Positions 1 through 64,000 of a stretch of DNA of 64,000 bases are shown here, piece by piece. The stretch covers positions 1,054,001-1,118,000 of the forward strand of contig NZ_JAUSXI010000001.1 in assembly GCF_030815865.1 (NCBI RefSeq), given 5' to 3'. This DNA comes from Arthrobacter globiformis (GTDB taxonomy: Bacteria; Actinomycetota; Actinomycetes; Actinomycetales; Micrococcaceae). The notes under the pieces were generated by a model, which was not told the origin of the DNA, made no database searches, and saw only the letters and a program-made list of their open reading frames with translations. Position 1 is the first letter of the stretch. Each line of letters begins with the position of its first letter. A program made the translations under genes and the position numbers.

Positions 1-449
1 CCGGCGGAATCCTCGCCGCCGGCCTGGCCGGCGGTTTCGGCTCCGTGTACGTGCTGGTGGCCCTGGCGGCGGTGCTCGCCTTGGCAATCAGGGACGTGGT
101 CATGCTGATGGGAACCTATCAATCACTGCAGTCCCGTGCCCCGTCGGATTCGCCGGCACATCTCATGCGGCAGGCGGCCGGAGAGCGGCTTCTGCCAACT
201 GTTCTGACCACCGTGATCACCGGACTGGCACTGGTGCCGCTGGTGCTGCTCGGCGGGCCGGTCGGCGGAGGCATGCTCCTTCCGCTGGCGCTGGTTGTGT
301 GGGGCGGGCTTATTACCACTGCCCTGCTGACCCTATTTATTCTGCCGATCCTCTTCCTCCGCATTGGTCCACGCACCAACAAGGACTGGGGGAGCTCATT
401 GGTGATCAACAACGGACCGGTTCTGGCAGAGAGGTCGGATTTGTCATGA
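1..449 (+). CDS. RND-family efflux permease, C-terminal fragment (5' end outside window)
   Basis: The reading frame is open from the first bases to a TGA at 447-449, so only about the last 149 residues are present. They contain the final membrane segments of an RND exporter: a segment ending in IRDVVMLM, a GERLLPTVLTT loop, then TGLALVPLVLLGG and a last helix ending LPILFLRIG. The same order and wording recur at the end of the complete RND gene at 900-4037, so the two are paralogues. The stop overlaps the ATG of the next gene (ATGA), which implies translational coupling. The family uses proton motive force for export; the substrate cannot be read from the tail. Confidence 0.88.
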   Translation, partial: GGILAAGLAGGFGSVYVLVALAAVLALAIRDVVMLMGTYQSLQSRAPSDSPAHLMRQAAGERLLPTVLTTVITGLALVPLVLLGGPVGGGMLLPLALVVWGGLITTALLTLFILPILFLRIGPRTNKDWGSSLVINNGPVLAERSDLS

Positions 450-898
450 AAAGCAATAGTGATTTTGGGGGCTGGCGTTCTGTTCTGGTGCTGGTCTGCG
501 CAGCGTCGATTGGCCTCTCCGGATGTGCCACGGTGAAAACCACCGCGGCACCCGCCGGGCAGGCAGCGTCCACCATGGAGAAGGCCGGCCCGGATCTGAA
601 CAAACTGACGCTGACAGACAAGGCAGTGGAAAGGCTGGGAGTGACCACGGTCAAGGTGACCAAGGGTGAAGGCAGTCCGCTGCAGGTGCCCTACGGTTCA
701 CTGGTCTATGACGCCAACGGAAAGACCTGGGTCTACACCAATCCCGAGCCGCGGACCTACATCCGGGCCGCGGTGACGGTGGACAAGATCGCCGACAACA
801 AGGTGCAGCTCCAGTCCGGTCCGGCTGCAGGAACCGATGTTGTCACCGTTGGTGCCGCGGAACTGTTCGGTGCCGAATTCGGCACAAAGGGTCACTGA
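446..898 (+). CDS. Adaptor-like lipoprotein between two RND pumps
   Basis: A 150-residue secreted lipoprotein. Residues 11-26 form a hydrophobic signal ending in the lipobox L-S-G-C with Cys27 as lipidation site. The rest resembles the C-terminal membrane-proximal part of CusB/HlyD-type periplasmic adaptors (VPYGSLVYDANGKTWVYTNP, then VTVGAAELFG), without room for the usual lipoyl and alpha-hairpin domains. I chose ATG 446 because it overlaps the preceding stop and places the signal peptide at the N-terminus; a longer frame upstream is only read-through. It ends one base before the next RND gene. Inference: an outer-face partner of one or both pumps. The exact role is unknown. Confidence 0.8.
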   Translation: MKSNSDFGGWRSVLVLVCAASIGLSGCATVKTTAAPAGQAASTMEKAGPDLNKLTLTDKAVERLGVTTVKVTKGEGSPLQVPYGSLVYDANGKTWVYTNPEPRTYIRAAVTVDKIADNKVQLQSGPAAGTDVVTVGAAELFGAEFGTKGH

Positions 899-899
899 C

Positions 900-3800
900 A
901 TGCGCCGGATTGTCGGGTTCAGCCTGAAATTCCGCGCCTTGGTGGTGGCCATCGCCGTGGCAATGATGGCGTTCGGCGGCGTCCAGCTCAGCACGGCCTC
1001 GGTGGACGTCTTTCCCGAATTCGCGCCGCCGAAGGTGGAGATTCAGACTATCTGCATTGGCCTTACCGCTGCCGAGGTGGAGCAGCTGGTTTCCGTTCCG
1101 CTCGAAGAGGCCCTCAACGGCGTTGAGAGTCTGGATGAGATCCGCTCCAAGTCCGTGGAGCAGCTGTCCTCGATCGTGCTGATTTTCGCCCCGGGAGCGG
1201 ACCTGCTTAAGGCCCGCCAGCTGGTCTCGGAGCGGATCGCCACCGTCATTCCGTCGCTGCCCACCTGGGCGGCGCCGCCGGTGATCCTGCAGCCGCTGTC
1301 GTCCACCAGCCGCGTCATGAAGATCGGGCTGACTTCGGACCAGCGCTCGCTCATGGAAATGTCCATGATCACGTACTGGAAGATTCGCGCCCACCTGCTG
1401 CGGGTCCCCGGTGTGGCCAACGTGGCCATCTGGGGTGAGCGTCTGCAGATGCTGCAGGTGCAAGCGATTCCGGAGAAGCTGAAGGCCAACGATGTCAGCC
1501 TGAACCAGGTCATGGAGGTCACTGCCAACGCCCTTGACGCCGGCCTGCTGCAGTATTCGCCGGGTTCCGTCATCGGCACCGGCGGCCACCTTGAGACGCC
1601 TAACCAGCGGCTCAACATCCAGCACGTGCTGCCGATCACCACTCCGAAGGATCTTGCCGAGATCACCATCGAGGAGAAGAACGGGAAACCGCTACGCCTT
1701 GGTGACGTGGCCAATGTGGTGGAGGACCACCAGGCGCTCATTGGCGACGCCGTGATCAACCAGGGTCCCGGGCTGATGCTCATCGTCGAAAAACTTCCAT
1801 GGGGCAACACCCTGGAAGTCACCAGGGGCGTTGAGGCTGCCCTGCAGCAGATGGAGCCGGGACTCAGCGGCATCACCGTTGATACGGAAATTTTTCGGCC
1901 GGCGACCTTCATTGAGGAGTCCCTTGATAATCTGAGCCGCGCGCTGATGCTGGGCTGCATCCTCGTGGTGTTGGTTCTGGGAGCCTTCCTCTTCCAATGG
2001 CGCACGGCGCTGATCAGCCTGATCGCCATTCCGCTGTCACTGGTCACGGCGGCGTCCGTTCTCTACCTCACAGGAGCATCGGTGAACACCATGGTCCTTG
2101 CGGGGCTGGTGATTGCCGTCGGGGTGGTGGTGGATGATGCGATCATCGACATCGAGAACATCATCCGAAGACTCCGGCAGCACCGGGCGGAGGGCGGGAC
2201 ACGGTCCACCGCCTCGGTGGTCTTGGAGGCCTCGCTGGAGGTCCGTGGGCCGATCATCTACGCCACGCTGATCATCATCGCCGCGGCGGTGCCGATCTTC
2301 TTCCTGCAGGGACTGACCGGGGCCTTCTTTAGGCCGCTGGCCATCTCCTACACCCTGGCGGTGCTGGCATCCATGCTCGTGGCGCTGACCGTTACACCCG
2401 CACTGGCCCTGATCTTCATGCGGAAAGTCCCGCTGAAAGAACAGGAACCGCCCCTCGTGAGGGTGCTCAAACGCGGTTACCGCGCGGTCCTGAGCCGAAT
2501 GGTGCGGCGGCCCGTGGCGGGGTACGCGACATTCGGCGCCATGGCGGCCATCGGTGCCATCACGGCACCGCTGCTCGGGCAGTCGCTGCTGCCTGACTTC
2601 AAGGAGCGCGACTTCCTGATGCACTGGCTGACCCAGCCGGGCACGTCGGTTTCGGAGGAGTACCGCGTCAGCCAGAAGGCCTGCGAGGAACTGCTCACCA
2701 TCAAGGGCGTCCGGAACTGCGGCTCGCACATCGGGCAGGCCTTCAACGCAGACGAGGTCGTGGGCGTCTACTTCGGGGAGAACTGGATCAGCATCGACCC
2801 CGCGGTTGACTATGACACGACGTTGAAGTCAATCCATGAAGTGGTGGACGGCTATCCCGGGATCGTGCGCGACGTCCAGACCTACCTGAAGGAAAGAATC
2901 CGTGAGGTTCTCACCGGCGCCAGCAACGCCGTCGTCGTCCGGCTTTATGGGGACGATCTGGCGCTCCTGCGCTCAAAGGCGGCGGAGATCCATTCGATCT
3001 TTGACAATACGGAAGGAGCAATTGACGTCCAGACGGCGCTGCAGAAGGACATTCCGCAGATCAATATCGAGGTTGATCTGGCCAAGGCCCAGAGCTACGG
3101 GCTGAAGCCGGGCGACGTCCGGCGGGCCGCGGCAACGATGGTGGCCGGCGAAGAAGTGGGCGACGTTTACCGGGGCGGGAAGGCATACGACGTCCAGGTC
3201 TGGAGCCCGCCAGAGGTCCGCTCCGATATCAGCAGCATCAGGAATCTCCCCATTGATACACCGAGCGGGCAGAAGATCCTGCTGTCCGATGTGGCGAGCG
3301 TCCAGGTCAAGCCGACCCCGAACGTCATCCAGCGCGATGCACACTCCAGGCGTATCGATATCCAGGCCAACGTGAAGGAAGGCGCGCTGGGCACAGTAGT
3401 TGCGGCCATGGAGGAAGGGCTCACGAAAGTGGAACTGCCCCCGGGCTTCCGTACTCAGATCCTGGGTGAGTTCCAGGAGCGCCAGGCGGCCACCAACACC
3501 CTGCTGTCACTCGCCATTGGGGCGCTGGCCGTGATCTACCTGCTCCTGCAGGTGGCCTTCGGAAGCTGGCGGCTGGCGACGCTGGTGATCCTCACCCTGC
3601 CGATTGCCCTGGTGGGCGGCGTGTTCGCGGCCTTCATGGGCGGAGGGGTCCTGTCACTGGGGTCCATTGTGGGCTTCCTGACGGTCATGGGCATCGCGGC
3701 CAGGAACGGCATCCTGCTCATCAACCACTGCCAGCACCTGGAGAAGTATGAGGGTGAAAAGTTCGGTCCGGAACTGGTGCTGCGGGGCGCCGGGGAACGC

Positions 3801-4037
3801 CTCTCGCCGATCCTCATGACCACCCTGGCCACCGGGCTCGCCCTGGTGCCGCTGGTGGTCCTGGGGAACATCCCCGGCCATGAGATTGAACATCCCATGG
3901 CCCTGGTGATCCTCGGCGGGCTGGTGACGTCGACGCTCCTGAACCTGTTCGTGGTCCCGTCGCTGTACCTGAGGTTCGCCAAGCCGAAGGCCGAGCGGCA
4001 CCAGGCACCGCCGGAGCCCGTCCTGGCTAACGCCTAG
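900..4037 (+). CDS. RND efflux permease, CusA/CzcA-like (heavy-metal/HAE type)
   Basis: A full-length RND exporter of 1,045 residues, the usual family size. It starts MRRIVGFSLKFRALVVAIAV (helix 1), followed by the first large extracellular loop (VDVFPEFAPPKVEIQT). Helix 4 carries VGVVVDDAIIDIENIIRRL, the charged proton-relay region typical of the CusA/CzcA branch. A second helix 1-like segment, a second large loop and the closing helix bundle (TGLALVPLVVLG) follow. ATG 900 directly follows the lipoprotein stop; an upstream in-frame start at 837 would lie inside that gene. Known for the family: proton-driven export of metals or drugs. In a single-membrane organism there is no outer-membrane channel to dock to. 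The substrate is undetermined. Confidence 0.92.
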   Translation: MRRIVGFSLKFRALVVAIAVAMMAFGGVQLSTASVDVFPEFAPPKVEIQTICIGLTAAEVEQLVSVPLEEALNGVESLDEIRSKSVEQLSSIVLIFAPGADLLKARQLVSERIATVIPSLPTWAAPPVILQPLSSTSRVMKIGLTSDQRSLMEMSMITYWKIRAHLLRVPGVANVAIWGERLQMLQVQAIPEKLKANDVSLNQVMEVTANALDAGLLQYSPGSVIGTGGHLETPNQRLNIQHVLPITTPKDLAEITIEEKNGKPLRLGDVANVVEDHQALIGDAVINQGPGLMLIVEKLPWGNTLEVTRGVEAALQQMEPGLSGITVDTEIFRPATFIEESLDNLSRALMLGCILVVLVLGAFLFQWRTALISLIAIPLSLVTAASVLYLTGASVNTMVLAGLVIAVGVVVDDAIIDIENIIRRLRQHRAEGGTRSTASVVLEASLEVRGPIIYATLIIIAAAVPIFFLQGLTGAFFRPLAISYTLAVLASMLVALTVTPALALIFMRKVPLKEQEPPLVRVLKRGYRAVLSRMVRRPVAGYATFGAMAAIGAITAPLLGQSLLPDFKERDFLMHWLTQPGTSVSEEYRVSQKACEELLTIKGVRNCGSHIGQAFNADEVVGVYFGENWISIDPAVDYDTTLKSIHEVVDGYPGIVRDVQTYLKERIREVLTGASNAVVVRLYGDDLALLRSKAAEIHSIFDNTEGAIDVQTALQKDIPQINIEVDLAKAQSYGLKPGDVRRAAATMVAGEEVGDVYRGGKAYDVQVWSPPEVRSDISSIRNLPIDTPSGQKILLSDVASVQVKPTPNVIQRDAHSRRIDIQANVKEGALGTVVAAMEEGLTKVELPPGFRTQILGEFQERQAATNTLLSLAIGALAVIYLLLQVAFGSWRLATLVILTLPIALVGGVFAAFMGGGVLSLGSIVGFLTVMGIAARNGILLINHCQHLEKYEGEKFGPELVLRGAGERLSPILMTTLATGLALVPLVVLGNIPGHEIEHPMALVILGGLVTSTLLNLFVVPSLYLRFAKPKAERHQAPPEPVLANA

Positions 4038-4615
4038 CCCCGAACCCGCTGGTCCATCCGCCGCCCACGCCCCGCCACCCGCGGGAACGTGGGCGGCGGT
4101 GGCGCGGGGACGGAATGCGGGGCCGTTCCCGCCCGCCGGCGCCGCAGTTCCAGCGCGAGGCTTTCCTGCCCGCGGGCCATTGCCCAGCGGTGGTTGGCCG
4201 AGAAACCGGGTTTCAGCAGCCAGCTGAGCCGCCTCAGCAGCGGCTTGGTGGCGCTGACCCGCCAGTCATACGTGATCAGGACCTCCGGGCCGTCCTGCTC
4301 GAGCGTCCAGCGTCCGGTCCCGTCCAGGTCGCCCGTTGCGCGGATCGCGAAGCCCTTGCTGGTGATTGGTTCCGTGACGGTCATGGTCCACCGGAGGGTG
4401 TAGGGGAGCCAGCCCTTGGTATGCAGCCTCGCCATCCGCCCCACGCCGTTTTCCCTGCCCGGATGGATGGGACTGACGCTTAGGTACACGGACGGCCACC
4501 ACCGGGCCAGTCCGGCGGGATCGCCCAGGATCTCCGCGACGTCGTCCGTTGTCCCGGCCACGCGCCAGACCGTGACGAAGGCGTAGTCCGTGTTCCGGGT
4601 GCCTTTGGCGTTCAT
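4034..4615 (-). CDS. SRPBCC-family (START-like) protein
   Basis: 193 residues with the START/polyketide-cyclase pattern: an opening strand (YAFVTVWRVAGTTDDVAEIL), a short helix with P-A-G-L-A-R-W-W-P, alternating strands around RWTMTVTEPI and GRWTLEQDG, and a long C-terminal helix. A basic, proline-rich tail follows. The start is placed at ATG 4615 because AGGAGG lies 6 nt upstream; an in-frame ATG at 4651 has no such site. The stop overlaps that of the convergent RND gene by three bases. The family binds hydrophobic ligands; no ligand is predicted here. Confidence 0.8.
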   Translation of the reverse strand: MNAKGTRNTDYAFVTVWRVAGTTDDVAEILGDPAGLARWWPSVYLSVSPIHPGRENGVGRMARLHTKGWLPYTLRWTMTVTEPITSKGFAIRATGDLDGTGRWTLEQDGPEVLITYDWRVSATKPLLRRLSWLLKPGFSANHRWAMARGQESLALELRRRRAGTAPHSVPAPPPPTFPRVAGRGRRMDQRVRG

Positions 4616-4720
4616 GTGTGCCTCCTGCCAGCGGAAAGATCTGGGCTCCATTCAAGCGCGTGCGGCCCGTCCGCCATAGACTGCTGGCGTAAGTCACCAC
4701 GCCCAAATTGAGGAGTAGCG

Positions 4721-5074
4721 ATGAACTACAGCGGAAGCCAGTATGAGAAGGCCGTGACGGCGGGGGAGCTTGACCGCAGCCACGTTGGCCAGACGGTGAG
4801 CTTTCAGCCGAACGATTTCACCGTGGTGTTCGGCAGGATCGCCGGAATCGCCCGGACCGACGCACAGGTGTACCTGACCCTGGACGGGGTCGGCGGCGGC
4901 ACCCACCTGAAGGATGAGTACGACCTGCCCGTGGCGCACGAGGTGTACGTGCAGCTGGATCCGCTGAGCAGCGCGGGAAAGACCATCTCGGACGCAGAGC
5001 GGGTCATCAAGGAGAAGCTGGACGAAATCAGAAAGAACCTCCTCGACCGGGAACAGAAGTCCGGCCCCGAGTAA
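4721..5074 (+). CDS. Conserved-looking hypothetical protein, 117 aa
   Basis: I do not recognise this protein. It has no signal peptide or membrane segment. The first 80 residues look like a small beta-rich fold (VGQTVSFQPNDFTVVFGRI, VYLTLDGVGGG), with a charged helical C-terminus (SDAERVIKEKLDEIRKNLLDREQK). The start has a GAGGAG ribosome site 5 nt upstream, and a strong hairpin follows the stop, so it is a single-gene unit. Codon use resembles the neighbours. Confidence 0.7.
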   Translation: MNYSGSQYEKAVTAGELDRSHVGQTVSFQPNDFTVVFGRIAGIARTDAQVYLTLDGVGGGTHLKDEYDLPVAHEVYVQLDPLSSAGKTISDAERVIKEKLDEIRKNLLDREQKSGPE

Positions 5075-5102
5075 CAGGCCCGGTTGTTGGCTCCTGCAGC
5101 GA

Positions 5103-5137
5103 AGAACCCCGCCGCACAAGAGTGCGCCGGGGTTCTT
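5103..5137 (+). terminator. Intrinsic terminator-like hairpin
   Basis: GAACCCCG and CGGGGTTC arms with an extended inner pairing (CGCA/TGCG) form a strong hairpin 29 nt after the stop at 5074, followed by TTCTTCC. It fits termination of the 117-aa gene. Confidence 0.65.
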
Positions 5138-5140
5138 CCA

Positions 5141-5513
5141 GGCAACCGCTCCGCGTATGGGGGAACACGGAGCGTTCCTGTCAAAACTAATGGACAGCTT
5201 GCTTAGGTTTCAAATCGGCGCCACCTTTTTCCAAGCCCGCGGCGGTAGTATCCGGCTACCGTCGCCGTAACGGGTCTCCTGGATCTACGGCTTCGGTAGG
5301 CGGCCCGTTCTGCGAACCGGGGAATGAGCGGGCCGCCGCCCCGGGCGACATTCGGCGCGTCTCACCGCCCTCCTCGAACTCCGGCAGTGAGCCTGCCGTC
5401 AAGTCTGACGATGGATACGGCCCGCTCACTGATGACGAACTCGAGGCCCATGCGGTCGCAGGCCCTTGGCAGGAAATAAAGGCGTACACACGCGGATGTG
5501 TGACTATCGGTCC
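5141..5513. other. Gene-poor stretch with possible coding remnant
   Basis: No complete gene is convincing here. A 9-bp inverted repeat (GGCGGCCCG at 5299-5307, CGGGCCGCC at 5329-5337) makes a hairpin. From about 5386 the + strand, in the frame starting at 5386, reads with plausible codon use (DDGYGPLTDDELEAHAVAG) but has no start codon and runs on out of phase with the next gene to a stop near 5663. It may be the tail of a lost gene. Confidence 0.35.
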
Positions 5514-6035
5514 ATGCCTGAAACCGCAGATCACCCCGTCGCCGTTCGTGCGACGGCTTTCATCCGACTCTCAGGGTGGCTGCACCGCCCGGTGCGCCTG
5601 GTCCGTTATGACGCCTACTGGGCAGATGGCCGTGTGGACTTCGGAGTGGACCTTCGGCAGATGATGTACCGGGGTTACCCGGCGGACTTCGCTGCCATCG
5701 ATGACAGCGTGCACGCCCACTGCCCGGAAGTGGGAACCGGCCGGTGGGTGGACGATTTCGGACGTGTTGTTGAAGGACCCACCCGGATTGATCCGAACCC
5801 GCCGGGAAACGGTGGAGGAGAACCTCGGGAGTATGGAGTTTCTAGGCACGAGTCGGATACCAAGGCGAACCGCAAGTGGCGCGTCGGCTTTGGAGTAGCC
5901 AGTCTCGGCCTTGGCCTCTACCTCGTCACCGGGCCGATCAGTGACGGGTTCGCCGGTTTCGTGGGCATGCTTTGCTCCATCTTCGGCCTGTCATCACTCG
6001 CGGGCCTGCTCCCCAGAAAATACCGATGGTGGTGA
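5514..6035 (+). CDS. Unrecognised protein with C-terminal membrane segments
   Basis: 173 residues from ATG 5514. The N-terminal two thirds are soluble and polar (WLHRPVRLVRYDAYWADGRVDFGVD, DDFGRVVEGPTRIDPNP). Two adjacent hydrophobic segments near the C-terminus (VGFGVASLGLGLYLVTGPI and FVGMLCSIFGLSSLAGLL) are followed by a basic end, RKYRWW. In-frame ATG 5496 and TTG 5466 are alternatives, and none has a clear ribosome site. The stretch is visibly less GC-rich than its surroundings. It heads a row of three small membrane proteins. I cannot name a family. Confidence 0.6.
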   Translation: MPETADHPVAVRATAFIRLSGWLHRPVRLVRYDAYWADGRVDFGVDLRQMMYRGYPADFAAIDDSVHAHCPEVGTGRWVDDFGRVVEGPTRIDPNPPGNGGGEPREYGVSRHESDTKANRKWRVGFGVASLGLGLYLVTGPISDGFAGFVGMLCSIFGLSSLAGLLPRKYRWW

Positions 6036-6059
6036 GTCGCTTGCGAGCTCCGTGGTTTG

Positions 6060-6287
6060 ATGGCAGTCATGGGGGATCGCTTGTACGGAGGTAAATGGTT
6101 GGGTCTAGGGGCCGGCCTTTTGTTCCTGACGGTTCTCACAACCTTCATGGCATTCTTTTCCGGGTTCGACTGGGAACCTGATGAACACCCTGCCTCGTAC
6201 TGGCGTGCACAGAGCGGCAATGGCTCATGGCCAGCGAAGTATTGGGCCGAGAATGTGGCTGAGATCCGTAGCGGTCTGCCTTACTAA
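6060..6287 (+). CDS. Small membrane protein, about 75 aa
   Basis: One strong transmembrane segment (GLGAGLLFLTVLTTFMAFF, roughly residues 15-34) followed by an acidic, aromatic-rich outer part (DWEPDEHPASYWRAQSGNG). ATG 6060 is used; ATG 6069 is also possible. Its TAA overlaps the ATG of the next gene (TAATG), so the two are probably translated together. No family recognised. Confidence 0.6.
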   Translation: MAVMGDRLYGGKWLGLGAGLLFLTVLTTFMAFFSGFDWEPDEHPASYWRAQSGNGSWPAKYWAENVAEIRSGLPY

Positions 6288-6916
6288 TGAGCTCGGAGAA
6301 TTTGGCTCAGTCACGGTGGGTTCCCATAAGCCGTCGGCGTTTCGGATGGGGCCTCATATTGGCGTTTCTCGCCGGAGTCCTGGGGGTTGCCGTTCATGCG
6401 GCCGCTATCTGGAGTCTTGAAGCTGGTCTGACCCGTTTGTTTTTCCTCGTCTTGTTGGACTGGCAACTCATTTTCGGCGCGCATCTCCTCAGCGGCGTGA
6501 CTGGGGCGACCGGACTGGCCTTATTGGCTCCGCCGCTCATCAGGCGAATAACCCGAACCTGGCTTCGCCGGCTGGCTGCTGTGCTGGTGGTTTTGGCCGC
6601 TGCCGCGGCCGCCTTGCCGTGGCTGGTGTACCGCGCGGGCATCGGATTGAACGCTGCTTCGGCTACCTACACCAGAGTCACGGCTGAAACCGGCGAAAGT
6701 GTCATCGTCCAGCAGTCGGGCTTCGACCGCGGAGACTACGCCGTCTACCGGCAAGAAGCCCCCTTCCTCTACGAGAGGAGTGCAGAGGGGAAGTCGGTCT
6801 CGGACGCCTTCGATCCAGGTGAATGCACACTGGCGGATAGGGCCGCGGATCTCCTGCTCACTTGCGGAGCGGATAGCGTTTCGGTTCCGCCCCTTGATGC
6901 AGGCTCCATTTCCTAA
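6287..6916 (+). CDS. Unrecognised membrane protein with outer C-terminal domain
   Basis: 209 residues. Three hydrophobic segments (about residues 21-43, 48-80 and 95-114) are followed by a polar domain of roughly 95 residues that has two cysteines (GECTLADRAADLLLTCGAD) and could be disulfide-bonded outside the cell. The ATG overlaps the previous stop. Together with the two genes before it this forms a small cassette of unknown role, lower in GC than the rest of the window. Confidence 0.62.
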   Translation: MSSENLAQSRWVPISRRRFGWGLILAFLAGVLGVAVHAAAIWSLEAGLTRLFFLVLLDWQLIFGAHLLSGVTGATGLALLAPPLIRRITRTWLRRLAAVLVVLAAAAAALPWLVYRAGIGLNAASATYTRVTAETGESVIVQQSGFDRGDYAVYRQEAPFLYERSAEGKSVSDAFDPGECTLADRAADLLLTCGADSVSVPPLDAGSIS

Positions 6917-7036
6917 GAGAAGGTCAGATAGCCTACTCGCAGACTGCCGCATTCGATCCCGGCGTTACGGAGCGCAGGGATCGCGAGAATTTTGTTGCCG
7001 CTGCGTTACTGCGTGCGAATTCTTGGTAAAGCAAAA

Positions 7037-7076
7037 GGCCCCGGTTCCCTTTGTTTATCAAGGGAACCGGGGCCTT
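7037..7076 (-). terminator. Strong hairpin downstream of tRNA-Ser(CGA)
   Basis: AGGCCCCGGTTCCCTT and its perfect complement enclose an 8-nt loop. Read on the minus strand it ends in TTTTGCTTTA, fitting termination of the tRNA transcript; on the + strand it could also stop transcription from the 6287 gene. Confidence 0.75.
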
Positions 7077-7086
7077 TCTCATTCGC

Positions 7087-7172
7087 GGTGACGGTGGGAT
7101 TTGAACCCACGTTGGCTTTTACACCAAACAACATTTCGAGTGTTGCACCTTCGGCCGCTCGGACACGTCACC
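7087..7172 (-). tRNA. tRNA-Ser (anticodon CGA)
   Basis: The minus strand folds as a class II tRNA of 86 nt. The acceptor is GGTGAC...GTCACC, the anticodon arm is CAACA-CTCGAAA-TGTTG, there is a long variable arm and a TTCAAAT T-loop. Anticodon CGA reads UCG serine codons. The CCA end is not encoded. Confidence 0.95.
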
Positions 7173-7309
7173 AACCTGACTAGGGTACCGGAGCAAGGCC
7201 CGCATCCCCAAAACGGCATACTTTTGCGCCGCGCTTCAGGCCGCAGGAGCGGCCACGCCGGGCAGCATCTTCCCGGAAATTGAGGCCGGGCACTAGATTC
7301 ATAAGCAAC

Positions 7310-8362
7310 ATGACTACTTCCCAGCACCAGACCGAAGCAACCGCATATTGGACCGTGGGCGCCGGCCAGGGTGAACTCCGCAACGAGGAGCTGCCCGTCC
7401 CCGGCCCGGAGGAGGCCCTGGTGCGCTCGCTGTACTCCGGCATCAGCAAGGGTACCGAACTCGTGGTCCACCAGGCCGCCGTTCCGCCGTGCGTCGCCGA
7501 GGAAATGCGCGCCCCGCACCAGAAGGGCTCCTTCCCGTCGCCGGTGAAGTTCGGCTACCTGTCCGTGGGCGTGGTGGAGCAGGGCCCGGCGGACTGGGTG
7601 GGGCAAACCGTGTTCTGTCTTCACCCGCACCAGGACCGCTACGTGGTCCCAGTGTCCTCGCTCACCCGCGTTCCCGACGCCGTTCCTCCCCGCCGCGCGG
7701 TCCTCACCGGCACCGTGGAAACGGCGGTCAACGCCCTTTGGGAGGCGGGGCCAAGGCTGGGTGACCGCGTCGCCGTGATCGGCGCCGGGCTGGTGGGCGG
7801 CATGGTGGCCACGCTGCTGCGCACGTTTCCCCTCGCACGGCTCCAGCTCGTGGACCTCGACCCCTCGCGCAAGGGCCTCGCCGACGCCGTCGGCGTCGAC
7901 TTCGCCCTTCCGGAAGATGCCCTGCCGGACTGCGACATCGTGTTCCACTGCTCGGCGTCCGAGGGCGGACTGGAACGCAGCCTGAAGCTGGTGGGGGACG
8001 AGGGCGACATCATCGAAATGTCCTGGTACGCCGACAGGAAAATAACGCTCCCGCTCGGTGAGGACTTCCACGCCCGCAGGCTGTCCATCCGCGCCAGCCA
8101 GGTGGGCGCCGTGGCACGGGCCCGCCGGCACCGCCGGACCAACGCCGACAGGCTGGAGCTCGCTGTGTCCCTGCTGAAGGACCCGGTGTTCGATGCCTTC
8201 CTTACCGGCGCCTCCGACTTCACCGGGCTGCCCGGCGTGGTCCAGGACCTGGCCGAGGGCCGGCTCGAAGCGCTGTGCCACGTCATCGAATACCCGTTCA
8301 CTGAAGCCACCGGCGCCGAAAACACCGTCCGTAAAACCGAACCCACAGAAACCGCGAGGTAA
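7310..8362 (+). CDS. BchC-like zinc-free medium-chain dehydrogenase
   Basis: 350 residues of the medium-chain dehydrogenase/reductase superfamily. Residues 43-50 read SGISKGTE where zinc alcohol dehydrogenases have the catalytic Cys and His, the variant seen in the BchC (bacteriochlorophyllide dehydrogenase-like) branch. No four-cysteine structural-zinc loop is present. A Rossmann fingerprint V-I-G-A-G-L-V-G-G lies at residues 156-164 with LVDLD about 25 residues on, suggesting NAD(P)H. ATG 7310 is the likely start; a TAGATT box lies 10 nt before it and there is no ribosome site. It is the first gene of a four-gene operon, 3 nt from the next. Substrate unknown. Confidence 0.82.
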   Translation: MTTSQHQTEATAYWTVGAGQGELRNEELPVPGPEEALVRSLYSGISKGTELVVHQAAVPPCVAEEMRAPHQKGSFPSPVKFGYLSVGVVEQGPADWVGQTVFCLHPHQDRYVVPVSSLTRVPDAVPPRRAVLTGTVETAVNALWEAGPRLGDRVAVIGAGLVGGMVATLLRTFPLARLQLVDLDPSRKGLADAVGVDFALPEDALPDCDIVFHCSASEGGLERSLKLVGDEGDIIEMSWYADRKITLPLGEDFHARRLSIRASQVGAVARARRHRRTNADRLELAVSLLKDPVFDAFLTGASDFTGLPGVVQDLAEGRLEALCHVIEYPFTEATGAENTVRKTEPTETAR

Positions 8363-8365
8363 CCA

Positions 8366-8779
8366 GTGTTCAGCCTGACCGTACGCCGCCACTTTATGAT
8401 CGCCCACAGCCTTCCCCGCGAGGCCTTCGGGCCTGCCCAAGGCCTGCACGGGGCGACCTTCGTCGCGGAGGTGACGTTCCGCCGTCGTGCCGTCAACGAC
8501 GACGCCATCGTCTTGGACATCGGCGCGGCTGGCGACATGATCGAGGAGGTGCTGGCCGGGCTCAACTACCGGAACCTGGACGAGCACCCGGACTTCGCCG
8601 GCAAACTGAGCACCACGGAGGCGCTGGCGCAGTACATTGCCGACGCCGTCGCGGAGCGCTTGCGGGAGGACAAGGACGGACGGGAACTCGCGGGCCTTGA
8701 CGTCACCCTCCGGGAAAACCCCGATGCCTGGGCAAGCTATGCCCTCGAGTTCCAGGCCCTCGAGCCCGACCCCCGCTGA
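8366..8779 (+). CDS. PTPS/QueD-fold protein with degenerate active site
   Basis: 137 residues from a GTG start. The fold of 6-pyruvoyl-tetrahydropterin synthase/QueD is recognisable: FMIAHSLP (His14, first zinc ligand), GLHGATFVAEV (His28), LNYRNLDEHPDF and TTEALAQYIADAV, then LRENPDAWA. Relative to E. coli QueD, the catalytic Cys four residues before His28 is Ala24, the third zinc His is Ala30, and the LDHH catalytic histidine region is LNYR. Only the late Glu of LREN is kept. It is therefore unlikely to do standard pterin chemistry. It lies 3 nt after the dehydrogenase and 7 nt before the glycosyltransferase gene. Confidence 0.8.
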   Translation: MFSLTVRRHFMIAHSLPREAFGPAQGLHGATFVAEVTFRRRAVNDDAIVLDIGAAGDMIEEVLAGLNYRNLDEHPDFAGKLSTTEALAQYIADAVAERLREDKDGRELAGLDVTLRENPDAWASYALEFQALEPDPR

Positions 8780-8786
8780 CGCCGCC

Positions 8787-10007
8787 ATGCTGCCCCCGCT
8801 ACCGGCCCCGCCGCCAGCCATCCGCCTCCTGGTTCCCGCGAACATCCGCCACAACTCCGGCGGGAATGTCTACAACGCCGCGCTGGCGCAGGGCCTCGAG
8901 CAATTGGGAACCGAGGTAACCATCCAGCCGGTCGGCGGCGACTGGCCGGTGGGCAGCAAGGAAGAACGACGGCGGCTGGCCGGCTTGCTCACGGCGGGAA
9001 CCAGTGCAAGAACCCAACCAGGGTCCCCGGCGGGGGTGGCCGCCAACACCATCACGATCGTTGACGGCCTGGTGGCCTCCGGCGCCCCCGAAGCGATGGA
9101 GGCTGCCGCCGCGGCCGGCCACCCGCCGTGGGTCCTGCTGCACATGCCCCTGGACGAGCACCCGGACCTGGAAGCCCGGGCGCTGCGGGCGGCCGACGGC
9201 GTGATCTGCACCAGCGGCTCCGCCGCCGCTGAGATCAGCCGGCGGCACGGCCTGGCCGGCGTCCGCGCGGCGCTGCCCGGAACCGAGCGCGCCCGGGTGG
9301 CCGGCGGATCTGAGCCGCCGCGCCTGCTGGCCGTGGCGGCGCTGCTGCCGAACAAGGACCAACTGGTTCTCCTCGGGGCGCTGGCCCGGCTGCGGGATCT
9401 GGAGTGGACGGCTGCCCTCGTCGGTTCTGCCACGGCGGACCCCAACTACGCCCGCCAGGTCGCGGCGGCAGTAGACCGCTACGGCTTGGGCGGCCGGGTG
9501 CAGCTGCCCGGCGAACTGACCGGCGAGGCGCTGGAGCAGCAGTGGGACGCCGCTGACCTGAGCCTGCTGGTCTCCAAGGTGGAGGCTTTCGGCATGGCGG
9601 TCACCGAGTCGGTGGCCCGCGGGGTGCCGGTCATCGTCCGGGCCGGCACGGGGGCGGTGGAGGCGCTGGGGCTGGGTGCGGAAACTGCCCCAGGACCTCC
9701 GGACGGTGCTGGACCCGAACTGCCCGGCGCCGTCGTCGAACTCGGCGGTGTCGGTGACAGCGGTGACGCTGACAGCGGAGACGCTGGAGACGGCCAATCC
9801 GGGGAGGCGGACCCCGGGCCGCTGGCGGCTCAGCTCCGCAGCTGGCTCACAGACCCCGGGCTGCGCGCCGAATGGCGCCAGCGGGCCCTCGCCGGCAGGA
9901 AACTCCTGCCGGGCTGGGATGCCACTGCGCGGCAGGTGCTCGGCTACGTGGCGCCGAAAGCATGGCAGGGCAGCCATTCCTCGCAACCGCCTGCTGATGG
10001 AGAATGA
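8787..10007 (+). CDS. GT4-type glycosyltransferase
   Basis: 406 residues with the GT-B fold. The N-terminal domain opens IRLLVPANIRHNSGGNVYNAALAQGL. The C-terminal domain has RLLAVAALLPNKDQLVLLGALARL and the donor-binding E-x7-E region KVEAFGMAVTESVARGVPVIV. ATG 8787 is 7 nt after the PTPS stop; longer in-frame starts lie inside that gene. Oddity: after the nucleotide-sugar motif there is a low-complexity Gly/Asp/Ser run (about positions 9720-9810) inserted before the closing helix. Retaining glycosyl transfer from a nucleotide sugar is the family role; the acceptor is unknown. Confidence 0.85.
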   Translation: MLPPLPAPPPAIRLLVPANIRHNSGGNVYNAALAQGLEQLGTEVTIQPVGGDWPVGSKEERRRLAGLLTAGTSARTQPGSPAGVAANTITIVDGLVASGAPEAMEAAAAAGHPPWVLLHMPLDEHPDLEARALRAADGVICTSGSAAAEISRRHGLAGVRAALPGTERARVAGGSEPPRLLAVAALLPNKDQLVLLGALARLRDLEWTAALVGSATADPNYARQVAAAVDRYGLGGRVQLPGELTGEALEQQWDAADLSLLVSKVEAFGMAVTESVARGVPVIVRAGTGAVEALGLGAETAPGPPDGAGPELPGAVVELGGVGDSGDADSGDAGDGQSGEADPGPLAAQLRSWLTDPGLRAEWRQRALAGRKLLPGWDATARQVLGYVAPKAWQGSHSSQPPADGE

Positions 10008-10010
10008 GGC

Positions 10011-11234
10011 ATGACCAGCCACGTCCCGTCTGCCGCCACCCTGCCAACCGTTGAAGCCCTCACCCCGGAGCTGCTCCGTGCCTGGGCCTGGCACCGGCAG
10101 GGGCTGGACGGCACACTCGAAGGCCGCACGCCGCAGGAGGTGCTCGCCGCGGCGGGCTGGGCGAGGTCCGTGGGCGGCGCCAACCCGTACCTGACCCTCT
10201 TCGCCCGCGCCGGAATCCGGCGTGAGCAGGTGGATACGGACGTCCGCGAGCTCAGGATCCACGAACTGCCCACTGCCCGCGGCTGCACCTACGTGCTGGG
10301 CCGGGAGGACTTCGACTGGGCGCTGAGCCTGGGTAAAAGCGCCGAAGAGGCCTTCCGGGTGCTGGCGCGGCTCGGCGTCGACCGCGGCGAGATCACGCTG
10401 CTGGAGGAACAGATCCTGCACGTCCTCGGCGAAGCCGACGGTCCGCTGGACCCCAGGCAGCTCAAGGAGGAGCTGGGGGAGTCGGTGCGGAGCCTGGGCG
10501 AGGAAGGCAAGAAAAAGGGGGCAGCCACCACGCTGCCCACGGCATTGGGGCTGCTGCAGGCAGACGGCCGGATCGGCCGCGTTCCGGTCAACGGGCGGCT
10601 GGACCAGCAGCGCTATGCCTACACAACGTGGGGCCTGCCGCCCAGCCGGCTCGGCCCCGAAGGCGCCCGCGAGGAACTGATCCGCCGCTACCTCGGCTGG
10701 ACTGGCGGCGCCACCATTAGGCAATCCCAGTGGTTCACCGGCTTCACCCTCACCGACAGCAAGGCGGCGCTCGCCGCCGTCGGGGCCGTGGAGGTGCCCA
10801 CCGCCGGCGGCGACGTGCTTTGGATGCTGCCGGCCGACGTCGAACGCCTCGCGGACTTCAGTCCGCAGGAAGGGGAGCAGATCCAGCTGCTGGCCGGCAC
10901 CGATTCTCTGGTGCTGCACCGGCGGAACGCGGCGGACCTGTTTGCGGACGAGGACCGGGACCGGAAGCTGCTGAACGCCACCCTGGCGCTGCAGGCGGAC
11001 CTGCCTGACCATCCCATCTTTGACCGCGGCAGGATCATCGGGCTCTGGCAGTACGATCCCGGCAGGGAAAGGATCGCGGCCTGGCTCTTTGCTGGCCGGA
11101 CGCCCGCCGTCGAGCAGCGCATCGCCGAGGTTGAGGCGTGGATCCGGGAGGACCTGGGCGACTTCCGCTCCTTCAGCCTGGATTCACCGGCGTCCCGCCA
11201 GGAGCGGATCGACGCGCTGGATTCCGCCGGCTAG
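10011..11234 (+). CDS. Winged-helix DNA-binding domain protein (AlkZ/YcaQ-like superfamily, HTH_42)
   Basis: 407 residues resembling the HTH_42 group that includes the crosslink-repair glycosylases AlkZ and YcaQ: repeated winged-helix units, ARSVGGANPYLTLFARAGI near the N-terminus, YLGWTGGATIRQSQWFTGFT in the middle, and LVLHRRNAADLF toward the C-terminus. The Q-x-Q or Q-x-D catalytic motif of AlkZ/YcaQ is not where those enzymes have it, so glycosylase activity is uncertain. It starts 3 nt after the glycosyltransferase stop, making it the last gene of the operon. The pairing of a DNA-binding protein with these metabolic genes is unexplained. Confidence 0.65.
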   Translation: MTSHVPSAATLPTVEALTPELLRAWAWHRQGLDGTLEGRTPQEVLAAAGWARSVGGANPYLTLFARAGIRREQVDTDVRELRIHELPTARGCTYVLGREDFDWALSLGKSAEEAFRVLARLGVDRGEITLLEEQILHVLGEADGPLDPRQLKEELGESVRSLGEEGKKKGAATTLPTALGLLQADGRIGRVPVNGRLDQQRYAYTTWGLPPSRLGPEGAREELIRRYLGWTGGATIRQSQWFTGFTLTDSKAALAAVGAVEVPTAGGDVLWMLPADVERLADFSPQEGEQIQLLAGTDSLVLHRRNAADLFADEDRDRKLLNATLALQADLPDHPIFDRGRIIGLWQYDPGRERIAAWLFAGRTPAVEQRIAEVEAWIREDLGDFRSFSLDSPASRQERIDALDSAG

Positions 11235-11242
11235 CAGGCCCG

Positions 11243-11749
11243 TTAACTTCCGGTGCGGTGCGCCGCAAAGAACTCCCGCAGCAGCATGCCGCATTCCTCC
11301 TCCTGCACACCGGCGTAAACCTCTACCCAATGGTTTAGGCGGCGCTCGCGCAGAATGTCGAACACGGAGCCCGCCGCCCCCGCCTTCTCATCCCAGGCCC
11401 CGAACACCACGCGGTGGATCCGGGCCAGAACGATCGCGCCGGCACACATGGCGCACGGTTCCAGGGTCACCACCAGCGTGCAGTCCTCCAGCCGCCACCC
11501 GTCGCCACGGCCGCCGCCGAGAGCCGCGCGTTCCCGCAGCCGTGCTGCGGCCTCGCGGATGGCCACCACCTCGGCGTGCGCGGTGGGGTCCCCGAGGGCC
11601 TCGCGCTCGTTGCGTCCGGCGCCCAAAACAGTTCCGTCCGGACCGATCACGACGGCGCCGATGGGCACATCCTCGGTAGCCAGGGCCCGCCGGGCTTCTT
11701 CGAGGGCAAGGCCCATCCATTCCAGGTGTTGCGGATCTGCCGGCGCCAT
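11243..11749 (-). CDS. tadA: tRNA-adenosine deaminase TadA
   Basis: 168 residues of the cytidine-deaminase fold. The zinc site is complete: H58-A-E60 (TAHAEVVA) and P-C99-A-M-C102. Length and motifs fit TadA, which converts A34 to inosine in tRNA-Arg(ACG); that tRNA is encoded at 28219-28291. A TATCAT box (11756-11761, minus) sits exactly 6 nt before the ATG with no ribosome site, as expected for a leaderless mRNA. Its 3' end meets the convergent operon at 11234. Confidence 0.93.
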   Translation of the reverse strand: MAPADPQHLEWMGLALEEARRALATEDVPIGAVVIGPDGTVLGAGRNEREALGDPTAHAEVVAIREAAARLRERAALGGGRGDGWRLEDCTLVVTLEPCAMCAGAIVLARIHRVVFGAWDEKAGAAGSVFDILRERRLNHWVEVYAGVQEEECGMLLREFFAAHRTGS

Positions 11750-11755
11750 GGGTCA

Positions 11756-11761
11756 ATGATA
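11756..11761 (-). promoter_or_regulatory. -10 box for leaderless tadA
   Basis: TATCAT on the minus strand, 6 nt before ATG 11749, with no Shine-Dalgarno sequence between. Confidence 0.5.
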
Positions 11762-11809
11762 GTTTCGAAGGATACTTAGCATCGGACAACGCAAGCGCCG
11801 GGAGTAACG

Positions 11810-12643
11810 ATGAAGTCCCTGACTGAGCGGTACGGCAGGTGGCTCGGGCCCTACGCCGCCCTGTGGATCACCCTCATCATCGGCGGCTTCCTGGTGGTCA
11901 CCCTGACGCTTCTCAGCGCGGAGGTATACAACAGCGTCGTGGACCAAGACGGCGTCTCGGGTCTGGACAAACCCGCCCTCCAGCTGGCCAAGGAGTACCG
12001 GAGCCCCGAACTCGATTCGGCCGTTACGGCCTTCACGAACATCGGCGGCGGCATCGGCATGCCCATCCTGGCGAGCATCCTCGTGGCCTGGCTGATCTAT
12101 GTCAGCCGCAGCTGGCGGCCGCTCATTCTGGTGGGCGGCGCGGCGGCAGTCTCCGTGACCGCCACCAGCGTAGGCAAGACGCTTCTTGGCCGCACCCGTC
12201 CCGACCATCTCGACGCCGTTCCGCCGTTCGAGTTCTCGCCGTCGTTCCCCAGCGGGCACACGCTGAACACCACCGTGGTGATCAGCATCGTGGTGTACCT
12301 GGTATGCCTGCAGTTCCGGAAGACCTCGGCACGGACGTGGGTGATCATCTCGGGTGCGGCGTTCATCATCGCCATGGGACTGAGCCGGGTGTTCCTCGGC
12401 CACCACTGGCTGACGGACGTGATGGCGGCCTGGTTGATCGGGGCGGCCTGGGTTGCCGTGGTGATCCTGGCCCACCGGCTGTTCCATGTCATCCGCCGGC
12501 GGGAGAATGCGGGCCCCGCGCCCACGTTCGAGCACCCGGCCCATCTGAAGGACAACAAAGCCGACAGGGCGGACCGCCTGCAGGGGACTCCCGATGCCGG
12601 GGACGGCGCCGGAAACCGGGGTGGGGAGCCAAGCCCCGGATGA
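11810..12643 (+). CDS. PAP2-family membrane phosphatase
   Basis: 277 residues with about six membrane segments. All three phosphatase motifs are present: K123-T-L-L-G-R-T-R-P131, P-S-G-H150, and S-R193-V-F-L-G-H-H199-W-L-T-D203. His199 and Asp203 are the expected nucleophile and partner, on the outer face. The C-terminus is a disordered Asp/Gly/Pro-rich tail. The family dephosphorylates lipid phosphates such as undecaprenyl pyrophosphate or phosphatidic acid. A possible ribosome site (GGGAGTAACG) precedes the ATG. Confidence 0.88.
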   Translation: MKSLTERYGRWLGPYAALWITLIIGGFLVVTLTLLSAEVYNSVVDQDGVSGLDKPALQLAKEYRSPELDSAVTAFTNIGGGIGMPILASILVAWLIYVSRSWRPLILVGGAAAVSVTATSVGKTLLGRTRPDHLDAVPPFEFSPSFPSGHTLNTTVVISIVVYLVCLQFRKTSARTWVIISGAAFIIAMGLSRVFLGHHWLTDVMAAWLIGAAWVAVVILAHRLFHVIRRRENAGPAPTFEHPAHLKDNKADRADRLQGTPDAGDGAGNRGGEPSPG

Positions 12644-12649
12644 TAGTTT
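12642..12649 (+). promoter_or_regulatory. -10 box for leaderless upp
   Basis: GATAGTTT: the TAGTTT reading ends 6 nt before ATG 12656. There is no ribosome site. The box overlaps the stop codon of the PAP2 gene. Confidence 0.45.
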
Positions 12650-12655
12650 TGACCC

Positions 12656-13291
12656 ATGCGAACACTCGTCGTGGACCATCCGCTGGTCGCCCACAAGCTC
12701 ACCGTCCTGCGGGATAAGAACACCCCCTCGCCGGTCTTCCGCGAGCTCACCGAGGAGCTGGTCACCCTCCTGGCCTACGAGGCCACACGCGACGTCCGCA
12801 CCCAGCCGGTCACCATCGAAACCCCGGTCGCCACCACCGTCGGCACCGCGTTCACCAAGCCCACCCCGCTGGTGGTTCCCATCCTGCGCGCCGGGCTGGG
12901 CATGCTCGGGGGCATGACCAAGCTGGTCCCCACGGCCGAAGTGGGTTTCCTGGGCATGGCCCGCGACGAGGAAACCCTGGACATCATCACCTACGCGGAG
13001 CGCCTGCCGGATGACCTTTCCGGCCGCCAGATCTTCGTGCTGGACCCCATGCTCGCCACCGGCGGAACGCTGCGTGAGGCCATCAATTTCCTGTTCAAGC
13101 GCGGCGCCGCCGACGTCACCTGCATCTGCCTGCTGGCCGCTCCGGAGGGCCTGGCCAAGCTGGAGGAGGAACTCAAGGACGCCAACGTCACCATCGTCCT
13201 CGCCTCCATCGACGAGAAGCTGAACGAGAAGGCCTACATCGTGCCGGGCCTGGGCGACGCCGGCGACCGGCTCTACGGCATCGCCGGGTAG
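12656..13291 (+). CDS. upp: Uracil phosphoribosyltransferase
   Basis: 211 residues, the normal length. The PRPP-binding loop reads [15 protein letters not shown], the substrate region [29 protein letters not shown], and the uracil-binding end [14 protein letters not shown]. It converts uracil and PRPP to UMP in pyrimidine salvage. It starts behind a TANNNT box without leader and is probably transcribed on its own. Confidence 0.96.
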
Positions 13292-13366
13292 ACCGGACCG
13301 CTCGAACCGGCGGGCCTCGACCAAAGTCCACCGGCGGAGGTCTTCCTGAGCACAGGGCGCCCCGGC

Positions 13367-13372
13367 TAGCCT
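13367..13372 (+). promoter_or_regulatory. -10 box for VOC gene
   Basis: TAGCCT, 7 nt before ATG 13380, with no ribosome site between; a leaderless start is likely. Confidence 0.45.
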
Positions 13373-13379
13373 GTGCACC

Positions 13380-13757
13380 ATGGACTGGAAACTTGAACTC
13401 GTCTTCGTACCCGTGTCCGATGTGGACCGCGCCAAGGACTTCTACGTCAACAAGGTCGGTTTCAACGCCGACTACGACGAGCGGCCCATGGACGGGCTCC
13501 GCTTCGTCCAGCTGACCCCGCCGGGTTCGGGCTGCTCGATCGCGATTGGCGAGGGCTTGAATGATGCTCCGCCGGGCACGGCGCCCAGCCTTCAGCTGGT
13601 GGTCAGCGACATCAACGCCGCCCATGACCAGCTCAAAACGAACGGCGTGGACGTCAGCGACGTGGACATCCAGGACTGGGGCCACTTCGTCTACTTCGCC
13701 GACCCCGACGGCAACAAGTGGGCGGTGCAGTACCTCCCAAACCGGCCGAACGGCTGA
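13380..13757 (+). CDS. VOC (glyoxalase/bleomycin-resistance fold) protein
   Basis: 125 residues with two beta-alpha-beta-beta-beta modules: LELVFVPVSDVDRAKDFYVNKVGF at the start and VVSDINAAHDQLKTNGVDVSDV then FADPDGNKWAVQYLP at the end. This is the single-domain VOC form that works as a dimer. The DPDGN motif is typical; the substrate cannot be inferred. The downstream HAD gene follows after 37 nt. Confidence 0.85.
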   Translation: MDWKLELVFVPVSDVDRAKDFYVNKVGFNADYDERPMDGLRFVQLTPPGSGCSIAIGEGLNDAPPGTAPSLQLVVSDINAAHDQLKTNGVDVSDVDIQDWGHFVYFADPDGNKWAVQYLPNRPNG

Positions 13758-13794
13758 GTTCCGAAGGACGCGTCTTTTAGCCGGATGAGGCAGG

Positions 13795-14484
13795 ATGGAA
13801 GCCATGAGCCTTCCTGCCGAATCCGCCACCATCACGCTGACAGCCCGCGCCGTCCTGTTCGATATGGACGGCACCTTGGTAGATTCCACCGCCATCGTGG
13901 AGCGCGTGTGGACCGAGTTCGCCGGACGCTACGGCCTTGATATCGCGGAAATCCTCCGCACCTCCCACGGAGTGCGGGCGCTGGATACTGTCCGCCGCTT
14001 CGCTCCGGAGGGGGCTGACGTCCATGCCCTGGCCGCCGAATTGGGACAGATGGAACTGACCGAGACCGACGGCATCGTCGCCGTGCCGGGTGCGCTGCAG
14101 CTGCTCGAGTCACTGCCCGCCGATGCCGTGGCCCTGGTGACGTCGGCGTCCCTAGACCTCGCCACCGTCCGGATGGCGGCGGCAGGGGTGGAGATGCCGG
14201 CAGCGATTGTCACGTCCGAAAACGTGTCCCGCGGCAAGCCGCACCCCGAGGGCTACCTGCTCGGCGCGTCCCTGCTGGGGGCCGACCCCTCGGAGGCAGT
14301 GGTTTTCGAGGACGCTCCTGCAGGCATCGCCGCAGGAGTCGCAGCCGGCATCCGGACCGTCGCGGTGGGCCCGAACACCGGCGTCCTTCCCGACGGCGTG
14401 CTGCACATTCCGGACTACACCGCCGTTACCGCCTCGGTGGAAACCGGCCAGGACGGACGCCCGGCGGTCTTCCTGCGGCTGTAG
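13795..14484 (+). CDS. HAD-superfamily phosphatase (subfamily IA, sugar-phosphatase-like)
   Basis: 229 residues. Motif I is intact (V-L-F-D23-M-D25-G-T-L-V-D-S). A helical cap follows, then motif II around LVTSAS, a Lys in RGKPHPEGYL, and motif IV in VVFEDAPAGIAAG. These match small phosphosugar phosphatases such as YfbT/YniC. ATG 13795 has GAGG 4 nt upstream; ATG 13804 is an alternative. The substrate is unresolved. Confidence 0.85.
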   Translation: MEAMSLPAESATITLTARAVLFDMDGTLVDSTAIVERVWTEFAGRYGLDIAEILRTSHGVRALDTVRRFAPEGADVHALAAELGQMELTETDGIVAVPGALQLLESLPADAVALVTSASLDLATVRMAAAGVEMPAAIVTSENVSRGKPHPEGYLLGASLLGADPSEAVVFEDAPAGIAAGVAAGIRTVAVGPNTGVLPDGVLHIPDYTAVTASVETGQDGRPAVFLRL

Positions 14485-14494
14485 TCAGCACCTG

Positions 14495-14840
14495 TCAGGA
14501 CAGGTCGTAGACCGTGACGCCCCCGATGGTCTCGGCCTGGAAGGTGGCCGCCACCCGTGCTCGCGTTGTCTGCAACGGTAATGCGGAACGAGTGCGGGAA
14601 TGTGCCGCGCAAGTAGGCGTGGAGCCGGCGCAGGCACTCCTCCAGGTCGCGTTCCTCGTTGTAAACCGGGATGGTCACGTCCAGGACCGGTTCCGTGGTG
14701 GCGGTGTCAATGGGCGCCCGCCGCGTGTGCCGGGTCTGCGCCGGGGCAGGTCCGGCCGCGCCGGCTCTCTGGAGCGCATGCGGCTGGGTGCGCAGCGGTG
14801 GGTGCGGCGGGGTTCCGGAGGCCCGGTCAGTGATGGTCAT
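14495..14840 (-). pseudogene. Deletion-fused glycosyltransferase remnant (GT2 head, GT39-like tail)
   Basis: From ATG 14840 the minus strand encodes a normal GT2 N-terminus: a proline-rich leader, then VLDVTIPVYNEERDLEECLRRL and FRITVADNAST, after which the domain stops abruptly. In the next frame the sequence reads RVAATFQAETIGGVTVYDLS and stops at 14495-14497, which looks like the extreme C-terminus of a GT39/ArnT-type membrane mannosyltransferase. The simplest reading is one deletion from the middle of a GT2 gene to the end of an adjacent GT39 gene, leaving an out-of-frame scar. No functional product is expected. The GT39 assignment rests on a short match. Confidence 0.65.
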
Positions 14841-15148
14841 GGCTCAACAGTGGCCGCCGCTGTCATGAGGGTTTTAGGGCCGAGCTGTGCGGGGGCTGTG
14901 GAAGTGACTTCGACGCTCGCCTGCCGTCAGCATCAGCTGTGATTGCCGTTTTTCTGCGCCACCCTGCATGGTTGCCGCCGGTGTGGTGGACGCCGAGGCT
15001 TGCTTTCTGCACCACTTTGCCTGCGGCAGGAAGATCAGCGACGCAGAAGGGCCCCGGATCCGTGCGGATCCGGGGCCCTCGGCACCTAGGCGGTCAGCCT
15101 AAAGCGGTGCAAAAATGTTCGTCGTCAGCCCGATTGGCCGCGGGAACG
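14841..15148. other. Intergenic stretch between scar and transglycosylase
   Basis: No gene seen. It contains the hairpin listed at 15049-15078 and the presumed remains of the promoter region of the deleted glycosyltransferase gene. Confidence 0.5.
15049..15078 (-). terminator. GC-rich hairpin after transglycosylase gene
   Basis: GGGCCCCGGATCC, a 4-nt loop, then its perfect complement, 72 nt beyond the stop of the minus-strand gene at 15150. There is no clear T-run. Confidence 0.55.
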
Positions 15149-15149
15149 C

Positions 15150-15989
15150 TCAGTACCAGTTGTGGGCGAGGTGCCAGTTCAGCGCACCGCACGGGGAGTT
15201 GTAGCGCTCCTGGATGTAGTCCAGGCCCCAGTTGATCTGGGTGCGGTAGTTGGTGCGGTAGTCCGCCCCGGCGGTAGCCATCTTCTCGGCGGGCAGTGAC
15301 TGGACGATGCCGTAGGCGCCGCTGCTCGCGTTGGTGGCCGTCGTGCGCCATTCCGATTCCTTGGTCCAGAGCCGCTTCAGGCACTGCATCTGGTCAGCCG
15401 ACCAGCCGAAGGACCCCAGCTTGCTGGCCGCGTAGGCCTGCGCGCCGGCGGGATCGTTCAGGGCCACAGGCGCAGCGGCCTTCGCGGGGGCAACCTTCGC
15501 GGGGGCAACCTTGGCGGCGGGAGCCGGGGCAGCCTTGGCGACGGGAGCAGCCTTGGGCGCGGCAGCCTTGGTGGCCGCCTTCGGAGCGGCCGCCTTGGGC
15601 GCCGCGGTCTTGGCGGCAGCCTTCGGCGTGGCTTTGGCGGTCGCCTTGGTTGCCGACTGCGGAGCGATGGACGCCGCGGAGGGCGCGGGCAGGGCGGAGA
15701 TGAGCGTCTTGTCGAAGCTCAGGGTCTGCCCGGCGTCAGCGGTGGTGGCGGTCGTCTGAGCGGCGGAAGGCGTAGCCTGCTCGGCTGCCTGGCCTGCGGC
15801 GCCGACGCCAACGAGCACGGCTGCGGCAGTGGTTAGGACCGCTGCCCGGCGCCCGAAGGACGGAAGGCTTGCGGTCAAGCGGCCCCAGGCCGTCGCAGGC
15901 CGGGCCGGCTCTGCACGGTGACGGGAAATCTTGTGGTCAGACTGCTGGGAGGCGCGATCAGGGCGCGCCTGTGCCTTGAATTCAGACAT
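15150..15989 (-). CDS. Secreted transglycosylase-like (SLT/Rpf-type) cell-wall protein
   Basis: 279 residues in three parts. First, a polar N-terminus and hydrophobic signal segment (RRAAVLTTAAAVLVGVGAAGQA, about residues 47-68). Second, a long Ala/Lys/Pro linker (about residues 110-180) of the wall-spanning type. Third, a C-terminal domain AQAYAASKLGSFGWSADQMQCLKRLWTKESEWRTTATN with the presumed catalytic Glu in KES, then SSGAYGIVQSLP and NWGLDYIQERYNSPCGALNWH. This matches lytic transglycosylase-like domains that remodel peptidoglycan. GAGAGG lies 8 nt before the ATG. A c-di-AMP riboswitch fills the leader, tying expression to envelope stress signalling. Confidence 0.87.
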   Translation of the reverse strand: MSEFKAQARPDRASQQSDHKISRHRAEPARPATAWGRLTASLPSFGRRAAVLTTAAAVLVGVGAAGQAAEQATPSAAQTTATTADAGQTLSFDKTLISALPAPSAASIAPQSATKATAKATPKAAAKTAAPKAAAPKAATKAAAPKAAPVAKAAPAPAAKVAPAKVAPAKAAAPVALNDPAGAQAYAASKLGSFGWSADQMQCLKRLWTKESEWRTTATNASSGAYGIVQSLPAEKMATAGADYRTNYRTQINWGLDYIQERYNSPCGALNWHLAHNWY

Positions 15990-16009
15990 GGTTGATTGCC
16001 TCTCAACAC

Positions 16010-16160
16010 CTGCGGAGTTAGCTGTCGGGTTCGGATGAGGTCATCCGGCCGCACGGAAAATTCACGTGTCGGCTTCACCCCAAGGGCTGATGCGGAAAGC
16101 CCGGGACTCTGGTTCCCCCGCCTCTGCCTGAACTAGCGGAATCCGGGAAGCGGCAGAGCT
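16010..16160 (-). promoter_or_regulatory. c-di-AMP riboswitch (ydaO/yuaA class)
   Basis: On the minus strand, in order: a GGCGGGGGAACCA block, then TTGGGGTGAA, a variable hairpin arm (CACGTGAATTTTCCGTG), and GAACCCGACAGCTAACTCCGCAGG. These are the conserved blocks of the ydaO aptamer in the right order and spacing. Its 3' end lies about 20 nt before the ribosome site of the transglycosylase gene. Known: ydaO elements bind c-di-AMP and usually switch expression off. The exact 5' end is estimated. Confidence 0.88.
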
Positions 16161-16252
16161 GGGCGTCAATCCGGACATGCAGCTCTAGTGGCGGCTGCAC
16201 GCTATCGACGGTACAGGAGGCTTTTGATTAAGTCACATTTAGGTAACGGAGG

Positions 16253-17866
16253 TCACGACGACGGCGCGGCGCCTTGCATGGGCAGCCGGACAGCAAATTC
16301 AGTCCGTCCCGGCCGGGACATGACCTCCACCGTGCCGCCGTGAGCCTCCGCGATGGACTGCACGATGGACAGGCCCAGGCCGCTGGTTCCTTCTGCCGGC
16401 GCAACCCCCGATTCCCCCTGCGAAGCCGCGGCACGGAGGGCCGTTTGCGCGCCTGCGCCGCCGGTAGAGGAACCCTTCGCCGTCGCGGATGCAGGCGCCA
16501 GGGGCGCCTGCGCCGGGGTCGCACGGGACGCGTCTGCGCGGGCGAAGCGCGCGAAGACCTTGTCCACAAATTCGGGCGGGATGCCGGCGCCGTCGTCCGT
16601 GACCATAATCACAGCGCTGCCGTCCGCCGACCGGATCACGCTGGTGGTCACCGTGGTGCCGGGCGGCGTGTGCTTGCGGGCATTGGAGAGAAGGTTGACG
16701 AGGACCTGGTGCAGCTGTGAGGCATCGCCCCGGACCGACACAGGTTCCTCGGGAAGGTCGAGGTGCCACGCCCGGTCCGGTGCCATGACTTTTTCGTCGC
16801 TGACGGTCTCAATCACGAGCTGCGTAAGGTCCACGTCGCTGAGCTTGGGCGGCTGGCCCTCGTCGAGCCGGGCCAGCAGCAGGAGGTCCTCCACCAGGGC
16901 GGTCATCCGTTCCGACTGGCTCTGCACGCGTGCCAGGGACCGCTGCCCGTCCGGAGTGAACTTTTCGGTCATGCGCATCAGCTCGGTGTAGCCGCGGATG
17001 GCCGTGAGCGGAGTGCGGAGCTCATGGGAGGCGTCCGCCACGAACTGCCGCACCTTCATTTCGCTTTCCTGCCGCGCTTCCAGCGCGTTGGAGACGTTGT
17101 CCAGCATCTGGTTCAGGGCGTGACCCACGCTGCCCACTTCGGTGCCGGGATGGGCGTTCGACGGCGGGACGCGGACGGCGAGTGCCACCTCACCGGCGTC
17201 CAGCGGCAGGCGAGACACCTGGGTGGCCACCTCGGAGAGCTGCTTCAGGGGTTTCATGGTGCGGCGGATGAGCACCGTCCCGGCAAGGCCGATCAGCACA
17301 AGGCCGCCCAGCGAGACGATGGTGATGGTCCACACGAGCGACGTCAGGGTGTTCTGCTTTTCCGCGAGCGGGAGCCCGGTGACTATCACGTCGCCGTAAG
17401 GCGCCTGGGCGGCGACCAGGCGGTAGGTGCCAGAGGACAGGGTGCGTTCGACGGGCACGCCGTCGCGTCGGAGCGCCAGGAGGACCTGGTCGTCCGCTGC
17501 CGACAGCGAGGCGACGGTGGCGTCCGTGGCAATGAAACCTGCACTGATGACGATACCGTCCTCGATCCGGGCCGTCACGGTGCCTACGCGCTGGCCGCGG
17601 GCGCCCAGCGGATCGGGCTTGGTGCCAGGATTGCCCTGCGGTGGCCGGCCGAACTCGCTGGAGCGGTGCGCCGCATCCGAGAGCTGCTTGTCCAGCTGCT
17701 GGGTCAAATAGGAGTCCATCGAGGCGTAGCTGAACAGGCCGATCGCGCCGCAAATGGCCACCAAAAGCGCCATGGCAACGAGGACCAGGCGCGTGCGGAG
17801 GTGCCAGGTGTCCGGCTTCAGCCAGCTTCGGCGCTGGGTACGGATTGCACCCGAAAGGTTTGCCAC
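16253..17866 (-). CDS. Sensor histidine kinase (HAMP, HisKA, HATPase_c)
   Basis: 537 residues. Two membrane segments (about residues 26-48 and 177-200) flank an outer sensor of about 130 residues. HAMP follows, then the phosphoacceptor H281 in DASHELRTPLTAIRGY, the N box NLLSNARKHTPP, G1 DDGAGIPPEF, and G2 GTSGLGLSIV. Between F-box and G2 the ATP lid carries an unusual Ala/Ser/Gly-rich insert of roughly 45 residues. It starts 3 nt after the stop of its response regulator, so the pair is co-transcribed. The signal is unknown. Confidence 0.93.
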   Translation of the reverse strand: MANLSGAIRTQRRSWLKPDTWHLRTRLVLVAMALLVAICGAIGLFSYASMDSYLTQQLDKQLSDAAHRSSEFGRPPQGNPGTKPDPLGARGQRVGTVTARIEDGIVISAGFIATDATVASLSAADDQVLLALRRDGVPVERTLSSGTYRLVAAQAPYGDVIVTGLPLAEKQNTLTSLVWTITIVSLGGLVLIGLAGTVLIRRTMKPLKQLSEVATQVSRLPLDAGEVALAVRVPPSNAHPGTEVGSVGHALNQMLDNVSNALEARQESEMKVRQFVADASHELRTPLTAIRGYTELMRMTEKFTPDGQRSLARVQSQSERMTALVEDLLLLARLDEGQPPKLSDVDLTQLVIETVSDEKVMAPDRAWHLDLPEEPVSVRGDASQLHQVLVNLLSNARKHTPPGTTVTTSVIRSADGSAVIMVTDDGAGIPPEFVDKVFARFARADASRATPAQAPLAPASATAKGSSTGGAGAQTALRAAASQGESGVAPAEGTSGLGLSIVQSIAEAHGGTVEVMSRPGRTEFAVRLPMQGAAPSS

Positions 17867-17869
17867 GGC

Positions 17870-18610
17870 CTACTCTGCCGGCTTGATGACGTAGCCCGCG
17901 CCGCGGACCGTGTGAATCATCGGCGGGTGCACGGCATCCACCTTTTTGCGCAGGTATGAGATGTACAGTTCGACGATGTTGGCCTGGCCGCCAAAGTCGT
18001 AGTTCCACACCCGGTCCAGGATCTGGGCCTTGCTGACCACGCGCTTGGGGTTCTCCATGAGGTAGCGCAGCAGCTCGAACTGGGTGGCTGTCAGCTGCAG
18101 CTCGTCGCCGGCACGGGTGACTTCGCGTGTGTCGAGGTTCAGGACGAGGTCGCCCACCACAAGCTCAGCGGAATCCATGGCGGCGACGCCGGAGCGCTGG
18201 ACCAGCCGGTGCAGGCGCAGCAGGACTTCCTCCATGCTGAACGGCTTGGTGACGTAGTCGTCGCCGCCCGCGGCGAGGCCCACGATGCGGTCCTGTACCG
18301 CGTCCTTGGCGGTAAGGAACAGGGCCGGGACCTCCGGCGCGAAGGCGCGGATCCTGCCCAGGAGCTCGACGCCGTCGAACCCGGGAAGCATCACATCAAG
18401 CACCAGCACGTCCGGGCGGAACTCCTTGGCGAGCTTCACGGCCTCCGGACCGTCGGCAGCGACGGCGACCGACCAGCCAGCCATGCGCAGGCCCATGCTC
18501 ATGAGTTCTGAGAGGCTCGGCTCGTCGTCGACCACAAGGGCGCGGATGGGGGATCCGTCCGGGTGGGTCAGCTGCGGAAGGTTGTTGGTCATGGAGTGCG
18601 AAGTGGCCAT
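17870..18610 (-). CDS. OmpR/PhoB-family response regulator (PhoP-like)
   Basis: 246 residues from ATG 18610, which has GAGAG 7 nt upstream; an in-frame start at 18652 would add a residue stretch unlike the family. The receiver has the acidic pair (VVDDE), phospho-acceptor D72 in LDVMLPGFDG and LTAKD. The C-terminal winged helix has LTATQFELLRYLMENPKRVVSKAQILDRVWNYDFGG and ends HTVRGAGYVI. The wording PALFLTAKDAVQDRIVGLAAGGDDYVTKPFS is close to mycobacterial PhoP. It probably controls the divergent locus at 18754, now a pseudogene, among other targets. Confidence 0.94.
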   Translation of the reverse strand: MATSHSMTNNLPQLTHPDGSPIRALVVDDEPSLSELMSMGLRMAGWSVAVAADGPEAVKLAKEFRPDVLVLDVMLPGFDGVELLGRIRAFAPEVPALFLTAKDAVQDRIVGLAAGGDDYVTKPFSMEEVLLRLHRLVQRSGVAAMDSAELVVGDLVLNLDTREVTRAGDELQLTATQFELLRYLMENPKRVVSKAQILDRVWNYDFGGQANIVELYISYLRKKVDAVHPPMIHTVRGAGYVIKPAE

Positions 18611-18753
18611 GTGACAACTCTCCGTTCTGGTGATTAGCCGCCGCTTTGGCAACCCTGTGCGCCGGCTGTGAATCCCAGCCTAGCGAGCTGAAAGGCGTCG
18701 AGTACGTGTTTTTGGGTCACAGCCGTGGCTCTTGCGCCGCACAGCACGCCGTC

Positions 18754-19422
18754 GTGTCGAACTCTGTCGCCCCGGCCGGCGATCCCAACTCCCAAACCAC
18801 GAACTACCAGGCTCCTTACGCGGGCTGGGGGGCCGGCTGGGCGCAGCCTTCCGCCGGCTGGGGAGGGCCGCCGTCGGCCGGAAAAGCGGAAGGTCCGGCG
18901 GCCGGCGGCAAGTCCCGGACCATGAAGCGCGGGCTGGTCGTGGCCGGTGCGGCGGCTTGCCGCAGGACGGCGGGTCGATGGGCGGTCCGGGCATGCAGGC
19001 GCCGGGAAGCGGAACGATGCCAGGCCAGGGAGGCGACTTCGCGCCTAACGGCCTCGGCGGCATGGGCAGCGGCGTTTCTGCGGCGGTCCATTCGGAGTAC
19101 ATGGTCGAGGAGAACGGGGCGTACGTGACCAAGGTGGCGCAGCTCGGCACTGTGTCCACCGTTTCCTCCGGTTCGGTCACGGTGAAGTGCCGACGGTTTC
19201 ACGCGCACCTAAGCGCTCAGCGACGACCCAGCGGTGAGCAACATGCTGCAGCGGCGTCAGCAGTCGGCAACCGGCGACCTGACAGCGGCTGACAACGTGG
19301 CGGGAGCCACTGTGCGGATTGTGGCAGGCAAGAATGGCTCGGCGTTTGCGGCGGAGAGCGTGCAGGTGAGCGGTACCACCACGCAGCCGGGCGGAAGCGC
19401 AGGTTCGAGCCAGTCGAGCTGA
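18754..19422 (+). pseudogene. Decayed gene for a Gly-rich membrane-anchored protein, divergent from the two-component pair
   Basis: Three pieces in shifting frames reconstruct one protein. Frame 1: SNSVAPAGDPNSQTTNYQAPYAGWG...MKRGLVVAGAAA, a glycine/proline-rich head and start of a membrane segment. Near 18957 a deletion shifts to LPQDGGSMGGPGMQAPGSGTMPG...VSAAVHSEYMVEENGAYVTKVAQLGTVSTVSSGSVTVK. At about 19190 an extra C shifts the frame back to DGFTRT, then TAA at 19211-19213 stands where a sense codon is expected, followed by ALSDDPAVSNMLQRRQQSATGDLTAADNV to the stop at 19422. A frameshift, a deletion and a nonsense codon make function unlikely. Position suggests a former target of the two-component system. 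Confidence 0.7.
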
Positions 19423-19434
19423 CTAATGCGGGAG

Positions 19435-19463
19435 GAGCAGCGCCCAGGCCACCCGGGGCGCTG
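19435..19463 (+). terminator. Hairpin after the decayed gene
   Basis: AGCAGCGCCC and GGGCGCTGCT arms around a 9-nt loop, 13 nt beyond the stop at 19422. There is no T-run. Confidence 0.45.
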
Positions 19464-20018
19464 CTGCCGTCGCTCGGCTGGATTTGACCAAAGCCCCACG
19501 CCCGCCTGAGCAAAAAATCCCTCATCCGGACTGTGTCATAGCTGGACAATCGGAGAATCGCGGCTGCAGGTTTCGGCAATCCAGATGTCACTGAATATTC
19601 GGCGCAAATTCATCGAAAATCCGAACAGGATTCCGCAGGAGCAGCTTTCCGACCGCCCGTTCGGGAAAATAAATCAAAATATCCTCGAACGGCAAAACTG
19701 TGATTTATCACACAAACGAGCCATTTGTCTCAGTATGCGGACGGTTTCGTCCATTGTTACTTGCAAGTTCTCATTGTTACGTTGCACACTTTCAAATGTG
19801 AACAAGAACTCAACAGCACCTGCAGCCGCAGAACATTGGCCCAGCACACCAGCTGCTGCCGACATGCGCTGTTGTCGAATGCACGCCTAACTTTCACCAC
19901 CCACGAAGTTTTTAGGCATTCGCCCCCAGCCCAGCGTAGGGCGCCCCTCCCCAAAATCATTGCGGGGACCCAAGCATTCGAGCCGCGATGACGGCCATTC
20001 ACATTGAGGTAAGCATTC
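19464..20018 (+). promoter_or_regulatory. Long AT-rich upstream region of the wHTH gene
   Basis: About 550 nt, clearly more AT-rich than the rest of the window and without a convincing gene (a 101-residue frame at 19585-19890 has no protein-like composition). It holds the palindrome TGTGATTTATCACA at 19699-19712 and a direct repeat CATTGTTAC at 19752-19760 and 19772-19780, spaced 20 bp, two helical turns. The next gene starts at 20019, so this looks like an extended control region. Confidence 0.45.
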
Positions 20019-20894
20019 ATGTCAGTTGCATCCGGATACGTCCACATCTCAGTCCGTAACGCCAACAAAGCAGGCCAGGCGTCGGGCCTGCGGCAGGGAT
20101 TCGGCGCCCGCCCCGCCTTCGCCCCGGGCGGCCAGGTAAACAGCGTTCCCGCCGCTCCGGGTTACGCGCCCCAGGGCTACAACCCGAACTCGTACGGCCA
20201 GCTGCGCGCCGTCCAGGCTGACGAAGCCGCGCCGCTCACCGCGCCAACGCCTCTTGTGGCCCCGGCCGCTGCCGCACCGGTCCGCGCCGTACCCAATGAA
20301 AACGTTGCCCGCGGATTCGTCCTGTACATGGGCATTGACGAGGAAACCGCGGCTGCCGCCGGCACCTCGATCGCTAAGCTTGCCCAGGAGATCCGGGCCT
20401 ACGCCCAGTCGCTTGTAACCGGTGCCGAGAGCTACGCCGCCGTCGCTGTGGCGCCGGCCAGCGCCCCCGGTTCGGCGCTCGACGTCGTCCGTTCCACCTT
20501 TGGTGACCCCACCGTCAATGCCCGGCAGCGCACCGAGACCGCCCGCGTGCAGCCGGCCCAGGATCCCCGCCCGTCGGGTGTCCTGATCGACCTTGCCCGC
20601 CGCGAGGTGCACCTCGACGGCGAGTCCCTGAACCTGACGTTCAAGGAATTCGAACTGCTCAACTACCTCGTGGAGAACGGCACCCGCACCGTGGGCCGCG
20701 ACGAACTGCTCGAGGGCCTGTGGCGGAACGCCGAAGAGGTGCCGAACGAGCGCACCATCGACGTCCACATCCGCCGCCTGCGCTCCAAGCTTGGCCGCCT
20801 CGCCAACACCGTGCGTACCGTCCGCGGCCAGGGTTACCGCTTCTACGAGCACCCGGAAGTTGTTGTCTGGGCCGCTCCGGAGTACTCGATCTAG
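20019..20894 (+). CDS. Receiver-less winged-helix (OmpR-type DNA-binding domain) regulator
   Basis: 291 residues. The C-terminal 100 residues are a complete OmpR/PhoB effector domain: GVLIDLARREVHLDGESLNLTFKEFELLNYLVENGTRTVGRDELLEGLW, then TIDVHIRRLRSKLG and TVRGQGYRF. No phospho-receiver is present. Instead there is an N-terminal Ala/Pro-rich region of about 90 residues and a small domain, FVLYMGIDEETAAAAGTSIAKLAQEIRAYAQSL, that I cannot place. It may bind DNA constitutively or sense through that domain. It stands alone behind a long AT-rich control region. Confidence 0.85.
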   Translation: MSVASGYVHISVRNANKAGQASGLRQGFGARPAFAPGGQVNSVPAAPGYAPQGYNPNSYGQLRAVQADEAAPLTAPTPLVAPAAAAPVRAVPNENVARGFVLYMGIDEETAAAAGTSIAKLAQEIRAYAQSLVTGAESYAAVAVAPASAPGSALDVVRSTFGDPTVNARQRTETARVQPAQDPRPSGVLIDLARREVHLDGESLNLTFKEFELLNYLVENGTRTVGRDELLEGLWRNAEEVPNERTIDVHIRRLRSKLGRLANTVRTVRGQGYRFYEHPEVVVWAAPEYSI

Positions 20895-21012
20895 TCCATC
20901 CTTAGCACCGCCCTAAAGGCGGCACGATCCCTCTGCGCCTGCGCTCGTTCCTGTCCACCGTCCCCTCGCCTCGCAAGCTCGGCCAGGGAACCCTGACGGC
21001 GTGGGCCCAAAC

Positions 21013-21040
21013 AAAGGCGCTTTCGGATGTGCCGCCTTTT
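21013..21040 (+). terminator. Weak terminator-like hairpin after wHTH gene
   Basis: AAAGGCG and CGCCTTT arms with a 13-nt loop and a final T-run. The 227-nt gap between 20894 and 21122 has no gene. Confidence 0.35.
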
Positions 21041-21109
21041 GGCGTTCAGCTGACCAAAACCGAGCACTGGCGTCCGCGGCTGATGTGGGGTGGTGCTTGG
21101 CCGCGCGAG

Positions 21110-21115
21110 TAGGGT
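21110..21115 (+). promoter_or_regulatory. -10 box for leaderless SixA-type gene
   Basis: TAGGGT followed by exactly 6 nt and ATG 21122; no ribosome site. Confidence 0.5.
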
Positions 21116-21121
21116 GAGTCC

Positions 21122-21649
21122 ATGAGTGCGCACCATAAGAAGCGGCTGGTCCTTATGCGCCACGCCAAAGCCGACTGGCCGGGCGGGGTAGCGGACCACG
21201 AGCGTCCCCTGGAGGAGCGTGGCCACCGCGAGGCCCCCCTTGCGGGCAAATGGCTGCTCAAGCACAGCATCGTTCCGGATTTCATCCTGTGCTCCAGTGC
21301 TCTGCGAACTCGGCAGACGTGCACTTGGGTGTGCAGTGAACTCGGTGAGAAGGCTCCGACGCCGAAACTTGAGGACGGACTCTACGGCGCCTCCGCGCTG
21401 CGCATGCTTGCGGTCATCAACCATGTGCCGGACACCGTGACCACGCTGATGGTGATCTCCCACATGCCCGGCGTGCAGGACCTGGCCATGCACCTGGCCT
21501 CGCGGGATTCCAATCACGACGCCTACATGGATGCCGCAACGCGATTTCCCACGAGCGGGCTGACCGTGCTGGAGACAGAGAAGCCCTGGGCGGAACTGGA
21601 TGGCCAGGATGCCAAGCTCACGCACTTCAAGGTTCCCCGCGCACACTAG
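21122..21649 (+). CDS. SixA-type histidine phosphatase
   Basis: 175 residues of the histidine phosphatase superfamily. The catalytic loop L-M-R-H-A-K-A-D-W is at residues 11-19, followed by ERPLEERGHREA, the second arginine region SSALRTRQT, and the late His in VISHMPGV. The short length and RHAKA motif match SixA, which dephosphorylates phospho-histidine domains. Its stop overlaps the stop of the convergent membrane-protein gene by 4 nt. Confidence 0.88.
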   Translation: MSAHHKKRLVLMRHAKADWPGGVADHERPLEERGHREAPLAGKWLLKHSIVPDFILCSSALRTRQTCTWVCSELGEKAPTPKLEDGLYGASALRMLAVINHVPDTVTTLMVISHMPGVQDLAMHLASRDSNHDAYMDAATRFPTSGLTVLETEKPWAELDGQDAKLTHFKVPRAH

Positions 21650-22269
21650 CCTCTTCGCTGGGAAGTTTTCCTCGGGGCTGCCTGCTGACCAGTTTTCTGC
21701 TGGGCAGGTTTCTGCTGAGCAGGGCGCGGCGCTGGCTGCCGGGCGCCCGCGGGAAGCCTCGCCGCAGGACGGGCCGGTGATCCAGCAGCCCGGGCCGTTC
21801 GGGCTGGACCGGCACCCCGGGGCACGGACATGGCACTGGGTCGGGTGAGTGCAATCCGCTGCAGCCGCCTCCGGGGCGGCCAGACCGCCGCGCAGAACAG
21901 CACCAGCAGCGTCAGGCATCCCGAGGCCGACGCAAGGTAGAAGTAGATGTCCGAATCCCGGGTGGTCACGGTCTGGCCCAGAGAAGCTGCATCCTGGTTG
22001 AAGGCGAGTCCCCACATGCGCAGGAAGGCGATGCTGCACCCTATGAACAGGCTGGTTCCCACCCCGCCCGCCAGCAGGGCAAGATAACGGTGGCGGGCAA
22101 AGGCTTCCGCCACGGACGCCACGTACCCCACGGCCACGGCGCCGAGGAAAGCAACCAGCGCCGCTTCTTCAAGCGTGATGGACGTCAGCACCAGCAGGCC
22201 TGCCGCTGCGGCAAACGCACCGATCGCTGTCTTTCCGCTGTTACCCATGTGGCGCATGGGACTAATCAT
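21646..22269 (-). CDS. Four-helix membrane protein with Ala/Pro/Gln tail
   Basis: 207 residues. Four hydrophobic segments (about residues 14-30, 36-52, 63-83 and 109-128) are followed by a basic, disordered tail rich in Ala, Pro, Arg and Gln with repeats of PAQQK. The ATG overlaps the stop of the TetR gene (ATGA), making it the last gene of the ABC/YhgE/TetR operon. No family recognised. Confidence 0.7.
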   Translation of the reverse strand: MISPMRHMGNSGKTAIGAFAAAAGLLVLTSITLEEAALVAFLGAVAVGYVASVAEAFARHRYLALLAGGVGTSLFIGCSIAFLRMWGLAFNQDAASLGQTVTTRDSDIYFYLASASGCLTLLVLFCAAVWPPRRRLQRIALTRPSAMSVPRGAGPARTARAAGSPARPAARLPAGARQPAPRPAQQKPAQQKTGQQAAPRKTSQRRG

Positions 22270-22916
22270 CCCTGAGGATCGGGCCCCTTCAGCACGTAGC
22301 CGCGCATGATTGTCATGATGGCTGCAACGCTTTGGTCACGGCTTCGTTCCGGGTTGTACGTCTGGCGGTCCAGCCCCACCACAAAGCAGGCGCCAAACAC
22401 GGCCGCCTCCAGGCTTCCCCGCGAAATGGTGGCGTCCACCGGGTACTGTGCAGCAACGCTTTCGATGGCCGTGCCGATCACCTGCAGCAGCCGGGTCCGG
22501 AGCTCGGCGAAAGTGTCCTGCCATTCGCTCGGCGTACGCCACTGTTCGCCCACCCACAGCCTGGCGAAGGACGGATACTCGGCCATGAAATCCATGGCCT
22601 GGCCGATCATCGCCTCCATGCCGGCCAGCGGGTCCGCCGTCCCGCCCCTCACGCTGAGCAGCCTGGCTTCGAGGATGTCGACGCCATGCCGCAGGAGCTG
22701 GGCGATCAGGTCGGACTTGCTGCCGAAGTTGTAGTAGACGGTCCCCTTGGACACGCCGGCCGCAGCGGCGATCTCGTCCACCGTCACACCAGACGCGCCG
22801 CGTTCCCCGATCAGGTCCATGGATGCCTCGAACAGCTTCTGCTTCGTCGCATTGGTCCGGCCGGGGCGGAGCTTCCTCGGTGCAACGGGTTCCTGGTCCG
22901 CCTCCAGCGTGCTCAT
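22266..22916 (-). CDS. TetR-family repressor
   Basis: 216 residues. A standard TetR N-terminal domain: TKQKLFEASMDLIGERGASGVTVDEIAAAAGVSKGTVYYNFGSKSDLI, with recognition helix in VSKGTVYYNF. The C-terminal ligand domain is all-helical (FMAEYPSFARLWVGEQW). It overlaps the YhgE stop by four bases and is in one operon with an ABC-like protein and YhgE. The perfect 20-bp palindrome at 25714-25733 in front of the operon is its likely operator, which would give autorepression. Confidence 0.92.
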   Translation of the reverse strand: MSTLEADQEPVAPRKLRPGRTNATKQKLFEASMDLIGERGASGVTVDEIAAAAGVSKGTVYYNFGSKSDLIAQLLRHGVDILEARLLSVRGGTADPLAGMEAMIGQAMDFMAEYPSFARLWVGEQWRTPSEWQDTFAELRTRLLQVIGTAIESVAAQYPVDATISRGSLEAAVFGACFVVGLDRQTYNPERSRDQSVAAIMTIMRGYVLKGPDPQG

Positions 22917-24949
22917 ACGGCGATCTCCGGTTTCAGGGTCTTAAGGGTCCAGAACTTGTTCTTGCGGACGGCCAGCGTCGAAAGTGCCATCCCCAGCAAA
23001 GTGTAGCCAAACAGCCCCACCACGGTGGCCGGGATCAGGGACAGGTCCGCCCCGTAGACCAGGTGCCGCATGCCGTCCACGACGTAACCCATGGGCAGGA
23101 CCCGGTGGACGGCGTGCAGCGGCTCGGGCGTGGTCTGCCACGGGAAGGTGCCGCCCGAGGAGACGAGCTGCAGCACGAGCAGGATGAGCACCACCAGCTT
23201 CCCCGGCGAACCGAGCAGCGCCACCACGCCCTGGATGATGGCGCTGAACGCCATGGCGGCTGCCAGCAGGAACAGCCACATCAGCCACGGATGGGCAGGA
23301 TGCAGTCCAAGGCCCACGTTGACGACGACCGTGAGCAGGCTGGCCTGCACGGCAGACACCGCCAGGAACGGAAGCCAGCCCCCGACGGCGATCTTCCAGG
23401 CCGGCGCGTTGGAGGCCAGGGCGCGCTGGGTGATGGGCCGCATGGCCTGGACCAGCATGAAGATGCCGATCCACAGGGCCAGGGTCATAAAGAAGGGGGC
23501 CAGTCCTGCACCGTAGGAGCCGGCCTTTGCCTGCGAGACATTGCTGACGGCCACGGGGTCGGACATCACGGCCGAGAGGCTGCTCTTCTGCGAGTCATCG
23601 GGGTGGGGAACCTTGCCGGCGCCCTGGGCCAGCCCGTCAGCCAGTTTCCCGGCTCCGGCCGCGGCGGTGCCCGCTCCGCTCTCCAGTTGCTCCGCACCGT
23701 CGTCGAGCTTTTGGGCACCCGCGGTGAGGGCGGCGGAACCGTCCACCGCCGTCTGCTCACCGGAAGCCAGCGTTGCGGCTCCGGCCGCCAGCCGGTCTGC
23801 CCCGGCAGACGCCGTCGAGATGCCACCGGTCAGTGCGGGGGCGGCGGCGGCCAGCCGGGCCGCGCCGGCGCTGACCGCAGCCGATCCGTCGGAAAGCTGC
23901 TGGATCTGTGCGGCGTCCGCCTGGATCTTCGCCTTGGCGTCACTGACCGGGCCGGAGGCAGCCGCGGAATCGACTTCCGCGAGCACCTTGTCCGCCTGTT
24001 CCTGGGTAAGGACGCCGGCGGCCACCAGCTTGCTGTTGGACTCCTGCAGCCGGCCGCGGAGGCCATTTTCTGCTGCCTCGAGCTGCCCGACGGCGTCCTG
24101 CGCCTTGCTGTTCAGCGCCGCGTTTCCTGCCGCAACCTGCGCGGCACCGTCAGCGAGGCGCTGCGAGTCCGCCGGAAGCCCGGCCGTCCTGTCCCGCAGC
24201 TCCGCCAGCCCTCCGCTCAGCTGCCCGGCACCCTCCGAGAGCTCGTTGGCCCCGTCACGGAGCCTGATCTGGCCGTCGTAAAGGTCGGCGGCCCCGGTTT
24301 CCAGCTTCCCCGTTCCCTCATGCAGGGTGACCGTACCGTCGTGCAGCCGGGTGACGCCGTCCGCCAGCTGGGTAGCGCCGTCGGCCGCCTTCACCATTTG
24401 CGTGTGGATGGTGCCGAACCCGGTGAGAAGCTGGTTGGCCGTCTCCGCGCCGACCTCCTTGGCCACCGACGCATGGACGGCAGCGGTCAGCTTGTCCACG
24501 ATGGTGCTCAGCAGGTAGTTGTTGGCGTCGTTGGTGGTGACGTTAAGCATGGCCTGGGTAGCCGAATCGAAGCTGCCCGGCGAGGCGAGGTTGGCAGAGA
24601 AGTCCTTGGGGATCCTGAGGGCGAAGGCATACTTTCCGTCGCTGACGCCCTGGTCCGCCTCCGCAGCAGACGGGACCGTCTGCCAGTTGAACACGTGCCC
24701 GTCGAGGAGGCTGTCCGCCACCTTCTGTCCGGCCTCCAGCCGCGTTCCATTGCCGTTGGCCGCCCCGGTGTCCTCGACCACGAGCGCGGCGTCGATCCGG
24801 TCGAGGTTGCCGTACGGATTCCAGTTGGCGTAGAGGTACACCGCGCCGTAGAGCAGCGGCACCAGGGTCAGGGCCAGAATGGTCAGCTTGGGCAGCAGCC
24901 CGCCGGTCATGCGCTTGAGTTCGGATCGCGCCAGCCGCAGGACAGTCAC
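22913..24949 (-). CDS. YhgE/Pip-domain membrane protein
   Basis: 678 residues. One N-terminal membrane segment (LTILALTLVPLLYGAVYLYAN) leads to a large outer region with LEAGQKVADSLLDG and FALRIPKDFSANLASP. Long heptad-like repeats follow, of the type LADGVTRLHDGTVTLHEG (about residues 160-430). Five or more C-terminal membrane helices close the protein. This is the YhgE/Pip architecture, related to ABC-2 permeases and to EsaA-type secretion proteins. The partner at 24946-25674 is an ABC-ATPase-like protein, so the two may form an exporter. Confidence 0.93.
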   Translation of the reverse strand: MTVLRLARSELKRMTGGLLPKLTILALTLVPLLYGAVYLYANWNPYGNLDRIDAALVVEDTGAANGNGTRLEAGQKVADSLLDGHVFNWQTVPSAAEADQGVSDGKYAFALRIPKDFSANLASPGSFDSATQAMLNVTTNDANNYLLSTIVDKLTAAVHASVAKEVGAETANQLLTGFGTIHTQMVKAADGATQLADGVTRLHDGTVTLHEGTGKLETGAADLYDGQIRLRDGANELSEGAGQLSGGLAELRDRTAGLPADSQRLADGAAQVAAGNAALNSKAQDAVGQLEAAENGLRGRLQESNSKLVAAGVLTQEQADKVLAEVDSAAASGPVSDAKAKIQADAAQIQQLSDGSAAVSAGAARLAAAAPALTGGISTASAGADRLAAGAATLASGEQTAVDGSAALTAGAQKLDDGAEQLESGAGTAAAGAGKLADGLAQGAGKVPHPDDSQKSSLSAVMSDPVAVSNVSQAKAGSYGAGLAPFFMTLALWIGIFMLVQAMRPITQRALASNAPAWKIAVGGWLPFLAVSAVQASLLTVVVNVGLGLHPAHPWLMWLFLLAAAMAFSAIIQGVVALLGSPGKLVVLILLVLQLVSSGGTFPWQTTPEPLHAVHRVLPMGYVVDGMRHLVYGADLSLIPATVVGLFGYTLLGMALSTLAVRKNKFWTLKTLKPEIAV

Positions 24950-25674
24950 TTGCCCACCTCACCGGTCAGGCTGGAGTTTTTGTCCATATATTCGGACTTC
25001 GGGGGCGTTTTGGGGCCATTATCTGTACAAAAACTCCCCGGGGAGGGGCGGCGGGCGGCGTTGCCGATTGCCGCCGACGGTCCGGTCCAGCCGTCCGGGA
25101 GGGCAGCAACGGTGGCGACGACGGCGAGGGGCCGGCCGCCCTCGTGCGCCAGTTCCCTGAGCCGCGGCAGCCAGTTGGCAGAATCGGCCCCGTGCCGGTC
25201 GGGGGAGTCCACCACGAGGAGGTCCGCGCCGGGGTTGGCGAGGGCCAGCGCTGTGAGCAGCTCGATGCGGCGCGCCGAAGGGAGCTGCTCGGTCCACATG
25301 CCGGCGACGTCCTCAAACCGGTTGACCTTCAGCCACGGCTTGCTGAGGAGGGCGCCGCGGTAGCGCCGGGGAATCAGGGCCAGATCCTCGGTCACGAGGT
25401 CCGCGACGCTCAGGTGCTGTTCGGGTTCGTTGACGCCGGGGGAGTCCACCAGGGCGCTGGCGTGCCGCAGCGGTCTGATCCCGGCCGAGCCGTCCCAGCC
25501 GGCCGTGCCGCCGTCGGGCTTCATCCGGCCACTGAGGACAAGGGCGAGGGTGGTCCTCTGGTCCTGGCGGTCGCCGGTCACCAGCAGCAGTTCGCCGCGG
25601 GCCACCTGCAGGGAAGTCGGCGGCAGGAGGTCAAGCCGCCGGCCTTTCACGCTGAGCTGTCGTGCGCAGAGCAA
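24946..25674 (-). CDS. Degenerate ABC-type ATPase subunit
   Basis: 242 residues with the layout of an ABC ATPase but altered catalytic motifs. Walker A reads TGDRQDQRTTL (Lys to Arg, glycines lost), the signature reads LPSARR instead of LSGGQ, and Walker B reads LLVVDSP with Ser in place of the catalytic Glu. ATP hydrolysis is doubtful. TTG 25674 is the likely start, with GAAAGG upstream. It overlaps the YhgE start by four bases. The last ~25 residues (TDNGPKTPPKSEYMDKNSSL) are encoded by the dispersed repeat at 24973-25037. Confidence 0.75.
   Translation of the reverse strand: MLCARQLSVKGRRLDLLPPTSLQVARGELLLVTGDRQDQRTTLALVLSGRMKPDGGTAGWDGSAGIRPLRHASALVDSPGVNEPEQHLSVADLVTEDLALIPRRYRGALLSKPWLKVNRFEDVAGMWTEQLPSARRIELLTALALANPGADLLVVDSPDRHGADSANWLPRLRELAHEGGRPLAVVATVAALPDGWTGPSAAIGNAARRPSPGSFCTDNGPKTPPKSEYMDKNSSLTGEVGK
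24973..25037 (-). repeat. Dispersed inverted-end repeat, copy A
   Basis: 65 nt with ends GGAGTTTTTGT and ACAAAAACTCC. Read on the minus strand it begins GGAGTTTTTGTACAGATAAT, then continues with a core close to that of copy B. It lies inside the 3' end of the ABC-like gene. Confidence 0.8.
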
Positions 25675-25713
25675 AGGGAGCCTTTCGCAGAAGTTGTCTG
25701 CCTCAAGGCTAAC

Positions 25714-25733
25714 TGAACTGACTAGTCAGTTCA
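25714..25733 (+). promoter_or_regulatory. Perfect 20-bp palindrome, probable TetR operator
   Basis: TGAACTGACTAGTCAGTTCA is fully self-complementary, 40 nt before the first gene of the ABC/YhgE/TetR operon and just beyond the stop of the neighbouring gene. Length and symmetry fit a TetR dimer site. Confidence 0.85.
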
Positions 25734-25741
25734 AATAGAAA

Positions 25742-27199
25742 TTAGAGTCCGTACTTTTCCAGCAGCCGCAGCCAGACCTCGCTGATGGTCGGATAAGAAG
25801 GCACTGCGTGCCAGAGCCGGTCCAGCGGAACCTCTCCGACGACGGCGATCGTCGCGGCGTGGAGGAGCTCGGCGACGTCCGGCCCGGCGAAGGTTGCGCC
25901 GAGGAGCACCTTGCGGTCCTCGTCTACTACCAACTGCGCCCAGCCCTTGTAGTTCCGGCCGTGCAGGGAGGACCCGGCCACTTCGATGGGCAGCTCCACC
26001 GATGATGCGTTGTAGCCGTCCTTGCGGGCCTGCTCCAGCGACCTGCCGACGTTGGCCAGTTCGGGGTCAGTGAACACCACGTTGGGAATGGCGTGTTCGT
26101 CGGCCGTCTGCGCATACCGGCTCCACGGCTGAGGCTCCCCGCGAAGCTCGCCCTTGGCCCGGGCGGCAATGGCTGCACCGGTGGCCCGGGCCTCGTACTT
26201 GCCCTGGTGAGTCAGCAGTACTTTGCCCGCCGCGTCGCCCACCGCGTACAGCCAGGGACCGTCGTCGTTTCCCGACGCTTCAGCAACCAGGCCGGTTGAA
26301 TCAGTGCGGATGGCCAGGGGCTTGCCGTCACTGGTGGACAGGCCCACACTCTCCAGCCCGAGTCCTTCCAGCGCGGGCCGCCGGCCGGTCGCCACCAGCA
26401 GCTGGTTTACCGTGACGGTGTCGCCGCCGTCGAACGTGAGCGTCAGGGAACCGTCGGAATTCCTCTGGACGCTTCGGGTCTTGGTGTCGAGCCGTAGCTC
26501 CACGCCGTCGGCCCGCAGGCCGGCGGCCACCAGTTCCGCGGCCTCACTGGGAAAATTGCGCAGCAGCCCGCTGCGCGCCACCAGCGTGACCGTGGACCCG
26601 AGACGGGCAAAAGCCTGGGCAAGCTCCGTGCCGGCGACGCCGCCGCCCAACACGCCCAGCCGGCCGGGGACCTCCTTTGCCGAGGTCGCCTCCCGCGTGC
26701 CCCAGTACTCAACGTCGGACAGCCCCTCGACGGCCGGCCGGTTGGGCGTGGAGCCGTTGGCAAGCACGACGGCGTGACGCGCCGTGAGTGCGTAATGGCC
26801 GCCGTCCAGCCCGGCTACTCCCACTGTCCGCTCGCCGGTGATGCCTGCCCGGCCGCGGATCAGCTCGATGCCTGCGCCCTCCACCCATTCCACCTGGCTG
26901 GCATCCTGCCAGTTGGACGTGAAGGAGTCGCGCCGCTTGAGGACCGCGGCCGCGTCGAGCGTTCCTGTCACGGCCTCGCTGGCGCCGGGAACTGACTGGG
27001 CCCCGTGCAGTGCGGTGCCCGGTCGCAGCAGTGCCTTGGATGGCATGCACGCCCAGTAGGAGCACTCGCCGCCCACCAGTTCGGCTTCCACCAGGACCGC
27101 CGTCAGGCCGCCCTGCACCACCCGGTCCGCGGCATTTTCCCCTGCCGCGCCGGCGCCGATCACAATGACATCGAATTCCCGTTCAACAAGACGTGGCAT
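25742..27199 (-). CDS. FAD-dependent pyridine nucleotide-disulfide oxidoreductase (class I)
   Basis: 485 residues. FAD-binding VIVIGAGAAGENAA lies at residues 12-25 and the redox disulfide is G-G-E-C46-S-Y-W-A-C51-M-P-S-K. The NAD(P) fingerprint is LGGGVAGTELAQAF, the second FAD motif is YAVGDAAGKVLLTHQGKYEA, and a dimerisation domain has TDPELANVGRS and AVPSYPTISEVW. This is the lipoamide dehydrogenase/mercuric reductase-like group; no 2-oxoacid dehydrogenase genes are near, so the substrate is open. TAGGCT (27206-27211, minus) lies 6 nt before the ATG: leaderless. Confidence 0.9.
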   Translation of the reverse strand: MPRLVEREFDVIVIGAGAAGENAADRVVQGGLTAVLVEAELVGGECSYWACMPSKALLRPGTALHGAQSVPGASEAVTGTLDAAAVLKRRDSFTSNWQDASQVEWVEGAGIELIRGRAGITGERTVGVAGLDGGHYALTARHAVVLANGSTPNRPAVEGLSDVEYWGTREATSAKEVPGRLGVLGGGVAGTELAQAFARLGSTVTLVARSGLLRNFPSEAAELVAAGLRADGVELRLDTKTRSVQRNSDGSLTLTFDGGDTVTVNQLLVATGRRPALEGLGLESVGLSTSDGKPLAIRTDSTGLVAEASGNDDGPWLYAVGDAAGKVLLTHQGKYEARATGAAIAARAKGELRGEPQPWSRYAQTADEHAIPNVVFTDPELANVGRSLEQARKDGYNASSVELPIEVAGSSLHGRNYKGWAQLVVDEDRKVLLGATFAGPDVAELLHAATIAVVGEVPLDRLWHAVPSYPTISEVWLRLLEKYGL

Positions 27200-27205
27200 G
27201 GCAAA

Positions 27206-27211
27206 AGCCTA
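27206..27211 (-). promoter_or_regulatory. -10 box for the disulfide oxidoreductase gene
   Basis: TAGGCT on the minus strand, 6 nt before ATG 27199; no ribosome site. Confidence 0.5.
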
Positions 27212-27329
27212 CGCCCACGCCTGCCGCGGATCTTGGCAGGCGCTGCCGTAACAATGGACCCCGCCGTTCTGGGGACATGGGACATCCGCTACGGTGAGGA
27301 AAAGTACGGAAAGTGCAAAGGAGCCCTCC

Positions 27330-28058
27330 ATGCAGCCCTCCAACGTGGTCCCGCCGGCCCGCTTCGGTGCCCAGGCCCGCCTGCGCGCCCTGCAGTCGGA
27401 CATCATGGAGCTGATCCTGGACCGTGAGCTGGAGCCCGGCGACGCCCTTCCCACCGAAAACGAGCTGTGCCTCGCACTGGGCGTGGGCCGGAACACCCTC
27501 CGGGAGTCGCTGAAGGTCCTGCAGGCGCTGGGGGTCATTGAGATCCGCCACGGCTTCGGCATGTTCGTCGCGCCCAGCAATTTTGAATCCCTCGCCGACG
27601 GCCTGATTTTCCGCGGGCGGCTCTCGCTGCGGCACCACGGCCTGGAAGCGCGGCAGCTCGTGGATGTCCGCCAGGCCCTGGAGGCGGGGCTCATTGGCAG
27701 CGCAATGGATGAGATGACGGCCGAACAACTGGCCGCCATCGAGGAGTCCGTGATCCGCATGGAGGAGAGCGCGGAGGCAGGGGAGGCCTTTGTGGAAGCC
27801 GATGCTGAGTTCCACCGCAGGCTCTTTGAACCCCTTAACAATGAACTCCTGCTAAACCTGCTGGGCGTTTTCTGGAAGGTTTACCGCAATATCTATACCG
27901 AGGTTGGACCCGGCGTGGAGGATCTGCCGGCACTCGCTGCAGTGCACCGGAACATCTATGCGGCCGTGGCTGCCGGGGACAAGGCCCGGGCAGCCCGCGA
28001 GCTGACGCACCACTTCGAGGGGTTCCGCCAGCGGATACGCGAGGCGGTCGGCGAATAG
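27330..28058 (+). CDS. FadR-subfamily GntR regulator
   Basis: 242 residues. The winged helix is ALQSDIMELILDRELEPGDALPTENELCLALGVGRNTLRESLKVLQALGVIEIRHGFGMFV. The helical FCD ligand domain follows, with DVRQALEAGLIG, DAEFHRRLFEPLNN and AVHRNIYAAVAAGD, whose His/Asp residues can hold a metal and a carboxylate ligand. ATG 27330 has AAGGAG 6 nt upstream; GTG 27294 is less likely. It is divergent from the oxidoreductase gene, which may be a target. Ligand unknown. Confidence 0.9.
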   Translation: MQPSNVVPPARFGAQARLRALQSDIMELILDRELEPGDALPTENELCLALGVGRNTLRESLKVLQALGVIEIRHGFGMFVAPSNFESLADGLIFRGRLSLRHHGLEARQLVDVRQALEAGLIGSAMDEMTAEQLAAIEESVIRMEESAEAGEAFVEADAEFHRRLFEPLNNELLLNLLGVFWKVYRNIYTEVGPGVEDLPALAAVHRNIYAAVAAGDKARAARELTHHFEGFRQRIREAVGE

Positions 28059-28176
28059 GAAGTCCGGTTCCGGACCAGCGGTTCTGGATCACTTCGGTTT
28101 TGAATCGCGGGGGAATCGCGGGTTTGTTGCCACGGCTTCGGCATGCCGGACTTGTCCTGTAATCCATGCTTAACGC

Positions 28177-28212
28177 AGAAGGTCCGCACCGGTTTCCCGA
28201 TGCGGACCTTCT
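28177..28212 (-). terminator. Hairpin after tRNA-Arg
   Basis: AGAAGGTCCGCA, a 12-nt loop and its perfect complement, beginning 7 nt from the tRNA 3' end. It also faces the FadR gene and may serve both directions. Confidence 0.65.
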
Positions 28213-28218
28213 CTTTGT

Positions 28219-28291
<73 letters not shown>

Positions 28292-28392
28292 ATCTTCGGT
28301 TCTCAGCGAGCTTTTCGCTCGCCCCGAACCTCGAATAACTTTACGCGAGGAGGGCCGCAGTTCCAAATTGAGGACCATGTAATTTACACAAC

Positions 28393-28404
28393 TAGACCGG
28401 TCTA
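28393..28404 (+). promoter_or_regulatory. 12-bp palindrome upstream of pckG
   Basis: TAGACCGGTCTA is perfectly self-complementary and lies one base from the CRP-like site. It is a candidate operator for an unidentified regulator. Confidence 0.45.
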
Positions 28405-28405
28405 C

Positions 28406-28419
28406 GTGACCTTCGTCAC
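28406..28419 (+). promoter_or_regulatory. CRP/GlxR-like binding site for pckG
   Basis: GTGACCTTCGTCAC: GTGA, six bases, TCAC, agreeing with the core of the TGTGA-N6-TCACA consensus. It is 150 nt before the pckG start, in an AT-rich promoter region. Confidence 0.6.
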
Positions 28420-28569
28420 TAATTTCGACTTTTCTAAATCCAAATTCCGCGAGTTTCCGCGGAAGTTGAGTCCAGATGGGCAGGACATCCGATGTCTGAC
28501 CGTGAATTGGTCCAGATCATCAGAAATAGCATTTAGCACACACCACTGAACCCGAAGAAGGGAACTGCA

Positions 28570-30396
28570 ATGGCCCACCTGGCGCGACTGCCGCTGCTTG
28601 AGAAAGCACCCACCACCCATGCCGGACTGCTGGCGTGGGTTGAAGAGGTCGCTGGGCTTACCCAGCCGGACCGGATTCACTGGGTCGACGGCTCTGAGGG
28701 AGAAAACACCCGCCTCACCGACGAACTCGTCGCGGCCGGCACCCTGAAGCGGTTGAACCAGGACCTGTTCCCCAACTCCTTCGCAGCCTTCTCGGACCCC
28801 GCTGACGTGGCCCGCGTCGAAGAGCAGACGTTCATCTGCTCTGAAAAGGAGCACGACGCAGGCTTCACCAACAACTGGATGGCCCCGGCGGAGATGAAGG
28901 AGAAGCTGCGCGGGCTGTTCTCCGGCTCCATGCGCGGCCGCACCATGTACGTCATCCCGTTCGTCATGGGCCACCTCGACGCCGAGGACCCCAAGTTCGG
29001 CGTCGAGATCACCGACTCCGCCTACGTTGTCGCCTCCATGCGCATCATGGCCCGCATCGGCACGGACGTCCTGAACCGGATCACCGAAACCAACGCCTTC
29101 TTCGTTCCGGCCCTGCACTCCCTGGGCGCTCCGCTGGAGGCCGGCCAGGCAGACGTCCCGTGGCCGTGCAACCCGGACAAGTGGATCGTGCACTTCCCCG
29201 AGGAGCGTTCGATCTGGTCCTTCGGCTCCGGCTACGGCGGAAACGCGCTGCTGGGCAAGAAGTGCTACGCCCTGCGCATCGCCTCGGTCATGGCCCACGA
29301 CGAAGGCTGGCTTGCGGAGCACATGCTCATCCTCAAGCTCACTTCGCCGGAACAGAAGACCTACTACGTCTCGGCTGCCTTCCCGTCCGCCTGCGGCAAG
29401 ACCAACCTCGCCCTCCTCGACCCCACCATCGATGGCTGGAAGGTGGAGACCCTGGGTGACGACATCACCTGGATGCGGTTTGGCAAGGAAGGCGAGCTCC
29501 GCGCCGTCAATCCCGAGGCCGGCCTGTTCGGCGTGGCCCCCGGCACCGGCTGGGGCACCAACCCGAACGCCATGCGCGCCATCGCCAAGGGCAACAGCAT
29601 CTTCACCAACGTTGCGCTGACCGACGACGGCGGCGTCTGGTGGGAGGGCATGACCGAGGAAACCCCGGGGCACCTCACCGACTGGCGGGGCAACTCCTGG
29701 ACGCCCGAGTCCGGCCAGCCGGCAGCCCACCCGAACTCGCGCTTCTGCACCCCGATCGACCAGATCGACATGCTGGCCGAGGAATACCACAGCCCGAACG
29801 GTGTGGAACTGTCCGCCATCCTGTTTGGCGGCCGCCGCAAGACCACCATCCCGCTGGTCACCGAGGCCCGCGACTGGACCAACGGCATCTTCATGGGCTC
29901 CACCCTGTCGTCCGAGACCACCGCTGCTGCGGCCGGTGCCGTCGGCGTGGTCCGCCGCGACCCCATGGCCATGCTTCCGTTCATCGGTTATGACGCCGGC
30001 GACTACCTGAACCACTGGGTCAACCTGTCCGCCAAGGCCAACCCGGAGCGCCTGCCCAAGATCTTCCTGGTCAACTGGTTCCGCCGCACGGCAGAGGGCG
30101 GCTTCGCCTGGCCGGGCTTCGGGGACAACGCCCGCGTCCTGAAGTGGGCCATCGAGCGGCTCGAAGGAAAGGCCGACGCCGTGGAGACCCCCATCGGCTT
30201 CGTCCCGACCGGCGACTCCATCGACCTCACTGGACTCGACATGACCCCCGCGCAGGTGGAGGACGCCGTCCGCGTTGACGCCGACGAGTGGAAGACCGAG
30301 CTCGCCTCGATCGAGGAGTGGTTCGCCAACTTCGGTGAGTCTCTGCCCTCAGCGCTCCAGCAGGAGCTCGACGGCCTGAAGGCCCGCCTGGCCTAG
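28570..30396 (+). CDS. pckG: Phosphoenolpyruvate carboxykinase (GTP)
   Basis: 608 residues, the normal length for the GTP-dependent enzyme. It converts oxaloacetate plus GTP to phosphoenolpyruvate, the first committed step of gluconeogenesis. The kinase P-loop F271-P-S-A-C-G-K-T-N279 includes the reactive Cys of GTP-type PEPCKs. Substrate and metal motifs include [31 protein letters not shown] and the lid region around [23 protein letters not shown] precedes the ATG. The 278-nt upstream region is AT-rich with two palindromes, one CRP-like, which fits carbon-source control. A large hairpin ends the gene. Confidence 0.97.
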
Positions 30397-30426
30397 ACCA
30401 CGTCTTTTCCTGGAAAAGCCAAAAGT

Positions 30427-30475
30427 ACGACGGCGGCCCCGCACCTTTTCTTCAAAGGTGCGGGGCCGCCGTCGT
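30427..30475 (+). terminator. Long terminator hairpin after pckG
   Basis: A stem of over 20 bp (ACGACGGCGGCCCCGCACC... and complement) around TCTTC, 30 nt past the stop, followed by CCGTT. Confidence 0.75.
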
Positions 30476-30482
30476 CCGTTCT

Positions 30483-30544
30483 GGAGTTTGTACAGATAAT
30501 GGGCCTAAACGCCCCTAAAGTCGCGACAAGTGTACAAAAACTCC
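30483..30544 (+). repeat. Dispersed inverted-end repeat, copy B
   Basis: 62 nt: GGAGTTTGTACAGATAATGG ... TGTACAAAAACTCC. Intergenic, between the pckG terminator and the stop of hmp (30558). Its core (AAACGCCCC, AAAGTC) matches copy A. Confidence 0.85.
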
Positions 30545-30557
30545 CCAGCCGTAGGGG

Positions 30558-31718
30558 CTAGGCGGCCAGCCAGATGTCCGGGCCGAAGACCTCGTAGTGG
30601 ATCCGTGTTGCGGGGATCCCAGCCTCGATGGCCTCGCTGCGGATGTTTTTCATGAACGGCAGCGGACCGCAAAGGTACAGGGAGGCGTTGGCGGGCAGGT
30701 CCACCTCGCGCAGGGACATGAAGCCGGACTTCGTGCCCGCCTGCGGTTCCTCCAGCCAGAGCTGGAGGTCGGCGCCGTCAAGGCGCTCGACGTCGTCCGT
30801 CATCTGGGAGCGCAACGCCCAGTTGTCCATGGTGCTCTCGGCGTGAAGGACCAGCACCTGGCGGTCGGAGCAGGTTTCGGCGAGGGATCGCAGGATCGAG
30901 GCGGTGGGCGTGCAGCCAATACCCGCGGAGGCGAGAACCACAGGACCGTCGCCGTCCTTCAGGGTGATTTCGCCGTAAGGGTTGGAGATTTCGATGATGT
31001 CTCCGACCTCCACGCTGTTGTGGAGCACGGGAGAGACCTCCCCGCCGTCGTCGATCTTGGTGGTGAAGCTGCGGCTGGTGCCGGCATCGCCGGAGAGCGA
31101 GTACTGCCGGACCTGGCGGAGGCCGTCGGGCAGGGTGACTTTGACGCCGATGTACTGGCCCGGAAGGGCGGCGGTGACCGGGGTGTCATCCGCAGGTGCC
31201 AGGGTGAACGTCATCGATCCGGTGCCGGCGGGGGTCTTTTCAACTACGGTCCAGGGCATCCACATTCGGGTGTTCGCCTGGGCCGCGTAAAGGCCTTTTT
31301 CCAGCTTGATCAGGGCGTCCGCCATGAGCCAGTACACCTCGGTCCAGGCCTCTGCAATTTCCGGGGTGATGACCTCGGCCAGGTCCTCTGCGATGGCGGC
31401 GAAGAGGTGCTCATAGACCACCTGGTACTGCGGCTCGGTGATGCCGAGGGAAGCGTGCCGGTGCGCGATGCGGGACAGCACGGTTTCCGGGACGGTGTCC
31501 GGGTTGTTGACCAGGTGGGTCGCGAACGCGGCGATGCTTCCGGCCAGGGCCTGCTGCTGGTTGCCGTTGCGCTGGTTGGAGCGGCTGAACAGCCCGTCCA
31601 GGAGTTCCGGGTGCGCGGCGAAGAGGCGGTTGTAGAACTTGGGGGTGATTTCGCCGATTCGCGAGCCGACCATGGGAAGGGTGGCTTCGATGACAGGACG
31701 GGCTTTGTCCGAGAGCAT
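30558..31718 (-). CDS. hmp: Flavohemoglobin, nitric oxide dioxygenase
   Basis: 386 residues in three domains: a globin (PKFYNRLFAAHPELLDGLFSR, proximal His in SRIAHRHASLG), a FAD domain (GQYIGVKV, RQYSLSG), and an NAD domain (VVLASAGIGCTPTASILR, LYLCGPLPFM). It oxidises NO to nitrate with NADPH and O2. ATG 31718 has AGGAG 5 nt upstream; a GTG six bases earlier is too close to that site. The promoter contains two inverted repeats and an NsrR-type regulator gene lies immediately upstream on the same strand, so NO induction is expected. Confidence 0.95.
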   Translation of the reverse strand: MLSDKARPVIEATLPMVGSRIGEITPKFYNRLFAAHPELLDGLFSRSNQRNGNQQQALAGSIAAFATHLVNNPDTVPETVLSRIAHRHASLGITEPQYQVVYEHLFAAIAEDLAEVITPEIAEAWTEVYWLMADALIKLEKGLYAAQANTRMWMPWTVVEKTPAGTGSMTFTLAPADDTPVTAALPGQYIGVKVTLPDGLRQVRQYSLSGDAGTSRSFTTKIDDGGEVSPVLHNSVEVGDIIEISNPYGEITLKDGDGPVVLASAGIGCTPTASILRSLAETCSDRQVLVLHAESTMDNWALRSQMTDDVERLDGADLQLWLEEPQAGTKSGFMSLREVDLPANASLYLCGPLPFMKNIRSEAIEAGIPATRIHYEVFGPDIWLAA

Positions 31719-31767
31719 TGACACTCCTGAGCTAGTGGTCCGGAGTCTTTGGCCGGACCGGTACTGC

Positions 31768-31796
31768 AGATACTCGCATCTGAAATACGAGTTTCT
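31768..31796 (-). promoter_or_regulatory. Inverted repeat in the hmp promoter, likely NsrR site
   Basis: AGATACTCGCAT, five bases, ATACGAGTTTCT: two 12-nt arms, ten of twelve positions complementary. The overall design resembles E. coli NsrR sites (long AT-rich arms). It lies 50 nt before the hmp start. Confidence 0.6.
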
Positions 31797-31805
31797 ACAT
31801 GTCTA

Positions 31806-31824
31806 TTTCTACACCCTGTAGAAA
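31806..31824 (-). promoter_or_regulatory. Second inverted repeat upstream of hmp
   Basis: TTTCTACA, CCC, TGTAGAAA: perfect 8-bp arms. The same TTTCTACA also occurs at 31792-31799 as a direct repeat, so the two operators share sequence. Confidence 0.6.
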
Positions 31825-31934
31825 AGATTTTCCAAATGGAGAAGGGGACCCGAGGGAGGTAGGGAGCAGGGGTATGCAGGGCATGCCGGGGCGGCCGGTT
31901 CAGGCGGGTGAACTGGTCATGCGGATGGCGACGG

Positions 31935-32384
31935 TCAGGCGCCCGGGCGCAGTCCGATGGCCTCGAAGACGGGTGTCATCTGGCGGGAGGTGGGCAGTTC
32001 GGCCACCACGACGTCGTCGAGCTCGCGGTAAAAAGCCTCGCGCGCCCGAGCCATGGCACCGCGCAGCCGGCATTCATTGATGAGGGGGCAGCTGCCGGCC
32101 GGGCCTATGCACTCGGCGGCGTCCTCCCTGGTATCCAGTTGCCGCAGGACCTTCCCCACCGTTACGCGGTGGCCGGCCGCGCTGAGCCGCGAGCCTCCGT
32201 TGCGGCCACGCTCAACGTCAATCAGCCCCAGCATCCGCAGCTTCGCCACGGCCTTGCTGACGTGGTTGTAGGGGGTTCCGACGGCGTCCGCAACGTTCTG
32301 GGTGGTAAGCAGGCCGCCCTCGGGTGCGGCTGCGAGCACCATGAGGGCGCGCAGGCTGACATCCGCGAAGGCGTTGATTTTCAT
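31935..32384 (-). CDS. Rrf2-family Fe-S regulator, NsrR-like
   Basis: 149 residues. The winged helix is LRALMVLAAAPEGGLLTTQNVADAVGTPYNHVSKAVAKLRMLGLIDVERGRNGGSRL. Three cysteines, C92, C99 and C105 (ECIGPAGSCPLINECRL), are placed as in NsrR, whose [4Fe-4S] cluster is destroyed by NO. It is adjacent to hmp, the classic NsrR target. A TAGGCT box (32391-32396, minus) stands 6 nt before the ATG, so the mRNA is probably leaderless. About 210 nt with operators separate it from hmp. Confidence 0.9.
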   Translation of the reverse strand: MKINAFADVSLRALMVLAAAPEGGLLTTQNVADAVGTPYNHVSKAVAKLRMLGLIDVERGRNGGSRLSAAGHRVTVGKVLRQLDTREDAAECIGPAGSCPLINECRLRGAMARAREAFYRELDDVVVAELPTSRQMTPVFEAIGLRPGA

Positions 32385-32390
32385 GCTTCT

Positions 32391-32396
32391 AGCCTA
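32391..32396 (-). promoter_or_regulatory. -10 box for the Rrf2 gene
   Basis: TAGGCT on the minus strand, 6 nt before ATG 32384, without ribosome site. Confidence 0.5.
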
Positions 32397-32482
32397 ATGA
32401 CCTGTGCAAATCGCCGTTCCGTCCGGTGGAATCGCATGGCTATGCCCATCGCGAGCGTGCCGCGACCCGCCGTTCGTGCGGT

Positions 32483-32965
32483 CTAGTCCGCCCAAATGAC
32501 AGGCTCGTTGGAGTCGGCGGCAAGGTCGCCGAACTCCCATTCACTGCCCTCGGTGGTGGGGGAGTACGGCAGGACGGCTGCGAACACCGCGCCGTCCCGG
32601 TGCTCGGTGGCCACATGGATGGCGTCCGAGTCCTCCTCGACCAGGGTGATGTCGCAGACGATGGCGGCGGCGCGGAACTCGTCCCGGTGCTGGCGCAAAA
32701 GTTCCGTGATGTCGCGGATCATCAGGTCGGCGTCGAACTCGCTGTCCCTGTCGGCATTCGGATCTGCCGGCGAGACAGCGACGAGGCGGACGTCGCCGTC
32801 ATTCTCCATCACGAGGGCGAACGGCAGGAACCCGCCGCTGCGTTCAAGCTGCTCCTGGGCTGCCGCCATTCCGGTGCCCAGGAGGTTTTCCAGATCCGTG
32901 GCCGTCGAGTCGGGCACGGACGCGCGCCACGATGACTGGGCCGGGGTCGAGTCGGGTGATGCCAT
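32483..32965 (-). CDS. Hypothetical protein downstream of phosphomannomutase
   Basis: 160 residues, acidic, no signal or membrane segment. An alpha/beta pattern is visible: FLPFALVMENDGDVRLVAVSP, DLMIRDITELLRQHRDEF, AAAIVCDITLVEEDSDAIHVATEHRDG. It begins 10 nt after the stop of the phosphomannomutase gene, so it is in the same transcript. The family is not recognised; a small regulatory or binding role is possible but unsupported. Confidence 0.75.
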   Translation of the reverse strand: MASPDSTPAQSSWRASVPDSTATDLENLLGTGMAAAQEQLERSGGFLPFALVMENDGDVRLVAVSPADPNADRDSEFDADLMIRDITELLRQHRDEFRAAAIVCDITLVEEDSDAIHVATEHRDGAVFAAVLPYSPTTEGSEWEFGDLAADSNEPVIWAD

Positions 32966-32975
32966 GGGGGCTGTC

Positions 32976-34394
32976 CTAGCTGCGGACCAGAGCCAGCACG
33001 CGGTCGCGCACCCGCTCCATCGTGGCCCTGTCCGTGGCTTCGGCGTTCAGCCGCAGGTACGGTTCGGTGTTGGAGGGGCGCAGGTTGAACCAGAAGCTGC
33101 CGTCGGCGGCGGTGAAGGTGCTGCCGTCAAGGTGGTCCACCGCCACGTCCTCGGTCTCGAAATCGGCGCGGACGCGCTCCACTGCGCCGGCCTTGTCCTC
33201 GATTTCCGAGTTGATTTCGCCGGAGGAAACGTACGGTTCGTACTCCCGGCCGAGTTCCGAAAGCGGTCCGTCCTGTTCACCCAGGGCGGCCAGCACGTGC
33301 ATGGCGGCAAGCATGCCGGTGTCCGCGTTCCAGAAGTCACGGAAGTAGAAGTGCGCGGAGTGCTCTCCGCCAAAGATGGCGCCTTCCTCTGCCATGACGG
33401 CCTTGATGAAGGAGTGGCCCACCCGGGTGCGTACCGCCCGGCCGCCGTCTTCGGCGACGAGTTCCGGCACAGCGCGCGAGGTCAGGAGGTTGTGGATGAT
33501 GGTGGGATTTGCTTCGCCCTGCGCCTTTGCGCGGGCGATTTCGCGGCGGGCCACCATGCCCGTGATGGCCGACGGCGAGACCGCCTCGCCCTTTTCGTCG
33601 ATGACGAAGCAGCGGTCGGCGTCACCGTCGAACGCCAGGCCGATGTCCGCGCCGTGTTCGACGACGGCGGCCTGCAGGTCGCGCAGGTTTTCCGGCTCCA
33701 GGGGGTTGGCCGGGTGGTTCGGGAAGGAGCCGTCCAGTTCGAAGTAGAGCGGAACGATGTCGAAGGGGAGCTTCGGCAGCAGCGTGTCGCCCAGGACGGC
33801 CGGCGTGGTCAGTCCGGCCATGCCGTTGCCGGCGTCCACCACCACCTTGAGGGGGCGCGAACCGGAGAGGTCAACCAGCGTGCGCAGGTACTCGGCGTAG
33901 TCCTTCAGAACGTCCCGGACGCCGATCTGGCCCTTCGTTTCGGCAGCGGGGATGGAGCCTGTGTTCAGGTACTGCTCGGCGAGTGCCTGGATCTCCTTGA
34001 GGCCGGTTTCGGAGGAGATGGGGACTGCGCCGGCCTTGGCCATCTTGATTCCGTTGTATGCGGCCGGGTTGTGGCTCGCAGTGAACGTGGCGCCTGCGGC
34101 GTTCAAGGCTCCGCACGCGTAGTACAGCTCGTCCGTGGAGATCAGGTCCAGCAGCTGGACGTTGGCCCCGCGGGTGGCGGCGCCGTTGGCGAACGCCTTG
34201 CTGAATTCGGGGGAGGAGGGGCGCATGTCGCCGCCGACCAGGACCGTCTGTCCCTCAAGGCCAAGCACGTCAACGAACGCTGCGCCTACGGCTTCGACGA
34301 TTTCAGCGGTGATGGATTCGCCCACGATGCCGCGGACGTCATACGCCTTGAACGAGGCCGAAAGGTCAAAAGTACTGGTCTGGTCGCTAGTCAC
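32976..34394 (-). CDS. manB: Phosphomannomutase/phosphoglucomutase
   Basis: 472 residues of the alpha-D-phosphohexomutase family. The phospho-serine loop is FTASHNPAAYNGIKM, the metal loop is FDGDADRCFVIDE, the sugar loop has GGEHSAHFYFRDF, and the phosphate-binding end is RPSNTEPYLRLNAE. It interconverts mannose-6-phosphate and mannose-1-phosphate for GDP-mannose and glycan synthesis. GTG 34394 is preferred: TAAGAT lies 7 nt upstream, whereas an in-frame ATG at 34439 adds a basic stretch not typical of the family. Confidence 0.92.
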   Translation of the reverse strand: MTSDQTSTFDLSASFKAYDVRGIVGESITAEIVEAVGAAFVDVLGLEGQTVLVGGDMRPSSPEFSKAFANGAATRGANVQLLDLISTDELYYACGALNAAGATFTASHNPAAYNGIKMAKAGAVPISSETGLKEIQALAEQYLNTGSIPAAETKGQIGVRDVLKDYAEYLRTLVDLSGSRPLKVVVDAGNGMAGLTTPAVLGDTLLPKLPFDIVPLYFELDGSFPNHPANPLEPENLRDLQAAVVEHGADIGLAFDGDADRCFVIDEKGEAVSPSAITGMVARREIARAKAQGEANPTIIHNLLTSRAVPELVAEDGGRAVRTRVGHSFIKAVMAEEGAIFGGEHSAHFYFRDFWNADTGMLAAMHVLAALGEQDGPLSELGREYEPYVSSGEINSEIEDKAGAVERVRADFETEDVAVDHLDGSTFTAADGSFWFNLRPSNTEPYLRLNAEATDRATMERVRDRVLALVRS

Positions 34395-34401
34395 GGCACT
34401 T

Positions 34402-34407
34402 ATCTTA
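34402..34407 (-). promoter_or_regulatory. -10 box for leaderless manB
   Basis: TAAGAT on the minus strand, 7 nt before GTG 34394; no ribosome site. Confidence 0.45.
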
Positions 34408-34511
34408 CGGGCAAGCCCGAAGCAGCCCGTGGAGGGCAAGTCACAGAAGTGCGCGCCGGCCGATTGTCCACATGGCCGGTGCCCGGGGTTTGGAGTGTCA
34501 GGGGTGGCTGG

Positions 34512-34517
34512 GATACT
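34512..34517 (+). promoter_or_regulatory. -10 box for leaderless recQ-like gene
   Basis: GATACT followed by 6 nt and ATG 34524; no ribosome site. Confidence 0.45.
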
Positions 34518-34523
34518 GAATCA

Positions 34524-36737
34524 ATGGCAAATAACCAGCATGCTCCGGTCCGTTCCTCTGCTCCCGGCCCCTCAGTTGCCGGCGTCGGAAGCGAACAGGA
34601 AGCGGTGATTGGGACCCGCGGACAGGCCCTGTCGGTGCTGCGCGAGCTGGTGGGACGGCCTGACGCGGACTTTCACGACGGCCAGTTTGAGGCCATCGAG
34701 GCACTGGTTGACGGCGGCCGCCGGACGCTCGTGGTGCAGCGGACAGGCTGGGGAAAATCAGCCGTTTACTTCGTGGCGTCCCTGCTCCTCCGGCGGCGCG
34801 GGGCAGGACCCACGCTGATCGTTTCTCCGCTGCTGGCCTTGATGCGGGACCAAGTGGCGGCTGCCGCCCGGGCAGGTGTCCGGGCCGTGGCGATCAACTC
34901 CGCCAACCAGCTGGAGTGGGACACGGTGCGGGAGCAGCTTGCTGCCGACCAGGTGGATGTCCTGTTGGTGTCCCCCGAACGGCTCACCAACCCTTCGTTC
35001 CGCGAAAACCAGCTGCCAGAACTCATCCGGCGCACGGGGCTGCTGGTTATCGACGAGGCCCACTGCATCTCAGACTGGGGCCACGACTTCCGTCCCGACT
35101 ACCGTCGCATTGCCGACCTCATCGCCGAGCTGCCGGACACCGTGCCTGTACTGGCCACCACAGCCACTGCCAACTCCAGGGTGGTCCACGACATCGAGGA
35201 ACAGCTGGGCGACGGCGTGCTGACCATCCGCGGCGCGCTGGGCAGGGAGTCGCTGCGGCTCGGGGTCCTGGCGCTGCCCGACTCGCGCGAGCGTCTCGGG
35301 TGGCTGCTCACACACCTGGCGGATCTGCAGGGCAGCGGGATCATCTACACCCTGACGGTCTCCGCCGCCGAGGACACCGCCAGGCTGCTGGCCGAGGCGG
35401 GCCACGAGGTGCTGGCGTATACGGGCCGCACGGACCCTGCGGACCGTGAGCGGGCGGAGCAGCTTCTTAAGGACAACCAGGTCAAGGCGCTCGTGGCCAC
35501 CTCCGCGCTGGGGATGGGCTTTGACAAGCCGGACCTCGGTTTCGTGGTGCACCTCGGCGCACCGTCATCCCCGGTTGCTTACTACCAGCAGGTGGGCAGG
35601 GCGGGCCGTGGTGCCGCCAATGCAGACGTCCTGCTCCTGCCAGGGTCCGAGGACCGCGAAATCTGGCAGTACTTTGCCACAGCCTCCATGCCCTCCGAGG
35701 AGAAGGCCACCGCTGTGCTGACCGCGCTGGCGGAAGCAGGCTCGGCCGTGTCCACCGTGGCTTTGGAAGCCCGAGTGGACCTGCGACGGACGCCCCTGGA
35801 ACTCCTGCTGAAGGTTCTCGCCGTGGACGGCGCAGTGGAACGGGTAGGCGGCGGCTGGCACTCCACCGGAATGCCTTGGACGTACGACGCCGAACGGTAC
35901 CGCCGCATCGCGGAGGCCCGGGTGGACGAGCAGGACTCCATGGTTATCTACCAGGACACCGCCGGGTGCCGGATGGAGTACATCACCTCCGTCTTGGATG
36001 ACGAGACCGCCGCCGCGTGCGGCCGCTGCGACAACTGCGCAGGGAGATGGTTTCCCTCGGAGGTGGCCTCCACAGCCATGGAGGCTGCCGGGCAGACCCT
36101 CAGCCGTGCGGGCATCGTGCTGGAGTCCAGGCTCCAGTGGCCCAGCGGGATGGACCGTCTCGGGGTGCCGGTGAAGGGCAAGATTAAACCTGACGAAAAC
36201 GTCGCGGACGGCCGGGTCCTCGCCAGGCTGACGGACCTGGGCTGGGGCGGGGCGCTGCGCGAACTCTTCGCAGCCGGGGCTGCGGACCGCGCTGTCGATC
36301 CCGGCATGCTGCAGGCCTGTGTCCAGGTGCTCCGCGAATGGGGCGCCGGTGATTCCCGGATTCCGGGCTGGAGCGGCGCAGGCAGGCCGGCGGCGATCGT
36401 CGGCATCCCCTCGCGCAGCAGGCCCGAACTCGTGGACTCCCTGGCCCGGGGCATCTCCCAGATCGGCCGCATCCCGTACATCGGCCAGCTGCAGCTCGAG
36501 CACGGCGGGCCCACCGGCGGACGCGGCGGCAACAGCGCTTACCGGCTGGCCGGTGTGTGGGACCGTCTCGTGGTGGGGGACTCGCTGGCGGCAGAGCTCG
36601 CTGGCCTCGGCGGCGGCAGCGTGATGCTCATCGACGACCTCGTGGACAGCCGGTGGACCGTCACCATCGCGGGACGCGCGCTCAGGCGGGCCGGTGCGGG
36701 CGCGGTGCTTCCGCTGGCACTGGCCCAGGCCGGCTGA
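34524..36737 (+). CDS. RecQ-family helicase fused to a phosphoribosyltransferase-like domain
   Basis: 737 residues. Helicase part: Walker A QRTGWGKSAV, motif II VIDEAHCISDWGHDFRPDY, motif III ATTATAN, and motif VI YYQQVGRAGRG. A zinc-binding Cys set follows (C-R-M ... ACGRCDNC). The last ~200 residues are not HRDC. They read PAAIVGIPSRSRPELVDSLARGISQ and end with VMLIDDLVDSRWTVTIAGRALR, the PRPP-loop pattern of type I phosphoribosyltransferases (ComF-like). Known: RecQ unwinds DNA in recombination repair. The role of the fused domain is not known to me. The ATG follows a -10 box by 6 nt. It overlaps the convergent MFS gene by 56 nt. Confidence 0.9.
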   Translation: MANNQHAPVRSSAPGPSVAGVGSEQEAVIGTRGQALSVLRELVGRPDADFHDGQFEAIEALVDGGRRTLVVQRTGWGKSAVYFVASLLLRRRGAGPTLIVSPLLALMRDQVAAAARAGVRAVAINSANQLEWDTVREQLAADQVDVLLVSPERLTNPSFRENQLPELIRRTGLLVIDEAHCISDWGHDFRPDYRRIADLIAELPDTVPVLATTATANSRVVHDIEEQLGDGVLTIRGALGRESLRLGVLALPDSRERLGWLLTHLADLQGSGIIYTLTVSAAEDTARLLAEAGHEVLAYTGRTDPADRERAEQLLKDNQVKALVATSALGMGFDKPDLGFVVHLGAPSSPVAYYQQVGRAGRGAANADVLLLPGSEDREIWQYFATASMPSEEKATAVLTALAEAGSAVSTVALEARVDLRRTPLELLLKVLAVDGAVERVGGGWHSTGMPWTYDAERYRRIAEARVDEQDSMVIYQDTAGCRMEYITSVLDDETAAACGRCDNCAGRWFPSEVASTAMEAAGQTLSRAGIVLESRLQWPSGMDRLGVPVKGKIKPDENVADGRVLARLTDLGWGGALRELFAAGAADRAVDPGMLQACVQVLREWGAGDSRIPGWSGAGRPAAIVGIPSRSRPELVDSLARGISQIGRIPYIGQLQLEHGGPTGGRGGNSAYRLAGVWDRLVVGDSLAAELAGLGGGSVMLIDDLVDSRWTVTIAGRALRRAGAGAVLPLALAQAG

Positions 36738-38157
36738 CCTCGGCCCCCGCGTGCCGGTGCAACATAAGGCTGTCGGCGGTGCTGAGGAGCATCAGCACCG
36801 CAATCGACAGGAACGCGCCACGGTAGGCGGCCACGCCGCTGCCGTCCGGTCCGGCTGACAAAATGGCGCCAAATCCGGACGAGATCAGGGAATCCGACTC
36901 GAAGACGCGCAGCAGCAGGGCGCCCACCGCGATGCCGGCCCCGGTGGCCAGCTGCACAAGCGTCGCCGAGACAGCGTTGGCTGACGTCAGCTGCTCCGGC
37001 ACGATATCTGCGTACTGGACAGACGCGTACGCGGAGAAGCCGATGGAACGGAACGCCCCGCTGCACACGAGCAGCGCGAACACCAGCGGTTCCGGTGTTG
37101 CCGGGGTCAGCATCGCGCAGAGGGCGAAAGTCGTAGCCGACGCCAGGGACGCGAACACCAGCACGGGCTTGAACCCGAAGCGCCTGATGAGCGGCGTCGT
37201 GGCGGGTTTGATGCCGATGTTCCCGATGAACACGGCGGCAACCATGATGCCCGCGTGCAGGGGGCTCCATCCAAATCCGTTCTGGAACATCAGCGGCAAC
37301 AGGAACGGCACGGCACTGATGGTCAGCCGGTAGATGAAGCCGCCCGAGTTGGTGGCCCGGAAGGTGCGGGTGCCGAACACTGTCAGGTCAAATAACGGGT
37401 GGGCCGCGCGTCGCATCCAGAAGACCGCCGCTGCCAGGGCGAGAACCCCGGCCAGAATGCTGGGCCAGGTCCAAAAGCCGCCGGGGTGGCCGCTCGCCAG
37501 TTCAAGGCCCGCCACCAGCGCGCCCACGCCGGCCGTTGTCAGGGCAAGCCCAAGCCAGTCCAGCCGGCGGGCCCGGTCGCCGGGAACCGCGGGAACCAGG
37601 CGCAGGGCGGCGAGGAAGGCTGCGGCGCCGAGCGGCAGGTTGATCAGGAAGATCCAGTGCCAGGACAGGTAGGTGGTCAGGGCGCCGCCCACGAGTGGTG
37701 CGAGGACCGGAGCCAGCAGCCCCGGCCAGACGAGATAAGCGGTGGCGCGCAGCAGATCCGACTTTGGCGTCCCGCGAAGCACCAGCAGTGTACCGACCGG
37801 CACCATCATCGCCCCGCCCAGGCCCTGCAGGACGCGGCTGACGGTCAGCACCGTGAGGTCCTGGCTGGCGGCGCACAGCAGCGACGCCAGGGTAAAGACA
37901 GCGATGGCCAGGCAAAAAATCCGCCGGGCCCCGAGGCGCTCGGCCAGCCAGCCGCTCAGCGGGATACCCATGGCCACTGTCATCAGGTAGGCGGTCATGG
38001 TGATGTTCACGCTGGCCGACGGCACCCCAAAGTCCCCGGCGATGCTCGGGATGGCGGTGGTCAGCACAGTCCCGTCGAGGAACTCCATGAAGAACGTGGC
38101 CGCCACGAGCAATGCTAGCCGGGGACTCCAGGCCTGGCTGGCGGAAAGCTTGTTCAT
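36682..38157 (-). CDS. MFS transporter, DHA2-like drug exporter
   Basis: 491 residues with about 14 membrane helices. Motifs: FLDGTVLTTAIPSIAGDFG in helix 1, GWLAERLGARRIF between helices 2 and 3, RVLQGLGGAMMVPVGTLLVLR in helix 4, and the antiporter motif C region GLLAPVLAPLVGGALTTYLSWHWIFLINLPLG. These identify the EmrB/QacA-like DHA2 group of proton-drug antiporters. The last 18 codons overlap the 3' end of the recQ-like gene on the other strand. Substrate unknown. Confidence 0.9.
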   Translation of the reverse strand: MNKLSASQAWSPRLALLVAATFFMEFLDGTVLTTAIPSIAGDFGVPSASVNITMTAYLMTVAMGIPLSGWLAERLGARRIFCLAIAVFTLASLLCAASQDLTVLTVSRVLQGLGGAMMVPVGTLLVLRGTPKSDLLRATAYLVWPGLLAPVLAPLVGGALTTYLSWHWIFLINLPLGAAAFLAALRLVPAVPGDRARRLDWLGLALTTAGVGALVAGLELASGHPGGFWTWPSILAGVLALAAAVFWMRRAAHPLFDLTVFGTRTFRATNSGGFIYRLTISAVPFLLPLMFQNGFGWSPLHAGIMVAAVFIGNIGIKPATTPLIRRFGFKPVLVFASLASATTFALCAMLTPATPEPLVFALLVCSGAFRSIGFSAYASVQYADIVPEQLTSANAVSATLVQLATGAGIAVGALLLRVFESDSLISSGFGAILSAGPDGSGVAAYRGAFLSIAVLMLLSTADSLMLHRHAGAEVSRPGPVPAEAPRPHRPA

Positions 38158-38269
38158 GCAGTCATCCTGCCACCGGAAAGCGGTTTAGTGCCTTGGGGGT
38201 CCGGCACTCGGACGGCCGCAACGGCGGGACTACCGGCCAAGCGGCGGGAAGGGGCCCGGGAACGCAAAC

Positions 38270-38293
38270 GGCCCCGGTCCGAGGACCGGGGCC
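38270..38293 (-). terminator. Hairpin after tRNA-Ser(GCT)
   Basis: GGCCCCGGTCC and GGACCGGGGCC arms with a minimal loop, 7 nt past the tRNA, then GTTTGCGTT on the minus strand. Confidence 0.65.
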
Positions 38294-38299
38294 AAACGC

Positions 38300-38386
38300 G
38301 GAGACGGGGGGATTTGAACCCCCGGTGGAGTTGTGCCCCACACTTCATTAGCAGTGAAGCCCATTCGGCCGCTCTGGCACGTCTCC
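38300..38386 (-). tRNA. tRNA-Ser (anticodon GCT)
   Basis: 87-nt class II tRNA: acceptor GGAGACG/CGTCTCC, anticodon arm CTTCA-CTGCTAA-TGAAG, long variable arm and TTCAAAT T-loop. It reads AGC and AGU codons. Confidence 0.95.
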
Positions 38387-38485
38387 AATTGCTATTCCTA
38401 GCCCACCAAGGATACGCAGAACCGGCCATCCAGTGCAAAACGGCAGGGGTGGCCCGCGAAAAACGCGCCTACGCCGGCAAACGAC

Positions 38486-38540
38486 GGAGTTTTTGTACAG
38501 ATAATGCGGGCTTAAGCGGCCTTAACTGTACAAAAACTCC
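38486..38540 (+). repeat. Dispersed inverted-end repeat, copy C
   Basis: 55 nt: GGAGTTTTTGTACAGATAAT ... CTGTACAAAAACTCC with perfect terminal inverted repeats. It ends 7 nt before the stop of the S9 peptidase gene and after the tRNA-Ser gene. The core differs from copies A and B. Confidence 0.85.
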
Positions 38541-38547
38541 ACAGCGG

Positions 38548-40776
38548 TCAGGCCGTGCCTTCTGCCAGCGCCTTCCACAGGAAGTGCTGGCTGCGCCCCT
38601 GGAGCGCGGCGGCCTGCCGGTTGTCCGAGGCGCCCGCATGCCCGCCCTCCAGCGCTTCGTGGAACCAGATGTTGGGGATGCCCATGGCCAGCATGCGCGC
38701 GGCCATCTTCCTGGCCTGCACGGGACCCACCCTGTCGTCGGACGTTGCGGTCCAGATAAAGGTTTCCGGATACTCCACGCCGTCCTTCAGCTGATGGTAC
38801 GGCGAGAAGGTCCTGATGAATTCCCAGTGCTCGGGCAGGTCGGGGTCGCCGTACTCGGCAATCCACGAGTGACCCGCCGACAGCTTTGTGTACCGGCGCA
38901 TGTCCAGCAGCGGCACCCCGCAGGACACCGCGCCGAACAGTTCGGGATACCTCGTCAGCATGTTGCCCACGAGCAGGCCGCCGTTGGAGCCGCCGACGCA
39001 GCCGAGACGCTCGCGGCTGGTGACGCCCCGGGAGATCAGGTCCCTGGCCACCGCCGCAAAGTCCTCGTAGGCGCGGTGCCGGTTTTCCTGCAGTGCGGCC
39101 CGGTGCCAGGACGGGCCGTATTCCCCGCCGCCGCGGATGTTGGCTACAACGTACACGCCACCCCGGCTGTGCCCCTCCGCAAGGCCGTCGCCGGGAACTG
39201 CGGCAGTCCGCCGCTCCAGCCAGGCCCGGCCGATGGTGCCGCTGTACGCCGGCGTGCGCGAGACTTCGAAGCCGCCGTAGCCGGAGAGCTGGGTGGGGTT
39301 CTGCCCGTCGAGCACCAGGCCACGTGTGGCCACCTGGAAGTACGGCACCTTCGTGCCGTCCGCAGATACGGCGAAGTGCTGCTGCACCTCGTAGTCCGCC
39401 TCATTGAAGAACGACGGCGACGCCTTCACCTCCGCATGGCTGCTCACCACGCCTGCCACGGCGGTTCCGCCGGAAGCCCCGCCGTCGGCGGTCGCCCGAG
39501 CGAGTGCCCCGCGGGTCAGGGTGCTCGGCGTCGTGAAGCCGGTGGCCACGAGCCAGAAGTCGTCCCCGGCCCCGTCTTCCGCCTCGTCCTCGTCATCCAC
39601 GGCGAAGGCATTGACGTCGTGCAGGGGCGGGCAGGCGTCCAGCAGCGAGGACCGCCACGAGTCGGCAGGATCCAGCACGCGGATCTCCGAGGACACGTCC
39701 TTCAGCAGGTTCAGCAGCAGGAAGTTCCGGGTCCAGCTCCAGGACTGCAGGGACGTGTGCGCGTCCGGGGCGAAGAGGACCGTCAGCTCGCGCTCGCCAG
39801 CCAGGTACGCGCGGAAATCAGCGGCGAGCAGGGAACCGGCGGCATAGGTGGTGCCGTTCACCGTCCAGTCGCGCTGCGGCCTGAGCAGCAGCCATTCCCG
39901 GTGCACGCCCGTGTTCACGTCGGTGGGCACGTCCACGGGCACCCAGTCACCGTCCTGGAGCACGGAGGCGCGGCGGTTGAAGAAGTCGATCCAGTCCAGC
40001 GCGAACGTCCGCTCAAAGCCGGGCGTGGAGTCGTGGGCCACGATCGCCATCATGTGGTCCTCGGGGATCTCGAAGATGCGCGGCGCATCGCTCAGGGCCT
40101 GGCCCCGGCGCAACCGCACGGCGGTGCGGGCGTAGGACGACGCCGTGCGGGGGAGATCCTCTGCGGTGGTGGCGACCAGCAGCGTGTCCGCATCGAGCCA
40201 CGAGACGTTTCCCTTCGCCGTCGGGAGATCAAAACCGCCGGTGGCGGGATCAACGAAGGCGCGGGCCTCGACGTCGAACTCGCGGTAGCGGTTGGCGTCG
40301 CCGCCGTCCGGGGAGAGCGCCACCAGTGCGCGCCGGTACGGTTGCCCGGCTTCCGGCCGGAGCAGGTTTGCGCCATGGAAGACCCATTCCACGCCGTCGG
40401 CGGCCGCCAGGGCATCCACGTCGAGCAGGACGTCCCACTCCGGGGCGTCGCTGCAGTAGCTGTCCCAGCTGGTCCGGCGCCACAGGCCCTTGGGGTTCTG
40501 CCGGTCCTTCCAGAAGTTGTAATACCACTCGCCGTGCTTGCTCACCATGGCGATCTTGTCCGTCGAATCCAGCACCTCGAGGATCTCGCCCTCGAGCCGG
40601 GCGTAGTCGGTGTCCTCGAGCAGGTCCTCCGTGCGGGCATTCTGCTCCCGCACCCAGGCCAGCTGTTCCTCGCCGTAGATGTCCTCCAGCCAGATGTTCT
40701 CGTCGGTAGGCGCGGGCGCGGTCTCGGTGGGAGCGGCGCCGGACGCGGGGGCAGAATCAGCTGCAGTGGTGGTCAT
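38548..40776 (-). CDS. Prolyl oligopeptidase-family serine peptidase (S9A)
   Basis: 742 residues, no signal peptide, so cytosolic. The N-terminal propeller domain starts ENIWLEDIYGEEQLAWVREQN, as in prolyl oligopeptidases. The catalytic domain has the nucleophile in CVGGSNGGLLVGNML, Asp in TATSDDRVGPVQARKMAARM, and His in EGGHAGAS, plus ANIRGGGEYGPSWH near the oxyanion region. It cleaves short peptides after proline. ATG 40776 begins a threonine/alanine-rich lead; an earlier in-frame start at 40968 runs into the divergent gene. Confidence 0.93.
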   Translation of the reverse strand: MTTTAADSAPASGAAPTETAPAPTDENIWLEDIYGEEQLAWVREQNARTEDLLEDTDYARLEGEILEVLDSTDKIAMVSKHGEWYYNFWKDRQNPKGLWRRTSWDSYCSDAPEWDVLLDVDALAAADGVEWVFHGANLLRPEAGQPYRRALVALSPDGGDANRYREFDVEARAFVDPATGGFDLPTAKGNVSWLDADTLLVATTAEDLPRTASSYARTAVRLRRGQALSDAPRIFEIPEDHMMAIVAHDSTPGFERTFALDWIDFFNRRASVLQDGDWVPVDVPTDVNTGVHREWLLLRPQRDWTVNGTTYAAGSLLAADFRAYLAGERELTVLFAPDAHTSLQSWSWTRNFLLLNLLKDVSSEIRVLDPADSWRSSLLDACPPLHDVNAFAVDDEDEAEDGAGDDFWLVATGFTTPSTLTRGALARATADGGASGGTAVAGVVSSHAEVKASPSFFNEADYEVQQHFAVSADGTKVPYFQVATRGLVLDGQNPTQLSGYGGFEVSRTPAYSGTIGRAWLERRTAAVPGDGLAEGHSRGGVYVVANIRGGGEYGPSWHRAALQENRHRAYEDFAAVARDLISRGVTSRERLGCVGGSNGGLLVGNMLTRYPELFGAVSCGVPLLDMRRYTKLSAGHSWIAEYGDPDLPEHWEFIRTFSPYHQLKDGVEYPETFIWTATSDDRVGPVQARKMAARMLAMGIPNIWFHEALEGGHAGASDNRQAAALQGRSQHFLWKALAEGTA

Positions 40777-40837
40777 GCGCCCATCCAAACAACATCCCCG
40801 CTCAGCTAGCAAGTCACATGCCGATACTCTGGAAGGC

Positions 40838-42844
40838 GTGGTTATTTCGCAGAGCATCCGGACGGCGCTGATCGGCGCCGGTCCGAGGGGTACCAGCGTG
40901 CTGGAGCGGCTGCTCGCCAACTGGTCCGCCGCCCGCCCTGCCGGAGCCCGCCTGCACATTGATGTCATCGATCCGTTTCCGGCCGGTCCGGGACACGTAT
41001 GGCAGCCCGGCCAGTCCCGCCTCTACCTGATGAACACGCAGTCGTTCTACCCCACGCTGGTGCCCGAGGACACGGGGCTGGCCGCACCGGTGGCCGGCAC
41101 CACCTTCGACCGCTGGCGGACAGCCCAGCAGCGCAGCCCCCTGCCAGAGCTCACTGACGACGAGCGGGCGGAGCTCGCCGTACTGGGATCCGGCGACTTC
41201 CCCAGCCGCGCCATCTATGGCCGCTACCTGCGGTCCACGGTCGAGGAGTTGCTCGCCGCGCTTCCCGACGGCGTCACCATCAAGATGCACCAGGCGGCGG
41301 CTACCGCTGCGCGCCGGCAGCCGGACGGAAGGTTCGAGGTCGAACTGGACGTGGGCGAACCGGACGGCGGCGAATCGGACGCGGGCGAACCGGACGGCGG
41401 CGGGACCCTTACCGTCGATTCGGTGGTGCTCGCGTTGGGCCATCTCGCGTCCCGTCTCAGCCCGGAACAGCGCGAACTGCAGGCTGCCGCCGCCCAATTC
41501 GGCCTGCGCTACCTCCCGCCCGCCGTCCCGGCCGACGTCGACTGGAGCGTGATTCCGGCCCAGGAGCCGGTGCTGGTCCGCGGGATGGGCCTGAACTTCT
41601 TCGACGTGATGGGCCAGCTCACGGAGGGGCGGGGCGGGAAGTTCGTGGAGGGAGGGAACGGCCTCGAGTACCTGCCGTCGGGCCAGGAGCCGATCATCTT
41701 CGCCGCGTCCCGGCGCGGAACGCCGTACAGGTCCAAGGCCACCCTCGCGGGCTATTACCCGGCATCGGTCACACTCCGCTACTTGACCGGGAAGGCGCTG
41801 CAGAGGTTCGCGGCTGCCGGAATTGTTCCGGCATTCGACCACGACCTCTGGCCGCTGCTGCACCGGGACGCGCTCTGGGCCTACTACACGACCCTCGTGC
41901 GCTCGCAGCCGGACGCCGTGCAGGACCACGCCGCGTTCCTCAAGGAGCTGGACGAGGCCCTGCACCCGCATGCCCACAGCACCGGCCGGTGGGAAGAGGA
42001 CTTCAACGCCGTCGTCGGCCGCCATGTCCATCCGGGCAGCAGGCTGGACCTGCGCGGCCTGGCCGCGCCGCTGTCCGGGCGGAGCTTTGCTTCGCGTGCC
42101 GAGCTGGATGCCGCCGTCGTCGAGTATCTCGACGACGACGCCCGCCGCTCAGCGCTCGGCGAGGACGACCCCGTCAAGATGGCCATCGGCGCGCTGCACC
42201 ACGGCCGTGCCGTGCTGAAATCGGTGGTGGCCGACGGCGGGATCACCGACGAGTCATGGGTCGCCGGCCTGCGGGGCTGGTTTGAATCGCTGGTGGAAGG
42301 GCTCGCCAGCGGTCCTCCGGCGCTGCGCGCCGAGCAGCTGGCAGCTCTGGCACGCGCCGGAATTGTCAGCTTCGTAGGCCCGGACCCCAGGTTCGGCGTG
42401 GCCCGGGGGAAGCGCGCCTTCACCGCTGTATCGCCGTGGGTCAGGGGCGGCGCCGCCGAAGCACACACGCTGGTGGAGGCCCTGGCGCCGGCCAACCGGG
42501 TAGCCCTCAACGAGTCCCCATTGCTGGAGCAGCTCCTCGCGGACGGGCTCGTCCGGCCACGGACCATGATGACCGCGGAAGGCACGCCGGTGCAGTCCTC
42601 CGGGCTCGACGTCCGCCCGCACCCGTACCGGCCGGTTGCCGCGAACGGCGAGGTCACGGACCGGATGTACGTGCTGGGGCTCCAGCTCTCGGCCGCCCAG
42701 TGGGGAACGGCCATCGCCGCCGAAGCGGCCCAGCATGCCGGTCCGGTGTACCCCAGCGGGCAGCGCACGCTCCGCGACGCCGACGAGATCTCCCGCGCTA
42801 TCCTCGGGCTGGCCCCAAACCCTTCCTCAGCTCCTGCTGCCTGA
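40838..42844 (+). CDS. FAD/NAD(P)-binding protein (NAD_binding_9 type)
   Basis: 668 residues. It opens RTALIGAGPRGTSVLERLLANW, the dinucleotide-binding signature of the FAD-NAD(P)-binding family, with HVWQPGQSRLYLMNTQSFYPTL and VDSVVLALGHLASRLS after it. A small acidic repeat (VGEPDGGESDAGEPDGG) interrupts the first domain. No thiol active site is visible. GTG 40838 is the start; a GATACT/TACTCT box lies 7-9 nt upstream. The final codons and stop sit in a 32-bp tandem repeat. Function in the cell is unknown. Confidence 0.82.
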   Translation: MVISQSIRTALIGAGPRGTSVLERLLANWSAARPAGARLHIDVIDPFPAGPGHVWQPGQSRLYLMNTQSFYPTLVPEDTGLAAPVAGTTFDRWRTAQQRSPLPELTDDERAELAVLGSGDFPSRAIYGRYLRSTVEELLAALPDGVTIKMHQAAATAARRQPDGRFEVELDVGEPDGGESDAGEPDGGGTLTVDSVVLALGHLASRLSPEQRELQAAAAQFGLRYLPPAVPADVDWSVIPAQEPVLVRGMGLNFFDVMGQLTEGRGGKFVEGGNGLEYLPSGQEPIIFAASRRGTPYRSKATLAGYYPASVTLRYLTGKALQRFAAAGIVPAFDHDLWPLLHRDALWAYYTTLVRSQPDAVQDHAAFLKELDEALHPHAHSTGRWEEDFNAVVGRHVHPGSRLDLRGLAAPLSGRSFASRAELDAAVVEYLDDDARRSALGEDDPVKMAIGALHHGRAVLKSVVADGGITDESWVAGLRGWFESLVEGLASGPPALRAEQLAALARAGIVSFVGPDPRFGVARGKRAFTAVSPWVRGGAAEAHTLVEALAPANRVALNESPLLEQLLADGLVRPRTMMTAEGTPVQSSGLDVRPHPYRPVAANGEVTDRMYVLGLQLSAAQWGTAIAAEAAQHAGPVYPSGQRTLRDADEISRAILGLAPNPSSAPAA

Positions 42845-42930
42845 GCGCGGACGCTTCCTCAGTTCCTGCCGCTTGAGCGCGGACCCTTCCTCAGTTCCTG
42901 CCGCTTGAGCGCGGACCCTTCCTCAGTTCC
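42823..42930 (+). repeat. 32-bp tandem repeat, 3.4 copies, over a stop codon
   Basis: Units start at 42823, 42855, 42887 and (partial) 42919 with TTCCTCAG. The second and third are identical (TTCCTCAGTTCCTGCCGCTT + GAGCGCGGACCC), the first differs at a few bases. Unit 1 encodes the last seven codons and stop of the FAD/NAD(P) gene. Confidence 0.92.
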
Positions 42931-42963
42931 CGGCCGAGTGCCACTCCCGGGCGAGCACAAAGA

Positions 42964-43003
42964 ATGCCGACCGGTAGCTTCCTGCGAAGCTGCCGGCCGG
43001 CAT
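42964..43003. terminator. Hairpin between convergent genes
   Basis: ATGCCG-ACCGGTAGCTT and AAGCTGCCGGC-CGGCAT arms around CCTGCG, located between the 32-bp repeat and the stop of the VOC gene. It could serve both convergent transcripts. Confidence 0.5.
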
Positions 43004-43020
43004 CCAATCGGCGAACGTGA

Positions 43021-43842
43021 CTACAGGGCGCCCTGTCCGCCGGTTTCGGCGTCGCCCGCATTGCCTTGGCCAGTGTCGGCCACGAGCTTGAACCTCGCAC
43101 CGGTTGGGTCCGTCAGCGTGGCTAGCCGGCCGTGGGGTGTGTCATCCGGTCCGTCAAGGACCGTCGCGCCCATATTGACGGCCTTATTGATGGAAGCGTC
43201 TGCGTCCTCCACAGCGAAATAGACGACCCAGTTGGAGGGGACTTCGGCGGGAAGGTCGGCCGACGCGTCATAAATCCCGGCTTTTGCCTCCCGGCCGGCG
43301 CCCAGGGTTGTGTAGCGGAACTCCGGGGTGTCGCTCATCACGTCGGTGTCCCAGCCAAACACTTCCTGATAGAACTTCACTGCGGCGGCGTAGTCCTTGG
43401 TGTGAAGCTCGTGCCAGGCCGGGGCGCCCGGCTCGCCAACAAGTTCGTAACCGCGCATCTCCCGCGGCTGCCATACACCAATCGCGGCGCCGGAAGCATC
43501 ACCGACGAACGCCATGTGGCCCTGTTCCGGGACGTCCATGGGTTCCATGTACACCTGGCCACCGTTTGCGGTAACCGCCGCGGCTGTGGCGGCGGCGTCA
43601 TTGGACCACAGGTAGGTGGACCACATGTCCGGCATACCCTCCTGGTCCTCTTGCTTCTGCATGATGCCGGCGACGGTCTTGCCGTTCTTTTGGGCGGTGA
43701 TGTAACCGCCGTACTTTTCCTGGTCTCCGGTCTGGAAGTCCCAGCCGAACAGTTCGCCATAGAACTGTTTCGCCTGGTTGGCGTCGGTGGTCATAAGGTC
43801 GACCCAGCAGGGGGCGCCGGGCGTGGGTTCGGGCGTAGGCAT
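43021..43842 (-). CDS. Two-domain VOC family protein
   Basis: 273 residues made of two glyoxalase-fold halves: CWVDLMTTDANQAKQFYGELFGWDF at the start and AWHELHTKDYAAAVKFYQEVFGWDT from about residue 145. Each half ends with a DPTG or DASG turn (TLTDPTGARFKLV). This is the form annotated as hydroxylase or glyoxalase-like in actinobacteria. The substrate is unknown. It is monocistronic. Confidence 0.88.
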   Translation of the reverse strand: MPTPEPTPGAPCWVDLMTTDANQAKQFYGELFGWDFQTGDQEKYGGYITAQKNGKTVAGIMQKQEDQEGMPDMWSTYLWSNDAAATAAAVTANGGQVYMEPMDVPEQGHMAFVGDASGAAIGVWQPREMRGYELVGEPGAPAWHELHTKDYAAAVKFYQEVFGWDTDVMSDTPEFRYTTLGAGREAKAGIYDASADLPAEVPSNWVVYFAVEDADASINKAVNMGATVLDGPDDTPHGRLATLTDPTGARFKLVADTGQGNAGDAETGGQGAL

Positions 43843-43959
43843 GGTCTGCTCCTGGTGTGGTTTGCGGGAAGTTCCCGCAGGTCATGGAGGTGCTACGGAC
43901 AGAACCGACACTATGCCGGGGGTGTGACAGTTTCAATGGGGGTGAGACAGGGGGTGCGC

Positions 43960-44196
43960 TCAGCGCTGGTCCGAGTATGACGTGCCCGGCTCCTGGTCGT
44001 CGTCGGCCTCAATCCACTCGATGAAGTCCTTCAGTGACATGCACCAGTAGTAATCCGAGTAGCGCAGGCTCTGTTTTTCAGCCTTGCCCATGACCTCGAC
44101 CCCCCACATGCAACGGTGGATGCGGAATCTCCCTTCCGCGGTCGCGGGATGGAGCGGTGCTGATACAAGTGAACGCCTTTCGGCAAGGGCGCGCAT
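43960..44196 (-). CDS. Small hypothetical protein
   Basis: Up to 78 residues from ATG 44196; ATG 44109 or 44091 would give 49 or 43. The C-terminal half looks protein-like (KQSLRYSDYYWCMSLKDFIEWIEADDD) with a tail of acidic residues. No domain recognised. It lies between the VOC gene and tRNA-Ser(TGA). Confidence 0.5.
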   Translation of the reverse strand: MRALAERRSLVSAPLHPATAEGRFRIHRCMWGVEVMGKAEKQSLRYSDYYWCMSLKDFIEWIEADDDQEPGTSYSDQR

Positions 44197-44307
44197 GAGT
44201 GGCGCGTACTCGAATTCTGCCGGGCCGGTACTCGGATTACCTGATTTTCGGGCCCCCAGACCGCACCCCTACTTGCTGGTGGAAAGAGCCACTACTTACC
44301 TACGCAA

Positions 44308-44349
44308 AAGGCCGGCCAAGCCAACCTTTCGATTGGCCCGGCCGGCCTT
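44308..44349 (-). terminator. Hairpin after tRNA-Ser(TGA)
   Basis: AAGGCCGGCC and GGCCGGCCTT arms with an inner AGCCAA/TTGGCC pairing, 48 nt past the tRNA, then TTTTGCGTA on the minus strand. Confidence 0.7.
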
Positions 44350-44397
44350 CAAAATGGCCGTCATTGCGGTGCTTTCGCACCGCCCCGGCCTCTGCGC

Positions 44398-44484
44398 GGA
44401 AGGTAAGAGATTCGAACTCTTGGTACGGGGTTACCGCACACTGGTTTTCAAGACCAGCTCCTTCGGCCGCTCGGACAACCTTCC
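44398..44484 (-). tRNA. tRNA-Ser (anticodon TGA)
   Basis: 87-nt class II tRNA: acceptor GGAAGGT/ACCTTCC, anticodon arm CTGGT-CTTGAAA-ACCAG, long variable arm, TTCGAAT T-loop. It reads UCA-family codons. It is the third tRNA-Ser in the window. Confidence 0.95.
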
Positions 44485-44597
44485 CTAACTAGTAGTGTTT
44501 CATAGGCAGTTGGCTGCAACAAAAACCGCCGCGTGGCAGTTGTCGCCGCTGCACAGTATTTTTGGGGCAGGAATCAGCTAGAAATCGGGAGTTCGCC

Positions 44598-45581
44598 ATG
44601 AAAGCCGTCTTTATCTCGGAGCCCGGCGGGCCGGAAGTGCTGGAAATCCGCGAGGTGCCGGCTCCCGAGCCGGGCCACGGCGAGGTCCTTATCGATGTTG
44701 TGGCGGCCGGCCTGAACCGCGCCGACGTCCAGCAGCGGAGGGGCTACTACCCGCCCCCGCCGGGTGCTTCGGAGATTCCCGGGCTGGAGGTATCCGGCAG
44801 GATCGCGGGTTTCGGCCCCGGCGTCACCAAGCCGTTTTCCGTCGGGGACAAGGTGGTGGCGCTGCTGTCCGGCGGCGGCTATGCGCAGCAGGTCGCGGTG
44901 CCCTCGGAACAGGTGCTGAGAATTCCCGACGGCGTGGACCTGGTTACCGCTGCCGCCCTGCCTGAGGTGGCGGCCACCGTGTACTCAAACCTGGTCATGA
45001 CCGCGCAGCTGCAGCCGGGGGAGACGGTCCTGATCCACGGCGCCACGGGAGGCATCGGCACCATGGCCATCCAGCTGGCCAAGGCATTGGGGGCTACGGT
45101 GGCAGCCACCGCGGGCACCGAAGAGAAAGTCAGCACCGCCAAGGCGTTCCTTGGTGCCGACATCGCCATCAACTATGCAGAGGAAGACTTCGCCGAGAGC
45201 CTGCGTGCCCAAAACGGGGGCAAGGGTGCCGATGTCATCCTGGACGTCGTGGGCGCCAAGTACTTGCAGAAAAATGTTGACGCCCTGGCCGATTACGGCC
45301 GGCTCGTCGTCATCGGGCTGCAGGGAGGCGCCAAGGGGGAACTGGACCTCGGGCAGCTGCTGCGCAAGCGTGCAGCCGTCGTGGCCACGGCGCTCCGCTC
45401 CCGCCCGACAGCCGAGAAAGGCGTCATCATGACGGCGGTCAGGGACTCCGTGTGGCCCCTCGTCGCTGACGGGCGGATCCATCCGCTGGTGGCGAAGACC
45501 TTCCCGCTGGACCAGGTCAGGGCGGCCCACAAATACTTCGACTCCGGCGAGCACGTGGGCAAGGTCCTGCTGGTCATGTAA
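44598..45581 (+). CDS. NAD(P)H quinone oxidoreductase (zinc-free MDR, PIG3-like)
   Basis: 327 residues. The quinone oxidoreductase signature is AAGLNRADVQQRRGYYPPPPGASEIPGLEVSG, without catalytic zinc ligands. The cofactor fold has GETVLIHGATGGIGTMAIQLAKALGA, and the protein ends with ADGRIHPLVAKTFPLDQVRAAHKYFDSGEHVGKVLL. It reduces quinones with NADPH. GGGAG lies 6 nt before ATG 44598. It is followed by the PadR operon, with operator elements between. Confidence 0.92.
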   Translation: MKAVFISEPGGPEVLEIREVPAPEPGHGEVLIDVVAAGLNRADVQQRRGYYPPPPGASEIPGLEVSGRIAGFGPGVTKPFSVGDKVVALLSGGGYAQQVAVPSEQVLRIPDGVDLVTAAALPEVAATVYSNLVMTAQLQPGETVLIHGATGGIGTMAIQLAKALGATVAATAGTEEKVSTAKAFLGADIAINYAEEDFAESLRAQNGGKGADVILDVVGAKYLQKNVDALADYGRLVVIGLQGGAKGELDLGQLLRKRAAVVATALRSRPTAEKGVIMTAVRDSVWPLVADGRIHPLVAKTFPLDQVRAAHKYFDSGEHVGKVLLVM

Positions 45582-45644
45582 CGCCACGCCAGCTTCGGTA
45601 GATACTCAGTATTGCCACGCAGAAAAACTGGCGCTAGGCTCGAG

Positions 45645-45684
45645 GCATACGCGGTATGCACGCGTCTTGGGGGCGCGTGCATAC
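45645..45684 (+). promoter_or_regulatory. Overlapping palindromes, probable PadR operator array
   Basis: GCATAC-GCG-GTATGC (45645-45659) shares a half-site with GTATGCACGCG-N9-CGCGTGCATAC (45654-45684). Three GCATAC/GTATGC half-sites thus stand immediately before the PadR gene. Confidence 0.75.
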
Positions 45685-45709
45685 TGCCGACTTCCAGCCA
45701 AGGAGCCAG

Positions 45710-46324
45710 ATGTCCATCCGCCACAGCCTCCTCGCCCTCTTACAGGACCAGCCGCGTTACGGCTACCAGCTCAGGGTCGAATTCGAAGACCGCACGGGCT
45801 CCACCTGGCCGCTGAACATCGGGCAGGTCTACACCACCCTCGACCGGCTGGAACGTGACGGCCTGGTCAGCAACGACGGCGGCGACGGCGAAGGCCACGT
45901 CGTGTACAGCATCACCGAAGCCGGCAGGGCGGAGGTCCAGGGCTGGTTTGCTACGCCGGTGGAACGCAGCAACCCGCCGCGCAACGAGCTCGCCATCAAG
46001 CTGGCGCTGGCCGTCACCCTGCCCGGGGTGGACGTCGCCGCCATCATTCAGGCCCAGCGCACCGCTTCCATGCGTGCCCTGCAGGACTACACGAAGTCGC
46101 GGCGGGACACCGCGGCCAACCAGCGGGCGGCGGATATGGCCTGGCTGCTGGTGCTGGATTCGCTGATCTTCCAGACCGAGGCCGAGATCCGCTGGCTGGA
46201 TCTGTGCGAGGCCCGGATGGTGCAGCTAGCGCAGGCCTCCGGGACGCGCAGCCACGCACGTAAGCCGTCCAACGGGGTCACAGTGGAACAGGCTGCCCCG
46301 CTCACAGCGGAGAACCGCCGGTGA
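45710..46324 (+). CDS. PadR-family repressor
   Basis: 204 residues. The winged helix is IRHSLLALLQDQPRYGYQLRVEFEDRTGSTWPLNIGQVYTTLDRLERDGLVSND, with YSITEAGRAEVQGWF as the wing end; a helical dimerisation domain follows (PadR_C-like). AAGGAG lies before ATG 45710. The stop overlaps the start of the ABC ATPase gene, so the repressor and exporter are one operon. The promoter palindromes suggest autoregulation, with relief by an exported compound or antibiotic. Confidence 0.93.
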   Translation: MSIRHSLLALLQDQPRYGYQLRVEFEDRTGSTWPLNIGQVYTTLDRLERDGLVSNDGGDGEGHVVYSITEAGRAEVQGWFATPVERSNPPRNELAIKLALAVTLPGVDVAAIIQAQRTASMRALQDYTKSRRDTAANQRAADMAWLLVLDSLIFQTEAEIRWLDLCEARMVQLAQASGTRSHARKPSNGVTVEQAAPLTAENRR

Positions 46325-47055
46325 GCGTTCAGGGGCCGCAGCAGGTCCTTGAACTCGCGAAAGTCAGCAGAACGTTCGGGCAGGGCACGACGGCGGTTGC
46401 CGCCCTCCGGGATGTCGACCTCACCGTCAATGCCGGGGAATTCGTTGCGGTGATGGGGCCGTCCGGCTCCGGAAAATCATCCCTGCTCGCGCTGGCCGGC
46501 GGACTTGACCGGCCGACGTCGGGCGGTGTCTTTGTGGAGTCAACGCCCCTTGCGGGGCTGGGACTTAATGCGCTGGCGCGCCTCCGCCGGCGTGCGGTGG
46601 GCTATGTCTTCCAGGACTTCAACCTGGTTCCGACGCTGTCGGCCGCGGAAAATGTTGCCCTGCCGCTCGAGCTCGACGGCGTGCCGGCCAGGAAAGCGCA
46701 CCGCCAGGCAGTGGATGCCCTGCGGCAGGTGGGGATCCCGGAGCTGGCGCACAGGTTCATGGATGAAATGTCCGGCGGGCAGCAGCAGCGCGTAGCCATC
46801 GCACGCGCCATCGTGGGGAGCCGCCGGCTGATCCTCGCCGACGAACCCACCGGCGCTCTCGACTCCACCACCGGCCACGGCGTGATGGAGGTGCTGCGCT
46901 CCCGGGCTGACGCCGGCGCCGCCGTCATGCTGGTCACGCACGAGGCACGCCACGCCGCCTGGGCGGACCGCGTGGTATTTATCCGGGACGGCCGGATTGT
47001 GGATGAGGCAATGGCCATGCACGATCCCGCAGTTCTCCTGGCACCGGCCGGCTGA
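46321..47055 (+). CDS. ABC transporter ATP-binding protein (MacB/LolD type)
   Basis: 244 residues with every catalytic motif intact: Walker A MGPSGSGKSS, Q-loop YVFQDFNLVP, signature DEMSGGQQQRVAIARA, Walker B RLILADEPTGALDS, and H-loop VTHEARHA. It starts at GTG 46321 inside the PadR stop. It pairs with the FtsX-like permease that begins one base after its stop. Such pairs act as mechanotransmission exporters in peptide-antibiotic resistance or envelope processes. Confidence 0.95.
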   Translation: MSVQGPQQVLELAKVSRTFGQGTTAVAALRDVDLTVNAGEFVAVMGPSGSGKSSLLALAGGLDRPTSGGVFVESTPLAGLGLNALARLRRRAVGYVFQDFNLVPTLSAAENVALPLELDGVPARKAHRQAVDALRQVGIPELAHRFMDEMSGGQQQRVAIARAIVGSRRLILADEPTGALDSTTGHGVMEVLRSRADAGAAVMLVTHEARHAAWADRVVFIRDGRIVDEAMAMHDPAVLLAPAG

Positions 47056-47056
47056 G

Positions 47057-49909
47057 ATGGCCCTGGACGTAGCGCCCGTGCCCCACGGCCGGTGGCACAG
47101 TTTCCGTCTTGCCCTCCGGATGGCACGCCGGGACATCAGCAGGCACCGCGGCCGCTCCCTGCTGATCATCCTCCTGATCCTGCTGCCCGTGGCCGGCATG
47201 ACCGGCGCCGCGGCCCTGGCGCAAAGCATGCAGGAAACACCGGCGGAACGTGTGCAGTACCAGCTGGGCAGCACGCAGGCGAGGTTCCGCAGCATGCCCG
47301 CCTCCAACGCCGAGACGGTGCAGGATCCCGTGCTGGAGACGGCAACCATGACCCGGAACTTCACCAACGATCCGGACTTTAAACCGCGGAATCCGCGCGA
47401 TGCCATCCCCGCCGGCTACGAAGTCCTGACCGAATCGCAGCTGACGCTCACGGTCAGGACCGGCGTGTCCGACGTCGGCGCGTCCGATGTCCCGGTGATG
47501 GCCAAGGCCGTCGACGCCCTGAACCCCGCCTTCACCGGAAAATACACACTTCTGGAGGGGCGGCCCGCCGCCGCCCGTGACGAAATCCTCGTCTCACCCG
47601 GAGCGCTGGAACGCTTCGGGATCCGCCTCGGGGACAGGCTGACGACGGCGGACGGCACCTTCGCCGTCGTCGGTACCCTCCGGGATGCCACCTACTCGGA
47701 CGGCAGCCCCATCCTGTTCCTTAAGCCAGGCCAGGCGCCAATGGACAGCCCGGCCGCCCACGGGAGTCCGCTCGGGGAAACGATGTATTACCTCGTTGGT
47801 TCAGAACCCGTTCTGTGGGACCAGATCCGTGACCTCAACAGGTCCGGCATCGCTGTGCTTTCCCGTGCCGTGGCACTTGACCCGCCGGTCCCGTCCGGCG
47901 CTACCGAGGGCCCCAGGACCATGCCCGCCGCCGGCTACGTTGCCGGCGTGCTGATCGCCGCACTTGCCTTGCTCGAAGTGGGGCTCCTGGCCGGGGCAGC
48001 GTTTGCGGTGGGTGCCAAGCGCCAGGTCCGCGAGCTCGCCCTGCTTGCCGCAAGCGGAGCGGAAGCACCCACCGTCCGCGCGGTGGTGACTGCCGCCGGG
48101 CTGTGGCTTGGGACTATCGCTGTGGTGGCCGGTGCCGTGCTGGGGGCCGGCGGGGCTGCCGCGGTGGTGGGCGTAACCAGGCACCTGGGCTCGGTCCGGT
48201 TTCCAGGCTTCCACCTGGACATCCTGCCCACTGTGGCGGCCATGGCCATGGGCCTGCTGGCATGTTTCCTGGCCGCGGTGGTTCCTGCCCGGCAGGTTGC
48301 AAGGCAGGCGGTTCTCGGCGCATTGAAGTCCGGCCGCGCACCGGCTGTTTCGGGGCCGTGGCCGGCGCGGGTGGGCGGTGGACTGCTGGTTCTGGCCATC
48401 ATGTTCCTGGCGGCGGGGCACACGCTGGGGATGAACGGGGACCTGGATGCCCGCGCCGCACGGATCCCGCTGGTTGCAGCTTTGCTCACCGGCGGTGCGG
48501 TCCTGGCGGTGGCGGCCCTCGTTTTGCTCACCGGGACATTCGTGAAAGTCCTGACTGCACGCACCGCCTGGATGCCGCTCCCGCTGCGGATGGCCGCCCG
48601 TGACTCTGCCAGGAACCGGAGCCGCACGGTGCCCGCCGTGGCCGCGGTTCTCGCCGCCGCAACGCTGGCCAGTGCCGCGATGGTCCTGTCCGCCAGCCAG
48701 ATGGAGGAGGCAAGACGCACGCACATGTGGGCCGCGCAGGAAAACCAGGTCTCGCTGCCGCTGGAAACCGCACCTGTCCCCGCCACAGGAACGAGCCCCG
48801 ACCAGGCCATCGACCCGGCTGCGGTGGCCGCGGCGCTGCGGCGGGAGCTCAGCACCGTGCAGTGGACGCAGGTCCTGCAAGGGCCGGTGACGAGCAAGTG
48901 CGACATGCGGGCGTCGGCCGACGGATCCCTTCCTGCCAGTGGTGGCGGTGTGGACTGCCGGCAATACAAACTCGCCGTGCCGCCGGGCCAGGAATGCCCT
49001 GCCACCCCGCAAGGCCGAGTCCTGGACGGGCAGGACTGGCGGTGCAACGGATCGATGTTCCCTGCCGGCGTCTCAGGCCAGCTTCCGCAGCTGGTGGTTG
49101 GCGGCGTCGGCGAGCTGCGGTCCCTGCTGGGCCGGGAACCAAGCCCAGCCGCGGTGGCCGCATTGAACAGCGGCGGAATGGTGGTCAGCAACCCGGTCTT
49201 CGAAAAGGACGGGGTAACCACCCTTCAGTCCTATGACGTGCGCCAATCCCTTCCCGGCCCCGGTTCAGCCGTGGTTTACAAGCCCCTGAGCAACACAGGG
49301 CTGCCCGCCGTCGTGGACGCCCCGGACGTTCCGGTCCCGTTCTACGGCGTCATCCCCCCGGGCACCGCGTCCAGGTTGGGCATCCACTTCGACAACTCCG
49401 TACTGCTCGCCCAGCTGACCGCCTACCCGGAAGCCGCGGAGCAGGACAGGGCGTCAGCGGCGCTGGCCCAGATCTACCGGATCCAGGCCATGGGTTTCTA
49501 CGTTGAGCCGGGCGCGGACCGTACCGGGTCCGAACTGCTGTGGCTGATCGTCGGCATCAGTGCCCTCATCACGCTCAGCGCCGCCGGCATCACCACGGGC
49601 CTGGCGCTCGCCGATGCCCGGGCAGACCACATAACGCTCGCAGGAGTCGGGGCGCCGCCGCGGCTGCGGAAAGCTCTGGCAGGTGCGCAGTCGCTCATGA
49701 CCGCGTCCCTTGGCACCTCTCTGGGAGTGGCCGCCGGTGTGGTGCCCGCAGTCCTGCTCATCGGGGCCACCCGGATGTTCGCGGTGTCCGTGGTTCCCTG
49801 GCTGCCGCTGCTGGCCCTGCTCGTCGCCGTGCCGCTGACCGGCAGCGCACTGGCCTGGGTCTTCGCGCGTGCCAGCCTGCCCGTGACCCGGCGAAGCGCC
49901 GGCACCTGA
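47057..49909 (+). CDS. FtsX-like ABC permease, two-domain
   Basis: 950 residues. An N-terminal helix (LLIILLILLPVAGMTGAAALAQ) leads to an outer domain, then a first FtsX bundle (about residues 290-470), a second long helix-loop unit beginning RMAARDSARNRSRTVPAVAAVLAAATLA, a second outer region (about residues 550-820), and a final FtsX bundle (LLWLIVGISALITLSAAGITTGLALADARADHITLAGVGAPPRLRKALAGAQ). Start ATG 47057 follows the ATPase stop by one base. With PadR it forms the familiar efflux/stress-sensing module. Confidence 0.92.
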   Translation: MALDVAPVPHGRWHSFRLALRMARRDISRHRGRSLLIILLILLPVAGMTGAAALAQSMQETPAERVQYQLGSTQARFRSMPASNAETVQDPVLETATMTRNFTNDPDFKPRNPRDAIPAGYEVLTESQLTLTVRTGVSDVGASDVPVMAKAVDALNPAFTGKYTLLEGRPAAARDEILVSPGALERFGIRLGDRLTTADGTFAVVGTLRDATYSDGSPILFLKPGQAPMDSPAAHGSPLGETMYYLVGSEPVLWDQIRDLNRSGIAVLSRAVALDPPVPSGATEGPRTMPAAGYVAGVLIAALALLEVGLLAGAAFAVGAKRQVRELALLAASGAEAPTVRAVVTAAGLWLGTIAVVAGAVLGAGGAAAVVGVTRHLGSVRFPGFHLDILPTVAAMAMGLLACFLAAVVPARQVARQAVLGALKSGRAPAVSGPWPARVGGGLLVLAIMFLAAGHTLGMNGDLDARAARIPLVAALLTGGAVLAVAALVLLTGTFVKVLTARTAWMPLPLRMAARDSARNRSRTVPAVAAVLAAATLASAAMVLSASQMEEARRTHMWAAQENQVSLPLETAPVPATGTSPDQAIDPAAVAAALRRELSTVQWTQVLQGPVTSKCDMRASADGSLPASGGGVDCRQYKLAVPPGQECPATPQGRVLDGQDWRCNGSMFPAGVSGQLPQLVVGGVGELRSLLGREPSPAAVAALNSGGMVVSNPVFEKDGVTTLQSYDVRQSLPGPGSAVVYKPLSNTGLPAVVDAPDVPVPFYGVIPPGTASRLGIHFDNSVLLAQLTAYPEAAEQDRASAALAQIYRIQAMGFYVEPGADRTGSELLWLIVGISALITLSAAGITTGLALADARADHITLAGVGAPPRLRKALAGAQSLMTASLGTSLGVAAGVVPAVLLIGATRMFAVSVVPWLPLLALLVAVPLTGSALAWVFARASLPVTRRSAGT

Positions 49910-49925
49910 CAACCGCTCCTGACAG

Positions 49926-49946
49926 CCGCTCTGGACCCTGGAGCGG
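49926..49946 (+). terminator. Small hairpin after FtsX operon
   Basis: CCGCTC, nine bases, GAGCGG, 17 nt past the stop; weak and without T-run. The rest of the 218-nt gap to cstA shows no gene. Confidence 0.35.
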
Positions 49947-50127
49947 ACGACCTGGACCCCTGGACCGGACGACGGCGTACGGGCCAGGGCCGTCCGCTCA
50001 CCGCGGCGTCGCGACCGCTCGGCGATTCCCCCGGCAGTACTCCGCAAATGGCCGCGGTTGCAGACATACCCGTTGGTAGGGTGCCGGTGGCACATTCCGT
50101 GCCAGCTGGGAATCTCAAGGAGGAGAC

Positions 50128-52428
50128 ATGGGCACCATGCCTGAGGACGGGACCCGAACGGCGGACGGGGAACGCAATCCCGCCGCCGACGAATCACTGC
50201 CGCCGACGTCGGTGGATGACGCGGTCCGCGACGCCGAGGAGCGCAGATGGACCCCTGCGAAGATCGCCATCTGGGTGGCCATCGCACTCCTGGGCGGCTT
50301 GGCCTGGTTCATGCTGGCAGTGGTCAGGGGTGAAACGGTCAACGCCATCTGGTTCGTGTTCGCCTCGGTGTGCACCTACCTGATCGGCTACCGCTTCTAT
50401 TCGAAGGTCATCGAGCGCTATCTGCTCAAGCCGGACGACCGCCGCGCCACACCGGCGGAGTACAAGGCTGACGGCAAGGACTATGTCCGCACCGACCGCA
50501 ACGTCCTCTTCGGGCACCACTTCGCCGCCATCGCCGGAGCCGGCCCGCTCGTGGGGCCCGTCATCGCCGCCCAGATGGGGTACCTCCCCGGCACCATCTG
50601 GATCATTCTCGGCGTCGTCCTTGCGGGCGCTGTCCAGGACTACCTGGTGATGTTCTTCTCCATGCGCCGCGGCGGGCGCTCCCTCGGCCAGATGGCGCGT
50701 GAGGAGCTCGGCGTCATCGGCGGCACCGCCGCCCTCGTGGCAACCCTGCTCATCATGGTGATCATCGTCGCGATCCTGGCGCTCGTCGTCGTCAATGCCC
50801 TGGGGGAGAGCCCCTGGGGCGTCTTCTCGGTGGGCATGACCATCCCCATCGCGCTCTTCATGGGCGTGTACCTGAGGTACCTGCGTCCGGGCAAGGTGAT
50901 GGAGGTTTCCATCATCGGCTTCGTGCTGCTCATGGCCGCTATCATCGGCGGCGGAGCCGTGGCCGGCACCGAGTGGGGCGCGGCGTTCTTCCACCTGGAC
51001 AAGGTCACTATCGCGTGGGGCCTCATCGTCTACGGCTTCATCGCCGCCATCCTTCCGGTGTGGCTCCTGCTCGCACCGCGCGACTACCTCTCGACATTCA
51101 TGAAGATCGGCGTGATCGCGATGCTCGCCGTGGCCATCATCGTCGTGCGCCCCGAAATCACCGTCCCCGCCTTCAGCGAGTTTGCGGGCCGCGAGAACGG
51201 ACCGGTCTTCTCCGGCGCCCTGTTCCCGTTCCTTTTCGTCACCATTGCGTGCGGCGCGCTGTCCGGCTTCCACGCCCTGATTTCCTCCGGCACCACGCCG
51301 AAGCTCATCGAGAAGGAACGTCAGACCCGGTTCATCGGCTACGGCGGCATGCTGATGGAGTCCTTCGTCGCCATCATGGCGCTCGTCGCGGCCATCTCGA
51401 TCGACCGCGGGATCTACTTCGCCATGAACGCCCCCGCGGCGCTGACCGGAGGAACGGTGGAGACGGCGGCCCAGTGGGTCAACGGACTCGGCCTGGCCGG
51501 CGTCAACATCACCCCCGACGTCCTGGCCCAGACCGCGTCGAACGTGGGCGAGGAAAGCATCGTCTCGCGTTCCGGCGGCGCGCCAACGCTGGCCGTGGGC
51601 CTGGCCCACATCATGCAGCAGTTCATCGGCGGCACCGGCATGATGGCCTTCTGGTACCACTTCGCCATCATGTTCGAGGCCCTGTTCATCCTCACCGCGG
51701 TCGACGCCGGAACGCGCGTTGCGCGGTTCATGCTGCAGGACTCGATCGGGAACTTTGCCCCGAAGTTCAAGGAGGCGTCCTGGCGGCCCGGCGCGTGGCT
51801 CTGCACGGCCATCATGGTGGGCGCCTGGGGCGCCGTGCTGCTGATGGGCGTCACCGACCCGCTGGGCGGCATCAACACCCTGTTCCCGCTGTTCGGCATC
51901 GCCAACCAGCTGCTGGCCGCGATTGCCCTGGCGGTGTGCATGGCCATCGCGGCGAAGCGCGGCTCGTTCAGGTACCTGTGGATCGTAGCCGTGCCGCTGG
52001 CCTTCACCGCCGTCGTCACCATCACGGCAAGTATCCACAAGATTTTCTCGTCCGTCCCGGCCGTGGGGTACTTTGCCAACAACGCCGCCTTCAGCAAGGC
52101 GCTGGCGGACGGGAAGACCTCCTTCGGCACGGCCAAGACCACGGCGGCCATGGAGGCCGTGGTCCGCAACACCATGATCCAGGGCTGGCTGTCCGTCATC
52201 TTCGTGGTCCTGAGCGTCATCGTCATCGTCACCGCGGTGCTTGCCACAGTGAAGGCCTTCCGGAACACCGCGGCCGGCGTCCCCAACGTCAACAACGAGG
52301 ACCGGCCACATCCCTCACGCGTCTACGCGCCCGCCGGGCTGATCCCCACCCCCGCCGAACGCGAGCTCATGGCGGAATGGAACAAGCTGCCCGTAGACCT
52401 GCGTGTCGAGCGGGCGGGGCATCACTAA
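50128..52428 (+). CDS. cstA: CstA-family peptide/pyruvate transporter
   Basis: 766 residues with about 18 membrane helices. Family motifs: FGHHFAAIAGAGPLVGPVIAAQMGYLPG near the N-terminus, AVQDYLVMFFSMRRGGRSLGQ, FHALISSGTTPKLIEKE, and the late TDPLGGINTLFPLFGIANQLLAAIAL. A disordered N-terminal tail (about residues 1-40) precedes the first helix. CstA proteins import pyruvate or peptides on carbon starvation. A strong AAGGAGGAG site lies before ATG 50128. The stop overlaps the ATG of the YbdD-like gene. Confidence 0.95.
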   Translation: MGTMPEDGTRTADGERNPAADESLPPTSVDDAVRDAEERRWTPAKIAIWVAIALLGGLAWFMLAVVRGETVNAIWFVFASVCTYLIGYRFYSKVIERYLLKPDDRRATPAEYKADGKDYVRTDRNVLFGHHFAAIAGAGPLVGPVIAAQMGYLPGTIWIILGVVLAGAVQDYLVMFFSMRRGGRSLGQMAREELGVIGGTAALVATLLIMVIIVAILALVVVNALGESPWGVFSVGMTIPIALFMGVYLRYLRPGKVMEVSIIGFVLLMAAIIGGGAVAGTEWGAAFFHLDKVTIAWGLIVYGFIAAILPVWLLLAPRDYLSTFMKIGVIAMLAVAIIVVRPEITVPAFSEFAGRENGPVFSGALFPFLFVTIACGALSGFHALISSGTTPKLIEKERQTRFIGYGGMLMESFVAIMALVAAISIDRGIYFAMNAPAALTGGTVETAAQWVNGLGLAGVNITPDVLAQTASNVGEESIVSRSGGAPTLAVGLAHIMQQFIGGTGMMAFWYHFAIMFEALFILTAVDAGTRVARFMLQDSIGNFAPKFKEASWRPGAWLCTAIMVGAWGAVLLMGVTDPLGGINTLFPLFGIANQLLAAIALAVCMAIAAKRGSFRYLWIVAVPLAFTAVVTITASIHKIFSSVPAVGYFANNAAFSKALADGKTSFGTAKTTAAMEAVVRNTMIQGWLSVIFVVLSVIVIVTAVLATVKAFRNTAAGVPNVNNEDRPHPSRVYAPAGLIPTPAERELMAEWNKLPVDLRVERAGHH

Positions 52429-52649
52429 TGAGTGCTGCACCCGGACCGGCCGGCCTGCTTCATCCGGTAGCGGGGGCCTTTCGCGGCTTCGCACGGTACC
52501 TGCAGGGTGTCATGGGCGCCGACGCGTACCGGAAGTACCTGGAGCACCATGCTGCGGCCGGCCACGGTGCGCCGCCCATGGACGAGCGGACGTTCTGGCG
52601 TGACCGGACGGACCGTCAGGACACTAACCCGCAAGGCAGGTGCTGCTGA
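52428..52649 (+). CDS. YbdD/YjiX-family small protein
   Basis: 73 residues. The family core is RYLQGVMGADAYRKYLEHHAAAGHGAPPMDERTFWRDRTDRQ, matching the Y-x-x-Y-x-x-H pattern and the closing arginine-rich helix. YbdD-like proteins are encoded directly behind CstA and are needed for its transport activity in E. coli. The TAATG overlap with cstA supports coupled translation. Confidence 0.88.
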   Translation: MSAAPGPAGLLHPVAGAFRGFARYLQGVMGADAYRKYLEHHAAAGHGAPPMDERTFWRDRTDRQDTNPQGRCC

Positions 52650-52651
52650 CC

Positions 52652-53116
52652 ATGCCAGTTCCGCCGGGCGGATTCGCCCTCCGCAGGATCGGGCCGGTGG
52701 ATGCCGCCGCGCTGATCGCGCTGGCCGCCACGGACAACCTCTTTGACGAGGACCCGGGGACCGCGCCGTCGGGGGAATTCGCCCCCGACGGCGCCCGGGA
52801 CTTCCTCGCGGACCCGTCGGTTCTCTTCTGGCTGGCGGAGGCCGGAGGACAGACCGTGGGTTTCCTGCACTGCTGCGTCCAGCGGCGCCGGACGCCCGGC
52901 CCCTGGGCGGAGCTGCTGCTGATGGAGATGGGAACCCATGCAGAGTGGCGCCGCCTGGGCATCGGGCGGGCGCTTGTCGCGGAGATGGAGGCCTGGATGA
53001 CGAACAATGGCGTGGCGGAAGTGTGGGTTCCGGCCAACACCTACGCCGTAGGTTTCTACCGCAAATGCGGTTTCGCTAAGGACGAAGGCGAAATCCTGGT
53101 CAAGGAGCTTCATTGA
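52652..53116 (+). CDS. GNAT-family N-acetyltransferase
   Basis: 154 residues. The acetyl-CoA loop is present as MGTHAEWRRLGIGRALVAEMEAW (R-x-x-G-I-G-R-A), followed by VWVPANTYAVGFYRKCGF, the usual strand-helix end. The acceptor is unknown. ATG 52652 is used; GTG 52640 overlaps the preceding gene and has a slightly better purine run. Confidence 0.87.
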   Translation: MPVPPGGFALRRIGPVDAAALIALAATDNLFDEDPGTAPSGEFAPDGARDFLADPSVLFWLAEAGGQTVGFLHCCVQRRRTPGPWAELLLMEMGTHAEWRRLGIGRALVAEMEAWMTNNGVAEVWVPANTYAVGFYRKCGFAKDEGEILVKELH

Positions 53117-53154
53117 CTGGACTCCGCATTCCGAGCCCGTGAGAGTATGAACGC

Positions 53155-53877
53155 ATGAGCGATCCCGAAGACACTCAACCCACCCAGGCGGCGGGTCCGC
53201 AGGCCGCCGTCCAGCCCGGAGAGCCGGGCGTTCAGCCCGCAGCGCAGCCTGGGTCCGACGCTACTGTGCCGTCTACGGTTCCGTCCGAGGACGAGGAGCC
53301 CGTGGAGGGGACCACCCTCGATGCGGGGGCCGCCGATCACTCTGGCGAGGCGGAAAAGCCCAGGCCCAGCAACCTGCAGGACCTCGTGGATGAGCCGGCC
53401 AAGGTGATGCGGATCGGCACCATGATCCGGCAGCTGCTTGAAGAGGTGAAGTCCGCGCCGTTGGACGACGCCGCGCGCGGCCGCCTGGCCGAGATCCACG
53501 AGCGTTCCATCAAGGAACTCGAGGACGGCCTGGCGCCGGAACTGGTGCAGGAGCTGGAACGGATCAGCCTGCCCTTCCCGGACGACGCCACGCCGTCGGA
53601 CGCCGAACTGCGGATCGCCCAGGCCCAGCTGGTGGGCTGGCTGGAGGGCCTTTTCCACGGGATCCAGACGGCGATCGCCGCCCAGCACGCGGCCCGGGAA
53701 CACGCCATGGCCCAAATGCAGCTCCGGCAGCTTCCGCCGGGGACCGTCATTGCGCCCGGCGTCGTCATCGGTGAAAACGGCGAGCCGCAGCGTGCCAAGG
53801 CGCCCCAGCCCGGCGGCGATACGCTGCACCCGGGCCGGAAGGAAGACCCCGACCACGGCCCCGGCCAGTACTTGTAG
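53155..53877 (+). CDS. bpa: Bacterial proteasome activator (Bpa/PafE)
   Basis: 240 residues. The N-terminus is a disordered Pro/Ala/Glu region (about residues 1-75). The central helices match Bpa (DUF2587): EPAKVMRIGTMIRQLLEEVKSAPLDDAARGRLAEIHERSIKELEDGLAPELVQELERI. The protein ends G-Q-Y-L, the C-terminal motif that docks into the 20S proteasome and opens its gate. It is an ATP-independent ring activator for degradation of unfolded proteins. It is followed 6 nt later by an unknown gene that may be functionally linked. Confidence 0.94.
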   Translation: MSDPEDTQPTQAAGPQAAVQPGEPGVQPAAQPGSDATVPSTVPSEDEEPVEGTTLDAGAADHSGEAEKPRPSNLQDLVDEPAKVMRIGTMIRQLLEEVKSAPLDDAARGRLAEIHERSIKELEDGLAPELVQELERISLPFPDDATPSDAELRIAQAQLVGWLEGLFHGIQTAIAAQHAAREHAMAQMQLRQLPPGTVIAPGVVIGENGEPQRAKAPQPGGDTLHPGRKEDPDHGPGQYL

Positions 53878-53883
53878 GCCTCT

Positions 53884-54327
53884 TTGGGATTTTTCACGGC
53901 CGCCCGGCAAGGGCGGAAAGATGACGCAGAGCTTGGCAAGGGCTTGTGGCGCCGTGCCCACGACCGGTTCCACCGGGGGCTGGACCGCTACCACCAGGTG
54001 CTCGAGGGTGTGGAGGACGACCAGCTCTACGGAGAGCTGGTCGAGGTAGCCAACCAGTTGGCAGGGCTCTCCGGCCGCGTCCGGGAGATCTGTGTCGAGG
54101 CGCAACGGCGGTCGCCCAGCGACGGGCTGGATATTCCGCACACCCTGTCCGGTGTCCACCGCTCACTGTCCAAGGCAGGCAACTCACTCGCCGCCACCGC
54201 CGAGGCGGCGGCGATGCTCCGGCTTGCCGTGGGACCCGTGCCCGTCGGCGCGGCATCGGTCTGGCGCCGGGCGGAAACTGTTTTTGAGCAGGTGGCCGAC
54301 GCCGAGCGGCTCCTGTCGGAGTCCTGA
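53884..54327 (+). CDS. Helical protein encoded behind bpa
   Basis: 147 residues from TTG 53884, with no early ATG in frame. The sequence is almost wholly helical (WRRAHDRFHRGLDRYHQVLEGVEDDQLYGELVEVANQLAGLSGRVREICVEAQR) with no membrane segment. It follows the bpa stop by 6 nt, so it is probably co-translated. I do not recognise the family; the neighbour suggests, but does not show, a link to proteasomal quality control. Confidence 0.75.
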   Translation: MGFFTAARQGRKDDAELGKGLWRRAHDRFHRGLDRYHQVLEGVEDDQLYGELVEVANQLAGLSGRVREICVEAQRRSPSDGLDIPHTLSGVHRSLSKAGNSLAATAEAAAMLRLAVGPVPVGAASVWRRAETVFEQVADAERLLSES

Positions 54328-54428
54328 CGACCGTATTCGCCTGCGGCCGAAATATTCCTCGTGACGGGCCGTTACGCGTGGAGCGTAGTTTCGCCACATT
54401 CAGGGGTATTTGTTGGCAGGATGGACAA

Positions 54429-55274
54429 ATGACTTCTTCACCAGCACTGACATTCAATGACGGCAACAGCATTCCCCAGCTTGGCTACGGGGTGTGGCAG
54501 GTTGAAGACGACGTAGCCGAGAAGGTTGTCTTTCAGGCGTTCCAGGCCGGGTTCCGCCACATCGACACCGCCAAGATCTATGGCAACGAATCCGGCGTCG
54601 GCCGGGCGATCGGAAGCTCCGGGCTGGCGCCGGAGGAAATCTTCATCACCACCAAGCTGTGGAACGCCGACCAGGGGTACGAATCAACGCTTGCCGCGTT
54701 CGAGGAGTCCCTGGAGCGACTGGGCCTTGAAACACTGGACCTGTACCTGATCCACTGGCTCCAGCCCAAGCAGGACAAGTACGTGGACACCTGGAAGGCG
54801 CTGATCGAACTGCAGAAGCGCGGCAAGGTCAAGTCCATCGGCGTCTCCAACTTCACCGTGGAAGGTCTGCAGCGGATCATCGACGAGACCGGCGTGGTTC
54901 CGGCCATCAACCAGGTGGAACTGCACCCGTACTTCAGCCAGTCGGAACTGCGGGAATTCAATGCCTCCCAGGGCATCCTGACCCAGGCCTGGTCGCCGCT
55001 GGGCCAGGGCGGTGAACTCCTGGAGGATCCGGTTATTGCGGGCATTGCACAGAAGCACAATGCCACCCCGGCGCAGGTGGTCATCGCATGGCACCTCGCC
55101 ATCGGAAACGTCGTCATCCCCAAGTCCGTCACTGAATCAAGGATCCGTGAGAACTTCGACGCGCTGAACGTCACGCTGGACGCCGAGGACGTTGCGGCCA
55201 TCAACGGGCTGGACCGCACCGCGGAAGGAAGCGGCAGGATCGGCGCGGACCCGGCTGTCTCTGACTTCGCCTGA
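54429..55274 (+). CDS. Aldo/keto reductase
   Basis: 281 residues, a TIM barrel of the AKR superfamily. The catalytic tetrad is visible: D and Y in RHIDTAKIYGNESGVG, K in IFITTKLWN, and H in LYLIHWLQP. The NADPH-binding end is NVVIPKSVTESRIRENFDAL. It resembles 2,5-diketo-gluconate reductase-type enzymes. ATG 54429 is chosen; an upstream ATG at 54378 is out of the usual family N-terminus. A strong terminator follows. Confidence 0.94.
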   Translation: MTSSPALTFNDGNSIPQLGYGVWQVEDDVAEKVVFQAFQAGFRHIDTAKIYGNESGVGRAIGSSGLAPEEIFITTKLWNADQGYESTLAAFEESLERLGLETLDLYLIHWLQPKQDKYVDTWKALIELQKRGKVKSIGVSNFTVEGLQRIIDETGVVPAINQVELHPYFSQSELREFNASQGILTQAWSPLGQGGELLEDPVIAGIAQKHNATPAQVVIAWHLAIGNVVIPKSVTESRIRENFDALNVTLDAEDVAAINGLDRTAEGSGRIGADPAVSDFA

Positions 55275-55286
55275 TTCCGAGCTGTC

Positions 55287-55340
55287 CACGGAGAGGCCCT
55301 GCCACGTTCGCTTACGCGGACGCGGCAGGGCCTCTCCGTG
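55287..55340 (+). terminator. Terminator hairpin after aldo/keto reductase
   Basis: CACGGAGAGGCCCTGCC and its perfect complement around a 20-nt loop, 12 nt past the stop. Confidence 0.75.
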
Positions 55341-55388
55341 TTGATCAGCCCTGCTGGCGGCGTTCTTGCTGGCGAGGGTTTACCGGCG

Positions 55389-55568
55389 TCAGGCGGCGAG
55401 CTGTTCCTGCTGGACTGCGACGGCGTCGACGATGGCCCAGCTGTCCTCGCCGGTGATGCTGCGGCTGGCGAAAAGCTCTGCCGCCGTCACGGTGTCGAAG
55501 ACCTCGGTGCGGATCCGGCCGCAGTCGGCGTCGAAGTAAGTTACGTGGAACTCCTGATTAATTTCCAT
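55389..55568 (-). CDS. Small hypothetical protein, 59 aa
   Basis: MEINQEFHVTYFDADCGRIR... reads as one small alpha/beta unit ending AVQQEQLAA. ATG 55568 has TGGAG upstream and is preferred over an in-frame start at 55583. No family recognised. It is one of two minus-strand genes in this block. Confidence 0.62.
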   Translation of the reverse strand: MEINQEFHVTYFDADCGRIRTEVFDTVTAAELFASRSITGEDSWAIVDAVAVQQEQLAA

Positions 55569-55607
55569 GGCTCCATGGTGCAACCGGGGTCTGACATTTT
55601 TGGCAGT

Positions 55608-56711
55608 TCAGTCCGGCGTGTTGCGGAGCCGGAGCAAACGTTCCTTGGCCAGAACGGCTGACCGCTCGCTTTTCTCCGCTGCCCGGGCGTACTGCTTCGC
55701 CTCAGCGGCAGCGGTCTCGCGTTGCTTGCGCGCGGCATCGAGTGAGAGTTCCAGGGCACGGAGCCGCTGCCGTGCCTCGTTGACGTCCGTTGTGAGCTGG
55801 ACGAAGGCTGCCGCGGCGTCCTCCTGGGCCTGGGCGCGGCGTGCGGCCTCGCTCGCGGCATCGGCAGCCGCCTCCTCTGCTTCCGCCAGTGCTGCCTGCG
55901 CCTTCTCCAGCAGGGACGGCGGAATAGGGCGGGGAACGCTGCGGACGGCCCGGAGCCGTGGCTTTTCGTGCTCTTCGGCGTCAGCCTTGTCCGCGGCCTT
56001 CGGCGGCTGTGTTCGTGTGCGCCGGCTGGCCGGAGCCGCTGTGGCGGAGGATTCCTCCCGACTTTTCGGCCCCCCACCATTCTGGCGCTGTGCTCCAGCT
56101 CCGCCGGCTGGACCCTTTGTTCCGACTGCCGGGCGCTGCGTTGCGCCGGGGCGCTGCGGCGGGCGCGGCCGCGGCGGCAACTTGCCGAGGGCGGACGGAA
56201 CCGCCACGGCGTCACTGAGATCAACCTGGTCCACGCCGTCGGCGGATAGCCCGCAGAGCAACAGCCCGCTTTCGACTGCGGCGGCAGCCGCCAGATCCGC
56301 CGTGGCGGCGCGCAGTGTCTCTTCCACTTCGGTGGCCACAGGTCCGCTGATCTTCCGGCCCTGTTCCTCAGCGGCGAGCCGTGCTTCACCGACAGCGGTG
56401 CCGAGGAGCTTTCGGCGTTCCTTGGCGAGTTCCCTCAGGGCTGCGGCGTCGAGGGAAGCCTGGGCCTCCTGCATGGTCTGTCCGAGGACCTTGAGTTGCT
56501 GAACGGCCTCGGGGCGATGGTGCGCCAGCATGTTGACGGTCCAAGCGGCCACGGATGGTTTAGCCAGGGTCCTGATCGCCTGGGCAAGGGGCTTGTTGGT
56601 TGCGGCGGCATCCTTGGCGGCGGCAGTGCGGGCGGCGATGAAGTCGTCGAAGGGAAGCGCGTACAGGGTCTGGGCGGCGCGCTCCAGTTCCTCCTCCATA
56701 ACAGCCATCAT
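55608..56711 (-). CDS. Alanine-rich coiled-coil protein of unknown function
   Basis: 367 residues from ATG 56711 (GTG 56723 and ATG 56699 are alternatives). The N-terminal half is helical and starts with YALPFDDFIAARTAAAKDAAATNKPLAQAIRTLAKPSVAAWTVNMLAHHRPEAV, a pattern I know only from uncharacterised actinobacterial proteins. A proline/arginine linker (about residues 190-265) leads to a long C-terminal coiled coil (LLEKAQAALAEAEEAAADAASEA...). No membrane segment. Cytosolic scaffold-like, function unknown. Confidence 0.75.
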   Translation of the reverse strand: MMAVMEEELERAAQTLYALPFDDFIAARTAAAKDAAATNKPLAQAIRTLAKPSVAAWTVNMLAHHRPEAVQQLKVLGQTMQEAQASLDAAALRELAKERRKLLGTAVGEARLAAEEQGRKISGPVATEVEETLRAATADLAAAAAVESGLLLCGLSADGVDQVDLSDAVAVPSALGKLPPRPRPPQRPGATQRPAVGTKGPAGGAGAQRQNGGGPKSREESSATAAPASRRTRTQPPKAADKADAEEHEKPRLRAVRSVPRPIPPSLLEKAQAALAEAEEAAADAASEAARRAQAQEDAAAAFVQLTTDVNEARQRLRALELSLDAARKQRETAAAEAKQYARAAEKSERSAVLAKERLLRLRNTPD

Positions 56712-56789
56712 ATGTTTCGGCACGCAGGTTTCAGCATGCCCTCATGCGGGCGGTTCCAGCGGGACCACTTCGGCCGGCGCGGTTCCGCT

Positions 56790-57035
56790 CTAGTGGGCGG
56801 CCAGTCTGCCGCCATGGCCGCTCTGCCACCTGTTCAGCAGGTAGTGATACATCCTGTGGACAGCTTTGTAGAGGCCAACGGCCATTGAATTGATGAGTAG
56901 AACGATCACTTGCGCGGCGCCGACCCCGAGCAGAAGCAGGCCGAAAACAGCAAGCGCCGGCAGGAACACGAGAAAAACGGCTATAGCGACGGCGATATAG
57001 CCAAGGGCGTAGCTGACGATTGTCGCCTGGTCCAC
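56790..57035 (-). CDS. Small double-pass membrane protein
   Basis: 81 residues from GTG 57035. Two hydrophobic segments (YIAVAIAVFLVFLPALAVFGLLLLG and VIVLLINSMAVGLYKAV) and a basic C-terminus. No family recognised; next to the stress-type GlsB gene. Confidence 0.6.
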   Translation of the reverse strand: MDQATIVSYALGYIAVAIAVFLVFLPALAVFGLLLLGVGAAQVIVLLINSMAVGLYKAVHRMYHYLLNRWQSGHGGRLAAH

Positions 57036-57472
57036 TGAAATCCCACCACAAGAAGCTCAATAACTCCGGATGCTGAGTTCCCCTCTGCAGCTAGGGTGAT
57101 GTGGTCCCCGGCTGCTCCAGCAACCGGGGACCACCTTAGCGGGAATAGGATCCGCACGCTGATGATGCTGCACCTGCACACTATGCGCTGTGGCGTTCTC
57201 TATAAGCTCACCGCCCAATAAGCAGCTTATGCGTGTACCGGTATCCCGTCCCGGTCCATGAGGCGTTGACTTGCTGCCGGGGACCCCCTCCTTGACCTCA
57301 GTTTCCGATCTGGCTGATACCGATTTTTATAGCACCGCCCCCACAGGCCTGACAAGAGAAATTTCGGGGCACGGGCAACGGATGCTTGCCAGCTACTAAG
57401 CATGCTGATTAACTCATCTCTATAGCTGGTGCCACACCCGCGGTACCTGTCTGGTGGAAAGGAAAGTGCGTC
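57036..57472 (+). promoter_or_regulatory. Upstream region of glsB-like gene
   Basis: 437 nt without a gene. It holds a perfect 10-bp-arm hairpin (TGGTCCCCGG at 57102-57111, CCGGGGACCA at 57124-57133) and AT-richer sequence near 57320-57440, plausibly promoter DNA for 57473. No consensus stress-sigma promoter is recognised. Confidence 0.4.
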
Positions 57473-57736
57473 ATGGGAATTCTTGGATTTCTCCTGCTCG
57501 GTCTGATTGCGGGGGCCATTGCAAAAGCCATTCTTCCCGGGAGGCAGGGCGGCGGTTGGATAGTCACCCTCGTCTTGGGCGTTGTCGGGGCTATCCTCGG
57601 CGGCTGGATCGGTTCGCTGATTTTCGGTGGTGGCTTGGGTGACTTCTTCGACCTTCGGACCTGGCTGTTGTCCATCCTCGGGGCCGTCATTGTGTTGCTG
57701 ATCTACGGCGCCGTCACACGCAGAAGCCGGGTCTGA
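57473..57736 (+). CDS. GlsB/YeaQ/YmgE-family stress membrane protein
   Basis: 87 residues with three glycine-rich membrane helices: GFLLLGLIAGAIAKAILPG, GGWIVTLVLGVVGAILGGWIGSLIFGG, and LSILGAVIVLLIYGAVTRR. These match the transglycosylase-associated (GlsB/YeaQ) family, induced by envelope or general stress in many bacteria. A GGAAAGGAAAG site precedes the ATG. Confidence 0.9.
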   Translation: MGILGFLLLGLIAGAIAKAILPGRQGGGWIVTLVLGVVGAILGGWIGSLIFGGGLGDFFDLRTWLLSILGAVIVLLIYGAVTRRSRV

Positions 57737-57799
57737 CCTGAATTCATAGCACCAAGATCTGCAAGTGGGGTCGGCGCAAGCGAGGGCCGGCCCTACAGG

Positions 57800-57835
57800 T
57801 TCCGGCATCCCCGCGGACAAGCGGGGACGCCGGAA
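57800..57835 (+). terminator. Hairpin after glsB-like gene
   Basis: TTCCGGCATCCCCGC and GCGGGGACGCCGGAA arms with one mismatch around GGACAA, 64 nt past the stop. Confidence 0.45.
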
Positions 57836-57915
57836 GCGACGATATCGCTTGAGAGAGCAGTATCGATCGAAATAACAGTCGGGGGAAAGGGCTCGCGGCC
57901 GGATGGGAGGTGCAC

Positions 57916-58110
57916 ATGACGTACGCTTCGGAGGATTGGACGATGCGCCGTCAGGTAATGGACGTCATTATCGATGTTCTTTCGACGGTTGCCACAGGCC
58001 CCGACGTGCGCGTCAGCCTGTTGCGCCACCTCGAAGAGCACCCGGGCAATCCGGAAATGGCACTGCTGGCCCACCTGTCGGACCGGAACATCGCCGACGA
58101 CGTCGCGTAG
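57916..58110 (+). CDS. Small hypothetical protein, 64 aa
   Basis: MTYASEDWTMRRQVMDVIIDVLSTVATGPDVRVSLL... is helical and balanced in composition. ATG 57916 has GGGAGG 6 nt upstream, better than GTG 57910. It lies antisense to the apparent read-through of the frameshifted gerW-like gene, which supports this as the real gene here. Family unknown. Confidence 0.6.
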   Translation: MTYASEDWTMRRQVMDVIIDVLSTVATGPDVRVSLLRHLEEHPGNPEMALLAHLSDRNIADDVA

Positions 58111-58153
58111 CGACTTCCAGCCGAGACCGACTTTCGGTCGGAAATTGGGGAGG

Positions 58154-58485
58154 TTACTGCCGCGCCCGGAGTGCGCCGCGCAGAGCAAACCCGACGGCAC
58201 ATACGAGCGGTACCAGGCAAGGGTCAGCGACAGGGGATTTGGCCGGAAAGTCAGCCGGCCGCCGTCGTCCTGGGTGTAAACACCCAGGGGGAAGACGAAT
58301 CCGCCTCCTCCACCGCCGGAGCCCGCTGCGTCCGGATCGCCGCCTTCGGTGCCGCCGCCAAAGCCGAAGGAGACCAGCGCAACGGGAACGAGGTCTTTCC
58401 CGTCGAGCCGGATCGGCTCCCCGTAGGCCCTGGACACGCCCACATTCTTGAAGGTTTCAGTGAGGGACTTCACCGCATCTGCCAT
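58154..58485 (-). pseudogene. GerW/YtfJ-like protein gene with single-base frameshift
   Basis: The N-terminus is a clear GerW/YtfJ family protein: SRAYGEPIRLDGKDLVPVALVSFGFGGGTEGG, a glycine run, then FVFPLGVYTQDDGGRLTFRPNPLSLTLA. After this the frame drifts into non-protein-like sequence for 120 codons. Restoring one base near 58214-58216 (GCCTGG read as GCCCTGG) gives VPLVCAVGFALRGALRARQ and a stop at 58154-58156, the expected membrane-segment end. It is either a real frameshift or a sequencing error. Confidence 0.7.
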
Positions 58486-58556
58486 AGCATCACTCTATGT
58501 GGCCGCCGGCAAAAGACCCGCGCACTGCGGACGGCCACCGAGCATGCGTCAAAACG

Positions 58557-58949
58557 TCAGGACCAGAATTCGGCGGCCTTGGCGGTATCCTCCGGGAACT
58601 CATAAGCCTCGCTGACTTTCCCGTCCTTGAGCGCGAAGACGACGACGGCGCGTTGGTCGATGGCCGCCCCGTTGCGTTGCGCGTGCACCCTCTGGAAGCC
58701 AACGGTGTGATTCTCCCCGCCGATCAGATCGTCCAGATCGACTCTGAGTGTGCCGTCAGATCGTGTGAACAGTTCGCCTAAGTAGGCGAGTACGGCGTCC
58801 CGGCCCAGCTTGTCACCGGACAGCCCGCCGCTGCCTCCCACATGCCAAACGGCGTCCTCCGCGAACAGGCCTCGAAGAGTGTCCATGTCACCTGCAGCGA
58901 ACGCTTCGTACCCCCGCCGCACCAAACCGGCATCTTCCTGGGTTCCCAT
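58557..58949 (-). CDS. SnoaL/NTF2-like protein
   Basis: 130 residues with the NTF2 fold: LVRRGYEAFAAGDMDTLRGLFAEDAVWHVGG, then GRDAVLAYLGELF and RVDLDDLIGGENHTVGFQRVHAQRNGAAIDQRAVVVFALKDGKVSEAYEF. Members are ketosteroid isomerase-like enzymes or binding proteins; no activity is predicted. It stands alone. Confidence 0.88.
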   Translation of the reverse strand: MGTQEDAGLVRRGYEAFAAGDMDTLRGLFAEDAVWHVGGSGGLSGDKLGRDAVLAYLGELFTRSDGTLRVDLDDLIGGENHTVGFQRVHAQRNGAAIDQRAVVVFALKDGKVSEAYEFPEDTAKAAEFWS

Positions 58950-59069
58950 TTCGCCACCTCACTGTCGTCCTTGTCGGATCCCAGCGAGGACAGGTTAAGC
59001 CCTCGGGAGGACCATGTCGATGGTCATTTATTTGCCGGCGTCCAGTCTCGCGGCGTACGCGGATCCGGA

Positions 59070-59083
59070 AAGTTTCGAAACTT
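59070..59083 (+). promoter_or_regulatory. 14-bp palindrome upstream of DUF805 gene
   Basis: AAGTTTCGAAACTT is fully self-complementary in an AT-rich gap of 256 nt (58950-59205) between divergent genes; possible operator. Confidence 0.4.
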
Positions 59084-59205
59084 CCGCAACATATCAATTC
59101 ACGCAGTGAAAATCGGAGTAAATTTTCTCCATCGAAAGGCCGATCCGTCAGTTTGGCCCCTACGATGGGCTCGTCTCATAACTCAGAACCCGTGGGGGGA
59201 AATCC

Positions 59206-59685
59206 ATGAGCTATCAGCAATATCCACAGCAGCAGGCCAATCAGACGGGAGTCGGCGAACCGCCGCTTTGGTCCCCGTACTATGGTGCACCCTTTCCGGT
59301 AGCAGTCCGCCGGTTCTTCAAGAAGTACGCCACATTCTCGGGCCGTGCCAGCCGGAGTGAGTATTGGTGGTGGGTGCTCGTCGCGGCCGTGGTCGGCATC
59401 ATCATTAACATCATCACCGCCGCAGGGGGAGCAACCGTAGCCGCCGACGGTACGGCCGTGCCCGGTCCGGGCGCCACAATTGGCCTCATCCTGGCTGTCA
59501 TATGGGGACTGGCCACCATCGTGCCTTCGCTGGCCTTGACCGCACGGCGCCTGCACGATGTGAACCTGAGCGGCTGGCTTGTGCTGCTGGTTCTCGTACC
59601 GTTCCTTGGAGCCATAGCACTGCTGGTCCTGACGATCCTGCCGTCAAAGCCCGAAGGGCAGCGGTTCGACACCCCGGCGGCCTGA
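59206..59685 (+). CDS. DUF805 membrane protein
   Basis: 159 residues. A Gln/Pro-rich cytosolic head, then the DUF805 signature RRFFKKYATFSGRASRSEYWWWVLVAAVVGIIINII, LTARRLHDVNLSGWLVLLVLVPFLGAIALLVLTILPSKPEGQRF. Four membrane segments. The family is linked to envelope homeostasis but not understood. GGGGGGAAAT precedes the ATG and a T-tailed hairpin follows the stop. Confidence 0.9.
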   Translation: MSYQQYPQQQANQTGVGEPPLWSPYYGAPFPVAVRRFFKKYATFSGRASRSEYWWWVLVAAVVGIIINIITAAGGATVAADGTAVPGPGATIGLILAVIWGLATIVPSLALTARRLHDVNLSGWLVLLVLVPFLGAIALLVLTILPSKPEGQRFDTPAA

Positions 59686-59701
59686 GCACGGGGCATAGCC
59701 G

Positions 59702-59755
59702 GAGGGAGCCTGCCGACGACGGATCACCCGGCCGTCCCGGCGGGCTCCTTTTTGC
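59702..59755 (+). terminator. Terminator of the DUF805 gene
   Basis: GGAGCCTGCCG and CGGCGGGCTCC arms around a long loop, directly followed by TTTTT. Confidence 0.7.
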
Positions 59756-60014
59756 CCGTGGTTCTGCGTGGCTCGTTGGTACCGGGGGATTTGTCCTCGC
59801 ACTGGCCGGGACGGTGGGGCAGATTCTTGATTCCATCGGGCGGAGACGGCTGATAGACCTAATAGGAGCGAACGGGCGCGTGCCGGGAGAGCACTACCTC
59901 TTCTCCTTGGACTTCAACGTCGGTCCTCTGATGCTGGGCATCGCCCTGCTTCTCTTCGCCGGGGTCTTCGAGTTTGGCCGCAGCCTGCAGAAGGACACCG
60001 AGGGCCTGGTCTGA
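59751..60014 (+). pseudogene. N-terminally truncated DUF2975-like membrane protein
   Basis: The readable end is WLVGTGGFVLALAGTVGQILDSI ... VGPLMLGIALLLFAGVFEFGRSLQKDTEGLV, the C-terminal half of DUF2975 proteins (two of the usual four helices and the typical charged end). Upstream the frame is non-protein-like and runs into the terminator of the previous gene, so the first ~80 residues and promoter are missing. The stop overlaps the ATG of the XRE gene, the normal DUF2975/XRE arrangement. A late GTG start cannot be excluded. Confidence 0.62.
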
Positions 60015-60253
60015 TGCCGGCGGACGAAACCTCAGGAATCCATTGCCGTCTCGACGAACTGCTAGCAGACCGCGGGATGACCCTGACCGAACTGAGCAAG
60101 CGGGTCGGCCTCAGCCTGGTGAACCTGTCGGTGCTAAAAAACGACAGGGCAAAGGCGATCAGGTTCTCCACCTTGACAGCCATCTGTGATGCCCTGGAGT
60201 GCCAGGTCCGGGACCTCCTGGTCACGGAAGGCAGCACAAGCGGCAGTCGCTGA
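60014..60253 (+). CDS. XRE-family HTH regulator (YozG type)
   Basis: 79 residues, a single Cro/C1-type domain: CRLDELLADRGMTLTELSKRVGLSLVNLSVLKNDRAKAIRFSTLTAICDALECQVRDLL. It is the short regulator usually encoded with DUF2975 proteins. Its ATG overlaps the stop of that truncated partner, so its expression may now depend on read-through. Confidence 0.9.
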   Translation: MPADETSGIHCRLDELLADRGMTLTELSKRVGLSLVNLSVLKNDRAKAIRFSTLTAICDALECQVRDLLVTEGSTSGSR

Positions 60254-60382
60254 TCCCGGTTACGTGCAGGGTCTGGACACAAGAAGGCACCGGACCTACC
60301 GTTCAGGTGGCGGTTGCTGTTGGAGGGAGCGGCGACTGCCGAGGGCCCGGTTCGGGCCACCCGTTATGACAGGAGGAAACAG

Positions 60383-60856
60383 ATGGAAACCGTTGAAGAG
60401 ACCGTTGATGTCGCAGTTCCGGTCCATACGGCCTATAACCAGTGGACGCAGTTCGAATCATTTCCGCAGTTCATGTCCGGCGTGGAATCCGTAACCCAGC
60501 TGAGCAACACCACCAATCACTGGGTTACGAAGGTCGGCGGTGTGAAGCGGGAATTTGATACTGAGATAGTTGACCAGGAGCCCGATGATCGGATCGCCTG
60601 GCGCAGCACCGACGGCAAGTCCCATGCCGGCATCATCAGGTTCACCCCCCTGGATGCCAATCACACCAAGGTGAAGGTCCATTTCGAATGGGCGCCGGAA
60701 ACCGTCACGGAGAAGGCAGGTGCGGCTCTGAAGATTGACGAAATGCAGGTCAAGGCCGACATGAGGAAATTCAAGGACTTCATCGAGTCACGCGGCACGG
60801 AAACCGGCGGCTGGCGCGGCGAAGTCGAGGACAGCGGCCCCACCGGGCAGTTCTAG
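60383..60856 (+). CDS. SRPBCC-family protein (cyclase/dehydrase-like)
   Basis: 157 residues: TVDVAVPVHTAYNQWTQFESFPQFMSGVESVTQL, then VGGVKREFDTEIVDQEPDDRIAWRSTDG and a C-terminal helix DMRKFKDFIESRG. This is the 'polyketide cyclase 2'-type START domain widespread in actinobacteria and often stress-induced. AGGAGG lies 6 nt before ATG 60383, which rules out the longer frame from 60314. Confidence 0.87.
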   Translation: METVEETVDVAVPVHTAYNQWTQFESFPQFMSGVESVTQLSNTTNHWVTKVGGVKREFDTEIVDQEPDDRIAWRSTDGKSHAGIIRFTPLDANHTKVKVHFEWAPETVTEKAGAALKIDEMQVKADMRKFKDFIESRGTETGGWRGEVEDSGPTGQF

Positions 60857-60865
60857 AAAAACCCC

Positions 60866-60905
60866 GGGCCGTGGACCTGTTGCATGAACAACAGGCCCAC
60901 GGCCC
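60866..60905 (+). terminator. Terminator hairpin after SRPBCC gene
   Basis: GGGCCGTGGACCTGTTG and CAACAGGCCCACGGCCC arms around CATGAA, 9 nt past the stop. Confidence 0.65.
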
Positions 60906-61869
60906 GTGCCCTTATGCGCAGGGGTCCCCTGCGCATAAGTCGCCTGCCCGCGGGTCCCATACGCTCGCACGCCGTTGGCTGACTGTTCTGGCGGCGGTTG
61001 CCATGGCGACGGCGGTCCCTGCGCTCGCGGCCTGCACCGTGCCTGAGCCACAAGAGTCAGCTGGACCACTGCCGATAACGGTGGAGGTGAACCAGTCGCG
61101 CGACCAGTACGGAAAACAGGCCATCCAGCTCCTGCTTACCAACGTTTCCGGCGGACCCATGACGGTGGCTGCGGCGCAACTGGCGTCGCCACTGTTCCAA
61201 GGGGACATTCTGTGGGAGCCAACCGGCGGAAGCCTCGAACTGCCTCCCGGCCAGCCTAAGAGCCTTCCAGCCCGGCTGCCGGCCCCGGTCTGCGGCCGGG
61301 ACCAATCAACCGCGCATCAAGCGACCACGCAGCAGCCAGTCGCCATTGTGAGGTATTCGGAGCCCGGGCGGGCCGGTCTGCAGGACATGGCGCCGGTCGC
61401 CGTCGACCCCTTCGGTGTCCTGGAGCGGAACAACACGGAGCTGTGCCTAGCGGCGGAGGCGGCCGCCGTGGCGGACATCGTCCTGGACGGCAGACTTGAG
61501 ATTGCGCCGGACTCCCGCACCGCCGTCGTCCGGCTGGTCATCACCCCGAAGGAAGCGGACGGCGCCGGCACGGACATCAGGTCGATGACCATCGTGAGCA
61601 TCGACGGGACCACCCTGATTGCCGCGCCGGCGGACGAGCCGTGGCCGCGGAACGTCCGCATCGTTCAAGGCGCCCCGCGCTCTGAACTGCGTTTGCGGAT
61701 CCGTCCTGCCCGCTGCGATCCGCATGCCATCGCCGAGGACAAAGTGGGCACGCTGCTGCCCCTGCATGTGGGTGTTGGAGAACGCGAGGGGCGTTTGAAG
61801 ATCCCGGCCGGCACAGCACTGCGTGGGGAGATTTATGACTTTGTGACGGCGGCGTGCGCCCCCGCCTAG
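60871..61869 (+). CDS. Putative secreted lipoprotein, uncertain start
   Basis: The secure part is a signal LARRWLTVLAAVAMATAVPALAA followed by lipobox Cys, then about 275 residues with an Ig-like beta pattern (ITVEVNQSRDQYGKQAIQLLLTNVSGGPMTVAAAQL). A second C-terminal region has paired cysteines (RPARCDPHAIAEDK, VTAACAPA). No ATG is properly placed: GTG 60871 includes the hairpins, and ATG 61002 lies within the signal. The start may be a nonstandard codon between. Function unknown; the adjacent SRPBCC and tRNA genes give no hint. Confidence 0.65.
   Translation: MDLLHEQQAHGPCPYAQGSPAHKSPARGSHTLARRWLTVLAAVAMATAVPALAACTVPEPQESAGPLPITVEVNQSRDQYGKQAIQLLLTNVSGGPMTVAAAQLASPLFQGDILWEPTGGSLELPPGQPKSLPARLPAPVCGRDQSTAHQATTQQPVAIVRYSEPGRAGLQDMAPVAVDPFGVLERNNTELCLAAEAAAVADIVLDGRLEIAPDSRTAVVRLVITPKEADGAGTDIRSMTIVSIDGTTLIAAPADEPWPRNVRIVQGAPRSELRLRIRPARCDPHAIAEDKVGTLLPLHVGVGEREGRLKIPAGTALRGEIYDFVTAACAPA
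60911..60939 (+). repeat. Perfect 29-nt palindrome
   Basis: CTTATGCGCAGGGG, T, CCCCTGCGCATAAG. It lies directly after the previous hairpin and before the lipoprotein signal sequence. Confidence 0.8.
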
Positions 61870-62210
61870 ACGTCGAGGCGCCCGCGGACGGCCTTCAGCA
61901 GCAGCTGGCCTTCGACGGGGACCGCCGTGCCGGGCACACCTTGCCCGGCGGCGTTGCTGCTGCTGCCGTCGTGGCGTGCTGCCTTGCGGATGGGCCCCCT
62001 CCGCCGCGGTTCTGGGGCCAGACGACGGAGGGGACGTGTGTGGGTTATTTGTTGGCGCGGGAGGGCTGGGTGCCCGGTGAAGACCAAGGAGGCGACGGCC
62101 TTGCCGGTGGTGGAGTTCAGGTTGCAGTCCATGGTGGCGAACGTCCCCTTCATGAAGGAGCCCGACCTGCGGACTTCGTACGGCCGGTCTTCCGTGCCGG
62201 TAGCGAACAC
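61866..62210 (-). other. Possible minus-strand gene remnant
   Basis: A frame of 114 codons on the minus strand. The first 46 residues read like an exported-protein fragment (DRPYEVRRSGSFMKGTFATMDCNLNSTTGKAVASLVFTG). The middle turns into an Arg/Pro-rich stretch, and the end reads GQLLLKAVRGRLDV. Only the two ends look protein-like, so a decayed or truncated gene is possible. Beyond it, 62211-62403 shows nothing clear. Confidence 0.35.
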
Positions 62211-62403
62211 CCTGCCGTCGTTGACTCAAGGTCCCCTCGGGTGCCGATCAAGACTGGCTCAAGAAAAACCCGCCCACTGCGTGCGATGCCAGATTGGCTT
62301 AAGTCTCCGACGGCGTGCGTGGATGCAGGTGAATCGGATGTTTGCGCCGAAGGGCGCCAAAGATGTGCCCCAGCCCCAGTGGCGTCTTCGGGCGAAACCA
62401 GCG

Positions 62404-62440
62404 AAAAACCCCCCAAAAACCGTAGTTTCTAGGGGGTTTA
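62404..62440 (-). terminator. Terminator after tRNA-Thr
   Basis: AAACCCCC and GGGGGTTT arms around a 16-nt loop, 7 nt past the tRNA, with TTTTTCGC on the minus strand. Confidence 0.75.
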
Positions 62441-62446
62441 TCCCGA

Positions 62447-62518
62447 GCTTCCTATCAGAATCGAACTGATGACCTTTTCATTACGAGTGAAACGCTCTAC
62501 CGACTGAGCTAAGGAAGC
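62447..62518 (-). tRNA. tRNA-Thr (anticodon CGT)
   Basis: 72 nt: acceptor GCTTCCT/AGGAAGC, D-arm AGCTCAGTCGGTAGAGC, anticodon arm TTTCA-CTCGTAA-TGAAA, and T-loop TTCGATT. It reads ACG codons. Confidence 0.95.
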
Positions 62519-62742
62519 ACCGCACCAATCAGCCGGGAAACCGGCCGGTTCATGCAAGAGACAACTGTAATAGAGTCCCCGTGTCCGGGTCAAAATGAGC
62601 GCCCCGCTGGCTGCGATTGACGTTGGCGGGACGTTCATTCCGCCGTTGGATCCAGTTCAGGCCACACACAGCAACGGGGGGAATGCTGGATCCGACAGTG
62701 TGGCGCAGCATGCCTGCGCACCAGCGGCAAAGGAGCTCGACC

Positions 62743-63510
62743 ATGACACCCAACAGCGCAATCTCAACCGGCAGCGCAGTGCGCACTGCCCTCTCGGCGG
62801 ATGCGGAGGCGGCGGAGCAGGGCCGGCCGGTCCGGCTGGCGGTGTTGGCCATGGTGGGAACAACCGTGTACGACGGCGGCCTCATGGACCGCGCGATGTC
62901 CCGCACGCTGGTGGAGCAGGGAGTGCCGGCCGGCGCGGCCCGTTTTGAAGGCATGCTGCGCTACGCGCGGGAGCGCTCCGGCATCTCCCGGATGACGGTT
63001 TTCGCCGAACTGTTCGACGACCCCCAGGCGGCTACAAGCGCCAACAAGAGGTTCGAGTTGAACTGCGATGAACTCATCGCCGACGGCGGAGTCCGTGCGG
63101 TCCCGGGGGCCGAGGACACCATCGGCTGGCTCCGGGACGCAGGCGTCAAGGTCTGCCTGGCTACCGGCTTCGGACGCCACACGCAGAACATGGTGCTGGA
63201 ATCGCTGGGCTGGATGGGCCTGGCAGACCTCAGCCTGTGCCCCGCGGACGCCGGCAGGGGCCGGCCGTTCCCGGACATGGTGCTGACAGCGGTCCTAGCC
63301 CTCGACATTGACGACGTCCGGAAGGTGGCCGTGGTGGGGGACTCGGCCGCGGACATCCATTCCGGCCTGCGCGCCGGTGCTTCCGTGGCTGCCGGGGTGC
63401 TGACCGGGTCGCACTCCGAGGCGGCGCTTCGCGGCGCCGGTGCCACCGACGTCCTGCCCTCCATTAAGGACTTCCCGGCACTTTTGGAGCGGCGCGCTTC
63501 CCGGCTCTGA
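62743..63510 (+). CDS. Phosphonatase-like HAD protein without the nucleophile Asp
   Basis: 255 residues, closest to phosphonatase-like hydrolases. Motif I reads LAVLA36-MVGTTVYDGG; the family has Asp at that position, and the codon GCC at 62848-62850 is one base from GAC. The rest is conserved: the helical cap, the motif II-type loop CLATGFGRHTQ, GRGRPFPDMVL, and motif IV VAVVGDSAADIHSGLRAGA. With Ala as nucleophile, phosphoryl transfer should be lost, so it may bind but not turn over a substrate. AGGAG lies 7 nt before ATG 62743. Confidence 0.85.
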   Translation: MTPNSAISTGSAVRTALSADAEAAEQGRPVRLAVLAMVGTTVYDGGLMDRAMSRTLVEQGVPAGAARFEGMLRYARERSGISRMTVFAELFDDPQAATSANKRFELNCDELIADGGVRAVPGAEDTIGWLRDAGVKVCLATGFGRHTQNMVLESLGWMGLADLSLCPADAGRGRPFPDMVLTAVLALDIDDVRKVAVVGDSAADIHSGLRAGASVAAGVLTGSHSEAALRGAGATDVLPSIKDFPALLERRASRL

Positions 63511-63554
63511 GGTTCCAGTAACCTGAGGCTCCAGCAACTTGAGGCTCCTCCGAC
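63507..63554 (+). repeat. 16-bp tandem repeat, 3 copies
   Basis: CTGAGGTTCCAGTAAC, CTGAGGCTCCAGCAAC and TTGAGGCTCCTCCGAC in a row. The first overlaps the TGA stop of the HAD gene, as the 32-bp repeat at 42823 overlaps a stop. Confidence 0.8.
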
Positions 63555-63618
63555 CTGATGCATCGATGGCGGCCGGGGTGCGGCCGCTGCTGCTGCACCG
63601 GCCGCCACGGCCGCGGGG

Positions 63619-64000
63619 TCAGCAGACGGTGTTGTCCGCCGGCTCCTTGCCGTCCACGAGGTACTTGTCCACGGCGCTGGTGATGCAGGTGTTGGACCGG
63701 CCGTAGGCGGTGTGGCCCTCACCCTTGAAGGTGAGCAGAGACGCGTTGCCCAGCTGCTTCCGCAGTTCGCTCGCCCACTCCACCGGCGTTGCCGGGTCGC
63801 CGGTGGTACCAACGACGACGATCGCCGCGGAGCCGCTGTACTTGACGGCGGAGGGGGTCCGGATGTTCTTGTACGGCCAGTCCGCGCAGTTCGCCCCGCC
63901 GTAGGCGAAGAAGTAGCCCAGCGTGGGGGAGGCCTCACGAAGCCGTTGCTCCTCGGCACGCATGGCCGCGGGATCGCTGCTCGTGGGGTAGTCCAGGCAG
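63619..64000 (-). CDS. Secreted alpha/beta-hydrolase (TAP-like C-terminal domain), 5' part outside window
   Basis: The last ~126 residues of a minus-strand gene that enters at the right edge. It matches the C-terminal domain of tripeptidyl-aminopeptidase-like hydrolases (SlpD/E, TAP): FFAYGGANCADWPYKN, AAIVVVGTTGDPATPVEWASELRKQLGNASLLTFKGEGHTAYGRSNTCITSAVDKYLVDG. Catalytic Asp lies in TTGDPATP and His in GEGHTAYG; the Ser is upstream, outside. Cysteines pair as usual for exported enzymes. It stops at 63619-63621. Confidence 0.88.
   Translation of the reverse strand, partial: CLDYPTSSDPAAMRAEEQRLREASPTLGYFFAYGGANCADWPYKNIRTPSAVKYSGSAAIVVVGTTGDPATPVEWASELRKQLGNASLLTFKGEGHTAYGRSNTCITSAVDKYLVDGKEPADNTVC

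Follow-up and report, generated by a model that had tools for sequence, protein, structure and literature searches.

We analyzed four genes in a 64,000-nt stretch of the Arthrobacter globiformis genome (RefSeq assembly GCF_030815865.1, contig NZ_JAUSXI010000001.1). This whole stretch is called the window here, and all coordinates are positions within it. The four genes and the gene that follows them are listed below.

7310–8362, + strand: MDR dehydrogenase lacking the usual zinc ligands (350 aa); a cluster-specific family
8366–8779, + strand: PTPS-fold protein (137 aa, GTG start); ortholog of SCO6650
8787–10007, + strand: GT4-type glycosyltransferase (406 aa); less conserved than the other genes
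10011–11234, + strand: AlkZ-like winged-helix protein (407 aa); a lineage-specific passenger
11243–11749: deaminase-like gene, the next after the AlkZ-like gene in the window

The open reading frames and the gaps of 3, 7, and 3 nt between them, all on the + strand, were verified, in agreement with the first-pass annotation, which had regarded the four genes as one operon. In seven pairwise comparisons, dN/dS was 0.14–0.23 for the MDR gene, 0.03–0.20 for the PTPS gene, 0.22–0.46 for the GT4 gene (one pair, L003, covers only 230 codons), and 0.11–0.18 for the AlkZ-like gene, and all four genes are under purifying selection.

The MDR protein gave no Pfam match at E-values up to 0.01. Its top NCBIfam match was BchC (chlorophyllide dehydrogenase), but the score of 39.2 bits was far below the TIGR01202 cut-off of 291.25, and membership of the BchC family was therefore rejected. 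Ser46 and G82-Y83-L84 occupy what we take to be the ligand places of the typical zinc Cys and GHE, so the protein lacks the catalytic Cys and the His/Glu ligands of zinc-dependent MDRs at these places, as had been noticed earlier. The family consensus is S-x-x-S-x-G-T-E and G-Y at 95% (34 rows). Identity to orthologs in other Actinomycetes families was mostly 51–60%, and identity to a gammaproteobacterial ortholog was 52%. The AlphaFold model of this protein was unusable (mean pLDDT 51.6).

The second protein belongs to the PTPS family (Pfam PF01242, 87 bits) and is orthologous to SCO6650 of Streptomyces coelicolor (130.8 bits, E = 3.6e-37, 126 residues), the structure of which has been solved (PDB 3d7j) and labeled “uncharacterized.” The two proteins share full-length similarity and identical residue replacements, including Ala at the Cys and third metal His places, as well as the anchoring Glu. 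In the window protein (motif GPAQGLHGA), the Cys place is Ala24, the place of the third metal His is Ala30, and that of the Asp/His pair is Asn67/Tyr68, and the metal ligands His14 and His28 are retained. Thus, the earlier claim that both metal and catalytic residues had been lost was borne out for the catalytic residues, but for only one of the three metal ligands. The Cys place was Ala in 91/91 class A sequences and in 81/81 Arthrobacter-type sequences, and in all 91 class A sequences the catalytic His place was Tyr or Phe and the third metal His place was Ala. The ring-anchoring Glu117 was retained in all 108 aligned PTPS sequences, one of which is a QueD-like control. The third His, and with it the complete set of metal His, was present in 12/12 f18 and 4/4 haloarchaeal sequences. 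Because most of the replacements are fixed across lineages, the inactive-looking character of the protein does not represent decay.

The window protein has the T-fold (PF01242) in common with the QueD/PTPS enzymes (COG0720 subfamilies I–III), as well as the anchoring Glu and a pair of metal His. It differs from them in its QueD profile score (36.7 vs. a cut-off of 89.25 bits), in lacking the full set of three metal His, and in lacking the catalytic Cys/Glu motif, that is, any of CxxxHGH, CxxxxxHGH, and ExxHGH, which define the COG0720 types (PMC5041015). Several members of the family carry the database name “6-carboxytetrahydropterin synthase,” which the neighborhood evidence shows to be misleading. 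Alternatively, the PTPS-like protein might serve as a binding or scaffold subunit with no catalysis of its own, sensing a pterin or pyrimidine and regulating the MDR and the GT, whose own substrate would be something different. The replacement of the Cys and the catalytic His throughout class A is compatible with such a role, as is the behavior of the solved ortholog SCO6650, which reportedly (Spoonamore, in 2008) has no PTPS activity on dihydroneopterin triphosphate. However, the near-fixed replacements (Ala24, Ala30, and Tyr68) and the retention of all three metal His in the f18 and haloarchaeal members are more like altered catalysis, and we consider a scaffold role unlikely.

The third protein is a member of the GT4 glycosyltransferases (PF00534, 60.6 bits vs. 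a gathering score of 26.4), with a Gly/Asp-rich stretch near residues 320–343. The fourth matched PF06224 with 99.8 bits (gathering score, 25.9). The catalytic motif of AlkZ DNA glycosylases is QxQ/QxD. When the operon protein and four of its orthologs were aligned with AlkZ-like paralogs from the window's genome, neither form of the motif was seen in any of the five; at the aligned place, paralogs L114 and L115 have QAQ and L117 has HAQ, and L116 aligns poorly. The AlkZ-like gene was present in 44 of 80 Arthrobacter-type loci and absent from the other 36, and the deaminase-like gene directly follows the first three genes in 28 of the 33 AlkZ-less loci having downstream sequence. In the wider set of 49 actinobacterial clusters, each flanked by 6 kb or more of sequence on either side, the AlkZ-like gene was never found. 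The winged-helix protein was therefore rejected as a core member of the set, in which the first-pass annotation had placed it; it is a lineage-specific passenger. A four-gene nucleic-acid system, in which the first three proteins would modify and glycosylate a base and the AlkZ-like protein would then act on it, is suggested by the AlkZ homology and the close gene spacing, but the absence of the gene from so many loci and of the QxQ of two paralogs from the operon protein makes it very improbable. PADLOC also weighs against it, having matched the MDR alone, and that weakly (15.8 bits), and a link to a defense system was rejected on the same result.

Co-occurrence of the four families, which had been proposed as a check on the grouping, was found for the MDR, PTPS, and GT4 genes but not for the AlkZ-like gene, so that a grouping beyond chance holds only for this trio. 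The MDR and PTPS genes occurred together in 80/80 Arthrobacter/Pseudarthrobacter-type loci, with the GT4 gene in 77 and missing in 3, and the window has the same core in the same order. The trio was also found in other actinobacterial families, in proteobacteria, and, among the matches listed, in three of the five haloarchaeal records read. In 296 genomes from across the phylum, the PTPS gene lay beside the MDR gene in 36 of the 37 genomes with an MDR match of at least 100 bits (30 within 600 nt; G065 just over that distance, from coordinates only; and 5 by tblastn with nearer queries). Conversely, the MDR gene was adjacent to 24 of 25 PTPS matches of at least 50 bits, and the remaining match ends its contig. 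The 78-locus set behind the partner and residue counts below leaves out L176 (G100, MDR without a PTPS found), L139 (the QueD-like control), L152 (an MDR fragment), 11 loci on plasmid records (L141–L151), and G337 and G401, in which the MDR matches were weak (119 and 87 bits). The MDR matched 106 plasmid records, 12 of which were read among the 40 matches listed; similar sets were found among these matches on plasmids of alphaproteobacteria, gammaproteobacteria, and haloarchaea. No PTPS gene was found beside the MDR of plasmid record L141 or the MDR fragment of L152, a named Streptomyces plasmid. In the MDR and PTPS trees, in which long-branch joins were flagged, the Arthrobacter-type and f5 proteins clustered with those of proteobacteria, apart from f18 of the same phylum, as if the genes had moved as a unit. 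In the GT4 tree, alphaproteobacteria fell on the f18/haloarchaeal side, with weak deep forks (57).

We also analyzed the partners of the trio in 49 Actinomycetes loci, obtained from 56 by removing 7 with a flank under 6 kb. The PTPS and GT genes were present in all 49, CDP-alcohol phosphatidyltransferase in 46, LPG-synthase-TM in 45, methyltransferase in 44, GTP cyclohydrolase II (GCHII) in 42, creatininase in 30, and RibD_C in 18. In the larger clusters, GCHII, replaced in archaea by GTP cyclohydrolase III (GCH III), is accompanied by a creatininase-family protein or a RibD_C reductase. Among the matches listed, GCH III lay directly upstream of the MDR gene in two of five haloarchaeal loci (Pfam was checked on one), and no cyclohydrolase was found in the other three. 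All four f5 proteins scanned are members of the creatininase family (PF02633, 208–215 bits).

The type of cyclohydrolase varied with the presence of creatininase. In tblastn alignments from 54 loci in 53 genomes (G028 contributed L181 and L182), the site aligned with E. coli Tyr105 was not Tyr in any of the 30 GCHIIs beside a creatininase (Met 21, Leu 4, His 4, and Gln 1) and was Tyr in 22 of the 24 without one, both exceptions belonging to f89. The pattern represents far fewer than 54 independent cases because it sets two families (f5 and f89) against 13. Outside this count, three alphaproteobacterial clusters among the matches listed had a Tyr-type GCHII and no creatininase. RibD_C was present in 22/22 Tyr-type clusters and in only 4/30 creatininase clusters, the latter figure not being explained by a common reductase step. 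Loss of the Tyr reportedly gives FAPy in SCO6655. SCO6655 has been listed as anticorrelated with predicted flux (−0.61), but this is non-discriminating because a second GCHII, SCO2687, is also anticorrelated (−0.52) (PMC2853524). Archaeal GCH III makes AFRPP, and the creatininase-family enzyme BrbF deformylates it (PMC9478397). The larger clusters resemble the split route to DARoPP in riboflavin biosynthesis (GCH III with ArfB or BrbF; PMC9478397) in having a cyclohydrolase, a separate putative deformylase, and a RibD_C-type reductase, but differ from it in continuing into an MDR, a PTPS fold, a GT, and a methyltransferase.

These neighbors favor the first of two earlier hypotheses, a glycosylated pteridine or similar heterocycle, over the second, a sugar-nucleotide pathway. 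In the latter, the PTPS fold would be re-used on a sugar that the MDR oxidizes, GT4, CDP-alcohol phosphatidyltransferase, and LPG-synthase-TM would yield a cell-envelope glycolipid, and the cyclohydrolase neighbors would be incidental. The frequency of these three partners and the nearest solved chain to the MDR, a sorbitol dehydrogenase, are in its favor. However, the cyclohydrolase association, which it explains poorly, the Tyr/creatininase pattern, archaeal GCH III, and the invariant anchor Glu all point to a GTP-derived ring, and we retain the sugar pathway as an improbable rival.

The window itself appears, from these comparisons, to contain a reduced MDR-PTPS-GT4 version of the larger cluster. 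The f5 clusters, which we infer to be Streptomyces from their closeness to SCO6650 and through which, rather than the S. coelicolor locus itself, the SCO6650 comparison was made, add methyltransferase, LPG-synthase-TM, CDP-alcohol phosphatidyltransferase, creatininase, and cyclohydrolase genes, whereas the window trio is adjoined by none of the partners tested. GCHII, RibD_C, methyltransferase, LPG-synthase-TM, and CDP-alcohol phosphatidyltransferase were found in 0/80 Arthrobacter-type loci within up to 10 kb on each side, and because of this, the substrate in these loci is proposed by analogy. In the whole window genome, no creatininase was found; the f7 methyltransferase and LPG-synthase-TM also gave no match, although empty searches alone show nothing; and the cluster RibD_C queries found only riboflavin-type RibD and one short weak match (L166). 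A second GCHII (G000:C1:2965087–2966565), a possible dedicated supplier for the trio, is 73% identical to the f7-cluster GCHII, but its reading frame extends without a break into a domain of the acyl-CoA dehydrogenase type. An unlinked CDP-alcohol phosphatidyltransferase (G000:C1:598766–599365) has 47% identity to that of the cluster over about 200 residues. The missing partners and the loss of GT4 from three loci might mean that the Arthrobacter trio is a relic of the larger cluster, retained because of some side activity that has nothing to do with the original product. This seems distinctly unlikely given the purifying selection on all the genes, the constant pairing of the MDR and PTPS genes, and the cluster-like phosphatidyltransferase elsewhere in the genome.

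With moderate confidence, we infer that the cluster is a branch from the initial riboflavin intermediates to a glycosylated 2-amino-4-oxo-pyrimidine or pterin-like product, which would be methylated and possibly lipid-linked in the larger versions. In the fuller versions, GCHII, or GCH III in haloarchaea, would open GTP to a 2-amino-4-oxo-pyrimidine ribosyl phosphate. Where the cyclohydrolase halts at the formyl compound (FAPy = AFRPP), the creatininase-family protein would strip the formyl group; in this scheme, a Tyr-type cyclohydrolase would go all the way, and no creatininase would therefore be needed. A RibD_C reductase would then often convert the ribose to ribityl. The conserved Glu of the PTPS-fold protein may hold the 2-amino-4-oxo ring, and since the catalytic residues are lost, we propose a different, probably side-chain, chemistry. 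The MDR would perform an NAD(P)-linked redox step and GT4 would add a sugar; where present, the methyltransferase, CDP-alcohol phosphatidyltransferase, and membrane protein may complete the product, perhaps add a lipid to it, and transport it. In the window strain, the pyrimidine would be supplied by the riboflavin enzymes or an unlinked cyclohydrolase.

A search of open-licence papers found no assignment of the MDR-PTPS-GT set, which is weak evidence of absence, and a 2026 review of bacterial pterins (PMC13259868) contained none of six terms sought in it. The cluster has no assigned product despite one solved structure and its occurrence across actinobacterial families, some proteobacteria, and haloarchaea. 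A bacterial precedent for attaching a sugar to a pterin made from GTP is the pteridine glycosyltransferase CtPGT, which forms a biopterin glycoside (PMC5683033); this known route runs via biopterin. The neighborhood evidence narrows a function that was unknown to a testable shortlist of candidate substrates, namely FAPy and DARoPP, each also in its reduced form. It further predicts that some creatininase-family proteins of actinobacteria are FAPy deformylases. A broader and tentative reading, which may well not hold, is that the first riboflavin intermediates have one more fate, common to bacteria and haloarchaea, in which the 2-amino group is kept and a PTPS-fold enzyme with new chemistry takes the place of lumazine synthase. 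The supply would come either from GCH III or a Tyr-less GCHII, each paired with a deformylase of the creatininase family, or from a Tyr-type GCHII with RibD_C, and the end product would be glycosylated, methylated, lipid-anchored, and pterin-like, perhaps a membrane redox cofactor. The pointer to the last idea is a cytochrome b561-type gene, which was present in four of the five proteobacterial clusters read among the matches listed.

The MDR-PTPS-GT4 gene set belongs to a real, widespread, and uncharacterised pathway, of which the window (G000:C1:1054001-1118000 in a 5.11-Mb, one-contig genome) carries a reduced version and one passenger gene. The genes and their immediate neighbours, in window coordinates, are as follows.

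7085-7172, opposite strand (-): tRNA-Ser gene, just upstream of the operon
7310-8362, +: MDR dehydrogenase ORF; nothing in Pfam at E ≤ 0.01; NCBIfam BchC scores 39 bits (cut-off 291)
8366-8779, +: PTPS-like ORF (Pfam/NCBIfam)
8787-10007, +: GT4 glycosyltransferase ORF (Pfam/NCBIfam)
10011-11234, +: AlkZ-like winged-helix ORF (Pfam/NCBIfam)
11243-11749, -: deaminase-like gene (tadA, named by eye), next after the operon

The tightly spaced four-gene operon described in the first-pass annotation was confirmed, with intergenic gaps of 3, 7, and 3 nt and all ORFs on the + strand. Seven pairwise comparisons indicated purifying selection on all four genes, the dN of GT4 being 1.1 to 4.5 times that of MDR. 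The closest locus among the matches listed was that of Arthrobacter sp. ISL-65, with a 99% identical PTPS. A Gly/Asp/Ser-rich stretch was seen in GT4 at about 9744-9815.

Co-occurrence of the four families was examined in the best 80 of 204 confirmed Arthrobacter/Pseudarthrobacter-type loci, and the grouping held for three of the families: MDR and PTPS occurred together in 80/80 and GT4 came next in 77, but the AlkZ-like gene was present in only 44, and tblastn found it in none of the 49 Actinomycetes loci that had flanks of 6 kb or more on each side. In the three loci without GT4 (L053, L064, and L080), MDR and PTPS still adjoined. Among the 36 loci lacking the AlkZ-like gene, three had no downstream gene called; for the remaining 33, the deaminase-like gene lay directly next (28), after a small ORF (3), or under a different ORF call (2). 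The next three window genes downstream recurred in 71, 75, and 75 of the 80 loci. Since its presence is patchy while the same downstream genes stay in most loci, the AlkZ-like gene is a passenger, located at a constant position in the chromosome. The QxQ motif present in two paralogs of the same genome is missing from its protein and from four orthologs.

Beyond these relatives, MDR was detected in 59 of 394 genomes in a class-wide search and in 42 of 296 phylum-wide genomes with an E threshold of 1e-10; PTPS matches occurred in 77 of the 296, exceeding 120 bits in only eight. PTPS adjoined MDR in 36 of the 37 genomes with MDR at 100 bits or more (the exception being G100), and MDR adjoined 24 of the 25 PTPS matches of at least 50 bits, the remaining match sitting at a contig end. 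The trio, or most of it, was also found on plasmids of Thiodictyon, Methylosinus, Peteryoungia, two Rhizobium, and one Arthrobacter (12 examined of 106 plasmid records with an MDR match), and in four of five haloarchaeal plasmid records, L143 being without an adjoining GT4. At the Natrarchaeobaculum locus (L141), MDR and GTP cyclohydrolase III (GCH III) were present and PTPS was not found; the next gene there (L141:9012-9563) encodes a protein of 183 aa that matches no Pfam family. A Streptomyces plasmid record (L152) held an MDR fragment only. In the MDR and PTPS trees (34 and 33 rows), the Arthrobacter-type proteins and those of genome families f5 and f7 clustered with proteobacterial proteins and separately from family f18 of the same phylum; f18 sat with haloarchaea in the MDR tree. 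The GT4 tree (24 rows) agreed on the Arthrobacter-f5-f7 grouping (99), with weak deep forks (57) and the alphaproteobacteria on the other side. All trees were built by a quick method with midpoint roots, and long-branch joins were flagged in two.

For the window PTPS, the loss of catalytic residues noted earlier proved correct, and the loss of metal residues proved correct for one of the three His ligands; the metal loss does not extend to the whole PTPS family. Sites were mapped via 3d7j (SCO6650), the sole PDB match to the window PTPS at E up to 0.01, and QueD, and counted in 108 sequences including one QueD-like control (L139), in which Cys, Asp, and His are all present. The Cys site is occupied by Ala in 91/91 class A sequences (Arthrobacter-type, f5, f7, and proteobacteria) and 12/12 f18 sequences, and by Glu in the 4/4 from haloarchaea. 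At the third metal-His site, class A has Ala, but f18 and haloarchaea retain His. The catalytic His is replaced by Tyr/Phe in class A and f18 and by Asp in haloarchaea, and the Asp site retains Asp in 3/107. The anchoring Glu is kept in 108/108. By these counts, metal loss is a class A trait, and the proteins probably still bind the ring. The haloarchaeal proteins (L142-L145) have HSH replacing HGH alongside the Glu at the Cys place. For MDR, the classical zinc ligands were absent from the 95% consensus of 34 bacterial and archaeal sequences, whose listed positions include S-x-x-S-x-G-T-E, G-Y, P-H, S-W-Y, L-G-x-x-F-H, and Q-V.

In larger clusters, the core has regular partners. Another 50 loci were retrieved, and tblastn was used to score 78 actinobacterial loci. 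Among the 49 from Actinomycetes that had sufficient flanks, PTPS and GT were each found in 49, CDP-alcohol phosphatidyltransferase (CDP-PT) in 46, LPG-synthase-TM (LPG-TM) in 45, methyltransferase in 44, GTP cyclohydrolase II (GCHII) in 42, creatininase in 30, and RibD_C in 18, the partner families being confirmed by Pfam on representatives. GCH III lay directly 5' of MDR in two of five haloarchaeal loci (Pfam confirmation at L141 only), and creatininase lay about 5 kb off in another. A cytochrome b561-type gene adjoins RibD_C in four of five proteobacterial clusters examined (L146, L148, L149, and L151), which hints at a membrane redox role.

These partners bear on a scheme in which the core would branch off the first riboflavin intermediates towards a glycosylated pterin-like product. 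The Streptomyces cyclohydrolase SCO6655 presumably halts at the formyl compound FAPy, having Met in place of E. coli Tyr105; we are not aware of tests on enzymes with Leu, His, or Gln at this site. Among 54 readable cluster GCHII sequences from 53 genomes (genes within L184-L232 and L121-L126), the aligned residue was non-Tyr in 30/30 with creatininase present (Met 21, Leu 4, His 4, and Gln 1) and Tyr in 22/24 with creatininase absent, both exceptions being Leu in family f89. Fisher's exact test gave p = 3.5e-13, but the rows are related: creatininase is confined to two families, and Tyr without creatininase occurs in 13 others, so that there is far less independent evidence than this value suggests. 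According to one article (PMC9478397), GCHII makes DARoPP via the formyl intermediate AFRPP (= FAPy), AFRPP is the end point of archaeal GCH III, and the creatininase-family protein BrbF deformylates AFRPP. The proposed substrate class is likely. RibD_C occurred in all 22 Tyr clusters versus 4/30 creatininase clusters, and the latter count is unexplained by the scheme.

The PTPS family was already on record, with a solved structure named "uncharacterized" and one database match named "putative uncharacterized protein SCO6650"; in the open-licence literature, we found no paper assigning the MDR-PTPS-GT set. A 2016 article on COG0720 treats PTPS-V as unclear and ties PTPS-IV to F420 as unpublished (PMC5041015); the window family could be one or neither of the two. 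SCO6655 is listed as anticorrelated between expression and predicted flux (-0.61), and the GCHII gene SCO2687 likewise (-0.52) (PMC2853524), so this listing gives no support.

Homologs of GCHII, RibD_C, methyltransferase, LPG-TM, and CDP-PT were not found in the 80 Arthrobacter-type loci, and in the window genome neither creatininase nor a match to the f7 methyltransferase and LPG-TM queries was found. That genome has two GCHII genes, one of which has a RibD gene some 2 kb away and was judged to belong to the riboflavin operon; the second (G000:C1:2965087-2966565 = L169:10088-11566) is 73% identical to the f7 cluster GCHII. An unlinked CDP-PT (G000:C1:598766-599365; L233 and L234) is 47% identical to that of the f7 cluster, and nothing else in the genome matches the f7 query at E up to 0.001. 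On the simplest reading, the Arthrobacter pathway would be reduced or scattered. The reading frame of the second GCHII (492 aa) extends into an acyl-CoA dehydrogenase N-terminal domain, and biotin-type genes, judged by eye, lie near it.
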